A stretch of 64,000 bases of DNA from Thuidium tamariscinum (taxonomy: Eukaryota; Streptophyta; Bryopsida; Hypnales; Thuidiaceae): assembly GCA_947034885.2 (NCBI GenBank), contig OX344751.2:2728001-2792000 (forward strand), given 5' to 3'. Each line of letters opens with the position of its first letter. Within the stretch, counting starts at the first letter, position 1. Positions 1 through 64,000 of this stretch are shown here, in pieces. The notes under the pieces were generated by a model. That model was not told where the DNA came from. It was given only the letters and a program-made list of their open reading frames with translations, and searched no databases. The position numbers were made by a program, and so were the translations under genes.

Positions 1-360
1 TTTGAATGGAATTTCTCCTTCAAATCTTTTCCAAATCCACTTAGTTTTGAAATTATTTGAATCCTAAAGAAATTGGTTGTCAATTCGTTTGTTTCTTTTG
101 GCTTATTAGAATATTTTAATCAAAAAACTATCATGAAATCTTTTCAAATCTAATTAATTTTAATTCTAAAGAAATTGGTTGTCAATTTGTTTGTTTCTTT
201 TTGGCTTATTAGAATATTTTAATCAAAAACTATCATCAAATCTTTTCAAATCTAATTCATTTTTAAATTTGCGTTAATTTGCAAAGAAATTAGTTGTCAA
301 TTTGTTGGTTTCCCCTTTGGCTTATTAGGCCTAATAAAACAAAACCAACAAAATCCAAAT
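1..360. repeat. AT-rich tandem repeat, about three ~100-115-bp units
   Basis: Three diverged copies follow each other. Each carries a block like GAAATTGGTTGTCAATT followed by GTTTGTTTCTTTTGGCTTA and a TCTTTTCAAATCTAAT tail. The GAAATTRGTTGTC blocks begin near 69, 171 and 286. The first copy may start before the window. No coding potential is seen here or in the rest of 361-820, which is plain AT-rich sequence. Confidence 0.75.
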
Positions 361-838
361 CTTCTAAGAATCTAATTAATAACTAACTACCAAAGAATGT
401 AGAACATTCCCAAAGAACAAGAATAAATCTCAATAGTAGGATTCTTTTTAAATGATTTTTAATTCCAAAGGTCAATTCTTATGGAATAAAGAACCTCGTG
501 CAATAGTAATATTCCTTGGATTTGAATATTTTAATCCTAAATCCTCCACGGTTGGCCTTAATCTTCCTAATTCCTTCCCTCCTTCTTCATTTAACATCCA
601 AGATGTTTTGCAATTTTTGTAGAAGAATGGTGGCTATGGAGTTTTGCGTTAGAGGAAGTTTGACCAAGATTCTTTGTTGTTGGAATTGTTAAATTCTTGG
701 TGGAGAATTAAAATCGGGAGTTGTGAATTTCCTTCACAACTCTATTTTATTTGACCAAAAATTGAATGATTACAACAACAAAATTTTAGTTAGAGTGTTC
801 TTACTTGTGAGTTTTAGAATGTCGAAATTTTGTTGTAG

Positions 839-1062
839 TGTGTGGGGTGTTGGAGTCCCCCACAGTTTGTCCACCGAACTCCCCCCAGGCTCTGTCCACC
901 GAACTCCCTCCCCAGGCTCTGTCCGCTCCGGGTTTTGTCCACTGAGCTCCCACCCGTCCTGCCGCGCCACGTGGCGGGGCGTGGTTGGGCTGACCCCCCG
1001 CGACTGGACACGTCGGCGCCCGCCACGTGGCGGGGCGTGATTGGTCGGGGAGGGGGGGTTCT
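839..1062. repeat. GC-rich island with short direct repeats
   Basis: This stands out sharply from the AT-rich surroundings. It opens with a small inverted repeat (TGTGGGG / CCCCACA at 839-863). It then repeats a TCCACCGAACTCCC/CAGGCTCTG motif and has two copies of CCACGTGGCGGGGCGTG, each containing the palindrome CACGTG. Short ORFs on both strands are by-products of the base composition. It lies outside the TG...CA element that begins at 1284. Origin unknown. Confidence 0.6.
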
Positions 1063-1070
1063 GAACGCCC

Positions 1071-1198
1071 TGCCTTGACTGATCGGTACGCTGGTGCCTT
1101 ACTGGATCGATATGCTGGTGCCTTGACTGGATCGGTATGCTGGTGCCTTAACTGGATCGGTATGCTGGTCTGCCTTAATTGGATTGGTATGTTGGTCC
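1071..1198. repeat. Minisatellite, ~25-bp unit, five copies
   Basis: Five consecutive units of 24-27 bp with consensus near TGCCTTGACTGGATCGGTAT plus GCTGG. The last unit is the most diverged. The array sits between the GC-rich island and the LTR-like element at 1284. Confidence 0.85.
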
Positions 1199-1283
1199 TT
1201 TTGTAACTAAACTTGGAACTAAATTGGGGTATTTTGGTCCTAAATAATGTGATAAACTACATTCTATTTGATCAAATAACGGG

Positions 1284-4200
1284 TGGGTTAGTGTTTGGTA
1301 CTAGGCTAATCCTTAACTGAGTTGCTTATAAGCATGGCCCAAGAGAATTGGTATGGAAGCAAGGGGGTGATGAAAACTCCTTAGGCAACAAGGATTTTGA
1401 TTGCCAGCTTTTGTAAGCATGGAGTGTTGGAATGGTTCGGGGCCTTGCCTCACTTCCCTTTCTCTGGATTAGTAGACAATTGGGAGGTTTATAGCTCCGC
1501 CGTATGCGGATTCCACAATAGTATTTTAAGAACTTTAATCGCAAAAGGAGGTACACATGACAGTGTTTAACCGAACTTTCACTTTAAATTCTTAAAATTT
1601 CTTAGTATTTCAAGATTTTGCCACCAAAGGGGGTACACATGACAGTGTTTAAACCGAACTTTGATACTCGATGCTTGAAATTTCCACAGACTAGTAGTGA
1701 CTAACAATGTTGAAGTTGGATTGTTAACAGCAAATGAGAAATGAGAAAATAGTTGAAGGGGCCCTAAGCCTTCAAAATTCAAACACAACAAAAAAAACTT
1801 GGCCAAAGTCTTTTGGTCCAAGTAGTGCTCCGACTATGTCGGTAGCACAAGAGTGAGGAAACAAAGTGTCGGTGCGAGAAATAAGGGTACTGGCAACCTC
1901 GAGGGGGGCCCTTATATACCCGTGGCCGGGCCCCTCTCGGTAATTGCCGGTGAAAACACTTTGTTACTTCCTACCCTAAACTACCCTAATGTAATTCCAA
2001 AATATTAGTTGTTTAATGGTGGAAATTTCTAAAAACATCCCCATTTGGTCAAAGAAATCTTGGCCAAATCAAATCCAAGATCTTAACCCAAAATATTTTG
2101 GAATTAACCCTAATTTACGTAGATATTTTGCAAATTAACCAAAAGTTATTTTGAAAATTGTCTTTCTTTAGCCCAAAGATGGATTTTTAAGCAAGAAAGA
2201 GATCTTGACCAAATCCAATCTTTGATTTTCCAAGAGATATTTCCAAAATCACTTCTAATTAACCGCAATTAACGATTAAAAAGTCAAACTAAGAGCTGAC
2301 CCTCTCTATCTTTTAGGGAACAACTCGAAACGGAAAACCGTCTGCGCCATTGTCTTCGGAAGACCCCAATTAGCCTAAGGGACCCCTTACCCCTCACTCC
2401 TAGGCCATTTGCGCGCCTAGATTGGAATTACGGTAACTCCAATTAAAAGTCAAAACTCTAACTTTTAGGATTTGCGTATTTTGATGAATCTGTCAGGCCA
2501 GGGTTGTTAGGAATGTCCGTGAGAGTAAGGAATGACTCCCTATTTGCGACAATCGGACATCATTCGCTCCTGATACGCCGGTCAACCCGCCGCCAATTTG
2601 TAACTTCTAGTGAAATTCGATGTCGATGCCGGTTTTTGTAGTTGGGAATGTGGGAATGTCTTCAAACTTGACCGGGCTCTTATTAAGCACACAAAAACCT
2701 ATCCTAATTTTTAGTGAGATTTTACCGCATCATATGTAATTTCTATGATTTTACGAACATTTCTATGTGTGGTTGGCTTCCCATGGAGTCAACGTGGAAT
2801 TTCGGAAAAATACGAAATAAATTGGGTAACATCTAGGGCACTCCTAGATTCTTGGTGTAAGTCTCACGCAACCTTGCACCTTTCTAATTTTAGCAATTTG
2901 GAATTACTTTGCCCAATTGGACAATTTAATTCCCGATGCCCGGGAATCTTGGACAATTGTTTGATTCTTGTTTGCTCCTGGCATGCTCCTACCCTTGGAA
3001 CACCTCTCTGTAGTCTTCAATCTCCAATCCTCCATCTTGTATCTCGTGAAGTTCGAATTCTCCAAATCCGTTGTAGTGGTTTTACCTTTAAATCCAATTT
3101 GTTTCAAAACTGAACTTAAGCCCTGGTAACTCTCCCACGCTCGTAGTAGACTCTTTTAGCTTAGTCAGTATGTCACGTGCATCCTTAAAAGGTTGACTTT
3201 GCACAGACAATCGCTAGGACTGACTAACTCTCTATTCCTTATTTCTCTCGGAATTACTAAATCTTTACATAAACTTGCTTTGGAGACTTAGAATGATTCC
3301 AATTTCTAGTAATAGGAATTTTCCTCCTTCTAAGTTGGTTTTCTACCATTTTGGCATAGACTGACACCAAAACTCCCTCAACACTCTTTTTATGTCTTTT
3401 TCTTGAATCTTTTGACTAGTTTTCGCTATTTAATCGCAAAAAATGGACCCAGAGTCCTGAGTGCCATCTCGAGGGCTCACAACCCTCTGGGTGGTGTTCA
3501 GGCTTGGTTGTACAGAAGTAACCCTGCATTCCAGGGCTCAGAGGGTGCTCACAACCAAACTTTGCTCATCAAACTGAAACACGAATTGAACAAGAAACAC
3601 ACTGATTCCAATTTGAAGAAGGAAAACAAGTATTAGAAGCTCAAGGTTCACATTAGAAGTTGAGAGAAGAAGAAGTATTAGAGACAAAAGGCTTGGTTGA
3701 CTTTAGGAACCACTTGATTTTTTTCCGTTGGAGACCTAGTTTAGAATTGTTAGAAAGTCAATGAAGAAAAAAACAAATAAAAGAATAGTTTGACTTTAGA
3801 GAAGTTTAGAGCCTTGCTAAATTAGAGAAAAGTTGGGAAGCCTTAGTTGTGTTAGAATTGACTTTCAAGACCATTTAGAGATAATTTCAAAAATTAGATT
3901 ATATTAGGATATTTTAAAGGTTGACCTCGGGGGCCCTTCAAAAGAAAAGGAAAAAACCCCAAAGGATAAAGGAAACCACAAAAAAGAGCTAAAAGAAAAG
4001 GAGAAAGCTTTGAAGGACGATACTTCACCTGAAGTATTCAAATTATAATCAAACTCAATCGCAAGGACCTCGGATGGAAGTGGAGTGAGAGCAATTTGGA
4101 GAGTTTGTGGAGTCGCATGAAGACCTCGAAGTCGTGATGATGGCGGTTAGTCTTTGACAAATTCCCTTGTTATCATTTTCTTTCATAATTTCTTTTGCAT

Positions 4201-4718
4201 AGAATTCAATTATTCATCCCAAAATTAGAAACCATGTTTAAACCCAAGTAGTAAAAATTAGTGAATTGAACCATTGTTGAAGATCAAGAGATAACCAAGA
4301 ATCAACTTAGGGTTAGATTCTATAAAAGATATCTTAGAACAGAAAAAACCACATCCACTTTGAATTTGATCAAACATCAGATACCCTAGCATAGAATGCA
4401 TGCTTAAATAAACCCCGTTCATTTACACGGAGGTTAAAAAGGGTTGACCAAATCAAGCGAAGCTTAGACTCCTCTAGACACTGAAGAGTTAGAAAACAAC
4501 TTCAAAGACTTAGCCAAATTCAATCAAACCTGACAGTGAAGTTATTTTACCCTAGCAATTGCAAGAGGGCCAATTAGGAGTAGGAAAGTAGGAAGATCCA
4601 TTGCTTGGAAGGCGTAACTGGATTACACGTAGGTTAGACACCCATTAGAAATCGTTGCAAAAGTAGTAGAACCTAGTTGTGTACACTTTATTCCAAGGGT
4701 GGGAATAACGCGCCCACA
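1284..4718 (+). mobile_element. LTR-like fossil element (long solo-LTR or non-autonomous LTR element)
   Basis: The segment begins TGGGTTAG, ends GCGCCCACA and is flanked by the 5-bp direct repeat ACGGG (1279-1283 and 4719-4723), the TG...CA plus 5-bp pattern of LTR retroelements. Its last ~115 bp (GATCCATTGCTTGGAAGG ... TTCCAAGGGTGGGAAT ... GCGCCCACA) recur at the end of the element at 24280-30154, so the two are related. A TATA-like CTTATATACCC lies near 1910. I see no gag or pol coding and no clear second LTR, so it is either a long solo LTR or a non-coding derivative. It looks old. Family (copia or gypsy) cannot be told. Confidence 0.5.
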
Positions 4719-4729
4719 ACGGGCAGTGC

Positions 4730-5846
4730 CACATAGGATAATTTTTCATCCAAAATCATTTTGACCAAAGTTGTGACATGGACTTTGAAAAAAGTGATGT
4801 GGAATTCAAATTATGTTGATGTGGACCCCCTAAATTGTGTTAATGTGGACTCCAAAATGTATTGACATGGACCCAAAATGTGTTGACGTGGCATGCTTTG
4901 TCAACACACTTTTTGTGTCATTTGAAAATTTTAATGGTATTCTCTCAGACATCAAATTAAATGTTTTTCGTAGCGACAAATTAAACATCACTAGGTACAT
5001 ATTCTACCTACAAGGCCAAGTCAGAAGAAGAATATTTAAAACTAAATTAAAATAAAATGAATAAAGAAAATTATTGAATACAACAAAAATTGAAGGAAAT
5101 TAACCATCTATTTTTTAGAGAATTTTTGAAGGCAAAATAAAGAAATAACTTCATTAAAAGTTAATGAAAATGAAGGGGGAGGGGGATTATATTTATATCC
5201 ATTCTCAGTCCATGGTGAGACAAAAGGTATGGGATAATTAAAATGTGGCAATTTGACCATTGAACATACCGACGTTTTTTTAGACACGTCCATGTTTTTT
5301 TGAACATGTTGACATTTTTTCAAACATGTAGATGTTTTTTGAGACATCCTAATATGTTTCGTGACATTTTATTTTATATCCAATTCTTCATTTGCATATC
5401 CCATATAGATTGTGTCTCTTCCTACCACTGCACTTGTATAAAGACCATTTGTTTTCATTCATTTTATACATCAAAATCATTCATCCATTCCTTTCTTTTT
5501 TGAAAAATATGCCATGTGGGTGCCTTTTCCCTAATTTTTACTTTCAGTCAAAATTTTACCATTGACCAAAGAAATTTTTTCTAACTTATTCATAATCAAA
5601 ATAAGTTTTTTACTGACGTGGCAATCTATGTTTTTTTGGATGTCACAAAAAACATTAACTTGTTTTTTTAAACATCATTAAAGATATATTTGTCTACGGT
5701 GACATCTACTTATTTTTCAATTGTTTTTTGTGACATCACAAAAAACATCAACATCCTAAAGATGTTTTTGCAAAACGCGTGATGTCTCAAAAAACATGGG
5801 TATGTTTTTCTGAAAACAACACCAAAAACGCAGTTTTCTTATAGTG
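4730..5846. mobile_element. Candidate CACTA-type element, right end clear, left end uncertain
   Basis: The right end reads, on the minus strand, CACTATAAGAAAACTGCGTT, a typical plant CACTA terminus. Inside are many short subterminal-type motifs: TTGAYRTGGACYC repeats at 4780-4900, and ACATGTTTTTTTGA / GACATCACAAAAAACATCA motifs in both orientations at 5270-5830. The left end at 4730 (CACATAGGATAA) is a guess: it resembles the right terminus only loosely and the 3-bp flanks do not match fully. No transposase is visible, so it would be non-autonomous. Confidence 0.4.
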
Positions 5847-5893
5847 GGCATTCAAAATTCACATTAGTTGCAAATAGAGAGCTCATCTACACA

Positions 5894-6354
5894 ATGTATG
5901 TAGCATCATCATCTTCAAAAATGAGAATGCACATTGTTTGCAATCCTATAAGCAAAAGCTTCCATGAATTCCAGAGTTACTTGGGATTTACAAACACAAC
6001 ATTGTGGTCATGTTAGTAGACAATATGACCAAAACCTACAAAACCGTAAGTGTAGAGAGGTGTAGGGCCTTAGACAAACCAAGAAGCCAAAATCTTTTTC
6101 TATATGAGTCCACGACCTTGGCATGGAGGAAACTTTGTATAATACCAAGCACTAGATTTCTTGCGTGTTCTAGCATCTTCATGAAGGATATTTTCTACAC
6201 ATTGTTTGTGGACTTATCTGGTATTTCCTTTGGACATGAGTTTTATCCAATTGTATTATACTCATGTGATTTAATGACTAGTGCATGGTGCAAAATGGAT
6301 GTCGACTTCCTCGTCTTTTATTTGAAGCAAAAGAAATCCTCAGTTGGTAGTTAG
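5894..6354 (+). pseudogene. F-box/kelch-type protein fragment, decayed
   Basis: An open stretch from 5894 contains the phrase VCNPISKSFHEF. In plant F-box proteins with kelch or F-box-associated repeats the pattern CNPxSKxFxELP is a hallmark. The next stretch, in another frame from 6004 to the stop at 6354, reads LVDNMTKTYKTV and then FLYESTTLAWRKL and LYSCDLMTSAWCKM, again like the VVDxxTKxYKVV and VYDSxTxxW strands of such proteins. The two pieces are separated by a frame change near 6000. There is no N-terminal F-box. It reads as a truncated host F-box/kelch gene, probably carried or stranded among transposons. Family assignment is by motif memory only. Confidence 0.5.
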
Positions 6355-6670
6355 CTTAGATTGTTTGTAAATGATAAAGTTTGCACAAATGGTAAAGTTA
6401 AGCATTTGGAAGATTGTACTAGAGAAACAAGAGGTTGTACAAGTAGCAAAGACAATTCAACTAAGTAAGGTCAGTGGAATGCTAGTTGGTGTGGGATATA
6501 TGAATTCAATCATCATTTTATGACCCTACTGACGTGAAAGTCACATGTAAGTCAAAATACAGTCATGTAGAAGTGACGGGAGAGCCACATACAAGACCAA
6601 AGTTGGCTAGGTCTTTGTGGTGAATGCCTCCATCACACTGAAATGTTAATGATAAGTTCTCCAATTCTTA

Positions 6671-6949
6671 GCTTCTGTGTAGTTCAAGCTCAACAATGAA
6701 GTGTTTATCATGAACCCGCGTGCGATCAAGAAGAAAGTGGCGATGGGAAACATTAGTGGATTGCCCGACCAACACAAATTCCACTTCAAGGAGATTCTGG
6801 AAACATGGTTGAAAGTGGACATTCGGAATGTTATACATGAAGGTGTGGCACTTATGTACCCCAATGCCACAGACAGCCAAACTCATGTAGAACATGTAAA
6901 GGGGACATGTACAGTGTGGAACCAGAAATACCTGAAGGCAAGTACTTGA
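6671..6949 (+). pseudogene. Unrecognised coding-like fragment
   Basis: An open frame ending at 6949 has balanced, protein-like composition: IKKKVAMGNISGLPDQHKF, then HFKEILETWLKVDIRNV, then MYPNATDSQTHVEHVKGT. It has no convincing start codon (an in-frame stop lies just upstream). After its stop another open stretch (7026-7234) rich in Cys, Phe and Ser follows in the same frame. I do not recognise the family. Position next to the F-box/kelch relic and before a CACTA-like end at 8081 suggests a captured or degraded gene piece. Confidence 0.3.
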
Positions 6950-7429
6950 GTTCGCCTTTTTGGCGAAGCATTTGTACAGGGGGGAGTAAATTTTTGGATC
7001 TTTAGAGGCCTTGACGATTGTAAGAAAGTGAGACTACTATAGATGGTATTTTGGAATAGCAATATTGGTTGCAAACATGCATGTGCTGCGACCTCTTTTT
7101 TTTGGAATTCTATGAGTACTACATGGTGCTTCAATACTTCTGAATATATGTTGTCTATGCCTCCCGTCTTTTGTAGTGTGCATAACATGCATGATTGTGC
7201 CATTGAATCCTACTACAGTGATATTGCAGAGTAGTGCATCCATTGACTAGCAAATAATGCTACTAAATGTTGGAGTCATATATGTTGTCTATGCGAGTGA
7301 CTTTGGAGTGAGGTATGTACAGTCGGTGTAGTCGTTGGACTAGTCACGAGTGAGTCATTTAGAAGTGAAGGCATATAGATTTGTAGACACCCTCATGCAT
7401 CGTGAAAACCCCCCATCCATTGGACAAGC

Positions 7430-8081
7430 AGTAGATATGACTAAAAAATGACTGTAGTAGTAAAAATTATGACTGAGAAGGAACTCAGCAGTGATTACAT
7501 GCATCACTGGCAACAATGTAATTACTCACAATTTCTCACTCCAAAATGACTAGAAAATGACTTAGTATGTGTATAAGTTGAGCCCCTGCCCGCTACTAGA
7601 AAATGTCTTCACAATGACTAGGATTGAAAACGGCCTTGAATGTCCACGTCAGCACTTCATAGATAGCAGGATGACTGAAAAATGAATCTTTAATTATCTC
7701 CTGACAACGTCCACATCACCATATCTTTGACTTGAAGTTGACTGGAAAATGACTTCAAAATTGGGTGAGTCGTGACTAGAAAATGACAGCATAAATGACT
7801 GAGTTCTATGTTTCAGCCTCCAAAATTTCATGAAAAAAATGGTCACCTGCCCGACCTAACCCATAAATTTTCCCTAACCCTCCCATGCCACGTAGACATT
7901 GTCATCCATGTCTTCATCCTTCCTCCCAACTAGATGGTGATAATAAAACTGGAGTCATTTAAAGAATGACTTGTCCCAAATGACTTCAGCGGCCTCGAGT
8001 CATTTTCCTGTCATTGTGGTCCGGAATGACTGTTTTGCAGTCATTTAGGACAGTCATTTTGGACCTCAATTCCTTGTAGTG
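7430..8081. mobile_element. CACTA-type element end with subterminal repeats (left end not found)
   Basis: The minus-strand reading of the right end is CACTACAAGGAATTGAGGTC, a CACTA-type terminus. Upstream of it, the motif TGACTRGAAAATGACT recurs at least six times in variants (around 7440, 7550, 7600, 7680, 7740 and 7775), as expected of subterminal transposase-binding repeats. I could not find the matching left terminus with the flanking triplet TAT. It may be the right part of an element that includes the gene fragments at 5.9-7.2 kb. Confidence 0.45.
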
Positions 8082-8084
8082 TAT

Positions 8085-10114
8085 TGTAACGGCTACTTGC
8101 CATCCCAAGGGCAAAATCCAACATAACTAATTAACTAGTTACAAGACAAATCCCCAAACATGATTCATCCGGCTCATTTATTTATATTTTAGCACAACTA
8201 AAGTGGCATATTACAAGAAGATGACAGAGTGAGGAAGTATACATGGTGGCAACCCTTTCTTCAAAACAAGCACTACAGATTTCTACCTACAAAGTAATCA
8301 GATATGGGTCATAAGGATGTAAACAATTTGAACATGTTGGTGTAGGCTGTAGGGCTAGTTTTACGTACAAAATAGTCAAAATTTTATCTTGGTCAATGAA
8401 CCTCCTCAAGGTGGTACAATACATGGAAGTTTCATTGTATTCATGGTTAAGGGAATTAATTCAAATTTAGTCTCCAAATGCAGTTTTTATACAAACACCC
8501 TTCATTCTATTGTTGGATATACTAGTTAGTGACTGAGAGTTCAGGGCAGAGTTGATTGGCCATCAACTTGATCTTCAATGATCCTAGCAATTTGTGATAT
8601 GTTGCAAACAGTTGTTTGTACCATTCTTGGAATATGTTGCTTGCGTAGCTGCCATGATAGGCAAGGCGCTGAGTCTTTGATGAGTAGCCAGGAATAAAGC
8701 CCCGAGTACTTGGACCACCGGGAATAGTACTGCGTGACAAATATGAACTCTGATAACTGCAAATTTCAACATGGAATAAATGTAAATCCCCGGGGAGATC
8801 ACTCCTTGTAATTTTAAGCATACACCTGAGTTAAGAGGGTATTTAATATAGGGCTATTTACCTTCATTTTAGTAATTAAAATGACCATATTTTTACATAT
8901 AAATTCAATCATTTGGTTTTTATAGTTAGGCTATCTTATATTCCAAATATATATGTCTAATTTTTTCATATCCATTTACAACACACTATAAATGTAGTGT
9001 CTTACATATATTCTATTTTTTTAATATATGCACTACTTGTATCGTAGTACAATTTCAAATGACAAATAAAAATGTAAAATACAACAATAGTTTTAAATAT
9101 TCTAAATTCTATGCCATGTATTCTAAACAACCTAATATGGTGAATAATAAATATCATAGAAACATTAAATATAGTTATGATACTAAAACTAAGAAAAACA
9201 CCAATACTAGCAATATAACATGAACAACATGAGCCAAATTGACACTTTAAAAACATTGTAGATTAACCCAAGAATATGGCCTCTACTGTAATATAGAGAC
9301 TATATATTTTATTTTTACATATGCATTTACAATGGTTTTGAATTTCGAATCAAAAAATAAAAGAATGCTTATTAAACACTAGTAAAAAAAAGATGATTCT
9401 AAACATTTACAAGTATATGTTCAAGTAATTGAGGCAAATCTAGAGTTTGTAGTGTCAAAGTATAGAAAAGATTCCATGCAAATGTTACACACTCTACACC
9501 AATTTCTTAATGGGTACTTTGTGTAAACACAAATCTTCATAGTACAACCTCATTGTAAATTTACAGCTCAATTCTTTTGTCTTGGAACAATAGTTTTTTA
9601 CATGTTGTTACATAATTGGTATACTTAAGGAAAGATTTGTATGTACAGGCTAGAATTATTTGATGATAACAACAAATCTCCTAAAAAACATCCTTAGATT
9701 TACTAAATTATATAAGTTTTATCATTCAATTAAAAAAATTTGTTTACATCTATACTCATTGTACTACAAACTTTTTATATGAACCCTATTTGTAAAGGCT
9801 AATTTATTAACAAAAAATTCCTACTAAATGATGTTTATACATAGCCTAATTTATATATAATAGGATATGTGACATTTCAAGAACCCTATAGTAGTTCTAC
9901 ATATATATAAAATTTATCCCCTTTGAATTAAATAGACCCTATCTTTTAACTCACGTAGTTTTCTAAAAATCGCAAGTAATCTCCCCGGATGTAAATTTGA
10001 ACCTGCATTAAGAAAATCAAACAACGATAGGTGATGAGAAAATGATTTACCTCAAAAGCAAGTCATATTTCACAAAACTTTGAATCAAAAAGGAAACTAT
10101 TGGAATCTGATACC
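8085..10114. other. AT-rich sequence without recognisable genes
   Basis: Small overlapping minus-strand ORFs near 8522-8821 and one at 9002-9256 are present. They show no motif I know, and the second is just the hydrophobic translation of AT-rich DNA. No RNA gene, repeat array or transposon terminus was seen here. Confidence 0.6.
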
Positions 10115-10482
10115 CAACACTAGTAGAAAAATCAGCATCCAAATTGACCAAAAAGTGTTGATTTGGACAATTTAATTTTTTGTTAATTTAGACGTGTTGA
10201 TTTGGACATTGTCCAACAAGTTTTTGTTGATTTTTTGTTGATTTGGACAAAATTCAACAAAAACTTGTTCAAAAACTTGTTGATTTGGACCAAAATTCAA
10301 CTAAAACTTGTTGATTTTGATAACAATTTCAACAAATATTTGATAATTTTTTTATCATTTCTGAATTTTTTTTTCAAATTATAAAAACAAAATAGGCCAA
10401 TGAAAGGCCGCCTAGGTGGCAGCCCACCACGCGGGCAAGTCGCCTAGGTGGCAACCCCGCCACACGGGCGTGAGTGCAAGGG

Positions 10483-10527
10483 GGTTTGAACCTTGCACCC
10501 CTTGCTTAGGGGTGCAAAGTTCAAACC
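10483..10527 (-). repeat. Hairpin with pol III A/B-box-like motifs
   Basis: GGTTTGAAC...GTTCAAACC arms close an imperfect hairpin with ~20-bp stems. On the minus strand an A-box-like TGGTGCAATGG is followed ~45 nt later by the B-box-like GGTTCAAACCC, the arrangement of tRNA-derived SINE heads. There is no tRNA cloverleaf, so I would not call a tRNA. It lies inside the CACTA element. Confidence 0.35.
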
Positions 10528-10604
10528 ATTGCACCATGTACAAGTACACTTGACATAAAGAGGAACAAACTACTACTTATTTGCTTTTTCCAATCTTTTG
10601 TGAT

Positions 10605-10979
10605 GTGTTTTTTCAACTCAGCAGACTTTGGAGGCTGTTTTCGCATAGTAAAGTACTTTTTTTCGGAAAACTTTGAACTAAGAAAAGTTGTTAAATCAAG
10701 TTAACTTTCATCTCCAACAATCCGTTTGTGATTTGGAGTCTCCAATTGAAAGTTATGGGCAAAATTCAGAGAGAGTGTTTACAAATGTCAAAATAAAATT
10801 TCATTCCAACCCCTCTCTGAATTTTGCCCATAACTTTCAATTGGAGACTCCAAATCACAAACGGATTGTTGGAGATGAAAGTTAACTTGATTTAACAACT
10901 TTTCTTAGTCCAAAGTTTTCCGAAAAAAGTACTTTACTATGCGAAAACAGCCTCCAAAGTCTGCTGAGTTGAAAAACAC
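10605..10979. repeat. Nested foldback (two ~170-bp arms, ~40-bp loop)
   Basis: The left arm (10605-10773) and right arm (10813-10979) are inverted copies, nearly identical along their whole length apart from a few single-base differences. An ORF at 10688-10885 is only the reading-through of the palindrome. It is either a MITE inserted into the CACTA element or a hairpin generated within it. A transcript would form long double-stranded RNA. Confidence 0.9.
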
Positions 10980-12439
10980 TGAATTGTGAATTAGTTAGTT
11001 AATAAAAAATATTCTAATTGCACATAAATGTGAAACTTGGTGGTTTAAACTTTTCCCACATGAAATTTTAGTGATAAAAATTTAATTAAAGATATTATGA
11101 ATATTTGGCAAATATTTTACTAGGAGATGATTTGGTCACAATTCTTATTTAAGTTTTTTGTAATTTAGAACATAGAGTTTCAATAGTTCTAAATTAGAAT
11201 TTGAAAATTCTTAATGTAGAATTTAAATATTTAAGAACTTAGAATTTGAATAATTTTAAAAACTTAAAATTAGAATTTAGACCCCTAGAGAACAAAGTTG
11301 CCTTTTTTGACAATGTAGCTAATGTTTTTGGTTATGTATTTAGAAATTGAATTTCCGGTTTTTTTCCCTTAAAATTATTACACAACATGTAATCCAGGGA
11401 TAGTTTGAAGGATTCACAATTTTTATAACTTTTCATTAAATCATAAAAAAGTTGTTGTATGGTGTATAGGTTTTCGAGCTATGCGTGCATCTAAACTAGG
11501 TAGATGTGAATGTAATTTTTAAATAAATAGGAATTTGAAATTGATTTTCTAAAATATTAATCTTGTGAAAAGTTTCAAATCGTTCTATATAGATTAGGGA
11601 GGTGAAACTTATGAGGAATTTCACTTTGCAATTCAAAGTGGAATCTCTACACTAAAGTAATCTTCAAATTTCTTTAGTAAATGCAATTTTGAATATTTTT
11701 CCAAAAAAATTTGAAAAATAGGATGAAAATTCTTTATTATGGCATGTACATTAGTACATTCCAACCATTGGGTTTGGAAATCTTTAGTTTCATAACTACA
11801 ATTCTTTTCATTGAATATTTTAAATAATTCTCAATTCATGTCAACTTACTATTTTTTCCAAGCATGAATATGAAATATTATTTGTTGCAATTTCTAATAC
11901 ATATTCTCTAACATATTTTTCCAGCATATGGTAGGAAGTTGCAAATTGTAGAATTGATATATACATTAATTTTTGTATAAAATGTTGGAAAAATGAAATG
12001 TATTCATTTGGGATGAATTGAACACTATCTTTTTTGAAATCCGAACATCATGATCTTGTAATTGCTAAAATTTGTTATTTCACAATTTCAAGAGGGATTA
12101 ATAGGTCAAATTAAGTACAAGCAAGATAATCTAGTTAATTTTGTTGAAAAATAAATAGAAATGAAGATATCAACCTTGCTTTAAAGACTAATATTTAAAA
12201 GCAATTATAGGCCTTAACATATGAAAGAGTATAGAGGTTAATACTTCAAATTTGAGTAAATTTTTTTAGTAGTTCAATTTGAATTTTGAACTACTCAAAT
12301 TTGATTATTTTAAGATTGAAAAATTTGATATAATCAAATTATGTGAATCAAAGTTGAATTACATTCTCAATGTAATTAGAACTCCAATCAAATTCAAAAT
12401 CTAATTGAAAATAAAATACAATTTGAACTCTAAATTCAT

Positions 12440-12760
12440 AATTGTTGAAACGTTCTAAACGATTCCAAAACCAATCCAAAACCATTCTAAAAAGATTCCA
12501 AAAACATTTCAAGAATTTTCGTAAACATTTCAAGAACATTCCAAAATCATTCTAAAAAGATTCCAAAAACATATCAAGAACATTCCAAAATCATTCCAAA
12601 AAAATTCCAAAAACATTTCAAAAACTTTCCATAAACATTTCAACAACATTCTAAAAACATTTCAAAAACTTTTCGTGAACATTTCAAAAACATTCCAAAA
12701 ACAGCCCAAAAACACTCCAGAAATAGCCCCAAAACAGTCCACAAACACTCCAAAAACAGT
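12440..12760. repeat. Degenerate short tandem repeat within the CACTA element
   Basis: Units of ~12-24 bp such as ATTCCAAAAACATTTCAAGA and CATTCTAAAAAGATTCC repeat with variation for ~300 bp, ending in the right subterminal region. No coding potential. Confidence 0.75.
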
Positions 12761-12980
12761 CAACAAAAATGTGTTGATTTGGTTGTTGCACTATTCAAAT
12801 GAACAAAAATTTGTTAAACCATTTTGTTCACTAGTGCTCAAATCAACAAAAATTTGTTAGCCATTTTGTTAACTCGTGTCCAAATCAACAAAAAATTGTA
12901 AAAACGGTCAATGCAGTACCCAAATCAACAAGTTTTTGTTGATTTTTTGTTGATTTGGACGTAATTTTCTACTAGTGCAA

Positions 12981-15314
12981 ATAGAAACAACACCATAAAT
13001 CCTAGGTTTTGTATACTAACCAAACAAATTTCATGATAATATTTCCTATTATAAAAATTGTGATGAGAACATCTCACCATCATTACTCGCGTTGTTGGAT
13101 ACCATTGCCACTGCTCAAATTTTGTTATAGAAACAATACTCCAATTCGATTCACCACTTCATGCACTCCACGTCTTGGTAGAACCACTTGTTTATATACA
13201 TCCTAACCCTATAAATTGGTCTCCCTATGATGTGGATTGAAAAGCATCTAGATTTCACTATTTCAAAAGCATCTGGGCAAACTATTTATTGAGCACCTTT
13301 CAGGCTTCTAAACGTACACACTAGGTTCAACATGAAGGGGCAAACTACGTAATTAAGGTGAAAGAGATGTTTATCTCTTGAAGCACCTTGGACCACCAAA
13401 AATCCCAATTCAAAACCCTCTTTGATAGGTGAAATCTTTATTGAGCAAGCCTCTATATGACGCAACAATATTAATATAGATTACCATGAGAAAACGCATG
13501 ACCCGATCTGTGAAACTGTCAACGTACAAATACAAACTTCTCTGATGAACGTAAAACTATATACACAAGGCAATCACTAACGAGGCAAATTAATCTAAAC
13601 AACATTATGTTTTCCTAGCATTGCTACGAGATTATTTGTAGCTCTACAACCAAAAGGTGTGTAAAATAACCTCTTCTTTGAACCCTCCTTTAAAGTAGTC
13701 TGACTAAAACAATCTAACTACAATTCAGTTACAACCTCAGGCACATATTTGACAAAAAAATGTTGACCAAATTTTGTTAGTATAAAATGAATTAATAATC
13801 AATAAAAACTAAATACAGGCTATAGAGAGGGATTCCATTGGCATTTCAAGGGTTAACCCCTGAGCGCCTAAAGGGCCAGAATGTGGCCTCTCTAAATTTG
13901 GTTTTTGGCAACTATTGTTCAGAGGATGGATGTAAGGCTAGATAAAATTTATAGTGAGGGATGTGATACTAGATTGATGTTGGTGAGTGGTGGATCTAAC
14001 TTTAAGGTGATATACATCATATTGAAAGGATTTTTTCATGTGAATTGTCTACAATTTTGTAATTTTGATGAAGGCCAACTCTACCCAATGTCACTTTGCA
14101 AACTTAGTTGTATGCCCCACATATTCAAGTGTAAAGCAATTAGACACCCTAGTGCTAGAAAATTTTGAAATTTGGCTGGCCATGACATACCACCTATCCC
14201 TATTTCACTCAAAATTCAGGACAAGATTCTACATGCACAAATTCCTACAAATTTCCAAACTTCTTGACCCACCTCAATTTTGGTGCACAATTCATTTTCA
14301 ACTTAGGTTTGACCTATATAATCTTTTGAATCATATAGTGAAACCTTGTACAATTTTTTACAAAACCTACCCAAGCTAATATTTTCCAATCTTCAAAGGT
14401 CACTTCTAGCCAATGTTATTTAAGAAGGCTTGGTGGCAGTTTGTTTGAAATACCTCCATTTCAAGAGGTGCACTCTGGCACTCAGGGGTGAAGGATTAAT
14501 AAAGAAGGTCCAGGATGTCCAACCATATTGAGAAAAAGCCACGATATTTGCACTTTGGAAAGTTAAAAATGTAACTTATTTCCTGCATCGCTACTAATCA
14601 TGAGGTATTTTTCGTTCACTGCATCGTTTGAATTCAAAATCCTTTTTTGTCTTTCTGCAATACAGCAAATGGATGCAAACAATATTGTCCAATGGGTTTT
14701 TGTAAAAAGGTCATGTTAGCCCAAAAAGTGTTGTAACCAAACAAATGAAACAAAATAAATGCATACAGATTGCATTAAAAACAGCTTCAACATCGTAAGG
14801 GGAAGATACAGTGAAAATGAACTTTCAGGGTAATGAGAACTTGTAACAAAAAATAGTAAAAAATATCCAAGACAAGCAAAGATGTGCTGAGATATTTGAC
14901 AAGTCACTATGGAAAATAGGAGTAGCAGCCTCCAAGAGAGAACAAAACAAAATCCCAACCTTTGGGATCCTCAACAATAATGCTGAAGGAAGTACTATTG
15001 TAGTTCATGCTTCTATACAATATTCATTCCTCTCCGAAACCAAACCACACTCAAGCACTAATGGACCATAACATCATAATCTTTCCCTTGCTCTAAACTG
15101 CCACCCCTCATTTCTCCCCTTGGCTTTCCTTTGATCATTCTTAATCATCTGCTTGCAATCATTGATCCTGTAAACCCAAAAACAACAACAAAATTAAACC
15201 AACCCTAGAATTCTACACCCAATACCCTCAAAAAAATCACAGCATAACAAACATAAACATCAAAAGTTGAATAAAATAATTTAACCATTCAAAACAACAA
15301 TTGTTATACTTTGA
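12981..15314. other. Intergenic sequence without recognisable genes
   Basis: Short ORFs (13009-13206 +, 13286-13468 -, 13905-14379 +, 14716-14958 -) show no motif or homologous pattern I can name. The last is hydrophobic only because the DNA is AT-rich. 15000-15314 lies downstream of the minus-strand gene relic at 15315-16265 and could hold its 3' untranslated region. Confidence 0.5.
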
Positions 15315-16265
15315 TCAGTTGAGTGCTCCCCAAAACTCCTCACTGAAAAGAATCAAATCTCGTACATCAAAAGAAAAATCAATAGCCAATACTCCTTGAG
15401 GAATTCTTCCAATATCAGAAACCAAAATAGAAGGTAGTAGTAACAGTGCACCAATAACCACCCCACTCCTATCTACTGAGATAGTTTGAATCATCCTTGT
15501 ACAAATATTAAGTCCACCCACCACATGGCTTGGATACACAGATGGTAGATGTCTCCACCTCTTAATCACAATTGTCTTTGCAAGAACATCCACAACAAAC
15601 AATAGAACAACTCGTATCAAACCTCCACTCTTAGTAATCCAGAAATGGGCATCATTTCGCAAAGCAGATAGGGTCTCTGAAACTCCAACTTCAAAAACAA
15701 TAGAAGGCCAATCCTTTTCCAGATCTCGACTTAGTGGAACAAGAGCCACATCAGGTTCCTTCAAACGCCCTCCACTTTCACAACAAAAAGACCCTATGTT
15801 ACGAAGTACTTGGTGGTCACCACAACAGTTATGCACCTTTTCAAGTAAATCTTGAGCAAATGCATTGCCACACCACTCATGAGCCTTATCCACCTACTAT
15901 AAGAAACTCATGTTTTAGATGTCGGATTTTAAATGACATCTAAAACATGAGTTTCTTATAGTGACCATAATCTTCACAATTAACAATCCCAACTCAGAGT
16001 CATAAAGGAAGCGCATTGATGGTAAGTGACGGCGAGATCTGTCAATCTTCTCCAAGTCCTCCTTAGACATGCCAAAAAATGCTAAATAATGTGTTGCCAT
16101 TACAGTTGTCTCAGCTACCATCCACTCATAATGCTCCAAAATAACATTCTTCCACTTTTGGACTGAAATAAATGGACTTGGGGGAACAAATATCGAGTAG
16201 TCCTCCATAATAGTCTTGCAGGCATCCCAATCCACTATCTGCTGCTGGGTGATTGCAAAAAACAC
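15315..16265 (-). pseudogene. Gene with PD-(D/E)XK-nuclease-like motif, split by a MITE
   Basis: Two minus-strand open frames, 16265-15915 and 15893-15315, are parts of one reading frame. The second contains GGRLKEPDVALVP and, about 20 residues after the Asp, IVFEVGVSET; acidic residue, spacer and ExG inside a hydrophobic strand recall the core of PD-(D/E)XK-fold proteins such as Uma2-type domains, though the catalytic Lys is not clear. The first has WDACKTIMEDY, WMVAETTVMATHY and SRRHLPSMRFLYD. A 69-bp CACTA mini-element plus its 3-bp duplication (72 bp, a whole number of codons) interrupts the frame and adds stops. Without the insert the frame is continuous, so this is a recently broken gene, unless the insert is spliced out. 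No ATG is visible upstream; an earlier exon is likely. Confidence 0.5.
15895..15963. mobile_element. 69-bp CACTA-type mini-hairpin element
   Basis: Left end TACTATAAGAAACTCATG, right end (minus strand) CACTATAAGAAACTCATG. The arms are ~29 bp and the loop 11 bp. The target duplication ACC is at 15892-15894 and 15964-15966. This is almost nothing but terminal repeats, and the arms are practically identical, pointing to a recent insertion into the host gene around it. Confidence 0.85.
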
Positions 16266-17159
16266 TTGTCCTATTTTTTGTCCCTTTGACCTCCAATAGG
16301 TAGTTTTTTGCTCATAACTTTTGCATAGTTTTCCCTATAAACTTGAAATTTGGAATGAAAGTGCATACAAAAGTTTTATATGTTGTGTAATTTTTTCAAT
16401 TTTCTTAAAATTAGTTTACTATTTTTAAACTGCCCCCAATTGGCTGTCTACCTTGGCCATTTTGGGGGGTTTTAGTCCTATTTTTGACCCAAAAATGCAA
16501 ATTTTGAGCTGAAAATTGGCATGCTTAGATATATATTATAGTTACACAATCCCTAAAAAGGATTTTTGAAAATATTAAACTGTCCAACTTCCACATGTCG
16601 TCAAAGTGGCTGACTTTGTGCAAGTGTAGAGAATAGAATTTATTTTTTCCAAAGATGAAATTTGTTGGAAAAAAAAGAACTTTACTTGAAGAAAAAAATG
16701 ATTTTTTATTTTCATTTTTTGAATTTTTTTACTATTTTTACCAAATTAGTGAAAAAAGAGCTATTTTCATTGTATTTTCTATTGTCTATAACATTTAGAG
16801 AAAAAATTTCTTAGGTCTGAATTTCAAGAGACATAATATTCACATTGCTCTTCAAATTATCCATATTTTTTTCAATTTAAAATTTTTTTATTTCAAAGGG
16901 TCAAAGGACTCACAGGACTCATTGGTTTTGAGCCATTTTGAGCCAAAACTGGTAAGTGTTTCTTGCAACGACCCTGCTACAAACAAGTCAAAACAAGTCA
17001 ACAAATCATAACAAGTAAAACAAATCAGAACAAGGAAGAACCAACAAAACAAATGAGAACAAATCAGAACAGGTGAAACAAATAAGCACAAATCATACGC
17101 AAAAAATTCAAGACCCACCCCTCGTGATTGATCCAAGACAGAGCATTCCCCATTGACTT
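16266..17159. other. AT-rich stretch with an isolated transposon-end motif
   Basis: No gene is seen. At 16959-16975 the sequence TTTCTTGCAACGACCCT matches, with one change, the terminal inverted repeat of the element at 25312-26047, so a solo end or remnant of that family may be here. 16980-17100 repeats AACAAGTCAAAACAAGT-like motifs. Confidence 0.5.
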
Positions 17160-17650
17160 CATTCACAGTGCTTGCCTACTCGTCCACCTGCCTGCTACAC
17201 AACCTCCTTTGAAGCCCGAGTGATGGTGCCTCCATCCATTGCTATCCCGCTCATCATTATTCCCCCTTATCGTAGGCTGATTGAAGTCCACCAAAATCAA
17301 TACAATACTGCAAAACGCCACAAGGCAATCGCAAACGTGAGGAGGGCGAGGTTCCCTATAACAATGCGACTGCAAGCTTCGCAAATCCAGCCTGGATACA
17401 GGTCACCTCTTCACGCGCATCTTACCACATTCGCCTCCACGACCCACTTGCATTAACGCCGGACCTAACTCGTGATGACCTCAGCAATGAGCGCCGGCAA
17501 GCCGATCGACAACGACAAGCAACACGACGAGCCCCGCAACAACATCGAGACCAACACCGGGGCAATGCACCTCTCGATGGGCTCGCCAAGCTTTGCCATC
17601 AAGAAGCGCTACGGGACAAACTTTATGACCGACCTAAAAGACCAGATGTG
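17160..17650 (+). other. GC-richer coding-like relic, product unknown
   Basis: Base composition rises and two plus-strand frames stay open together. One runs from about 17284 to 17650 without an ATG and is rich in Arg, Gln, Asp and Ala (a stretch like DDLSNERRQADRQRQ); the other starts at 17472 (MMTSAMSAGKPIDNDKQ) and runs into the 99-bp repeats. I do not recognise either. The tract may be a degenerate exon or a piece of a mobile element. Confidence 0.3.
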
Positions 17651-18012
17651 CACTGAGAAGGTCGGGTAGAGCATCTAGAAGTACGATGATGCAGCCGTTC
17701 CTAAATCCTAAACTACAAAATTCATGATCGACCAAAAAGACCAGACGTGCGTTGAGAAGGTCGAGTGGAGAATCTAGAAGCACGACAATGCAGCCGTCCT
17801 TAAATCCTAAAATGGAAAATTCATGACCAACGAAAAAGACCAGACGTGCGCTAAGAATGTTGGGTGGAGCATCTAGAAACACAATGATGCAGCCGTCTCT
17901 AAATCCTAAACTGCAAAATTCATGACCAACCAAAAAGGCCAGACATGCGCTGAGAATGTCGGGTGGAGCATCTAAAAGCACGATGATGCAGCTGTCCCTA
18001 AACCCTAAACTG
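17622..18012. repeat. Four tandem 99-bp (33-codon) repeats
   Basis: TTCATGACCRACC blocks start at 17622, 17721, 17820 and 17919, an exact 99-bp spacing, with ~80-90% similarity by eye. On the plus strand each unit carries KFMTDQKDQTC-like residues but the same in-frame stop (ATCTAG or ATCTAA). On the minus strand one frame stays open across all four units (18032-17634, 132 codons), giving repeats like LGFRDGCIIVLLDAPP. Which strand, if any, is or was coding is unclear. The last unit ends in CCCTAAACCCTAAAC, a short telomere-like match that is probably fortuitous. Confidence 0.8.
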
Positions 18013-18049
18013 CGGTGGATGTACAATAACAAGTATACAATGGGAAAGT

Positions 18050-20374
18050 AGAGTGGTACAAAAGTGCCAAGGAATAAGCCACTTACATTTTAGTGCTGGT
18101 GTTAACTCCTGAATGCTAGTCCCGACTCCAACTTCATCTTCTGTTCTTAGTAGCAAAGGGGAGAGCGTCTTCATCTCTCAACAGCGGAGTGGCGAGCATC
18201 TTCAGTTCTCAACAGCAAAGGGGCAAGCATCAAATGAAAAACAATGACGCATAGGCGAGCAAGTGAGCGACAAAAGAAATCAAAGCCAAAGCTCTGTCCA
18301 CCTACCCCTAACTTCCAAAACTTGATCCGGGCCCTATAAACCTACATCTCCTTGATCTTCGTCGCTTTGAACTAGCAACAACAACAACAGCTTTCTCTCT
18401 GCAATCGAAGATTCCGCTTCCTATCTATGACAGCAACTCCATTGCTAACCTCGCCACTTCGTGTTCTTCCAACATGGCCATCATCAATCAAAGGTGAAAA
18501 AGCGGACGAGTGATGGACGTGACCCGAATGTGATTTTCAGGGCCGTAGCTGCCCAAAACAATAAAATACCTACTATTGATTAGTGCAAATTTAGGGCTCT
18601 AGTGAGAGTATTGATGTAAGAAAAAAGCAGTGCTTTATCAATGTTGTATGAGTTTGTTGATTGTTGTGGTGCTATTTTATTGAGCTATTGATTGTAATTA
18701 TGTCATTTGACAAATGGTTGTTGATGCTCATTTAAAAAAAATAGAGGTAGGGTTTAGATAATAGGTTTGGTTGTTCATTCAAATGCAATAATACCAAGAT
18801 ATTTTTAGTTTTGAATTCACTTATTAGGTTGATTATTGCTTTTTTTAGTATATTGATGGATTTCTTTTAGTATATTGATGACTTATTTTTATATGAATTT
18901 TGTTTATATTTTTGCAAACATTGAAGTTTGGCATCACACTTATGGTCAAACACCTAAGTGACAAAGGAAAATCTAAATTCAAATTCATGTGGTCTTCAAC
19001 ATTACTGAAGGCAAAAGTGGACCTCCATCGTAACGACCTCTTCATGAACTATACTATAGAGGATACAATGTTGATAAATGAGATGGATCAAATGCCCTAG
19101 CACGGAGCTTGAGAGAAGGACACATACTTCTACCAATTCATTATCAATGGACAAAAGCACAACTGATGAAGGAGATATAACACTAGACTATACTACATTT
19201 ACTGGTGAGTTTTCATTCTATAATATTTATATACCATCTTTATTTTATATAGAGAATAATTGTACAAATGAATTAGTTCTTGGTTTTTCGAAAGTGTGTT
19301 CATTTACTCCATTACGGCATGTCGTGCAACGAGACGGCATATTGTGGCAAAGGGAGAAGATAAGAGGATTTTCAAGACGCCCTTGAGCCAATGAAAAAGT
19401 CCGCTCCTCTAATGACTACAACTCCAAATCTTGATGAGCTAACAGTTGTCTTATTGCAAAACCAAGATGTCGTGGTGATAATGCCCCGTAAATTTGCTTG
19501 GCACATTAAACCTAGTAAGTAAATTTTTCTATTTATAAATTTTTGGTTTTCTTGATACTTGTTATGTTTCATAAATCTAACAGTGCATCATTTGAATTTA
19601 CAACAACAAGGAAGTGATGGTAGAGGATGAAGTGAAGAAGAGATAAAGACTCATTTTGAGCTCAGAGAACCCCTTTGATCTTCTTATCTATATAGAGCAA
19701 CTAGCATTAGCATTTGCAAAGTTTGGTACTTTTAAATTCAAACAATGTAAACCTTCATACACTCTAAATGTCTTAAGTATAGTTCATAGATGGATCAACA
19801 TTCGAGGGTAGAGAGACTTCAAATTCTTCTAGTGATAAATTTTTTGCAATAGAGTGACGTATTTCATGAATCAAACCAATATGACTGAATTTTTGTGTTT
19901 TATGGCTATATGTTGTGTGATTCATTTTTGTCCATAATCTTCTATTTCACATTTTATTATTTGACCAAATATCAATCGTGATGTCTTCGAGTCAAAAGAA
20001 GGATTATAATAATTAAAATTCACCATTTGCACATTGCAATGTTTCAACTTTAAAAAATAGATTCAAGAATGATAATGTATTAGCATGTAGCAAAGTGTAT
20101 GACAAAAAGAAATAGGGTGTAGAACACTCACCCCCTTTCATGGAATACAATTTTTATTTCATTTCCTATTTTATAAGTGAAGAATCCTTCTCTATTTGAG
20201 AATAAGATTTATTGTAAGATGCTGTAAGATATTCAATTAGCTATGATCCCATCAACAAATTGGGCCCCATATTTTTCTCGGTTTCGTCTGTTTAGTGAAA
20301 AGGTTCATATTGGCCTTTTCAAACTTATAATTTGTATATTAGTTAACTATACTAAGGGTGAATTTCAACGTACA
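18050..20374. other. Intergenic sequence without recognisable genes
   Basis: 18110-18250 holds a weak repeat of AGCAAAGGGG...CATCTTCA blocks. Small ORFs at 18900-19386 (+) show no known motif. The remainder to 20374 is AT-rich and featureless to me. Confidence 0.5.
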
Positions 20375-20812
20375 TTGTCTTCATGAAAAAAAATGGGGAG
20401 TCAAATCCCTAAAACCTTGTACTACATCTGCATCCAAAAAAATGGGAACCCAAAGAAATATTCACCTCTTGGAATATCTTTCAAAAAAAATGGGGAGTGA
20501 AATAAATATAGACCTCCTATAATGTCTTCATGAAAAAAAAATTGGGAGTGAAATATATATTTACATCCTTCCATGCTTCCATCCCAAAAAACAGGGATTG
20601 AAATAGACATTCACCTTGTAGAATATCTCCATCCAAAAAAATGGGTAATAAAAAAAATATTCAACTTGTGAAATGTCTTTACTAAACAAAATGGTGATTG
20701 AAATCAATATTGACCTCCTACAATGTCTGTGCCAAAAAAATGGGGAATGAAATAAATATTCACCTCTTAAAATGTCCCCATCTAAAAAAATGGGGAGTGA
20801 ATTAAATATTTC
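20375..20812. repeat. ~50-bp tandem array, about nine copies
   Basis: A block AAAAAAATGGGGAGTGAAAT followed by AAATATTCACCTCC and AATGTCTTCAT recurs about every 50 bp. The ATGGGG motif appears near 20391, 20440, 20490, 20541, 20591, 20641, 20691, 20740 and 20790. Because 50 is not a multiple of three, the minus-strand ORFs here (20422-20610, 20561-20830) are artefacts of the array. Confidence 0.85.
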
Positions 20813-21151
20813 ATGTTTCTTGAAATACAATATGCTTCCAAGAAATAAAAGGTGAAGAAAGGAAACAAACGTATGACCCTAAAGCTACTCAATGTTATAC
20901 AAAGATAATTTTTTTTCATCCAAAATTTGGAAATACGAGCTATTTTTATGAACTCCAAATTTTTAGATAAGAATTTCTAAATCCTAAACCCTAACAATCC
21001 AAAAACAGTATATATTACTCAAAACCACGGTCATAGGTACATCCACGGTTACAGATCCTCATCCAGTTTTTTTAAGAAAAAAAGTTCTTGCTTACAAGCT
21101 CACAGGCTCACACGCTAGCAACCCTGTAGATAGGTATATCCTAAACTACTA

Positions 21152-21719
21152 CTACCTCTGTCCCGAAATGATCTTCATGTTTAACAAAATATTATGGATT
21201 AAGGCCAAAAATAACATTTTAAAGTCCCCTTTGGATTTGTAAACAAAGCTTGGTTCACTCTTAGTATCTTTGAAACTTTGAGTTTTAAAAACCTTTTCCA
21301 AAGTGTAATTTTAGAATATAGAAAAGTAGAATTTTGGAGGCATTTTCAAAAATTACCAGTAGGCACTTAAATTTTGAATTTGAGGTTGTTATTTTGTAGG
21401 TAATTAGTATGGGCCTAAGACCATGTGTGAACCTTTGTTCCACCTACCAAAGCTTCACCTCCTTCAAGTAGACAACACTCAAAGAGATGCAAAAAATACA
21501 AACGAAAAGTGTTGATTAACCCCTTTAGTCATTTCTTTTGTCTTTTGATTGATGATTTTATGAATGGAAGGGAAATTAATGCTTAAAGTTGTTTTGCTAG
21601 TCTTTGACAAGAATTAAAATCCAAATTTGACAAATTTTCATATCACAAAAGGCAACAAGAAGATCATTTTGGGACAAAAAATCAAGGCCAACAAGAAGAT
21701 CATTTTGGGATGAAGGGAG
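21152..21719. mobile_element. Stowaway-type (Tc1/mariner) MITE
   Basis: Left end CTACCTCTGTCCCGAAATGA, right end (minus strand) CTCCCTTCATCCCAAAATGA. Both are flanked by TA (21150-21151, 21720-21721). The CTCCCTCCGTCCC-like terminus and TA duplication are classic for Stowaway elements. At 568 bp it is long for a MITE. Near the right end a 39-bp block (GCCAACAAGAAGATCATTTT...) is duplicated in tandem. Confidence 0.85.
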
Positions 21720-21721
21720 TA

Positions 21722-24279
21722 TGTTTTTTTTCACTTATCCTTACTATTATTCATCTTAATATATATGTGAGATGCTAAACCCTTCCTCTTATTGGAAAAT
21801 TGGTGAAATTTTGGATTGCCCTTACATGAACACTTAGAATGTTATTATGGGTTCATGGTATTTCGGCATCACTAGAACTACATTTCTATGCATAATTTCA
21901 ATGAAAAGGTATTAAAGGCGAAACTTATAAGCAATATATCCTATTAGCAAATGAAAACTTGTATGCAAATTAGAACTAAGTGAAGGGTCCTAAACATTAG
22001 ATTGTACGTTTTAGAATTTTATATAGGAAAAAAAGATGATTTTGAAAATAATATTTTATCAATCAAAAAATTTCTACTCGATGCATGTATTTGGCAAAAT
22101 AAGGGAAAACACCCTCCTTGAATAGGTACCACTACAATACAAATGTGATTCTAGTGCAAAATCATGACCCAATATATTGTATATACATATTGTAGCATTT
22201 TCAAAACTTCCCCTAAGCAATCCATCTACACAACACAAAACTCAATTTCTTGAGTTTAAATATTGCAATGACTACTTTTTTTTTATTCCATTGTTTCAAA
22301 ACAAGGCAAATTTCAAACACTCTTTACAAAATACCACAACCTATAGCCAATCAAGTGAATCACTCATAGTCATTGCAACCAAAGTAGGTGGAACAACATT
22401 TGTTTCACCCTTTGTGAGCAACTAATTACCTATTTATTGTAAGTAATCTAACACAACTAGATTTTTTGTTTGAATTGATATAATTTCACTATTATGTACT
22501 TAGGCGCTGGTCCACTATGCCTTCCAAGAAATGGATCTTGTTTTATACTGAAGTTACTCAAGGTAGTAAAAATAGCTCAAAACATGGATCTATAATGTGT
22601 GTTACATGGTTTTTAGCCAATCAACTAGGTTACCATGATTTTTGATGTAAGATGGTTTAGACTTAAGCTAGTTGCACCAACTTGTAGAGAATTATTTTTC
22701 CTTTCCAAAAATGTACAAATCAACTCAATTTGACCTTCCAAGTGAAAGTTATAGGCAAATGAAGTTTCATCCTAGAAAGGGCTAACAAAATTTCATCCAC
22801 AATTTCTAAGAGTTCTATATTTTGATTTTATTCAAAAAATTTAGGACAAGTCATATATAGACACTTCTACTGATATCCTAAATTTTGTTCTCATCCAAAA
22901 CTAATCTAATACTTCATCTTTCTCTATCTTCTTCAATTTTAAGTCTTCATTTGAATGAGCTACACTCATGGGTTCTAATATACTAGTTCTACAAGATTGT
23001 GGTATTAACTTCCCCTTTCTAATCTATCTTATAAATTCTTAATTAAGCTTATTCAATTCTTATGATTTAGTCTAAATATGGTCAATTTTCTATTTTTAGA
23101 AATTTTCTATTTTATTCCTCTAGGTCTTAATTTTAATTTTTTAAATTAATATTAAACTTGCTAATTACACTTCTTTAGTACAAGTTATGGACAAATGAAG
23201 TTTGACCACTTAATCATTTTTTCAAACTTCAGCTATGTTTTTCTCCTAATTAAAAATTCAAATTTAAGTTCTTATTTCATTATATGGGTGATGGGTCTAA
23301 ATTTTAGCCTTTCTTAGATTCACTCAAATTGTCATAAAGTTTTGACTTTGATCTAATTCTCATCTGAACTACATTCGAAACTTCATCCACTCTTAACTTT
23401 CTCAAATTGAGTTCAAATTCTAAGTTTAAGATGTTTTCGGAAAGATCTAAACTACATCTTTATTATTTTGAACCCAAAACTTGAGAAAATCTCTTCTATC
23501 TACTCTGAATTTAATTTGTAGTTCAAATGCTATGTTTTAAAAGACTATCCTTAAAAATCAATAATTCTTGGAGTTTTCAGTGACTTACCTTGTTATGGGA
23601 ATAATCTTGAATATTGTTGTAGACATCTTCAAATCCTTTTTTGTTTTTTATCTTACGATATTTTGTAGAATTTTGCTCATCACTTAAAAATAGTAGTTTA
23701 ATACAATTTTGGACCTTCACTACTTCTCTTTTCATTTCTCCTATTTCTTTACCTTCAAACTATTCTAACTACATTATTGTATTCAAAGGTTGACCTTAGA
23801 ATAATTGACTTCAATTTTTATTTAAGAAAATAATTAACCTTTGAACTCCTATATGTTATCTTAGTCAATTATTTTCTAATCCTCACTTTTAATGGTTCAA
23901 ATTATTTCTTTTGGAATTCCACCTAATCCAACTTCCTATCTTTTAAATATCTCTTAACTACTTATATAACAATTCAAATGTCCACTTTCTACTTTATTCT
24001 ACCATTCTATTTGAAAATTTTGAATTCTAATGTTTTCTATGATAGTTGAGAGAAAGAGCGGTGAATTAAAGGTTGCTACTTCCTCTCTTTAATTCTAGAT
24101 TTGCTTTCCACTTCTTCCAATCTTCCCTAATTTATTCCTTCTTCTCCTTTTGCTCCTAATTGTATCCTAACTTCTTGACAACACTTCAAAGTAGCAAACT
24201 ATAAGGGGAGAAAACGAGTATTTGTTAAGAAAATTCTCATTTTTCGGAGCTAGGGAGGGCCATGGTTCACATCAAGGCC
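21722..24279. other. AT-rich intergenic sequence
   Basis: No gene-like ORF beyond a short 82-codon frame at 22177-22425 without motifs. Much of 22640-24279 may be part of an older repeat that the LTR-like element at 24280 inserted into, because its right flank (30560-31060) is related to the interior of the element at 1284-4718. Confidence 0.45.
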
Positions 24280-24751
24280 TGGCTAGGACAAAGCCGCAAG
24301 GGGGCCTAGCACTCTATTGCCCGAGAAGGAGCCCCTTGACAAGAGTTTGTTGGGGGGGGGGGAGTTCCGCCCCAACAAGAGAGGGGTCTCTCAACCTTTA
24401 GCCAATCTTGGCCCAATTGGCTCCACAAAGAGCTCTGGACCTAGCCTTGGCTTAGATCCACTTTGGTCCCAGGAATTTGGTTGCCCTAGGTGGTTTTTTA
24501 GCTTCCCCCCAACTTTTCTAAATTTCAGATTTTTGAAACAATAGGAGGCTTTCAAATGGAAATTTCAACAAATAATTAATACAAAGGGTGAAAATAAAGA
24601 AGGATTTTAATATTTAAGCTTTAGGTGCTACATTCACTTTGCACTTCTAGTGTTTTGGGCACTAATTTAGGCAATACATACTTCTTTTGGGTGGAGGAAT
24701 TTAGAACCTATAAAGTCAAAGCTTCGTCATCTTTCCAAAACACTCTATATA

Positions 24752-24954
24752 CACTACAAGAGAAAGGGGTGTTTTAAGTAGTGTCCTAGACATCACGTCT
24801 TTTAAGTAATGTCTTTTAAGTAAGGTTTTAAGTAAAATTTTACTAAAAAGACTGTCTTTTTAGTAAAATTTTACTTAAAACCTTACTTAAAAGACATTAC
24901 TTAAAAGACGTGATGTCTAGGACACTACTTAAAACACCCCTTTCTCTTGTGGTG
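24752..24954. mobile_element. 203-bp CACTA-type hairpin MITE
   Basis: Left end CACTACAAGAGAAAGGGGTG, right end (minus strand) CACCACAAGAGAAAGGGGTG. The target duplication ATA lies at 24749-24751 and 24955-24957. The two ~100-bp arms are almost perfectly complementary all the way to the centre (TTTTACTAAAAAGAC...), so it is nearly a pure palindrome. The near-identity of the arms suggests a recent insertion. It splits an older AAAGTCAAAGCTTYGTCAT tandem repeat. Confidence 0.92.
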
Positions 24955-24979
24955 ATAGTCTATCGATGTTTCACACTTA

Positions 24980-25118
24980 TGAAGTCAAAGCTTTGTCATG
25001 AGTTTCAAAACCATTGTAATTTTGAACAAATTTCTCCTTCACAAAGTCAAAGCTTTGCCATGAATTTTAAAACCATTGAAATCCTAAACAAATTTATCCT
25101 TCACAAAGTCAAAGTTTT
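24980..25118. repeat. ~62-bp tandem repeat, 2+ copies
   Basis: AAAGTCAAAGCTTTGTCATG ... CCATTG ... AACAAATTTCTCCTTCAC repeats at about 24983, 25046 and 25107 (partial). A further copy of the AAAGTCAAAGCTTCGTCAT start at 24714 lies on the other side of the CACTA MITE. Confidence 0.75.
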
Positions 25119-25311
25119 ACAATCCCCAATGGAACAAGGAAAGTATAGACACTAAAACAAGTTAGTACAACACCAAACTACAATATGTGTTAATATAATT
25201 GTTAATACAAATACAACAATAAATTAATATAAGGATTTTGAACAAAAAATACAACAAGAATGAGCACTATAGACCTTTTCTAAGTAATATCGTTAATAAT
25301 AAGGGAATAAA

Positions 25312-26047
25312 GGGTCATTGCAAGAAAGGGTGTCCATTTCTGTAGCGTTCTGGATTTGGATGTTCTTTTTTCCAGGAGTACTATTTAATTAGAAAAACAA
25401 TTTAAAAAAAATATGAAAAATATGTAAAATTCATATACCTTAAAGAAGAAGGTACCCTATGAAGGAAAAGCTTTGGAAAATTCTTTAAGACTTAGGAGAA
25501 TTAGAAAAGTGCCAAAACTCATGAAAATGGGCATATTTAGATTTTAATTTGTAAAAAGTAGAAAATTTTATTTTTCTCAAATCTAAAAATTGTCCATTTG
25601 GATAGAGTTGATGGTGATGAGATTTTACCAAAAAAATTATCTTAGTACCATCATCAATGTTCAGAAATTGCATGCAATGGGAGTGCTGTTTGCACGCATG
25701 TGGAGGACATAAAATAATGTATTTTTAGATTCCCTTTGGTAGGAATATGCTTTCCTAATATGCAAGTACACCATGAAAATTTCAGCTTTAGATCATTAAA
25801 TTTGGGGACTCCGAACGTAGTAAAAACCCCTAAACCTCCATTTGTGACAAATTAAGAAAAATGATTTTTAAATATAAAATTATTATTTTTAATTTCTGAA
25901 AAATAAGGGATGCGAAAACCATCAAGTTAGAGAGGTCCAATAATTATTTCATATCGTAAGATCTTTAGATTCAAAAGTTATAGCAGAAAAGAATGACGTC
26001 ACTCCAAATGTGACGGAGAATAGGACCGACGTTTCTTGCAATGACCC
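25312..26047. mobile_element. 736-bp TIR element, class uncertain (Harbinger-like?)
   Basis: GGGTCATTGCAAGAAA at the left is matched by its reverse complement TTTCTTGCAATGACCC at the right. Flanks carry the direct repeat TAAA (25308-25311, 26048-26051), which fits a TAA-type duplication within the uncertainty of the terminal base. The same terminal motif occurs at 16959-16975. No transposase ORF is visible, so it is non-autonomous. It sits within the LTR-like element at 24280-30154. Confidence 0.7.
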
Positions 26048-26692
26048 TAAACTCTCCAAAAGATTAGTATATTAACTATTAAGAAACCTCCAAAAGACTC
26101 AACAAAACATCAACTAGTGTTCCAAAAAACTTCCACTAATTCACACAAGAAGTTAGAATAGCTTAAGGGGACGTTGAAGTCCTTCAAAACTTCAAGAAAA
26201 TCACAAAGTAAGAGCTTGTAATGCTCTAAAAAACACATGTTTTAGCAAGTTGGCTCAAACTTGGTAATAAATCCAATTAAATGCATAGCATGATTGCTGC
26301 TAAAATAATGGCTATAAGAGGTGGTTTGAGAGGGAATGGATGTTCATTTATACTCTTCTAAAGGCCCCCCCTCATTTTCTTGTGATAATCTTATCACTTA
26401 AGATTTTCATCCTAATCTAACGCATTAGGAGAGATTCAAGGCCTTGAGAGGGTTGTTAAAGGTGTGATTCAGAAACTGTTCTTGTAACTGTTGGCCCTTT
26501 TAAGCCATCCATTATTAAAAAAATTATAATTTTTTTTATTGGTTTTAAAATGCAAAAAAAATTCCCCCAAAAAAAATTCAAAAAACAAAAAAATTAATGA
26601 TGTTGCACACTTTTGACCACATTAGATTCTTGTGTTTCTATAGCAATTTTTACATTTCGATAGTTTAGAAACTCATAGTCTTCCAGAGGCCT

Positions 26693-26723
26693 GTGAGTCC
26701 CCGATTCGTCACCGGGGACTCAC
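26693..26723. repeat. Perfect 11-bp stem hairpin
   Basis: GTGAGTCCCCG and CGGGGACTCAC enclose a 9-nt loop. The downstream sequence is not a T tract, so this is not a typical pol III or bacterial-type terminator. It lies inside the LTR-like element. Function unknown. Confidence 0.8.
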
Positions 26724-28080
26724 GGGTTCTTTTTTCGCAATTCCTATATAAACTAAGGCGTATTTGGGCTTATAAAACCCACAAAAGGGCATTAAACCGG
26801 TATTGGCATTACACATACCAATGTGCCATTTAGTCATTAGGTGGGATTTAGGATAGTTTGCATCCAAAACGCCCTTGTCTTAGCTAAATAGACGCCAAAT
26901 TGATAGAGACATGCAAGATTAGGGTAAGAAGCCTAAAAAGGCCCTGCCTAGGCTAGGAAGTCCTCATAGGGGGATCTAGGAGGAATCCCCCACTCCCCAT
27001 AGCATCGAAGAGAATACGGATAAAATACTAACCTTGAAATGCAGGTACCGGGCGATTTCCTAATTCTTGGAGCATGCAGTGGGGATGCAGATTTGCATCC
27101 AAGTGGGGGGATCCCATGGGTGGTCCCCTCTAAAGTTTGGGAATTTTCCGACATTGTTTGGATATTTTCCCAAACGGTCAACCGCGGTGGACTTTGGGTG
27201 GGAATTCGAAAGAATATCTCAAAGTGCGGTAAAATCCCACTAAAAATCCGGCAAGGCGGTCTCACACCAACGGAGCGCTTCCCCAAGTTTCAAGACAAAA
27301 TGATAGTCAGAAGATCCCGAATTGGCGACATTCCTCCCCAACTGACAAATTAAATGGCGGAAGCTGCAGTTGACCGGCGTACCGGGGCCATACAACATCG
27401 GAACGGAGCCTACCTTGGGTCTATTCCTACCCCCTTCCATCTACTTGGAAGATTGGTGAAGGTTTGGGGTCCAAAATTGCTAAACTCCAAAAGTTGGGAA
27501 TTTATCCCAACTTTGATCCCAGCTTACACTAAGATTCCTCGAGAATTTGGACATAGTTTAAGGGGTAGGGTGACTTCTAGGCTAATTATGGCCTTCCGGA
27601 GCCAATGGCGCAATCCGTTTGCCATTTGGAGCTAAACTCCAAAAGTTAGCCTTTTGGGGACAACACATGGAGAAGAAATGGGGGTTTTAGGCCCCCCAAT
27701 GCATTTTTGGGGAGTTTGGGCCCCATTAGCCGTGGGGATCGCGTAAGGAACGTATGGGGAACTCCGAGCACATGTGGGAGCAAGTACCACCTCAAAAAGT
27801 TAGTGAAGGTGGCTCATGTGCTTTGGTGTAAGTAATTTCAAATTAAGTAGGTGGGAACACATGGGAACTTCTCCCATGTGAGAACTTGTAGATTTTGGGG
27901 AAGGTAAATTAGACGGTTTGCAAGTTCTTGTAAGGTTAGGTAAGATTTGAATTTCTCAATTCAAATTGTGTAGATTTTAGGTGGATAATTAGATTTGGGA
28001 TGGGTAAACATGTACGGACTTCCTAAATTCCCTCATCTAGTTATTCTTAGTAGATTAAGGGGGGGGGGTTGCTCCCTTTT

Positions 28081-28097
28081 GGGTATAAAAGGGGCGG
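28081..28097 (+). promoter_or_regulatory. TATA-box-like promoter motif in the LTR-like element
   Basis: GGGTATAAAAGGGGCGG is a strong TATA context and is followed at ~30 bp by a CTCTCACTCTCTCTCTC tract. It would be the U3 promoter of the fossil element. No downstream gene is seen. Confidence 0.5.
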
Positions 28098-28854
28098 CAT
28101 TCTCCTCTCACTCTCTCTCTCAACTCCTACCCATTTAAGGGAGGAGCACTATTAGGCCCGAGTTATGCCGGATTTCCTTTGGCTTTTGATGCCAAAGGAG
28201 CCTTTGATAGTTTTGGGGTTGTTGCACCCTTGGCTCTTGTGGTTTTTACTTGGGGACTTGAGACCCCCCCAAGTCTTGTTGGAACTTTTGTTAATTGATG
28301 GTGGTCCACCTTTTGTATTGTGAAACAAGTGAAAGTTGTTGTGGGAGAGACTAGTGAGGAACCGAGGGGTGACTTGGGAGGTGACTTAGAGAGTATGCTT
28401 GCAATTTGTACCTACCTCCTCCCCCCCTCTTCTTGTGCATAAGGCTAAGCTAGTCCCATGAGGGACGGTGGAGCCTTGACCTTCCTCTAAACACTTAGCA
28501 TTTGTGAATAGGAAGTCCCTCTTTTCTTCCCTTTCTCTTGTCCACGGGAATAGATTGGTCCCATGAGGGACGGCGGAGCTATGGCCCCCCCAAGTCTCTA
28601 AGCAATTAGAAGTCTTAGTCAAGTGTCAAAAATACATTCTCACGGCGAAGCTTTGAACCCCCTAAATCTTAGCAGGGTGTCAAATGTAAGTCCCTTCACA
28701 ATAGCAACAACGTTTAGTTTCCAACACCTTGGAAATTAACCCAACGTTTAGCTTCCAACAACTTAGTAAGCAAGTCCTCACATAGTTTAGGAGCAACTAG
28801 TGCCCACCCAACCACTTAGAATACACTTTAGCATTGCATTAGGAGTTAAAAACC

Positions 28855-29005
28855 CGGGTCCAGCCCAAGTCCAGAGCCAGCCCAGCCCAGAGCCAGCCCC
28901 ATTTCGAAGCCAGCCCCAGACCAGAGCCAGCCCCAGTTCAGGCCAGCTACCGGAGCCAGACCCGAGAGCCAGCCCCGTCGGAGCAAGCCTCGCAGAGCAG
29001 CCCGC
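28855..29005. repeat. GC-rich minisatellite (CCAGAGCCAGCCC)
   Basis: Variants of CCAGAGCCAGCCCCAG repeat for ~150 bp. The long ORFs on both strands here (28787-29114) are products of this repeat and not genes. Confidence 0.8.
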
Positions 29006-29099
29006 AGAGCCGCCCCGCAGGGGGTCCGCGTGGATATCGGGGGGCCGGGTATTGGGGGGAGGGCCGCAGCAGTTGGGGGGGCTGCAGCAGTTGGGAAAC

Positions 29100-29225
29100 A
29101 TGGAAATTAGGTAGCTTAGGGGAAAATATAGAAATTAGGTAGTTTAGGGGAAAATATAGAAATTAGGTAGTGTAGGGGAAAATATAGAAATTAGGTAGTT
29201 AGGGGGATAGAATAGAAATTAGTGG
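29100..29225. repeat. ~30-bp minisatellite, four copies
   Basis: Units of GAAATTAGGTAG plus TTTAGGGGAAAATATA repeat about every 30 bp, the last being diverged. Confidence 0.85.
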
Positions 29226-29529
29226 AGCTAGGAGCCATTGCAAAAAAGACTTAATTGTAAGAAGCACCCGGAGAGGGGTAATTAAAAGAGCTGGGGCCAA
29301 GACATGGCAATGATGGACGTGGCGTGGAGTGAAGAGGACCGGATCCACGGAACGGAGGTAGGCCTCTAGACCTTCCTTTGATTTAATTTGTTAAATGCAA
29401 GTAGGGGTTAATTAGTAGGAAAAGGTTAACATCCCAGGTGGGATTAAGGTCCGGCAATTAGCAAACACAAATAGGAAGATAACCACAACTAGAATAGAAA
29501 GAAGAAGAAGGAATCCCAATACATAGAGT

Positions 29530-29960
29530 CGAATGAAGTGAAGACAAATACGTAGAGTAGAAGTACTCAATTAAAATACGTAAAGTAGAAGTAGAACAAT
29601 ACCGATACGTGGAGTAGAGGTACTCAATTAAAATACGTAAGTAGAAGTAGAACAATACCAATACATAGAGTAGAGAGGTACTCAATTAAAATACGTAAAG
29701 TAGAAGTAGAACAATACCAATACGTAGAGTAGAAGTACTCAATTAAAATACGTAGAGTAGACTAAAACGAAGACAAATACGTAGAGTAGGGCAAACGAAC
29801 ACAAATACGTAGAGTAGATTAAAACCAAGACAAATACATAGAATAGGATAATAGTACAAAGATGTAGAGACGGGGTAGGAAATACCATAAATAAAGCGGG
29901 ATAAACAAACCCAAACACGTAGAAGTAGGATAAACGAGAACAAAGCATAAAAGTAGGACA
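29530..29960. repeat. AATACGTAGAGTAGAAGTAC tandem array
   Basis: AATACGTAGAGTAGAAGTAC, CTCAATTAAAATACGTAAAG and TAGAAGTAGAACAATACCAA blocks alternate with a period near 60 bp. After about 29760 the period shortens. Several minus-strand ORFs (29458-30163) rich in Tyr, Ser and Leu are read from the array and are rejected as genes. Confidence 0.85.
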
Positions 29961-30559
29961 AGAGAACGAAACACATAGAGTAAGCAGCAATTAGAAGTAG
30001 GACAAGGGAACGAAGCAGACCCTAGGTAGGATAGTAAAAAAGATCCATTGCTTGGAAGGCACAATGGATTGACGCTTAGACATCCGTAGGTAGTAGAATC
30101 GTTAGAGCCTGGTTGTGATCGCTTAATTCCAAGGGTGGGAATGAAGCGCCCACAAGGCCTCAAATCTCTTCTAATGCTTTTGACTTTCTATGTTGCTCTA
30201 TTTTCTAACTTTTAAAGATTAATTTGAAATCACAAATGAGTTGTGACGTTGGCTTCAAAAGGCCATTTGTAGTCAATAGAAACTTTCCACCCCTTTTTCT
30301 TATGCTGAGAAATCAATGAATCCTAGCATCAATTTAATGACCAAAAAGGGTAAAATTTCAACTCTTAGAGGTTGAATTTCCTAAGAAAAGTAAGTAGCCT
30401 AGGATCTTTAGTAGGTATAAGAGAATAAGAAAAGACCTAACTTAAACCTCATTCCAATTTTGCATCCATTGGAAACGCTAGTCAAACTCCATCATAATCT
30501 TTAATTTTGCTGGTTTTTGGAGGATCTTGTTAGTTTAGATACTTTTGGCTAATAAAATG

Positions 30560-31060
30560 TCTTGAAATTTGTTAGAGCCTTTTATTAATATAAAAAAGCT
30601 ACTCTAATTTTTAGTGAGATTTTATTGCAATTAGGGTAATTTCTATAAATTTCCCGTTGGAAGTTAAAGAAGATGACTATCCGGAGAAGCATCTTCTAAA
30701 TATTAGAAAATTATGAATTTCTTTTGTAGAACCTTCCATGGAATTTCAAAAAAGATATACAAACCTAAATTTGGACTCTATCCCATGCTATCCTTCAATT
30801 ATTGGATTCCAAAGAATCTTTCACATAAAGACAAATCTTGGCAAAGCACCTTTGGCATTGAGTTCCTAGTGTGATCACAATCTTGAAATACCATTTTTTG
30901 GTTGTAGATTCCCTTCATCAATTTGTTGTGATGTTTTTCAACCTGGAGGCTAACAATTGGGATTTCTATAAAAAATGAAAATCAATTGGAGAACTTAAAA
31001 TCTATCGATAAAATTAGTATTCAGGGTTTTCAATAAGTTTTGTAAGACCTATTTTGACCA
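30560..31060 (+). repeat. Diverged copy of sequence inside the 1284-4718 element
   Basis: CTAATTTTTAGTGAGATTTTA, then a TTTCTATRA block and CCATGGAATTTC-like and TAGATTCTTGG-like matches occur in the same order here and at about 2700-3000. This piece lies just beyond the right end of the second LTR-like element, which suggests that element inserted into an older relative. Confidence 0.5.
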
Positions 31061-32440
31061 ATTTCATTACAAGCTATTTTGGATAATTCTACCAAAAATA
31101 AGTATTATTTGGATTTTGGTGTTTTTTACGCTATTTACAAGCAAGATTTCAACTTGAGTGATAAAAGCAGCTAAAATATGATAAAATACTATATTGGCAT
31201 GTAACATATCTATATTTTGGTTTGGCATTTTTTGGGGGGCTTTTTTTCCTAATTGACACATTATATTTTATAAAAAATTGAAAAAAATAATAGTCAATAC
31301 CAGGTGACAAAATGGAAGCTCCCACCCTCCTTAGCACTCAAAGAGAAATATACACTACTACAAAAAGCTATAAGATAACACTTTAAACAACATCAATAAC
31401 ATTAATTGTAGTGTGATATAAACTTAAGACTATTGTATTTGACTAAATCCTATATCATTTGTAGTCACATTCAACGATGGTTTACACAAGATTAAGACTA
31501 AGACATTGACTACACATCATAAAATTTATATTAATGTACAATTATAGCACAATTTGCTATACATTAATTTGCCCCAACTTCTTCTCATTTATAATTCCTT
31601 TACTGCTCTCTCAACCCTTTTACATTATTGGATATTACACAATGTCCCTCCTATTGAAATATGTAGTTTTAGCATCACTCACTCTACCTCACATGGCACT
31701 TTGGGCTATAATATGACTAGAATTTTAATATATGTCAATTTCAAAAGGAAATTGAAGTCATTTCTTTCTAACCTTTGAACTTGCACCCAAGGAAAGTGAG
31801 TCCATTGTGGGCCAAATGGAATTGAAGCAAATGCACTGCAAGCATAATTATATTATTGTTGTAGATTTTTGGACCACTGTCTACAACACTATGTTATTTT
31901 GTTTATAATGAACTCCTTCACATTTGTGTCCAAAATGGACTTATTTACCTGACCCACACAATGTTATTTACCAATGAGACAAGGGTCACTTTTGCCAACC
32001 CAATGCTTGCATTAATTGATAAGTCCCACCTTGGTATGCAGTATAATACCTCTCTAGCATGGGGAGGACCATGGCCTCTTTATATGATGTTCCGTACCTT
32101 CTGCTCATGCACATCATTGACCTCTCAAACATTTGGTTCCCCCTACAAAATGATAGACCTCCCCGAATTTCAGAATATGCTCCTTTCTTTAATCTACCAC
32201 ATTCAAATGCAAGACATTAAATTAGTCCCACGAAAGTGTGACAGAGGGGTAGAACGTAGCTCTAGTAGGGTAAAACTCATTTTACTACGGGTTGATTGAG
32301 GTTTGGGGTTTATGTTTTTATTGGGTTTTTTTTGTTAGGGTTGACTCTCCCTTACCTAATTTGGGTCTCTGATGCCAAGTATGAACTCAGAATTTGAAAA
32401 AACAAATATATGCAAAATAAAAATTAAAAAATTTCAGCAT
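31061..32440. other. Intergenic sequence upstream of the phosphorylase gene
   Basis: A 112-codon plus-strand ORF at 31961-32299 has no motif I recognise. A CACTACTACAAAAAGC near 31354 resembles a CACTA terminus but has no partner. No RNA gene seen. Confidence 0.5.
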
Positions 32441-32671
32441 TTACCCCTGTGGTAAACTCAGAGACTTCGTGGGAGTGATTTAAGGTCACGCCATTCGAAT
32501 CCCAGCCTCAGTTCGCTACTATCCGACGCTGCATTCCAATGTGACTGTGGTCCCGCAGTCTCATCCCCTTCCCGATGATCTTTTTTCTCCCTCACATCTC
32601 ATCTGACTCGACATCGTCGTTGTCTCTGGTCTAGATTCTAGAACTCCTGCAAATCAAGCCTAACTTAGACC

Positions 32672-32722
32672 ATGGCTACCTGCAATGCCAGTGAGAAGGT
32701 CCAGAAGGATTCCCGCTGCTGA
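32672..32722 (+). promoter_or_regulatory. Upstream ORF candidate in the phosphorylase 5' leader
   Basis: GACCATGGCT is a strong plant start context and opens a 16-codon frame (MATCNASEKVQKDSRC). A second ATG at 32685 opens a 72-codon frame that overlaps the phosphorylase ATG at 32891. If the transcript starts upstream in the CT-rich stretch near 32570-32600, both would have to be passed by scanning ribosomes. If it starts after 32690 they do not matter. Confidence 0.35.
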
Positions 32723-32890
32723 AATGTGCCAAAACGTCTCGAATTGGCATCATCGGAGGATTGAAACAGTGAAAGAAGTGCATTCTTATCTTAGTAGAAC
32801 GCTTACTAGTCTGTCTGTCTGTTTTGTGGTGTTGAACGCCATCGCCAATTCTGTTTTGGTGAGGATTGTAGGAGTGAAGCTAGAGGAGCG

Positions 32891-35800
32891 ATGGCGTCGC
32901 TGAAGGTGGCTAGGAATCTCTCCGCAAGCCAAGCTTCAGGAACTTCTTGCTCGCGTCGCGCTGCGGCGGCTTCATTGCCCAAGTCCACATTGCTGAGCGC
33001 CGGGCCTTTGTTCTCGTAAGTTTGGGGTTTGGGGGTCCTGGGTCTTGCCAATTGGGGTGTCACAATCTGTGTGAAATTGTGGATCGGAGGAGGGATCGAG
33101 GAGAAGTTCATAGAGATCGCAACTTCTGCCATCTTCTCTGATTTCTTGTTAATTACACTTTTATGTGTGCTAGCTTGGATTGTTGGTAGCCCAGGTTGGG
33201 TTTTACAAATACGGTGGAGTTTTTGAGGTCGTGGGGGGTCGCATTGTGTTGTTGCACTGTTATTGTGAAGGAGCAAGAGGTGTGGGTTTTGCGATTTTCG
33301 AATTGGTTTTCGGGTCAATTTCTTTCTGGGAATGTGCGCCTCAATCTACGAAGCAGTAGTATTATATTGGGTGATGGCGCATGAGAAACTTGTGTGGTAC
33401 TTTCGCCTTAAATTATGATTTGTGTGGTACAGTAGAGTAGTCTATTTCGAGATTGGGCCCTACGTTAGTCTTCTTTGCATGTTCTGGTCAATCTCGAACT
33501 TCGCGCATTTGAATCAATGTACCGGGTTCTGGGATAATTCATTCCCCGCAAATTCGGCATCGGTACCTACCTCAGTGAACACAAAGCACTCACAGATTGG
33601 ATTGCACTATGTATTGTACTCGACTAGTTTGGCTGGACAGTTTTCGAGGATGAATTGGATTAACTGACCGTGTCGTTGTTGCAGAAATGCAAGAAGCCTG
33701 CGATTGCAAACCACTCTAGGTACGTGAATTTCGAATCCGTTAGTGTTTTCCGATGGCGAGTCTTGTCCATTTCTGGAGCATTGCGATCCACTTTTGTTTT
33801 CTTGGACTTTCTGTATATTTCGGGTTGACTTCACCCTCATTAACCATGAAGTGGAGTTAGTTCTTGGGTACCCTCGCCGGCTAAGTAGCTTCAATTTGCT
33901 TATTCCTTCTCTGTAACTGACATTGGAATTCGTTCATTTCCATGATCTGTTTATTCAGCTTCTCAATTTTGGACGAGTAAACTAATTGTGCCTGTACTAA
34001 AGAAAACCCTCCCACATCAACCATGAACCGACATTAAGCGTACTGTAAACTCGGATTCCCCATTAGTGGCCTTGCAAATGTGGACACTTAGGAGGTTACT
34101 TGACTAACCTTCTAGCTACCTAACATCTAACTGAAGGCTCTTGCAAATTGGGGCGTACTAAACCGAAAAGACATCGTTTTAGTTCCTAGAGATTCTCCTC
34201 CATGTTCTCTGATGCTTCTACTGTCTTCTCCACCATTCTTTCCACCATTTCTCCACAAGCCTTCTTCCATTAGTTTGGTCTCTTAAATGGTATGACTGGG
34301 TAAACTGATATTGACACCAACGTTCCCTTGTTCTTGAGTACAGGATGCAGTAAGCAGACGCCCCAAAGGAAGTGGAGCTGTCAAGCGGGATCAGTCGAGA
34401 CCTCCGTTGCAGAGTCTGAAGCGGAAACAGGTAACTTACAAACGTTGATTGCAGTCAGGTAGAAGTTTCTTTGGCCATGGCCATCAATGGATTCTGAGGG
34501 TTTTGGTTTCCATGTGGCAGATGTTTTGCCACAGGCGAACCCTCTGTCGACGGACGCCAACGCCATTGCCAGCAACATTAAGTACCACGCGGACTTCACC
34601 CCGTCGTTCTCACCCTACAAATTCGAGCTTCCGCAAGCGTATGTGGCCACCGCGGAGAGCTTGCGCGACACTCTGGTGCAGCGATGGAACGACACCTTCC
34701 AGCACTTCACCAAGGAGAATGCCAAGACCATCCATTACCTCTCCATGGAGTTTCTGCAGGCACGTGTCGACTTCTTTTTCTCACTACGATCTCCAGTTGA
34801 TCATTCGACATTGCAATGGTCGAATGCAATCGAATTTTAGGGTTTTGACATTTTAGGCACTTTTTTTATGGTGAGTTTTGCAGGGGAGAGCTTTACTGAA
34901 TGCTGTGGGCAACCTTGAGCTGAGGGATGCGTATACTGAAGCGCTTCATAAATTGGGTCATGATCTTGAGGCTGTTGCCGAGCAGGTGCTGGAATTGGAC
35001 TCCTGCTTGTTTGTCTATTCCTTGAAATTTTGTTTCATGGTCCAAACTGAGGTTGAGGAAACCACTTGCTTCACTTTTAAGCGATGTATGTAAGTTGCAC
35101 ACTTTTTTGAGCTATATGTAGGAGTGTGCTTTCATGGGAGACCACTCAGTAGGGCTCACTGGAGGGCTGACTTTGGGTACTACTAGGGGCAGAATGTCTT
35201 CAGTGTGATCAAATTGTTTTGTGAATCCATGTGTGGTGATTTGTTATGCGATCCTTTAAAGTGGGAGGCTGTAGATCACTATTGAATTGACAGCAGACAA
35301 ACGTACATTGCCTTCAACGGCGTATCGTGTGTGCAGGAGCCGGATGCTGCGCTTGGCAATGGTGGGTTGGGAAGATTGGCTTCCTGCTTTCTGGATTCAT
35401 TGGCCACTCTCAATTATCCTGCTTGGGGGTATGGGTTGCGTTACAAGTACGGTCTGTTCCAGCAGCGCATCACCAAGGATGGTCAGGAGGAGCAATGTGA
35501 GAGATGGTTGGAGGTAAAGAAACGGCACCCCTCTGATCTTCATCACATTGCTACTTGTTCCCGTTCGTTGAAATATGTATGAACATGCACCAGTCAGTAG
35601 AAACCCCCCGGAGAGGTATTCTATAAACCAAGCTACATTAGACCCTGCTAATTGTAAGGCCATTTACCATTTTAGACAGTTTCTGATGTGAACCCTGCAA
35701 ATTGTAACATGGCTAGATTTTCTAGAATACCTCTCAGGGCGGATTTTCTATGACACTGCAATCCTTATCAGGCCCGTTTTATTGTTCACAACTCTGTGAG

Positions 35801-38800
35801 CTCCTATTTCAGTGAGGACGTTGAATTTCACCTCTCAAAAGAACTTATCTTCTGAGGACACAGACCAAATAGTACAGAAGTAGTAAAAAGCAATGTGTGG
35901 CCTAGTTTTTAATTCAGAGATGATACGAATTTCATTGTAGTCATGTGAGCCTTAGGAAGTCAGAGTCTTGAAGTTTGAGGTTTTGTGTTTTTTTGGTATT
36001 GTTGCAGATGGGCTACCCTTGGGAGATTCCCAGGAACGACATCTCCTACCCAGTCAAGTTCTTCGGTGAGGTGTTGGATTCTGACAATGGCAAGAAAGAG
36101 TGGGTGGGGGGTGAGACAGTGCAGGCCGTCGCTTACGACGTGCCCATTCCCGGTTTCCGCACCAAGAACACCATCAGTTTGCGGTTGTGGTCCACCCGAG
36201 TCTCAGCCGAGGACTTTGACCTTGAGGCCTTCAATGCTGGTGATTACAGCCAGGCAGATCAAGCGCAAGCCAATGCTGAAAGAGTAGGTGTACCTTGCTC
36301 TCCTCTTTGCCTTGGTATTCATTGCTGTGCCACTTAACTTCTCAGGCAGGGAATCCATTCTACATTCTGAGTGTGTTTTCTATTCTTAGAACGACTAATT
36401 TAATACGGATTTCTCCCCATTTTCACGAGGATTCCAACGCACTAACAAATGTATAGCTGTCGGGTTGCTTTTTACTCGTCAGCTGCATAATCATTAGATG
36501 CTGTATGTGTTCGGGTGAATTATATTTAAGCAATTTCAAGCCTATTTCAGGCACAACGGGGAACCCACGTGAATGAGGATGCCATCTCAACGGACCAGGA
36601 AAATTAAATCGGGCATTGTGTTCACTGATATAAAATCTGGATCTATCTGAATTTATTGATTTTTCTCTACATGATCAATTTAATTTTTCATTTGAAAACA
36701 TGGACTTTTGTTCATTAGGGGTTAACGTGGATGTTAGAGGGGGCCAGCTTTCTCTGCTGATTTTACCTTGGGACTCGTGTTCTTGTTTGCACTTTTGAGT
36801 AGGGACCATATGAGAACTTTCCTTGGTCGATTTTATTCCAATGCATACATTGTTCTTCGTTGATCCTGGTGATACACTATTTGGCTCTGTGGCGATTATG
36901 TTTTTCATAATATGATTAATCAAACTGTTCATGAAACGTTTGTCTTTCTTGGGGTTACAATAATATGGGCATTGAACTTGGGCATGGTTGCTGAGGTTTT
37001 TGCTGCTGTTGCAGATTTGCTATGTTCTATATCCTGGCGATGCCACTGAAGAAGGGAAGCTGTTGCGGCTGAAGCAGCAATATACGCTCTGCTCTGCCTC
37101 CATTCAAGATATCATTGCGCGCTTCAAAGAGAGGGCAGGCGGTGTAGTGAAGTGGGACGCTTTTCCTTCCAAAGTTGCCATTCAAATGAATGACACGCAT
37201 CCCACTCTCTGTGTTCCCGAGTTGCTTCGTATCCTCATCGACGAAGAAGGCCTTTCCTGGGATCAAGCTTGGAAAATTACACAAGCGTAAGCTCTTTCAA
37301 ATTCTCTGGATTGTTAAATTGGGCCTCATGATTTATAATATTGCATTTTTTAATTGGTCGTATGGGGACTATTTTTTATCCTATTATATTCTACTTTTGA
37401 CCCAACACATGCAGTGATTCTGTTGATATAAAAGTTGACCCCACCTATGCTCTATAAGTTCCACAATATGGTCATCGAATTGGTCATTTTGAACCATGAA
37501 TCCTTGGTGAGCGGCACATTGAGAGTGGTGTTGATTTTGTGCCGTTTCTGTTCTGTTATTACCAGGACTGTTGCATACACCAACCATACAGTTCTTCCGG
37601 AAGCTTTGGAGAAGTGGCCTTTGGGTGCGTTCCAGAAGCTGTTGCCACGCCACGTTCAAATTATCGAGACGATTGATGACCAGGTGCGGTTGTGAAGAAA
37701 GTAAAATGTCATTGTGATGATGCATATTGTCGTCTTGTTAGTATAATTATTCTTGATTATTGGGTCGTTTTTTTTCTGTTGCAGTTCATTAACTTCGTTG
37801 CCAGTAAGGTTGAGAAGGAAGAATTGGAGGCGAAGATTTCAAGCATGAGGATCCTTGAGAATGTGGACCTTCCTGCTTCTATCCAATCCTTGTTACCACC
37901 TAAGCCTGTGAAGGGGAAGGTGACCAAGGCCCCTAAGGCAGTCCTCAAAAATGCTACTGATGACAAAACTTCCAAGTCAGCTAGTGATGACATAGCTGCC
38001 AAATCCGCCGACAAGGAAGCGAAAGTAAAGGAAGAGGAAGAGGAAGAGAAGGAGGAAGAGGAGGAAGAGGAAGTTGTACCTGAGAAACCTTCGCCCACAG
38101 TCCGAATGGCCAATTTGTGTTGCATTGCTGGCCACACAGTGAACGGAGTTGCAGCCATTCATAGCGAAATTGTGAAGGAAGAAGTTTTCAACGATTTCTA
38201 CAAGGTATGTGTTTACCTGTCTCTCGGAGAGATCTAGTACAAGTGTACAAGTGCACAAATGTAATAAGTTCCATTGGAGAGTTCTAGTACATCAGGGAAG
38301 AACTTCGTGCATAAATTCTTTCTCTACACAGAATTTCTGTAACCCTGACGCTTTGGTCTTAGAAAAACAGCCTTGGTATGCTTTGGGGGTTTCTATCTCA
38401 GTAGGGGTGTTCAACCCTTCTTAGCATAGTAATCGTCGGCTTAGGAAATATAATGTGATCCCAAAGAAGTATCCAATCAGGAACCGACTATTTTCCAGAA
38501 GGTTCGACATACTTTTCTTGTGGGTCATACGAATATTTTAGAATCGAAGTAAAGTGAAGTTGGAGATAATTTGGTCACCATATTGAACTTGTGGGTTATG
38601 TTGTAGCTTGCTCAAGGGGTAGGGTAGTAGAGATAATTGCTCAAGCTTATTGTAACCACCAATCATAACCCTTGATTTCTCCTACGTCTAAAGTGTAGGA
38701 AGACGTACTCCTAACAGCGCTGTGAAGTCATCATCAAGGGTTGATATATGTGGGTTCTTATATTTCGGGATGCTTTGTCTCTGCAGCTCTGGCCTGAAAA

Positions 38801-41646
38801 GTTTCAAAACAAGACCAATGGAGTGACTCCAAGACGGTGGTTGTCATTCTGCAACCCTGAGCTCAGTGCAGTCATTACAAAATGGCTTGGTTCTGAGGAG
38901 TGGGTACTTGACACCGAGCAATTAGCCGGCCTCCGAAACGTATGCCGTTTCTTCCTTACTCAAGTATCAGGACACGCTTATTTGTTTTTATTTTTCTGTG
39001 ATTTAAGGATATCTCCATGCATCTTTAAGTTTGTCTGTTTGGTGCAACAGTTTGCAGACAACAAAGCGCTGCAAAAGGAGTGGGCGCAAGCCAAGGTGGC
39101 AAGAAAGGAAAAATTGGCTGCATACATCCTGGCCAAGACTGGGTACACAATCAATCCGAATGCACTCTTTGATATTCAGGTGGGTAACTCCAATGTACTT
39201 CGAAAGCACTTCCTTTATAGATAAGAATGTGTTCGCCCAAGTTGGAAAAGTGGAATTCAATGTCTCTTCATTTTTTGACTTGTAACCTAAGTTACAGGAT
39301 ACTATTGAAATCACTTTAAGCATTTATCCGATATGTAGGAGTGAGATTTCATTGAGAGCTCACTCCATAGAGCTCACTGGAAAGATCAGTTTTGTGTAGA
39401 AGAGCCACCTCTGTTGGGATCAACTTTTTTCTCAATCAATATATTGGATGAATTCTTTTGCAATTATTCAAGTGGGTGCTACTGAAGAGACAACAGACAA
39501 TCCCATTCTATTCAAAGATCAGTGACCACAGACATAACGGTTTTAGCATACTCTACCTTATGTCTTTTCTTGAACTACAGGTGAAGCGTATCCATGAATA
39601 CAAGAGGCAATTGCTCAACATTATGGGCGTGATCTACCGTTACCAGAAGATGAAAGAAATGACAGACAAGGAGCGGGCCGCAAAGTACGTTCCTCGTGTG
39701 GTCATGTTCGGAGGGAAAGCGTTTGCGACCTACTGGCAAGCCAAACGAATTGTGAAACTCATCACAGACGTGGCAGCAACCGTCAACAACGATCCTGAAA
39801 TAGGCGACTTGCTCAAGGTCATCATGGTTCCTGATTACAACGTCAGCGTCGCGGAGATCCTCATCCCTGCCAGTGAACTCTCGCAACACATCAGGTATAA
39901 TAAACGTTTTATGGAAATACCTCCGAGATTACTGGTGTTTCAGTTACATGCATTGTAATATTTAAGAAAATTTATGATCTCTACCCAATGAAGAGAGACT
40001 AATCATTGGTTTGACAATGTAGAAATCTAAGGTGTCCAATTAGACTGAGACTTGTGTTTAAAGGTGGAGCCCATACATGCTGGAGCCCATTTTTTCCAAA
40101 GAGCGAAATTCTTAGTATGATTGTGACATGTGGTTATTGGAATGGTGTCATTCTAAAATTGTTGAGTATGATTTCTCGACTTTCAATTTTATCATTTGTG
40201 AAGAAGACACGGAAAGAAACGTATGAATGTTACACATTTTTATTTGCGGTTAGCTGCTTGTTGATTTTGAAAGTTAGTGTTTTGAGCCTAGATTGTGGTA
40301 ATTTGCATGTGTGACTGTTTCCCTGTGATTTGGTTTCAGTACTGCGGGAATGGAGGCGAGTGGAACAAGCAACATGAAGTTTTCAATGAATGGGTGTGTT
40401 CTGATCGGCACTTTGGACGGTGCTAACGTTGAGATCCGGGAGGAAGTTGGCGAGGACAATTTCTTCTTATTTGGAGCGTACGCACCTGAAATTGCTGGAT
40501 TGAGGGCAGACCGGGCGGCTGGCAAGGTACATTACATTAGACCTCCAAAATTCTAAATGTTAAGTTAATTGACATATTTCTTATGTGAAGTTAACAGCAG
40601 TTTAACACAAAATGGTGTGAACTTAATAGTAGTGTGATGTTACTGTCACTAACTTGATCTCACATTGGCAACTATCAAGTTTACATGAATTTAATAATTA
40701 CCTTGAAATGAGCTTTAACGTTATCTTAATAGTGATGAAATGTTCTATTTGATTAATTCCAATCTACCATTAATATTTTTGTGAATCTATTGAGGTGTAA
40801 GGTTTTGTAAATATCAACTATCTTACGCAGGCTAGTTTGGTAAGCTTCTCTCTTCAAACTTACTCGAATATTACAGATTGCATCAGAAGCATGTTCCATT
40901 GTCCAAGATGTTCGAAAATCAATGAAATGGACTACCAGAGTTCTTTTACTCCATTCATTTTATGGTGAGTTGTGATTGGGTTTGTGATCAGTTTAAGCCA
41001 GATCCACGATTTGTGGAGGTGAAGAATTTCATCAAAAGCGGGGCTTTCGGCGACTATGATTACAGTGAGCTTCTGGGTGCTTTGGAAGGCGACACTGGCT
41101 ATGGAAAAGGGGACTATTTCTTGGTTGGTCATGACTTTCCAGCTTACATTGAATGCCAAGATGAAGTGGACAAGGCTTACAGAGATCAGGAGGTACCCTT
41201 ACCCATCCATCTCATTCCCGCTCTCTGCCACAACGCGGTTTTTAAGGAAATTAATCATTTTTTTTTTTGACATCATAAGATAATCGTCTCCACGATTCAT
41301 GAGAAGGCTTCGTATGGTTACAGTGATCATACAGAGGCCTCCCCAGTTACCATGAGGCTGTTAGATGATTACTTTGACTATAGGGAGAGCTCCCCATGAA
41401 TCATAGAAAAGATTCTCATTATATTGTTGTCTAGAATTTCTTGAAGCAGTCTAATTTTACTGAAAAAAACTGTTTAATTTGTTTGATCATTGTTTCACTG
41501 ACAAACCACACCCTGCACTTTTGTTGCAGAAATGGACAAGGATGTCAATCATGAACACTGCAGGCTCCTTCACATTCAGCAGTGACAGAACCATTCGTGA
41601 GTACGCTAAGGACATCTGGGACATCACACCGTCACCTGTGGTATGA
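32891..41646 (+). CDS. PHS1: Plastid alpha-1,4-glucan phosphorylase (L-type, PHS1/Pho1)
   Basis: Reversibly transfers glucose from alpha-1,4-glucan ends to phosphate, giving glucose-1-phosphate; works on starch and malto-oligosaccharides in the plastid. Sixteen exons join in frame to 983 residues: 32891-33015, 33685-33719, 34344-34430, 34521-34759, 34884-34985, 35337-35513, 36008-36283, 37015-37286, 37566-37683, 37785-38204, 38787-38939, 39051-39179, 39581-39894, 40340-40526, 40992-41192, 41530-41646. Residues ~1-80 are Ser/Ala/Arg-rich like a transit peptide ([17 protein letters not shown]). Conserved motifs follow: [70 protein letters not shown], and [10 protein letters not shown] with the pyridoxal-phosphate lysine at ~829. 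Residues ~503-582, in exon 10, are the Lys/Glu-rich insertion that marks the plastid L isoform; cytosolic forms lack it. The intron after exon 4 is GC-AG. It converges on the DUF1499 gene. Confidence 0.97.
35118..35215 (+). repeat. Short interspersed repeat in phosphorylase intron 5
   Basis: GTAGGAGTGTGCTTTCATGG, then CACTCAGTAGGGCTCACTGG and GATCAAATT recur in intron 12 at 39335-39430 with similar order (GTAGGAGTGAGATTTCATTG; CCATAGAGCTCACTGGAAAG; GGATCAACTT). The two are diverged copies of one small repeat, perhaps SINE-like; ends not determined. Confidence 0.55.
35605..35742. repeat. MITE-like inverted repeat in phosphorylase intron 6
   Basis: CCCCCGGAGAGGTATTCTAT on the left is matched, inverted, by CCGCCCTGAGAGGTATTCTA on the right. 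CCCTGCTAATTGTAA and CCCTGCAAATTGTAA blocks lie inside. A target duplication is not obvious. The intron otherwise has normal GT and AG ends, so it should not disturb splicing. Confidence 0.6.
39335..39430 (+). repeat. Second copy of the intronic repeat, phosphorylase intron 12
   Basis: Related to 35118-35215 in order and sequence. Both copies are in the sense orientation of the same gene, so one may be a local duplicate rather than an independent insertion. Confidence 0.5.
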
Positions 41647-41743
41647 TTTTCTCCACTGGAGGGTTTCAAGAGGTTGTGTACTTGTAAAATTGTACTACAA
41701 TGAGATGATGAGGTGTTGTTGGAATGGTTTTAGTATGTGAGGA

Positions 41744-41749
41744 AATAAA
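41744..41749 (+). terminator. Polyadenylation signal of the phosphorylase gene
   Basis: AATAAA lies ~100 bp after the stop codon at 41644-41646, in a GT-rich 3' region. The exact cleavage site is not visible. Confidence 0.5.
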
Positions 41750-44671
41750 GGCACGGCTCTCATTGCATTGGGCTTGTAGCCCTCTTAGGAAATCTGCATC
41801 CAACAGTCTTAGTGGAGTAACATGGAGGAGGTCGACTGATCTCGACCATTTTTGTGTCTGAGATAATTGAAACTTGAGGCTGTTATTGTTGTCCGTTTTT
41901 AGTTACATGTTGCGGTACTCGCATGAGTTGCAACATAAAAAAATATCAGTATACCAGAGGTCTTTTCTGAGGCATTGTTGTTACGGGCCTGCAATAGTTG
42001 TTGGATATTGATTTTGATGTTTTGCAAGTTCAGTGACTTAAGGAAATAGTTAAATGTTATACCGAACTTTGAATATCGTTCAGTTATATCCTTACAGAGT
42101 AGGAGCTTACTGTAACTAGGGCGTGGCCGCAATGACTGGTTTTGAAAACAGGCCTAAACACAAACCCACAATACTCTTGAGCGACTTTGGAGACTGTCCT
42201 TTTGGAATCATGTTTAGACTTAGATGGAGCCAATTGAATGATGAACAGAATAGTGAAGACGATGGACAAATCAAATGAATAGGAAAGAATGGACAACAGT
42301 TCTAGGAGCTAACAGGTTTATTTGCAATAAATAGTTTTTAGAGGATGGAGTTTATTCTCTTCAAGAAAGTTTTGTGTAAACACAACTGAAGGAGAAACTT
42401 TACCATGAAGAATCCTTGGTAGGAAGGTGGATGTAGATTGTGTGTTTTTGTTAAATAATTATGTCATTGGAAGAATTTAGGCACAAATCTTTATTTTCGC
42501 AAGTTTTCTTTTTTTCCCATCTCTACATGAACTCATTTAATTCCTTGCACAATAATCATGAGTGACCATGCTAATTGCATCATTGAAGAATAAGCAAAAA
42601 AAAATTCTCATAATATTTGGGTGTACTTCATCCATTTTTTGTATCTCCTATTACGAGCTCTTGAAAACTTTTGTAATGCACCCATTGAATGTAGGCTCTC
42701 TAAAGGTTAAAAAGTGATTTAAGATGGAGTGTATTCCATTGAAGAATTTTCTTATATTAACACATGTAAAGGAGAAACTTAAAGAGTGATTTGATTGAAA
42801 TGTTTTCTCAAAAATGTTACAATTGTTGTCAAACTTTGTAATTGAAGATCTAGCCTTCAATTGAGTATAGCTTTAGATCTTTCAAATTTTATAGGATCTT
42901 TTCAGAAGTACTAAGTTTATCCTAGAGAATGATTTTAAGGTTTGAAGTTATAGTGGTATAGAGACTTCCTTTAACGATATCATTCTTAATGTGTGTCAAT
43001 ATTCATGAATGTTTCATTGGTTTTGAAGAGTGACATTTTGAATACTTGTTTCTTTTCATTTACTACTGACTACAAGCACCTATTGCAACTTGTAGGGGAG
43101 TTCAATTGTTGCTAGAGAAGATGTGGCCTTACTTCATTGTTTTTAGGGTCTCTGTCTCTATCCTTTCTAGAGTTCACTTAAATCATTAACCAGATCCTCT
43201 CTTATCTTGACACTCACTCCTACGGTTATAGTTTTATCTTGGCATTTGATCTTCTTTGAATGTGAGAATGATTGAAAAATTAAAGTTTTAGTAGACATTT
43301 GAGGTTGAAAAGGGTTGTAAGAGAAGATCATAGCTAAATTCACTTTCTTAAGAATGTCCATGGTTCACCTGTTGTGAATTGTAGCACACACCATGCAATA
43401 CTTGATTAAGATTGTAGAAGAGTTTGTGAGCTAGTTTTTTGGGATTAACAAAGATGGTTAACAGAAACACTTTGGAGATGAAGAAGGTTACCTCAATTGC
43501 CAATCTCTTACTAGCATGAGCAAAAGTCAATATCATTCAACATTATCTTTCAAGATAGAATTGCTCCAACCTATTTCTAGGCTATAGACTTCATTTTCTT
43601 AGTGCTCATCTTTTTGAACTTGGTGAGTTTGTCATTTATCCCTTGATGTGTCACAATTTAGACATGACTCATCCATGAAACTTACAAAATTTGATCATAG
43701 ACAAATGTATTAGAAAATGTAAGGATTGTATATTGTGATTCTAACGCAATTTATTGTGTGCCATGTAGTTATATGAAAGCAATCATGCAAGCAAGAATTT
43801 TGCAGGTAAGAAGTATCTCACCATACTAAATAAGTTCACAAATTTTTGCACTCTACCCTCTTGGTGTTTCTTTATACAAAATTGTAGACTCTTGGATTGC
43901 TACTTGTAGTGATATTCAATAGTGTCATGATCCACAATAGTAGCACTCTATCCTGTTTACATAAAATTGTAGCCTTTATTTTGAATTTTTACTTGTAGTG
44001 ATAATCAACAATGTTTTGATCCACAATAGTAGTTTATACTTGGTCTATTTTTGTGTGGTTTTGTAGGTACAAGAGTCCAACCATCCACAAACCTTATCGC
44101 TGCAAATTGGGAACACTTTCTTCAAGGTTTCCAAGGGCCGTTTAAAGATTGGGGAAAACGGTGAGATGACAACAAGAGCCAAGACTCAACCTATTTCATA
44201 TACAAGTTGTTCTTGCTGATCTAATTTTCAAGAGTGGATCACACTTTTATGCTTTTGACTCTTTGATGGATAAAACTATATGTACACTAAATGCGAGGAA
44301 GTTTGAGTAGGTTGCTACTTAAAGGTGAGCCAACTCTACTAACGACAGCCTCTCATGTTTACTTAGTGTGCTAAATAGAAGCTCTAATAGCTTAAGAGAA
44401 AGATCAAAGAGAGGGGAATTTCTAAGAGGCATATTCTGTACTTTACAAAACCTTAAACCAGAAAGCACCAAGAATAGTATGATCCCACGACAAGAAATGG
44501 CCTAGAATATTTTGAGTGAGAACGAAGTGACTAATTCACTAGAGCTCCAAAAACAATCTTCAGGGACACAAAGTTAAGTAAAATAATCATAGGCTGTAAT
44601 TGGTTGCTTTTATAATAAGGATTATCTTGTCACCCATAAGAAATGATGTGCTCAATGAGGTGTGAAACCTC
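41750..44671. other. Convergent intergenic region between phosphorylase and DUF1499 genes
   Basis: AT-rich, with no gene I can support. A stretch at about 44067-44165 stays open after TTTTGTAG and has exon-like composition (VQESNHPQTLSLQIGNTFF) but I recognise no family. The 43.9-44.04 kb tandem duplication is listed separately. Confidence 0.5.
43870..44045. repeat. 89-bp tandem duplication
   Basis: AAAATTGTAG ... TACTTGTAGTGATA ... GATCCACAATAGTAG occurs twice in direct order; GATCCACAATAGTAG begins at 43929 and 44018. The copies differ at many positions, so it is not recent. Confidence 0.75.
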
Positions 44672-47004
44672 CTAATGTAAGAGAAGCGGCACCCACTGTT
44701 TGTCTTCATCAGTTTCCAGAGGCACCCAACCAAGGTCGTCTCGCAGTTTCTCCAATCGTCCTCTGTTCCTTGGCCCTGCATAATTTGTCCCAAGTACTCG
44801 CACATTCAATACCTTGCTACCCTCCAGAAAATTATCTCAATACGTAGAGTATCACCATAAAGGTCCATTGCAAAATTGGGAACCCAAATAGCAGAATTAC
44901 TGTGATTGCTTTGTTGAAAAGTGAAAATTTGAAATACTCAAATTATTGCATGTTATAATCATTTTTCTAACCACAGAATTATGATATTTTTCTTGATAAA
45001 AATTGTGATTTCAAAATTCACAATGACAGTTGAAATTTTCAGAAGTTGTCAAGGTATCTTTCTTGAAATAGTTAATTATAAAACAGAAGAAGTTTCATGA
45101 GATTGCATCCTGACAACATACCATTTATACAGCCTGACCACCAGCAGAATGGCGGGTCGGGAATAAACACTCGCGACACAGATCTGTAACAAACCACCTT
45201 CCCCTGCCAACATTTGCAATGACACTCAAATCCATTAATTTGATAGACTTAAAATCCATGTGCGTGAAGAGTTTGTGGTTTTATATGTTAGTTTATTACT
45301 TCAAAACTATCACACGCCCAGTCACACAAAAGAAGGATGTACTTTTTCAACAACCAAGCTTGCAACTTAAACACCTAGTTTAATCTCAATGAGGACACTA
45401 CAATCTTGAGAAATTGAGTATTAAATAGAAACTATAAAGTGAGGAATGGATTTGGCTTATAACCCAACCCTCTTCCTGAATGTTACCTTGCTACCCGAAC
45501 ATCGTAAGGCCCCATTGAGAATATTGAGATTATGGACTATGTGACGTGAAAGTATGTCTTTATTATGAGGCATAAAATGCCAAGTAAAGGAATAATATTT
45601 CCAAAACAAGGTTGTACTTTCTCATTACCAGACATCACTCAGCAGTTGGATTTTGCTCATTGATGCTCAATCAATGGTCTCGATATAAGGACACCATTAC
45701 CTTATGTCGAAGGACAAGATTATGAGATACAACTATGCTCTCCATGGCCAACACCCGATTTCCACCTCTACAGAAACGGCTTCCATGGAGGTAATATTAC
45801 TGTAAAATTTAGAAATGGAAATGCTGTAGGTGTGGGTCGATTTTTCTGGAATGTCGGATGCACCAAGAAAACTCACCTTAAATAGAAACTCGAGGTCATC
45901 AACGTCTTCTTTCGAGTTTGTCGAAGACTGCACAGCGTACACGTAGCGACGTCCGTCCTCGTTCACCACTTGGGCTCCCTGTGCATTTGAAATCCAAAAT
46001 CAACCAAATTTGAAGAGCCAACGAACATTGCACTGGGAATCACATTAATTCCATAAGCTTACTTGCAGAAACGCAGAAGCATTGAGCGGTAAGAATCACT
46101 GAAGATTAAGATTGCTAGAATACCTCACCATTCGCTGCAAGGCTCTTTTAAGAGCAATGTAGGCGTCTTCTTGGCTCCCAAGATACTGCACACCAACAAG
46201 GGCAGGCCTTCGTCACACTTTCTCAACCTCTACACAGAAGATGCTCACTTCAATTTCAGAGAAAAGGAGGTTGATGTATGCTATAACGGTACTAATTGCT
46301 CCAGTCTCAGACTTCTTTTACAACTAGTGTTTAATCTATCGTGCTAAGGCTTTTCTTAGAAATAATTGATCTACAAATTTCGCTACAACTCCTTATTAGG
46401 GTGAATGCTACTCTTCCTTCTTCATAGGGCTGAAACTTCCTTCATACAATTTCTCAGTCCCTGAGATTTCCTAGTGTCAATTCTTATGGATTCACGTATT
46501 TCCTTACAAGGTGTTGGCAATTCTCAGAAAAGATTGAAACCAGTAAATAGTAGGAAGGATAAAGAGACCCCTCAAACAGGAATATCAGACATGCAAATAC
46601 AAAAGCGAAATAGTGAACAATAGTGCAAACAATTAGCCTACATTGTTGTAAAATTCGCATACATTTGTGTTCATTAGGGTGAAGATGAGCTCACGTACAG
46701 TCCATGGCGGCATGAATCGACTGGGGCTTTGAAACGCCGACGTTGACACACACGGTGGTCGACCATCGCATCCCCGGAGGCGCCCCTCGCGCAACCCAAT
46801 TTCTGGAGCTCCCATGTCCTCCATAGCCACCGCAGATGCTCCAGGAATGGAACCTCCTGCTACCACCAATCCGCAAAGAAATTCTCGTCTTCGGAATTGC
46901 AGCTTCCTGTTGGAATCATCAGCGGCATTGCGAGCGCTGGAACGGGAGACGACGGCAATGGAGTGAAGATTTGGGAAGCTTGTTGCAATTGGGGAGGTCC
47001 CCAT
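44672..47004 (-). CDS. DUF1499 family protein, predicted thylakoid-lumen (Tat) protein
   Basis: Five exons read in frame on the minus strand: 47004-46699, 46185-46129, 45978-45877, 45203-45122, 44775-44672, giving 216 residues. Residues 1-35 look like a stroma-targeting peptide; FRRREFLCGLVVAGG at 38-51 is a twin-arginine signal with hydrophobic core, and SAVA at 57-60 a lumen cleavage site. The mature part follows the DUF1499 layout: GRPPCVSTSAFQSPSRFMPPW, YLGSQEDAYIALKRALQRM, GAQVVNEDGRRYVYAVQSS, DDLEFLFK, GKVVCYRSVSR, and the C-terminal NRGRLEKLRDDLGWVPLE. Biochemical role of the family is unknown. Exon 4 could instead start 20 nt later, but only the earlier acceptor keeps the frame and the YRSVSR motif. 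Start is the only ATG before the targeting peptide. A MITE lies 200 bp upstream. Confidence 0.9.
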
Positions 47005-47204
47005 AGTCGCATAACAGAAACTGAATCCGATGAAAGGCAGGAGAGGCCCAGTCTTTTTTTTTTGGTCTCAGCAGATTGAAATTTTGTGGAGTGGGATTCA
47101 GTCGGGGGACGTGGGAGGCATCCCTCTAACACAAAAATACTTATATATTGGAAGTTTTTCAGTGTATCTGCTCTGAACAATACGGGCCGGTGGGGATGGT
47201 TTTA

Positions 47205-47476
47205 AGGTGGGTACACCTAAAAGTGCCACTTTTTGGTACTATGCCTAGAAACTATTACTGGTCTGATCAAATTTTCATATAGTCTTCTTGGCAAGTGAAA
47301 GCACGTTCCTATGCACCAAAAAATGCAGCATTTGGATACAGTATGCAAAAGTTATTAATGTTCAAAGTCTGTTTCTAAAAGCGCTTCAGCCAAATAGGTA
47401 CATAATGGAATTCAGAAATGTACAGCAACTATAGATGGCACTTTTAGGTGAGGTGCAATTTTAGGTGTACCCACCT
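47205..47476. mobile_element. 272-bp TA-flanked MITE upstream of the DUF1499 gene
   Basis: AGGTGGGTACACCTAAAAGT at the left is matched, inverted, by AGGTGGGTACACCTAAAATT at the right. Flanks are TA at 47203-47204 and 47477-47478, which fits a Tc1/mariner-type duplication, although the terminus lacks the Stowaway CTCCCTCC. The interior has no long ORF. It starts ~200 bp from the ATG of DUF1499 and may be in its promoter or 5' leader. Confidence 0.75.
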
Positions 47477-47849
47477 TACATAACATTAGTAGCCTTCAGA
47501 GAGGCTGCCTTTCCCTCTCTGACGGCCCTCATCCATGAAAAACATGCAGATGAGGAACTAAAGTGTAATAAAGAAGATTTGTTTTACTATTAATTGTACT
47601 GTAGTTTTCTGCTGTGACTTGGCATTGCCTAACTAAGTAAACTTCACCATTTGACAATTTCGACATGTGTAACACATATCAATAGTTATTGATTTTGGTG
47701 TGGAATATTTCACACCAATTCATCCCATGGATGAAATGATGTGATATATTCCACATCATTCCGTCAAACTAGAGGTAGGTTGGAGTGTTGCTACAAAACA
47801 TTATGTAGAACACTCCTCAATTTCAACTTGTGTGTCCAAGAAAATTGAT

Positions 47850-48900
47850 TGAAAGAAGTTTTGAAGTGTTTAGAATACAAGTTTCAAAGTGTTTTAATCC
47901 TCTTGAAAACTTGAATTGGTGCCTTCAAATTCTAAAGTATCATTTGTCCCTTCAAGAGACAATATGATTTTTGAACAATTTTCTATGAGCTCAATTTTTG
48001 GTAAAACTTTTTGAAACTTTCTAACAAGATAGAAAAACTTACTAGCTTTTTGGAATTTCTAATTTTTATTTCAATTAGTGTCTAAGAGAAATTTATACTA
48101 CAAAAATTGAAGTTAAAGCCTTGTACTAAATTTAGTAGGTAGGAAAAAATCAACCAAAACTTGAAATCAATTTTTTTTTTTAATTTTCTCAAATCATATT
48201 TTATTTATATGGAAAGGTTTAGTTCATTCCATTTGGATTTGCAATGTGATACTCATGGAACATCTTGTCTTACACGAAATCAAAACATATTTTCAAGAAA
48301 ATAGTGTATAGGACTTGTTTTTGAGCTCAATTTTCTCATTTTTTTCAAAAAATAAATTCCACAAGGTTAATTTTGATTGTTAAGACAATCTTACTACTGA
48401 AATGAGTGTATCTTAATTCTATCTTAGAGCTATTAATGATCTAGTTTTTCCATCTATCACTTACATTCTTCTACTTGACAATTTTGTAGTAAATGAAAAT
48501 CATATTGGTTTTCTAATTTTTAATTTTATTGTTTTCTCAATTGAATTTCTCATTGCTAAATAATTTTAATTCAAAGTTTATAGTACAAAAATTTTAAGTA
48601 AAGAAGATTCACAAATTCTTATAAACTAATTTGCTAACATGCCAAAAAATATGATTTTTTCACTTTGAATACATTTATTTTGTAATCTATGCATCAAAGT
48701 GTTTGATATTTTTAATGCACATTCTTAGACTAGTGTACTATAAGATCTTATAGTTAGATATGCAAAAAAATATTTATATTGAATTTCTTGCTTCTTGCAC
48801 TAGGAATGGCAATTTTGAGTGTTTTTTGATGAAAAACAAACCTTGAGACTTTACAAGTTAAAAACACTTTGTGAACAATCTATCTTATTTAAACTCTAAG
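47850..48900 (+). repeat. Module A, copy 1, of a collinear dispersed repeat
   Basis: Several ordered blocks match 61490-62280 in the same orientation: CATTCCATTTGGATTTG / CATTCCATATGATTTTG; GAAATGAGTGTATCTTAATT / GAAATTAGTGTATTTCAATT; TCTTAGAGCTATTAATGATC / TCTTAGAGTCAATAATGGTT; ATGGCAATTTTGAGTGT in both; CCTTGAGACTTTACAAGTTA / CCTTGGGACTTTAGGAGTTA. No coding frame survives in either copy. Ends are approximate. Class unknown. Confidence 0.7.
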
Positions 48901-49992
48901 CCAATTTTGATCAAAGGAAAAATTAGAGAATTTAATATTTTTAGACCCATTAAAATTAATTTTATTAAATCCCCCAAAGGACTATTCTTTCTCAAACAGG
49001 CAATTAAAAATTTGGTTAGGTGTAGACAATGTCAATTAGAATGGATCTTTTGAAATCTTGTCACACTGAATAGACACATACTACCTCTATGAATAAGATT
49101 TTGGGTTTTATTTTTTTCCTTAGTTCGGTGTCCAAATCAAAAGTTATATTGCTTATAAACTGGAAAAGAAGAAGGCAACATTAAGCAACAAAAAAAAAAA
49201 TCTCAATTCACATATTGTAACTTTACAATCTATTCCAACAAAGTTTTCACAATTTTTATTTTTTCCATTCATTTTGATTTGAAGTCAAAAAAAATTTACT
49301 AAGTGGGTGAAGAAGAAGAAATTCAAAGCAAAGGGCAAAGGGAGGATGTTGTCAAACCTCAAAATCTTCTATTCTATATGTTCCATTTTTGCCTCTGTAT
49401 AAGATTAAACAAATTGTTTTTATATTTAAATTGGGAGTCATATATATATGTCTTAAAAAATTTAGAGTTTTTTGTGAAGAATTCTTAGAAGAATTCAAAT
49501 TACAAAGAATTTTGAACAAAATGAGAAGAAAACTCTTATCAAATACAATGCAATCAAAAAGATTGATGAAAATTTCTCCATAGACTGATTTTATGGTGCT
49601 AATTATATTAGTGTAAAGCTAAATTTTGTCTTGTTGTAATTGGTATAGAATTGTAGTCAAATATTCTTAATTTCAAATTGTTGTAAAATACTCATTTAAA
49701 AAGAAATTTAAGTTCTTAAAGCAAGTACAAAGTAGTTTTGAGAAACTTCATTTACTATCAAAAAGAGAAATATATCTTTTTGAATGTCAAAGTCAAATTT
49801 TAAGAATAGAAATCCAAAAATATTAATATAAAATACACATGATTTTTGATTTTTTGAAACATAATCCTCCATCCAATGAAAAATGAACCAACTCAAATAG
49901 AACTTATAATAGAAAGTAAACCAATAGTTAAAACCAACCCTTTTCTTTCTAACACCATGGGGCAAGATTGCAGTGACTGCCTCTTTTGAGCT
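48901..49992. other. AT-rich sequence between modules A and B
   Basis: Short frames at 48871-49053 and 49303-49583 are AT-driven and lack motifs. 49708-50043 on the minus strand is a Phe/Tyr-rich frame from AT-rich DNA. Treated as the middle of the dispersed repeat copy 1. Confidence 0.5.
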
Positions 49993-51077
49993 CATTGTGA
50001 CAAACTGTGTCACAATGAGCTGAAAAACTGAAAAAATTGACACAACCCCCCCAAATCTGATTTAAACATTAAATTAAATTTTTTTTAACCCCCTTCCCCA
50101 CCCAATCTGATGTAAGTATTAAATTTTAAGTTTTAAAATTGTTTAAATTTATAAATCCACCCTCCCCCCACCCTCTTATAATTCTGAGAGGGTGGGTTGG
50201 GAGACAAAGATTATGGGACAATGACATTCAATATTAGTACCGTATTCGTATTTGTATCCGTATTCTGTACCCATACTCTGTATCCGTATTTTGTACCCGT
50301 ATTCTGAACCCGTATCCTGTACCCGTATCTTGTACCGTATCCATATCCGACGGTTGTTGATTTTTCTTGGAGGGGGGGGGGTGGGATTTTTTAAAATTCA
50401 AATCCAATGGCTGCTGATTTTTCTGATGAGGGAGGGGGTAGGAAAATTAACAAAAAGCAGTGACAGCCACTTTTCGCCACATTGTGACAAACTTTGTCAC
50501 AATGAGCTCAAAAACTAAAAAAATTGAAAAATTGAATTATTTCGCCTCCCCCCCTCCCAATCTGATTTGAACATTAAATTTTAAATATTAAAATTTTTTA
50601 ACTTTTCAAACCCCCCTCCCCTCCCAATCTGATTTAATTATTAAATTTTAAATATTAAATTTATTATTTTTGAAACCCCCTCCCTCCCACCCCTCTTATA
50701 CTTCTCACAGGGTGGGCTTGGTTACAATGCTTATGGGACAAATGGGGTAATACCATATCCGTATTTTGTACGAGTTTCAGTATCCGTATCTGTATGGTAT
50801 CTGTATTTGGTATTAGTATTAGTATTTAATATCAGTATCCGTATTCTATATTATGTATTTTGTATCTATACTTTGTACCAGTATTTCCTACCCGTATTTT
50901 GTACTCATATGCAATATCCGTATTCTGTATTCGTATCCGTATCCAACGGCTTTTGATTTTTCTTGGGGGGGGGGTGGGATTTTTTAAAATTCAAATCCAA
51001 CGGTTCTTGATTTTTACTGATGAGGGGGGTTAGGAAAATTAATCCAACAGGGTGTGCTGCCTCTTTTCGTCACATTG
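49993..51077 (+). repeat. Module B, copy 1: two tandem units headed by palindromes
   Basis: Each unit runs: palindrome (CATTGTGACAAA...TTTGTCACAATG), C/T-rich tracts with CCAATCTGATTTRA and TTAAATTTTAAATATTAAA, an AGGGTGGGYTTGG block, a minisatellite of TATCCGTATTCTGTACC, then CAACGGYTNTTGATTTTTCT, a long G run, AAAATTCAAATCCAACGG, and TGCCTCTTTTCGTCACATTG, which leads into the next palindrome. Unit starts are at 49993 and 50480, and the last boundary is near 51073, so units are 487 and ~593 bp. Not coding. Related single unit at 63148-63655. Confidence 0.8.
50480..50504. repeat. Perfect 12-bp-arm palindrome with one central base
   Basis: CATTGTGACAAA and TTTGTCACAATG flank a single C. The upstream sister at 49993-50017 has the same arms with one mismatch (CTGTGTCAC). 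It could be a protein-binding dyad or a cruciform-prone recombination point at the unit junction. Confidence 0.9.
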
Positions 51078-51079
51078 CA

Positions 51080-52764
51080 CCATTCCAAAATAAATGTCTT
51101 TTTTTTGCTAGATAAAAATAGTCTTTATTTGCCATAAACTTTCTAGTTCACTTGAAAATATGGATGAAATTGTCAAATTTGAATGAAAAAGTGTATGAAT
51201 ATGATGGAAAAGTGTTTTTAAGTCCAAAAGATGGATGAATGTAGAAATACAATGCTCTACCAAACTTGAAGTGATTGCCATCTTGGCACTTTCTCAAAAA
51301 GTAAAAAGAAAAGGTTGGTTAAAACCAACCATGTAAAAACATAATGAAAACTATTTCTATTCTAATATGAAGAAAGAACTATTTCACTACTTATTAATTA
51401 CTTTCAAGCTTCTAGCTATTAGAGTTAAGATGTAGAAAACTGAAAAAGAAAACCCAAAAACCCCCATCAAAATACAAGTCAATGAGAGGTGATATGTATA
51501 AGAAGCTATGAGTGGTCCATATTATACTAGGGTAGGATGATCCATTGTTGTCTCTTTGGTTATTGCACAAATTCAAACTAATTAGGTTTACAAAGATCTT
51601 TTGTAAGAGAATGACAAATCAAAGAATTTTTCAAATGTGTTTTGGTCAACTAATTTTTTTGTAAAAAAAGACACATAGTATAAGTAGGTTGTCAAAAAAA
51701 CAAAACATACCTTCCCATTGTTGCCCCTAAGGAACATATTGGAATATATTGTGATACAATTCTACTTCTTTCAAGGTTGCAATAGTAATCCAAAAGCATC
51801 CTTCAACATTGTAGAATAATGAGTGAACCTTCTTCCATATGTAAAAACCACATGGTGCTCAATTGCTCATTGCAATAAAAAAAATTGTAACTTTTCAACC
51901 CAATTCCAACCCTTCAAACTCCAAATCCACCAACAATGTCAATACTTTACAATCAATGCCTGGGTCCAAAAGCACATATCACAATTGGACACAGGCCAAT
52001 TTTGGATCTACATGAGGAAATGAATTCGGGAAGGTTAAATTTCTTGAAATATTTTTCAGTAAATCTTCCCAGAAAAGGCAAAAATGAAATTGGCATCCAA
52101 CCCATGCCATTTCATTTTCTTGGAGCTTTGTGAAATTACTTATAGGTTTTTGAACTTCAAAAAACATTAGTCACTATCCACCTTCAATAATATACTCCGG
52201 AGTACATTGCTAATGCAATGAGATAGCAAACTGTATAAATAGTGTACTTTGTACTTTTCAGGAGGTGGGCACGTTTTAGCCGAATAGAATCCGGCCTTAA
52301 CTTACCTTACAAGTATACCTCACCAGTTTGAGTTCCGCAAATTTCAGTTCTTGGATGAGTCTCGATACTCGACGTGAATCTCAATATTAAGCTAAATATA
52401 AAGCTCTGGCAACCCCAAAAAATACACTTCTCCATCAATCTCAAAATATAAGTCAATGGCCTCAGTTTCAAATAAGCACAGCTGCCACAGAGCAAGAAAA
52501 ATGATAATATAATTTGAGCAAGACAGAGTCATGTACCAATGCTGTGAATCAACGTACCTACAGTTTCAAATGGTGATCCTACCTCGTCTAAGGAACTGAA
52601 GCATTGAGTTATCCTCAACGTTTTATCAAACATGATGAATGGTTGCTATACATATATCTAGGTCTTCAGCTTGTGCAAAAATTCAAGAGCCACGACATGT
52701 TGAACTTCGCCTCCTAAAATAAATGGACCAAGAAAGACTGAATCTCAAAACAATTAACACGTCA
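51080..52764. other. Intergenic region downstream of gamma-COP
   Basis: Overlapping short frames at 51823-52167 carry no motif. 52500-52764 is probably the gamma-COP 3' untranslated region on the minus strand. Nothing else recognised. Confidence 0.5.
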
Positions 52765-55700
52765 CTAAGCATTGATTATCTCGTGAACGATATCACTGAT
52801 TGCTGGATCCTCTGACCGGACAGCCAGCTTCATGGCAACCTGCTTTTGTGAGTCTATGCCCACAGACAAGCGTACCAGCACCTGGACACCACCAATAAAT
52901 CTGCCAGCTAATAAGCAGGTGTGGGATCTTGCGTTACCGGGCACGACATCTGTTGCCTGCATACCAAGGTATCAATATTTCCAATCTTCAGTGTCAAATT
53001 AACCCAGATGTACCAAAATGTTAACTATCAATTCAAAAGCATAATAGATAATACAGTCACATCTAGACAAAGGATGACCCACGGTGACACCTACCTCGCA
53101 AGGTTGCATCCCAAGGATGGTAGTCACGGCCTGAACAGCCTCTTGTAGATTCTCCCGTGCTCCAAGGCTGTACTCATCAACACGTTCTAACTCCGAGTCC
53201 AAGGTATCCCAAGCATTTCTAAAGTTGGATACTGGAGTCTTCAGAATGTAGTCTGAGGCAGTCACCTCCACTTCCTCCAGTTGATACTCATCTTCGTACC
53301 CGTCTTCATCAGCCTCACCAGTACTCGTATCCACCTGATTCACAAACACAAATCACTACGTATAAGCTAATGTATAAGATCCATTCTCATATTAGTATAA
53401 GGCTCGATAGGGATAGACAATAATGCATTCGGGAAATGCCAAGGATGCATTTTGTACCTCTTTCACAAAGAATCTCAATGTGTTGGAAAACTTCCCGATC
53501 GAACACTCTCCATCTGGTTTTTCAAATGCCACGAAAGCCTGACCAGGTGCCCCATATGGCATGGAAGCAAGCGGCTTTGCGGCAATCTGCTTAAAATCTT
53601 CACCTTCTATGCTTTCCATAATCACATTCACCTGCAAAGATATCAGGGCCCTGGCTTTAAATTCCCATTTTGAGACATAAAACTCAGTGACACAAAGTTT
53701 ACAATGAAAGCATGTAAATTAGCAATTACATGCAATTCTTGGAACACAAGAACTTCCTATGATACAACATCCAAATGCGCTCAATTAAAATCATCCAAGT
53801 AAAACAATTACGAAAAAACATTAGGTTCTTACGTTCTCAAGGAGCTGCTCTGCGATTGTGTTTGTGCAGTTGAACTGAAAGACAATGTGGGAAGGATATA
53901 TATGCTTCACCACATTCACAGCATACTCGGTCTCTGCTTCTGTAAGTTCAACAACAGCCGATGACTGCACACATCCATGAAACACTTAGGAAAGGCACAT
54001 TCTGTTTGCCCTGAACGATATAATGTCAAGAAGAACACAGCCAGATTTATCTTCTTGGTTTCAAGTAATGCAAACGGAATGCATCAAGTCTGTCTTACAA
54101 TCAGCAAATTGCAGAATAATCCTCGATAACCACAAGCAACCTAAGCATCGTGACACAGAAGATATAAAGCTCAATTGCATGATGACATACTCAAGTCTTC
54201 ACCAAACAACAGACTTATATTCATCAGAAGCGCACAAACAATATGTATTCATTCTGATTTAAGCAATCTAGCATGGACAACACACCTTGAACAGTTTTCC
54301 GAAGCCCGCAAACTCAGGTATGGTATTCAGCAGTCTCTCATACGCCTCAAATGTGTTTGCAGTTCCACCATCAGCCGCAGCTTGTTGGCTAGCGTCCTTG
54401 GCAGCCTTCTTCTCCTTATTGGTGGGGGCCTTCTTCTCCACCTGAAATTGTGGCTTCAAATCTCTTGGAACAGCTGCGAGGTCGAAAGGTCGATCACTTG
54501 ACTCCTGCAAACCGTTTTCAAGTCAACCAGAAAGCTCCAAACAATATCTTCGCTCAAAATTAAGAAGCTACCACTGACTTCTGAGGCACGAAACTCCAGA
54601 GGTTGTAAAACACATATGTGGAAATTCAGAACTGCAACTAATTGGAGAAACCACTCACGTAGGACTGCAGGCTTGCCTCCAAATTCTCCAAAGGAACATC
54701 CAAACCCTCAAACATGACCTTCTGTGCATCATCACTAGGTGCAGCTCCTGGACCATCTCCAAGAAGGTTCAGATAAAGAGTTGCTCTGTCCCTCACCTGT
54801 TGCACAAGTCCATCGCCCCCATCAGGCACAAACTATTCTCCATTAATTAACACCGCCACAAGGTCTCACATATGCCAGAGCTGATTTTAACTATCCCATA
54901 TCATCTTGCTGACAAAACCTCACTAAATAAAACTACCCTCTTACAACAAAAATTGCACAGCGGATATCCCATAAATGGAACACACTCTTGAACTTCTAAC
55001 ATACTCTTGAGCTTCTAATATACTCTTGAACAAGATCACGTAGTAGATGGATCTCTCAGTTAAGTGTTTTCTTTAAGGTGATGAATAATCCTTGATGGGA
55101 TTATAATGGGTACAGGTATTATTCAAAATCAAACTGTGCATGGCATTCTGTAACAGCCAATTCAAAGAAGTACTTTTCTATTTAGTAGTATTTTCTATTT
55201 CACAATCTAAGTACTACAAATACAAGACACAGAGGAAGTCAAAAGGATGAATCCATTACCTCATCATCGTTATCATACAGGCAGCGGCGCAACAGTATTA
55301 GAATCCTGGGTCTCAAGTTCGAAACTACTACTCCGAACTTTGCAAGAGCACTCACAGCACTCGCGCGCACTGTGGCATTCTCTAGAATAACACGATTGTA
55401 CACGTAGCGGATATACTTGCTAGGGTCCGACGTCTTGGGACCCTCATTCCCAAGAAGGTGAAGTATCTGCACACTCAAAAAGCAACAATTACACAGCAAT
55501 CATTTCAAGGTTGCACTGCAGCAGTTGTGTTTAATAACAATCAGACTATTTTCGTAACAGCAATGGTGACAATCCGAAAGTAACAATAAGATATGCAGAC
55601 CTGAGTAGAGAGGTAGGTAAATTCGCAGTCTTCAATGAACTCACACAGGTGTGAGAGACCACTTTCCTTAGCATCAGGAATCTCACGAATGAGGATAAGG

Positions 55701-58700
55701 ATAGAGTCCACAATTGCCTTCTTGTAGTCAAAACCTCCCTCCTCTCTCAATATGTTGCTTAAGAAATTCATCCTGTCAAGAGTAAACAAGAGTTATCAAG
55801 TTTGTATAAGAATGGTCACGGGTTTCTACTATTACAAAACACAGTACCGAAAAATTGTATGCCCGAAACAAGGTACCAGTACTGCCAAGTCATCCTTCAC
55901 AAGGGTCACCTTCAAAAGCTATCTACTTCAAACAGTACAGTAGGAAAATGCTAAGATCAGAGAACTCACAATGCACGGTACTTTTGAGGAAACTTGAGGC
56001 ACAAAGACCGGATGGCTTCCACCACCACAATCTTAAACTCGTCGGCGATGTCAGACATGAAATTCGTGATTTGCTTCATCAGCCGATCAACACTGGATTC
56101 ATTGCCAGTCTTCAGTAGGGTAGTGATGGCAAGAGTGGCGATGCTGCGATTTTGATCAGAGATGAGACTTTCCATGTCAATGTTGCAGCTAGTGACTGCC
56201 AGAGGATGGGTCATAGCAACCTGCAAAGAAGCGGTCCAGTTGCAGAATCAGCATCGGTAGGAGTTCATAGCCAAAGAAGTCCTTGAAAGAAGAGAACTCC
56301 ATGGAAGAGAAGGTGAATCATCATAGTACAGATCGCCCCAATTCCGAGATCTTCGGTCTTTAGAGTTACCTTATTGAGGGTTCGTACAGCTGCAAATCGC
56401 AAAACTGGTTTTGACGAGCTCAGGAACAATTGCAAAACAGTGATAGCTGCAGTGAGCTCCCTCGCAGTCACTCCTCTCAATTCAGTCACAGCCCTAGCAG
56501 CCTCAAATATCACCATCTCGTTCTTATGCCTCAAACAGCTCTCCAGATAGTCAAAAAAGGGTCGATCTCCAGTCTGAGCATTCGGGCTTGACTCTTCAAT
56601 AACCTGAATATCAAGATTTCAAGCGGGGCTTTGTTTTATCAATCAAGCACAATATTGAGCATAATTATGTAATGTAGAACACGAGACCTCACAACAATAT
56701 CCCAATCGGTGCTCAAGGAGATTTTGAACCACGTGCTAGCTTAAGGATGGATGCGAACAGAAATTTCACATACTTCACGCACACTGTGTAAATCACATAA
56801 ACGTTTTAGGAATGTACCTGACATGTGTACCGGATAAGCAGACACTGAGCCAATGGTGATCGCACAGTACCCCTAGTCAGACTAGTCACCAACTTACTCA
56901 CAGCTAGTCTGTCGTTTTGACGAATCTGCCAACAGACGACATCATAAGATAACATGCACAAATTATAGACTTAAAAACATATATGACGACAACAATAAGG
57001 CGCTTCGGAGCAGCAGACCACAACAAGAAACCAAGCATATATTTGCTTCCATCTCTTGAAATACATACTCATGTCTCTTAACATTTAATTGATAGAAGCA
57101 TAAACCCATGCTGAAGCGAACAGAAAATAAGACTGGATGCAGGGCTTGCTTAAGGTAGAATGAGGAGTTAAGACCTGATGGAGCAAGGCCAAAGCGTGAA
57201 ACTGGACTAGCGGTGCCTTGGATTGCATGGCCTCCTGTACTTCGTTGCTCCATCGCTTCACAATTTCAGGATTGCTCTACAGTTCTCAAAGTCAACAAAA
57301 AAAATCAGAAAACAAAGCAAGCATGCCAAAACATCACCTTCCATGAAAACATATAACTAATGGCATTTTACTGACTGCGCTCACGATTCTGGAACGATCA
57401 AATAATAAAATTGATGTCTTTCTTAGGACACTATTCAAAACCCTTCTACATACCTGAAACAGGTGGATTCCGCTGACAAGTGCAGCACTCGACACTACAG
57501 GATTTTTGTCCACCACTGCCTGCTTAAGATACCGCTCAATCTGACCCAAAAGCCCACCATCGGTAATCCTGCATAGTACCCTGATGGCATTGGCGCGATA
57601 CAAGTCTGTCTTACTGTTCATATCCTTCATCAATGAGCTAGTCACAATGATGACCTGATACAGCAAACATCCACACGACAACCAGAGCAAGAGTCTTAAA
57701 TTGCATACTGTGGTCACAAGTTAAGAAAAAACAGGTCAGAGACGAGAGTTTCTTTAATAGCAGGGAGTAATCAATCCAAAGAATCAAAGAACCATTTCTC
57801 AACGACAACCAAACATTCGATAACAGTAGAAACCCTCACAACGGCAAACTTTATCAAGAAAAAACCTTTTGAGAAAAGAAAATTGATAGAGTAATGCAGG
57901 AGCTTTTGCTTGTGAACAAATTCAGCGTCTCATTGGCAACCATTTTTTTCCAATGACATGGACAATGCTAGAGAGGTCTACAATGAGCTGGTAAGTCGAA
58001 GTGGGCAACACGCGACTAGTGCTAGAGCGCTTTGATAACACGAGTTCGATGCCTGCACTTTCTCGTTGAAGACTGATGTTCAAATGCCAGAGAGAATGAA
58101 GCTCAAAATCACCGGAGCCACTTAAGGAAGTTACCTCATCGCTTGATGGACAGATCTCTTTGATCATCAGATACACCATACGCCTCAACCCAATGTCTTT
58201 GGATTGAAAGAGCTTTGTGACAGCAAAGAAGACTTCTGTGGCCTCTTTCTGCTCATAGACATCCCACCAATGTACCATATGCCTCAGTGAAACTTCTACA
58301 TTAGCCATGCCTTTCAGCAACCCTAATTTAGCATTATTGCATTGAAGTGCATTTCGTTCTGAGAGCAATGCGGAAACCAAGAAACTCAATGCCTCAAAAC
58401 CTAAAACCAAAAATGCCGTTGAGATCCAAACCTTTGTGAAAGTTTCGCCCTGGTTGATCAAGTACAGAAGCTTCGTGATGACCTGCTCAACATCCAAATG
58501 AACCCCCAAAAGAAAAAAGCTTGATTCAGTGCCAAGTCAATACGTATCTCCCAAATTCCCATCAATCGCAATCCCCAATAGCATACCCTAAATCGAGCAA
58601 AGGAACTCCTATCCCTACCTGTGCACAACGGCGGGCATCCAACTGCGGATCATTGAACACACGCGCTTCTTGAAGCACGGCGCTCTTCTCAATGCCGTAA

Positions 58701-58888
58701 AACGGCGAATACTCAGCTGCAAAACGACAATAACACCACCCAATTCAGAACTTCAATCACACAAACAGGCTCCCTGCCAGATCTTACTCAATGATGCAAG
58801 GATTTCGACGATTTCGAAATCGGTCTCGTAACTTACAGTCATCGTCTCGATCGTCGTCCTTCTTGAGAGCGGGCTGCACGAGCGCCAT
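52765..58888 (-). CDS. COPG: Coatomer (COPI) subunit gamma
   Basis: Large subunit of the COPI coat that forms Golgi-to-ER and intra-Golgi vesicles; cytosolic, recruited to membranes by Arf1. Seventeen exons (minus): 58888-58837, 58716-58619, 58482-58432, 58248-58135, 57654-57454, 57276-57175, 56925-56818, 56603-56370, 56220-55970, 55772-55601, 55466-55260, 54796-54659, 54504-54286, 53964-53833, 53631-53458, 53334-53095, 52956-52765. They join in frame to 894 residues, near the ~886 usual in plants. Residues 1-540 form the adaptin-type HEAT solenoid ([49 protein letters not shown]); ~541-640 is a Lys/Ala-rich linker; ~640-894 is the appendage ([32 protein letters not shown]). At the exon 3/4 join the usual TKVEATEV reads TKKEATEV. 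The frame is open 66 codons upstream of the chosen ATG, but only this start fits the family. Confidence 0.97.
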
Positions 58889-59176
58889 GGCTATGGCGAG
58901 AGTGAGAGATCGCTGCTCTGCAACGGGAGCTGCTCTTCCAAGACGAGAGAAGAAGGGACGATGGCCGAGCAGGTCAATGGAGCCGAGCCAAATCAGTCTT
59001 GCTGATTGATCAATGGATGGATGAATATTGGCTCCCCAATATTGGATGGTATTCGTTCTGCATAGTGAGGGGTTGGGCCCAATCATTTGGTCTTGCCACT
59101 GACAGCGTTCGGGCTATATTTCTTTTAACCCGGAAATGCCCAAGGCACCTAAATCTGGTGTTTGCAAATCTTTGAA
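58889..59176. other. Gamma-COP upstream region
   Basis: GC content is raised to about 59100, as expected for a promoter and 5' leader reading leftward. No clear TATA box seen. A minus-strand frame open from 59086 into exon 1 is judged leader sequence. Confidence 0.5.
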
Positions 59177-60332
59177 GTTAAATATAACCTAATCAAGTTC
59201 CTATTCTTAGTAGTTTAAATTTTCGGAATTTTTTTTTGAAGTCTAGTTTTAGTATCAAATATCCAATTTTGAAAATGATTGATTATGATTTTTCTATTCA
59301 AGATTTTGTATAAGGGTGTACATTGCAATCTTGATTTTCTACAGTGTTGAGGTCTTTTGGAAATGAACCACAAATACACTAGATCTTGAAGAAAAAATGA
59401 GATTAATATTTTCTTTTTAAAAATTGCAAAGTAGATTTTGAGAAGCTATAGATTGATTGGGGTTATGCATGTTAGGCCTTTCAACCTCATGTTTTTTTGA
59501 TGGCCAACTTCTTAGATTTGATATGAAAAGATAGTTGAAAGATTTCAACTCTTTTTTGCAATTTTAACACCCCTATGATCAAACAATATAATCTTTCAAT
59601 CCATAAGCAATATCTTTGTATTTTCTTTGGCATTTTGTTCAATTTAGAGCAAAATCCTAGAAGTTCAAAAAAGACCTTGGATATTTAGAGGTTAAGTTGT
59701 AACAGTTCTTTTCTTTAACACCTAAATGCCAAAGGCTTTTGACAACTTCTAGGAATTTGCTTTAAATTGAACAAAATGCCAACATTTTGATAAATTTTAT
59801 CAATTTTTTTTAATAATAACCATGTAAATTCAAATAAGACATGTTTGAGATGACATTGGAAAAGAAAATACAACAATGTCACTTATGAATTGAAAGATTA
59901 TAATATGTGATCAAGACAATATTAGAAGTGATTTAAAATCTTTCAATCCTCTTTTCACATGTCAAATTTAAAAATTTGGTCACCAAAAAAATATGAGGTT
60001 GAAGGGTCTAAGATGCATACCTATGATTAATTTATGACTTCTTAAATCTACTCTATAATTTTTCAATGAATTATTAATGTGATTTTTTCTCTAAGATCTA
60101 ATGTATTTCAGGCTCATTTCCAAGATCCATCAACTCTATGGTAAGTCAAGATTGCAATGGACATCCTTGCATGGACATTGCAATCTTGGCTTTCCATAGA
60201 GTTGAATAGAAAATTATAATCAATCCTTTTCAAAATAGGATTTTTAATGCTAAAACTACACTTCAAGAAGAATTTTTCAAAAATAAAAACCACTAAAACA
60301 AGCAACTTGGGTTAGATTTTATTTAACATTGA
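59177..60332. repeat. Long imperfect inverted repeat (~1.15-kb foldback)
   Basis: Outer arms: GTTAAATATAACCTAATCAA at the left against inverted GTTAAATAAAATCTAACCCA at the right. Then TGAAGTCTAGTTTTAGTATC against TGAAGTGTAGTTTTAGCATT; CTAGATCTTGAAGAAAAAAT against TTAGATCTTAGAGAAAAAAT; CAACCTCATGTTTTTTTG against CAACCTCATATTTTTTTG; GGCATTTTGTTCAATTTA against GGCATTTTGTTCAATTTA near the centre. Similarity persists along both ~550-bp arms, with the centre near 59700. The right arm contains an extra hairpin (60132-60203). No coding frame of note. It could be a foldback transposon or a dsRNA source. Confidence 0.85.
60132..60203. ncRNA. Compact hairpin, miRNA-precursor-like (candidate)
   Basis: AACTCTATGGTAAGTCAAGA and its continuation TTGCAATG pair with CATTGCAATCTTGGCTTTCC and ATAGAGTT across a ~16-nt loop. 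The stem has 28 bp and two mismatches. It lies in the right arm of the larger foldback where the left arm has no equivalent second copy. Stem length and symmetry fit a plant small-RNA hairpin, but a simple local inverted duplication is at least as likely. Confidence 0.3.
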
Positions 60333-61489
60333 AATATTGTCAATTCTAAAATTTGGTGAGTTAGACATGTAGGGAGGTGCTCATGTTCAATTGGTTTCTT
60401 CCAAATAGAAATTGTATGGATTTTTTTATTTGTTTTTTTTTAATGTTTTTGAATTGCAAATGATTTTTTCCAATTCCAATGGTTAACTATAAACAAGCAA
60501 TATTCTCCAATCATTGATCATGGATGAGTGAGAAATTACTTGGTCAAATGGTTCAAAAGCACAAGGCAAGTGCAAAATTACAATTTTAGCTCAAAGTGTT
60601 GAATTTGAATAGTTGATGGAAAGTTGTTGCAAATACCCAAATTTTTTTTGTAGGTTGCTTTATAATGAATGAACAAGCATCTATAATGCACATTCAACTC
60701 ACCTAAATTGATTTTATATTGCTACACAATGTCTCTAAAGTACCACATGTTATCTCTATTAATTGACTAAAAGCAACTAAAACATAGATTATTATTGTAG
60801 GCATGAAGAAACTTTAGTGTTCTTTAAAGCATCAATGCAACATTCTAAACAATAGCCTAAATATGTTTCTATCTTTTGGTTAATGTAAATTAAAACTTAA
60901 GAATACTATTGGCATAGAAGTGCATGACAAATCACATGACAAAAGACCAAAAATTTCACCTTCAGACAACAAAAATAGAATCCATATGAAGCAAGATACA
61001 AGGCCAATAACCAAAAATAGACAATAAATTAGAATTAAGACATAAGAGGATTTTCAGCTGCTATACAAGACTGCAAGTTCCCAAACGTTGGGAACGCATT
61101 GGGAACTCTAGGAACGTGATGCTGATGTGGTCGAGCGACTGCCACGTCAGAAAATATTAATTTTTTATTAACTTTTATTAAATATTAAATATTTTTAAAA
61201 TATTTTTTTGAAAAAATAATCATTTTTTAAATCATTTTTTTCTCTTTAATACATTCTGAAGTTTTTTGAAAAAAAAAATTTTAATTTTTTTTTTCAAAAT
61301 TCAAAAATTCAGACCAGCAGGGGTCTGGTCTGCAGCAGTGGGAACAATTTCGGGGAACACCCTTGAAACGGTCTTCTGGGGGCCCAAAAATCCTCTTATG
61401 TTTGGAGACACTTGTCCAATCTCAATATTTTATGTCATCTTCTAATTTTTTTGTGAAGATAAAAACAATGCATTTAGATTTTTTAGAAT
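60333..61489. other. AT-rich sequence with a weak inverted pair
   Basis: CATAAGAGGATTTT at 61041-61054 recurs inverted at 61387-61400. In between lie GTTGGGAACGCATTGGGAAC, a T-rich stretch and a GGTCTGGTCTGCAGCAGTGG block. No target duplication was found. It may be a degraded ~360-bp MITE. The rest holds no genes. Confidence 0.4.
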
Positions 61490-62280
61490 ATAGTTTTCAT
61501 TTCATTTGGTATCTAAGAGCAAAAGTTAATTATGGCACAATAAGTTCAAATCTTATTTTAGTAGGGATAAAAGAAACCCACAAAAATTAAAAATTAAATT
61601 TTTTTGTTTCTTATAGATTGTATTTTTATTTGCATGAAAAACATTGATTCATTCCATATGATTTTGTTATCTTTTATTATCTTTGAGAAATAACTTATAG
61701 AATCCGTTTTTCAACTCAATTATGACAATTTTTTTAAAAATTCACTAAATTAATACTTTTTTGCTAATAAAAAATATCTCATCATTGAAATTAGTGTATT
61801 TCAATTCCATCTTAGAGTCAATAATGGTTTAGTTTTTCCTTCAATCTTGAAACTTCTTCTATTTAGCCGATTTTTAATGAACAAAAATTAAGTGTGTTTT
61901 TTTGGAATTTTTTTCCTAGACTTTCAATTAAATTTTTCAACATGAAAAATAAGAAACACAAAATTAACAGTGAAAAAGATTAAATTTAACGAGATTCAAA
62001 ACCAAAATATCTAGTTTACCAAGCATGGTGCAAACGAAATTTGTTTTTTTAAATTTTAAATGCAAATTTTTTGCAATCCATGAAGTCAAAGTTTATGAGA
62101 TTTTCCCAATACGTTTTTGCACTAGTCAAGTACAACATCCTATAGTTAGATTTGAGAAAAAAAAATGATCAATAAAGGTTTTTTATTCTTTACTATTATA
62201 ATGGCAATTTTGAGTGTAATTTGACAGAAAAAGGCCTTGGGACTTTAGGAGTTAAGAGGGTGGCAAATTTATCATTAAGA
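61490..62280 (+). repeat. Module A, copy 2, of the collinear dispersed repeat
   Basis: Matches 47850-48900 block by block in the same direction; see that entry. A CACTA MITE has inserted just after it at 62295-62510. Confidence 0.65.
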
Positions 62281-62294
62281 AATTTTTATACATA

Positions 62295-62510
62295 TACTAG
62301 TAGAAACCCCCGTTTAATGTGACAAGGCGTAATTTTTCTTGATGGATTTTGCTAGGGATCAAAAGTAACAACCCGTATTTTTATGTCAACAAAAATGTTC
62401 AACACAACATCAATGATGACATAAAAACACGGGTTGTTACTTTTGATGCCTAGCAAAATCCGTCAAGAAAAATTAGGCCTTGTCACATTAAACGGGGGTT
62501 TCTACTAGTG
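62295..62510. mobile_element. 216-bp CACTA-type hairpin MITE
   Basis: Left end TACTAGTAGAAACCCCCGTT, right end (minus strand) CACTAGTAGAAACCCCCGTT. The target duplication ATA is at 62292-62294 and 62511-62513. Arms of ~100 bp are almost perfectly complementary, with a short loop around TTCAACACAACA. It shares its terminal CACTAGTAGAAA with the 10118-12977 CACTA element, so that family may have mobilised it. Confidence 0.92.
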
Positions 62511-62513
62511 ATA

Positions 62514-63147
62514 CCATTTAAAAATTTTCACGAGGTCTATTTTTTGAAAGTTCAACATTTATAGCATTAATTAATTTACTCTTTATTCTCTTCCAAAATA
62601 ATTTTTAAGAAAAATGAACTTTTGTTTTACATTTAACATTTCATGGCTATAATTATAATAGTTGGATGTAGTATGGTCCTTGTATTTGTAAAATATTGAT
62701 GATAATTTAGAAAATTTCTTGAAGCCTAAAAAAAATCCAATAAATAAAGTCTTAAAAAATCGAATTTTGGGGTGGGGATTTTTGAGGGATGCTATTATAT
62801 GAGCCCATTGGCTAGAGTGTGAGCTAGTGTGTGAGCCTATGAGTCTGAAAGGCCATACACCTACAATATGAGTATCTATAATATAGAAATCTTTTCAATG
62901 ATCATGGTACATATATGTTGTAAACATCTATTATAGGTGTTTATGTTATAAATACCTTCTATGCTTGTAGAATATCTATTAAAATACATACTCAAGGCTC
63001 ACATTTTTTTGCTCACATGCTAACATTGTTGAGGGATTTTTGAGCACATGGAATGACTATGTATTCAAAAACACCACCCGTAATATCACTATAGAAAATG
63101 AAAATGTTCTCAATGATCTCTTCAATTACTACTTTTTTAAACTCATT
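62514..63147. other. AT-rich sequence within repeat copy 2
   Basis: No genes. 62800-62860 has GTGAGC/GTGAGCC motifs (GCTAGAGTGTGAGCTAGTGT) resembling, inverted, CTCACAGGCTCACACGCTAG at 21098-21118, so a small shared repeat is likely. Confidence 0.4.
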
Positions 63148-63655
63148 GCTCATTGTCATTGACATTGTGTGACAATGACAATGAGCTCAAAACAAGTATT
63201 TTCTTAAATAAAAAATTATGTGTATTAATCCCCACCTCCACCTCCACCTCCACCTTTACTTCTATTTTCAAAAAAATAGTTGTAAATACAATTGGTATGG
63301 GATATATATACTGATATGGTATGTATTTCAAATTAAGAACTTATCTAGATCCTTATTTTCCATTCAAATTAAATACCAATATGCATATTCTTGTTTAGTA
63401 TAAATTGCATTTAAATCCATATCCAAAAATTATATTTATATCCATATCCATATTTTAATATCCATATTTAGACATCTAAGGTCATTTATTCAAAGGACAT
63501 TAACGGCTTTGATTTTTTTCTTGAAGATCAACAACATTTGGAAGAGTGGAAGTTTTTTACTATAGGTTAAATCAATGACTTCTAATTTTTCCAGGAGAAG
63601 GGAGGAAATGAACCTCAAATATCATGTTTGCCTCTTTTCACCTCATTGTCATTGT
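63148..63655 (+). repeat. Module B, copy 2: palindrome plus TATCCATAT minisatellite
   Basis: Begins with the palindrome GCTCATTGTCATTG / CAATGACAATGAGC (63148-63161, 63173-63186; 11-nt spacer). It goes on with GAGCTCAAAAC, a CCACCTCCACCTCC tract, a TATCCATATCCATATTT minisatellite at 63410-63470, AACGGCTTTGATTTTTTTCT, TTCTAATTTTTCCAGGAG and TTTGCCTCTTTTCACCTCATTGTCATTG. This is the same module order as at 49993-51077, but only one unit. Confidence 0.75.
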
Positions 63656-64000
63656 TGCTTCAAGGTCCTAAATCAGTTTAAATTGCGATTACAAAATTTC
63701 ATTGGTTTCACACTTACACCAAACTTCCTTCTTGTATTTCTAATGGAATACATTGAAAACCATTACCATAAGTGAAGGGCAAGATCAACACTTTTTTTCC
63801 AAATATTTATTTATTTTTTAAAAGTAAGGTTTGACATATGCTAAAAACAAAAAAGCCCTTTTCTAATATTCTAGTTTTTACCATGTAAAATTTTGTATTA
63901 TAAGAAAAAATAATTTTCCAAAAATTCCAGCATTTATTTTTAGAATTATTTTTTGTTGCCCCTGCTCTACAACTACTATATTAGTCCCTCAAGTTCCTTG
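63656..64000. other. AT-rich end of window
   Basis: A short frame through 63575-63775 has no motif. Nothing else seen. Confidence 0.5.

Follow-up and report, generated by a model that had tools for sequence, protein, structure and literature searches.

Repeat modules at the locus

The window, by which we mean the whole 64,000-nucleotide stretch of Thuidium tamariscinum DNA analysed here (G000:C3:2728001-2792000, within a searched genome of 363 Mb and 19 contigs), contains phosphorylase exons, for which the top solved-structure match is a chloroplastic plant phosphorylase. The two places of interest here are AT-rich, with a G+C of 0.26-0.34 by composition count, and carry two kinds of module, A and B. 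At the first place, A copy 1 precedes two B units, B1 and B2; at the second, A copy 2, in the same relative orientation, precedes a short palindromic MITE and a single B unit, B3 (Table 1). The initial ~65 bases of A copy 1 were assigned by eye. The modules contain no ORF of at least 150 aa; a stop-to-stop frame of 117 codons (49708-50061) overlaps the B1 head. The palindromic MITE has inverted ends ACTAGTAGAAACCCCCGTTTAATGTGACAAGGC, and a 33-base word, allowing at most three errors, is found in it in inverted orientation at 62293 and 62474. Directly left of module A lies an inverted repeat of 63 bp (window 47696-47758), 82.5% identical to its own inverse.

Table 1. Repeat features of the window, as assigned by sequence comparison (L numbers denote loci of the searched genome)
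Feature	Window coordinates	Strand	Assignment	Basis
Module A copy 1	47925..48863	.	Degenerate member of a ~931-bp TTAA-ended MITE family	68.5% to young copy L015 over 894 columns (window 47991-48862)
B1	49970..50485	+	Non-autonomous element, subfamily of L045-L055 and L104	97.7% to its nearest relatives, L046 and L045
B1 head palindrome	49984..50026	.		Self-inverse BLAST match
B1-B2 junction palindrome	50471..50513	.	B1 3' end and B2 inner head arm	BLAST match to its inverse in the B1 head
B2	50480..51077	+	Second subfamily (L002-L008, L059-L076, others)	96.3% to its nearest relative, L071
Module A copy 2	61480..62256	.	Older, partial member of the A MITE family	67.0% to L015 over 488 columns and 66.9% over 181 columns
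Short palindromic MITE	62293..62509	.	Separate element between A copy 2 and B3	
B3	63128..63653	+	Old, diverged B copy with tail CTCATTGTCATTGT	78.7% to L077 over 164 columns; L035 and L037-L044 match less well

Two neighbouring repeat families rather than one duplicated segment

The initial annotation read the two places as a collinear segment present twice, with B amplified in the first copy. Much of what it described is indeed present. A-like sequence occurs at both places (67.8% identity over 587 columns, E 3e-36, plus a further 199 columns, when 47.0-52.2 kb is compared with 60.5-64.0 kb), B1 and B2, at 49.97-51.08 kb, meet at a palindrome, and the second place has one diverged B (63.13-63.65 kb), which a palindromic MITE at 62.3-62.5 kb separates from A. 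The motif order given for B was also correct, namely, palindrome, pyrimidine tracts, TATCCGTAT minisatellite, AACGG-TTGATTTTTC box, purine run and CCTCTTTTC-CACATTG end; the same order is found in B copies elsewhere and is the anatomy of B, nothing special to the window pair.

The collinearity itself did not survive closer comparison. Apart from the A match, the two places share a single 40-column match, and BLAST at E 0.01 found no similarity between them in the 1.1-1.2 kb to the left of A, in the 0.9-1.1 kb that separates A from B, or to the right of B, where 1.2 kb was compared with the 0.35 kb up to the window end. Segmental duplication was rejected on this comparison of the flanking and intervening DNA. 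An ancient duplication of one A+B unit that later diverged would fit the finding that, at each place, A is followed by B in the same orientation. However, the intervening and outer DNA is dissimilar at the sensitivity used (the right side being limited to 0.35 kb), the two A copies, 67.8% identical to each other, are no nearer to one another than to L015 (68.5% and 67.0%, longest alignments), and B1, B2 and B3 come from different subfamilies. Moreover, A and B mostly occur apart in the genome: A is present in the flanks of 7 of the 73 non-window B locus records, in mixed relative orientation and with one case of nesting, and none of the 22 A loci outside the window carries B within its 1.5-kb flanks. 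(The B locus records number 77, four being the window's own; the 73 include overlaps, L034, L036 and L077 representing one place and L037 and L078 another.) We therefore regard the duplication as extremely improbable. The suggestion of a non-autonomous element holds for B, which has fairly constant ends, and is not supported for A+B as a single unit.

Amplification of B in the first copy was likewise rejected, by subfamily clustering. B1 and B2 are each 96-98% identical to copies elsewhere and 79% identical to each other, and B was therefore not amplified here; the pair consists of two subfamilies side by side. The two places are most simply explained as chance neighbourhoods of two unrelated, common repeat families.

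Module A is a TTAA-ended MITE, probably of piggyBac type

Genome searches with the two A copies gave 4,789 and 4,238 weak candidates at first look, 40 of which were scored in each case. A young subfamily was recognized, in which seven records (L012, L014 and L016-L020) are 97-98% identical to L015 over ~931 bp. The young copies end abruptly in unrelated flanks, and their ends read TTAACCCCTAAAGGACC ... GGTCCTTTAGGGGTTAA, with L014 departing at both; TTAA is present at both ends in seven of the eight, the right end of L014 being CTAA. The inverted end, as the exact 18-mer TTAACCCCTAAAGGACCA, occurs 4,488 times in the genome (reversed control, 0), and among the 100 matches listed, 30 form 15 facing pairs spanning ~0.92-0.93 kb. 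Module A is thus an abundant, non-coding TTAA-ended MITE, of which the window copies, to judge by their sequences, are old family members.

TTAA is the target of piggyBac elements, and A resembles piggyBac-type MITEs in having TTAA at both ends, short inverted repeats starting with CCCC, no coding sequence, thousands of ends and transposases in the same genome. Indeed, the genome has 116 matches to piggyBac transposase (116 scored of 658 candidates), all with E at most 1.4e-70 and many in long frames, and for this reason A is probably of piggyBac type. The same 1,023-codon frame is found in 11 of the 116. A single piggyBac end-like word was found, TTAACCCTGAAACGCCGGGCGG, with 11 occurrences, each 1,284 bp from one of those eleven domains, and this shared frame and spacing suggest recent activity. 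The word differs from the A TIR after TTAACCC, and among the ends examined (this one word) no piggyBac element has the TIR of A. In one piggyBac copy that was read, the TTAA of TTAACCCTGAAACGCCGGGCGG is at the same time that of an A-type copy end: at L109:20-967, an A-type MITE and a piggyBac element have a common TTAA, as if one had landed in the target duplication of the other. An example piggyBac locus is C2:19454829-19456028 (flanks L109 and L110). The main text of PMC9033089 on land-plant elements makes no mention of piggyBac, and PMC4438587 lists PiggyBac among the superfamilies present in all groups studied, land plants included; the match in PMC10619864 was no more than the word 'piggybacking'.

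Module B is a dispersed non-coding family

Module B is a dispersed non-coding element of 0.5-0.65 kb with at least five subfamilies, separate from A. When the whole B stretch was used as a query, places elsewhere matched either the B1 part or the B2 part, with 86-98% identity over long matches; among the 40 scored of 655 candidates (window's own included), none matched the two units together as a single stretch. When 56 extracted copies were clustered with the three window units, five groups of 29, 13, 5, 5 and 5 and two singletons resulted (window units included in the sizes), one singleton being B3. Excluded from clustering were L058, in which the hairpin was not recognisable, L056, a twin of L055, and L095, L100, L103, L105, L107 and L077-L084. 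B1 and B2 are 78.6% identical over ungapped columns, or 68.6% by BLAST with gaps counted, and B3, which is ~55% identical to each of them, represents a third, old lineage.

The palindrome is the head of the B element. The 5' end consists of a few variable bases, a small hairpin GGCAGTGACTGCC, TCTTTTGAGCTCATTGT, a variable number of CATTGT units and the inner arm TGTCACAATGAGCTCAAAA. At the 3' side, B copies finish in CTCTTTTCGTCACATTG, usually with a T after it, and some have extra CATTG or CACATTG repeats; tail repeats are present in L058, L090, L093, L108, L080 and L082. Exact head 20-mers occur 238 times in the genome and exact 3'-end 18-mers 99 times, with no occurrence of the reversed controls. 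Among the matches listed, 14 exact 3' ends on C1-C3 had no exact head within ~700 bp. Twelve of these were read, and 11 proved to be short B copies, the other, L095, being without the 5' part; L087 and L089 are B copies with internal deletions, L094 is a dimer, and L096 has an exact head beyond the matches listed. No long coding element was found at the 12 ends in the stretches read. Conversely, of 12 exact heads read that had no exact 3' end nearby, eight belong to whole short copies with an altered end; in the remaining four, L100 is interrupted, L103 is broken, L107 retains only the head, and the sequence retrieved for L105 was too short for a decision. The L107 remnant, of ~40 bp from about base 70, ends at CATTGT and was perhaps left by recombination between head and tail repeats. 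The B copies L055 (C1:15252619-15255168) and L056 (C1:15246337-15248886) lie ~6 kb apart in opposite orientation; their ends and flanks, as printed, are identical, and they are the product of either a local inverted duplication or an assembly effect.

Direct head-to-tail joints of B are found in the window and L094 only, among 78 subjects with B (window and own loci included). Both dimers join at the CATTGT common to tail and head. In addition, L083 contains two B copies tail-to-tail with 9 bp between them, and L054, L087 and L104 have a second B copy further away. In the window, the B1 tail CACATTGT runs directly into B2 GACAAACTTTGTCACAATGAGC, and the first ~30 nt of B2, present in other copies, are absent; the joint therefore lies within the shared CATTGT. 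Either B2 landed on the B1 tail with a shortened 5' end, or recombination took place there. A 6-bp word, CACCAT (identified by eye), flanks the whole B1-B2 pair and proves nothing, because matches of at least 6 occur in 8.8% of mismatched flank pairs. The idea of a satellite seed expanding through its palindrome is not borne out in the form proposed: no palindrome-driven expansion was seen among the 78 subjects, and the direct tandem dimers are the two just described.

Target duplications at the B tail

Flanks were compared for 70 locus records, of which 62 had a copy and both flanks (L058, L077, L078, L095, L100, L103, L105 and L107 were dropped). Exact matches between the two flanks reached 12 bp or more in 6 of the 62 copies, 9 bp or more in 10 and 8 bp or more in 21, against 0.08, 2.46 and 8.23 expected from all mismatched pairs. 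The six long matches (L086, 25 bp; L108, 23; L099, 16; L102, 16; L047, 15; L045, 13) start at the tail and contain TGT there, with the exception of L086, which starts with GT. Tail-starting matches of at least 7 are found in 9 of 57 copies, a number reached in none of 200 flank permutations. Three of the ten matches of at least 9 bp, those of L068, L087 and L106, lie off the junction and are probably due to chance. Target duplications are thus present in some copies, whereas 41 of the 62 have no match of at least 8 bp and 56 none of at least 12 bp. Many copies are nevertheless 93-95% identical to the window units, and the duplications are thus often very short or absent; furthermore, 8-bp matches are near background, and short ones therefore singly prove little.

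At L045, a B1-type element is nested near one end of an A copy. Its left flank corresponds to A 1-27 and its right flank to A 42-183 (79.6%), with ATTGTCCCCTTGA on both sides of the nested B. The A family here provides an empty-site reference, which supports insertion with a ~12-13 bp duplication. Collectively, B displays the variable-length target duplications at a constant 3' end that are expected of a SINE, most copies having short ones or none.

Possible mode of B propagation

B resembles SINEs in several respects: it has a similar size and no long frame, its dispersed copies number in the hundreds and fall into subfamilies, its 3' end is fairly fixed and carries a short repeated tail, and in some copies variable duplications start at the tail. 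It differs from them in its long palindromic head and minisatellite core, and a simple consensus scan of six B copies on both strands revealed no pair of Pol III A and B boxes, a lone B-box-like word without an A box being found on the minus strand of L002. Plant SINEs, in the account of PMC9033089, are tRNA-derived, Pol III-driven and mostly A-tailed. When ribozymes and known RNA families were searched for, no match came anywhere near its gathering score, neither among the 15 from the window stretch nor among the 12 from six loci. As for possible enzymes, GIY-YIG has just two genome matches, whose frames are 116 and 115 codons long, and Exo_endo_phos_2 has 31, of which 22 are in frames of more than 700 codons, this domain not being restricted to LINEs (3 of 14 control genomes also matched). 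The B tail was not found on any LINE, and the single LINE 3' region inspected (L111) has a LINE-like frame and no recognisable end. Taken together, the lack of an RNA family match and of a Pol III box pair, the two GIY-YIG matches and the 31 Exo_endo_phos_2 matches favour LINE-driven copying, with the rivals considered below retained.

We consider it likely that the window holds two transposable element families that are neighbours by chance, A being a TTAA-ended MITE probably moved by a piggyBac-type transposase and B a target-primed retroposon, most likely driven by a LINE. B RNA would end in CAUUGU. The endonuclease of another element, most likely a LINE, would nick the target and the primer strand would end in ACA(A), with which the B RNA tail would pair before being copied by target-primed reverse transcription. 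Insertion in this manner would generate target duplications that begin with (T)TGT and vary in length, and tails in which CATTGT/CACATTGT is present once or repeated a few times. New copies might sometimes land on, or join to, old tails and produce dimers such as B1-B2, since an existing tail is such a target site and the head also carries CATTGT. For an element copied in this way, a head carrying a near-copy of the 3' end is unusual. A more far-reaching proposal, that B is a new type of plant retroposon lacking a Pol III promoter, in which the CATTGT tail serves both for primer pairing and as the preferred landing site, so that new copies dock onto older tails and might found tandem arrays, appears rather unlikely.

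The resemblance between the B head GGCAGTGACTGCCTCTTTTGAGCTCATTGT and 3' end GCAGTGACTGCCTCTTTTCGTCACATTGT, which are near-identical direct repeats in some subfamilies, is what would be expected of a non-autonomous Penelope-like element with short direct terminal repeats acting as pseudo-LTRs and joints formed through linked or circular templates, an origin that we judge improbable. Penelope elements form tandem joints. They are also like B in their direct terminal near-repeats, duplications of variable length and both tandem and inverted joints, as in the window and L094 (tandem) and L083 (tail-to-tail), and they are bordered by direct or inverted repeats according to PMC9033089. However, B has neither a long coding frame nor a ribozyme match near the gathering score in the stretch and six loci, and the GIY-YIG count does not point to a source combining GIY-YIG with a Penelope-type RT. 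Moreover, head and 3' end differ in the same manner in many copies (GAGCT versus CGTCA), which suggests that the head was passed on with the element and is not a fresh copy of the tail.

DNA-mediated movement of B as a foldback, Helitron-like or MULE-like element with degenerate inverted ends has a similarly low probability. Palindromic heads, inverted arms and minisatellite cores such as those of B are known from foldback or Helentron-derived elements; in B, the inner arm of the head nearly repeats the 3' end in inverted orientation, and most copies are without a long target duplication. On the other hand, tail-starting duplications of 13-25 bp and unequal lengths would be expected neither from a cut of fixed length nor from a Helitron that leaves no duplication, and the variable tail repeats also argue against this origin. 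Helitrons and HINEs are not known to make a target duplication and have a 3' hairpin followed by CTRR. B departs from them in having duplications in a subset of copies, and its ends are CACATTG on one side and a hairpin with variable bases on the other.

Implications

The two places in the window illustrate a tempting misreading, here corrected: two unrelated repeat families, both of them common, can mimic a duplicated segment. The large piggyBac complement behind module A deserves to be studied separately in a plant genome. B is a somewhat odd non-coding family worth naming, and it offers a well-marked test case for the copying of short elements without an evident promoter in plants and for the question whether self-directed landing can start tandem repeats.
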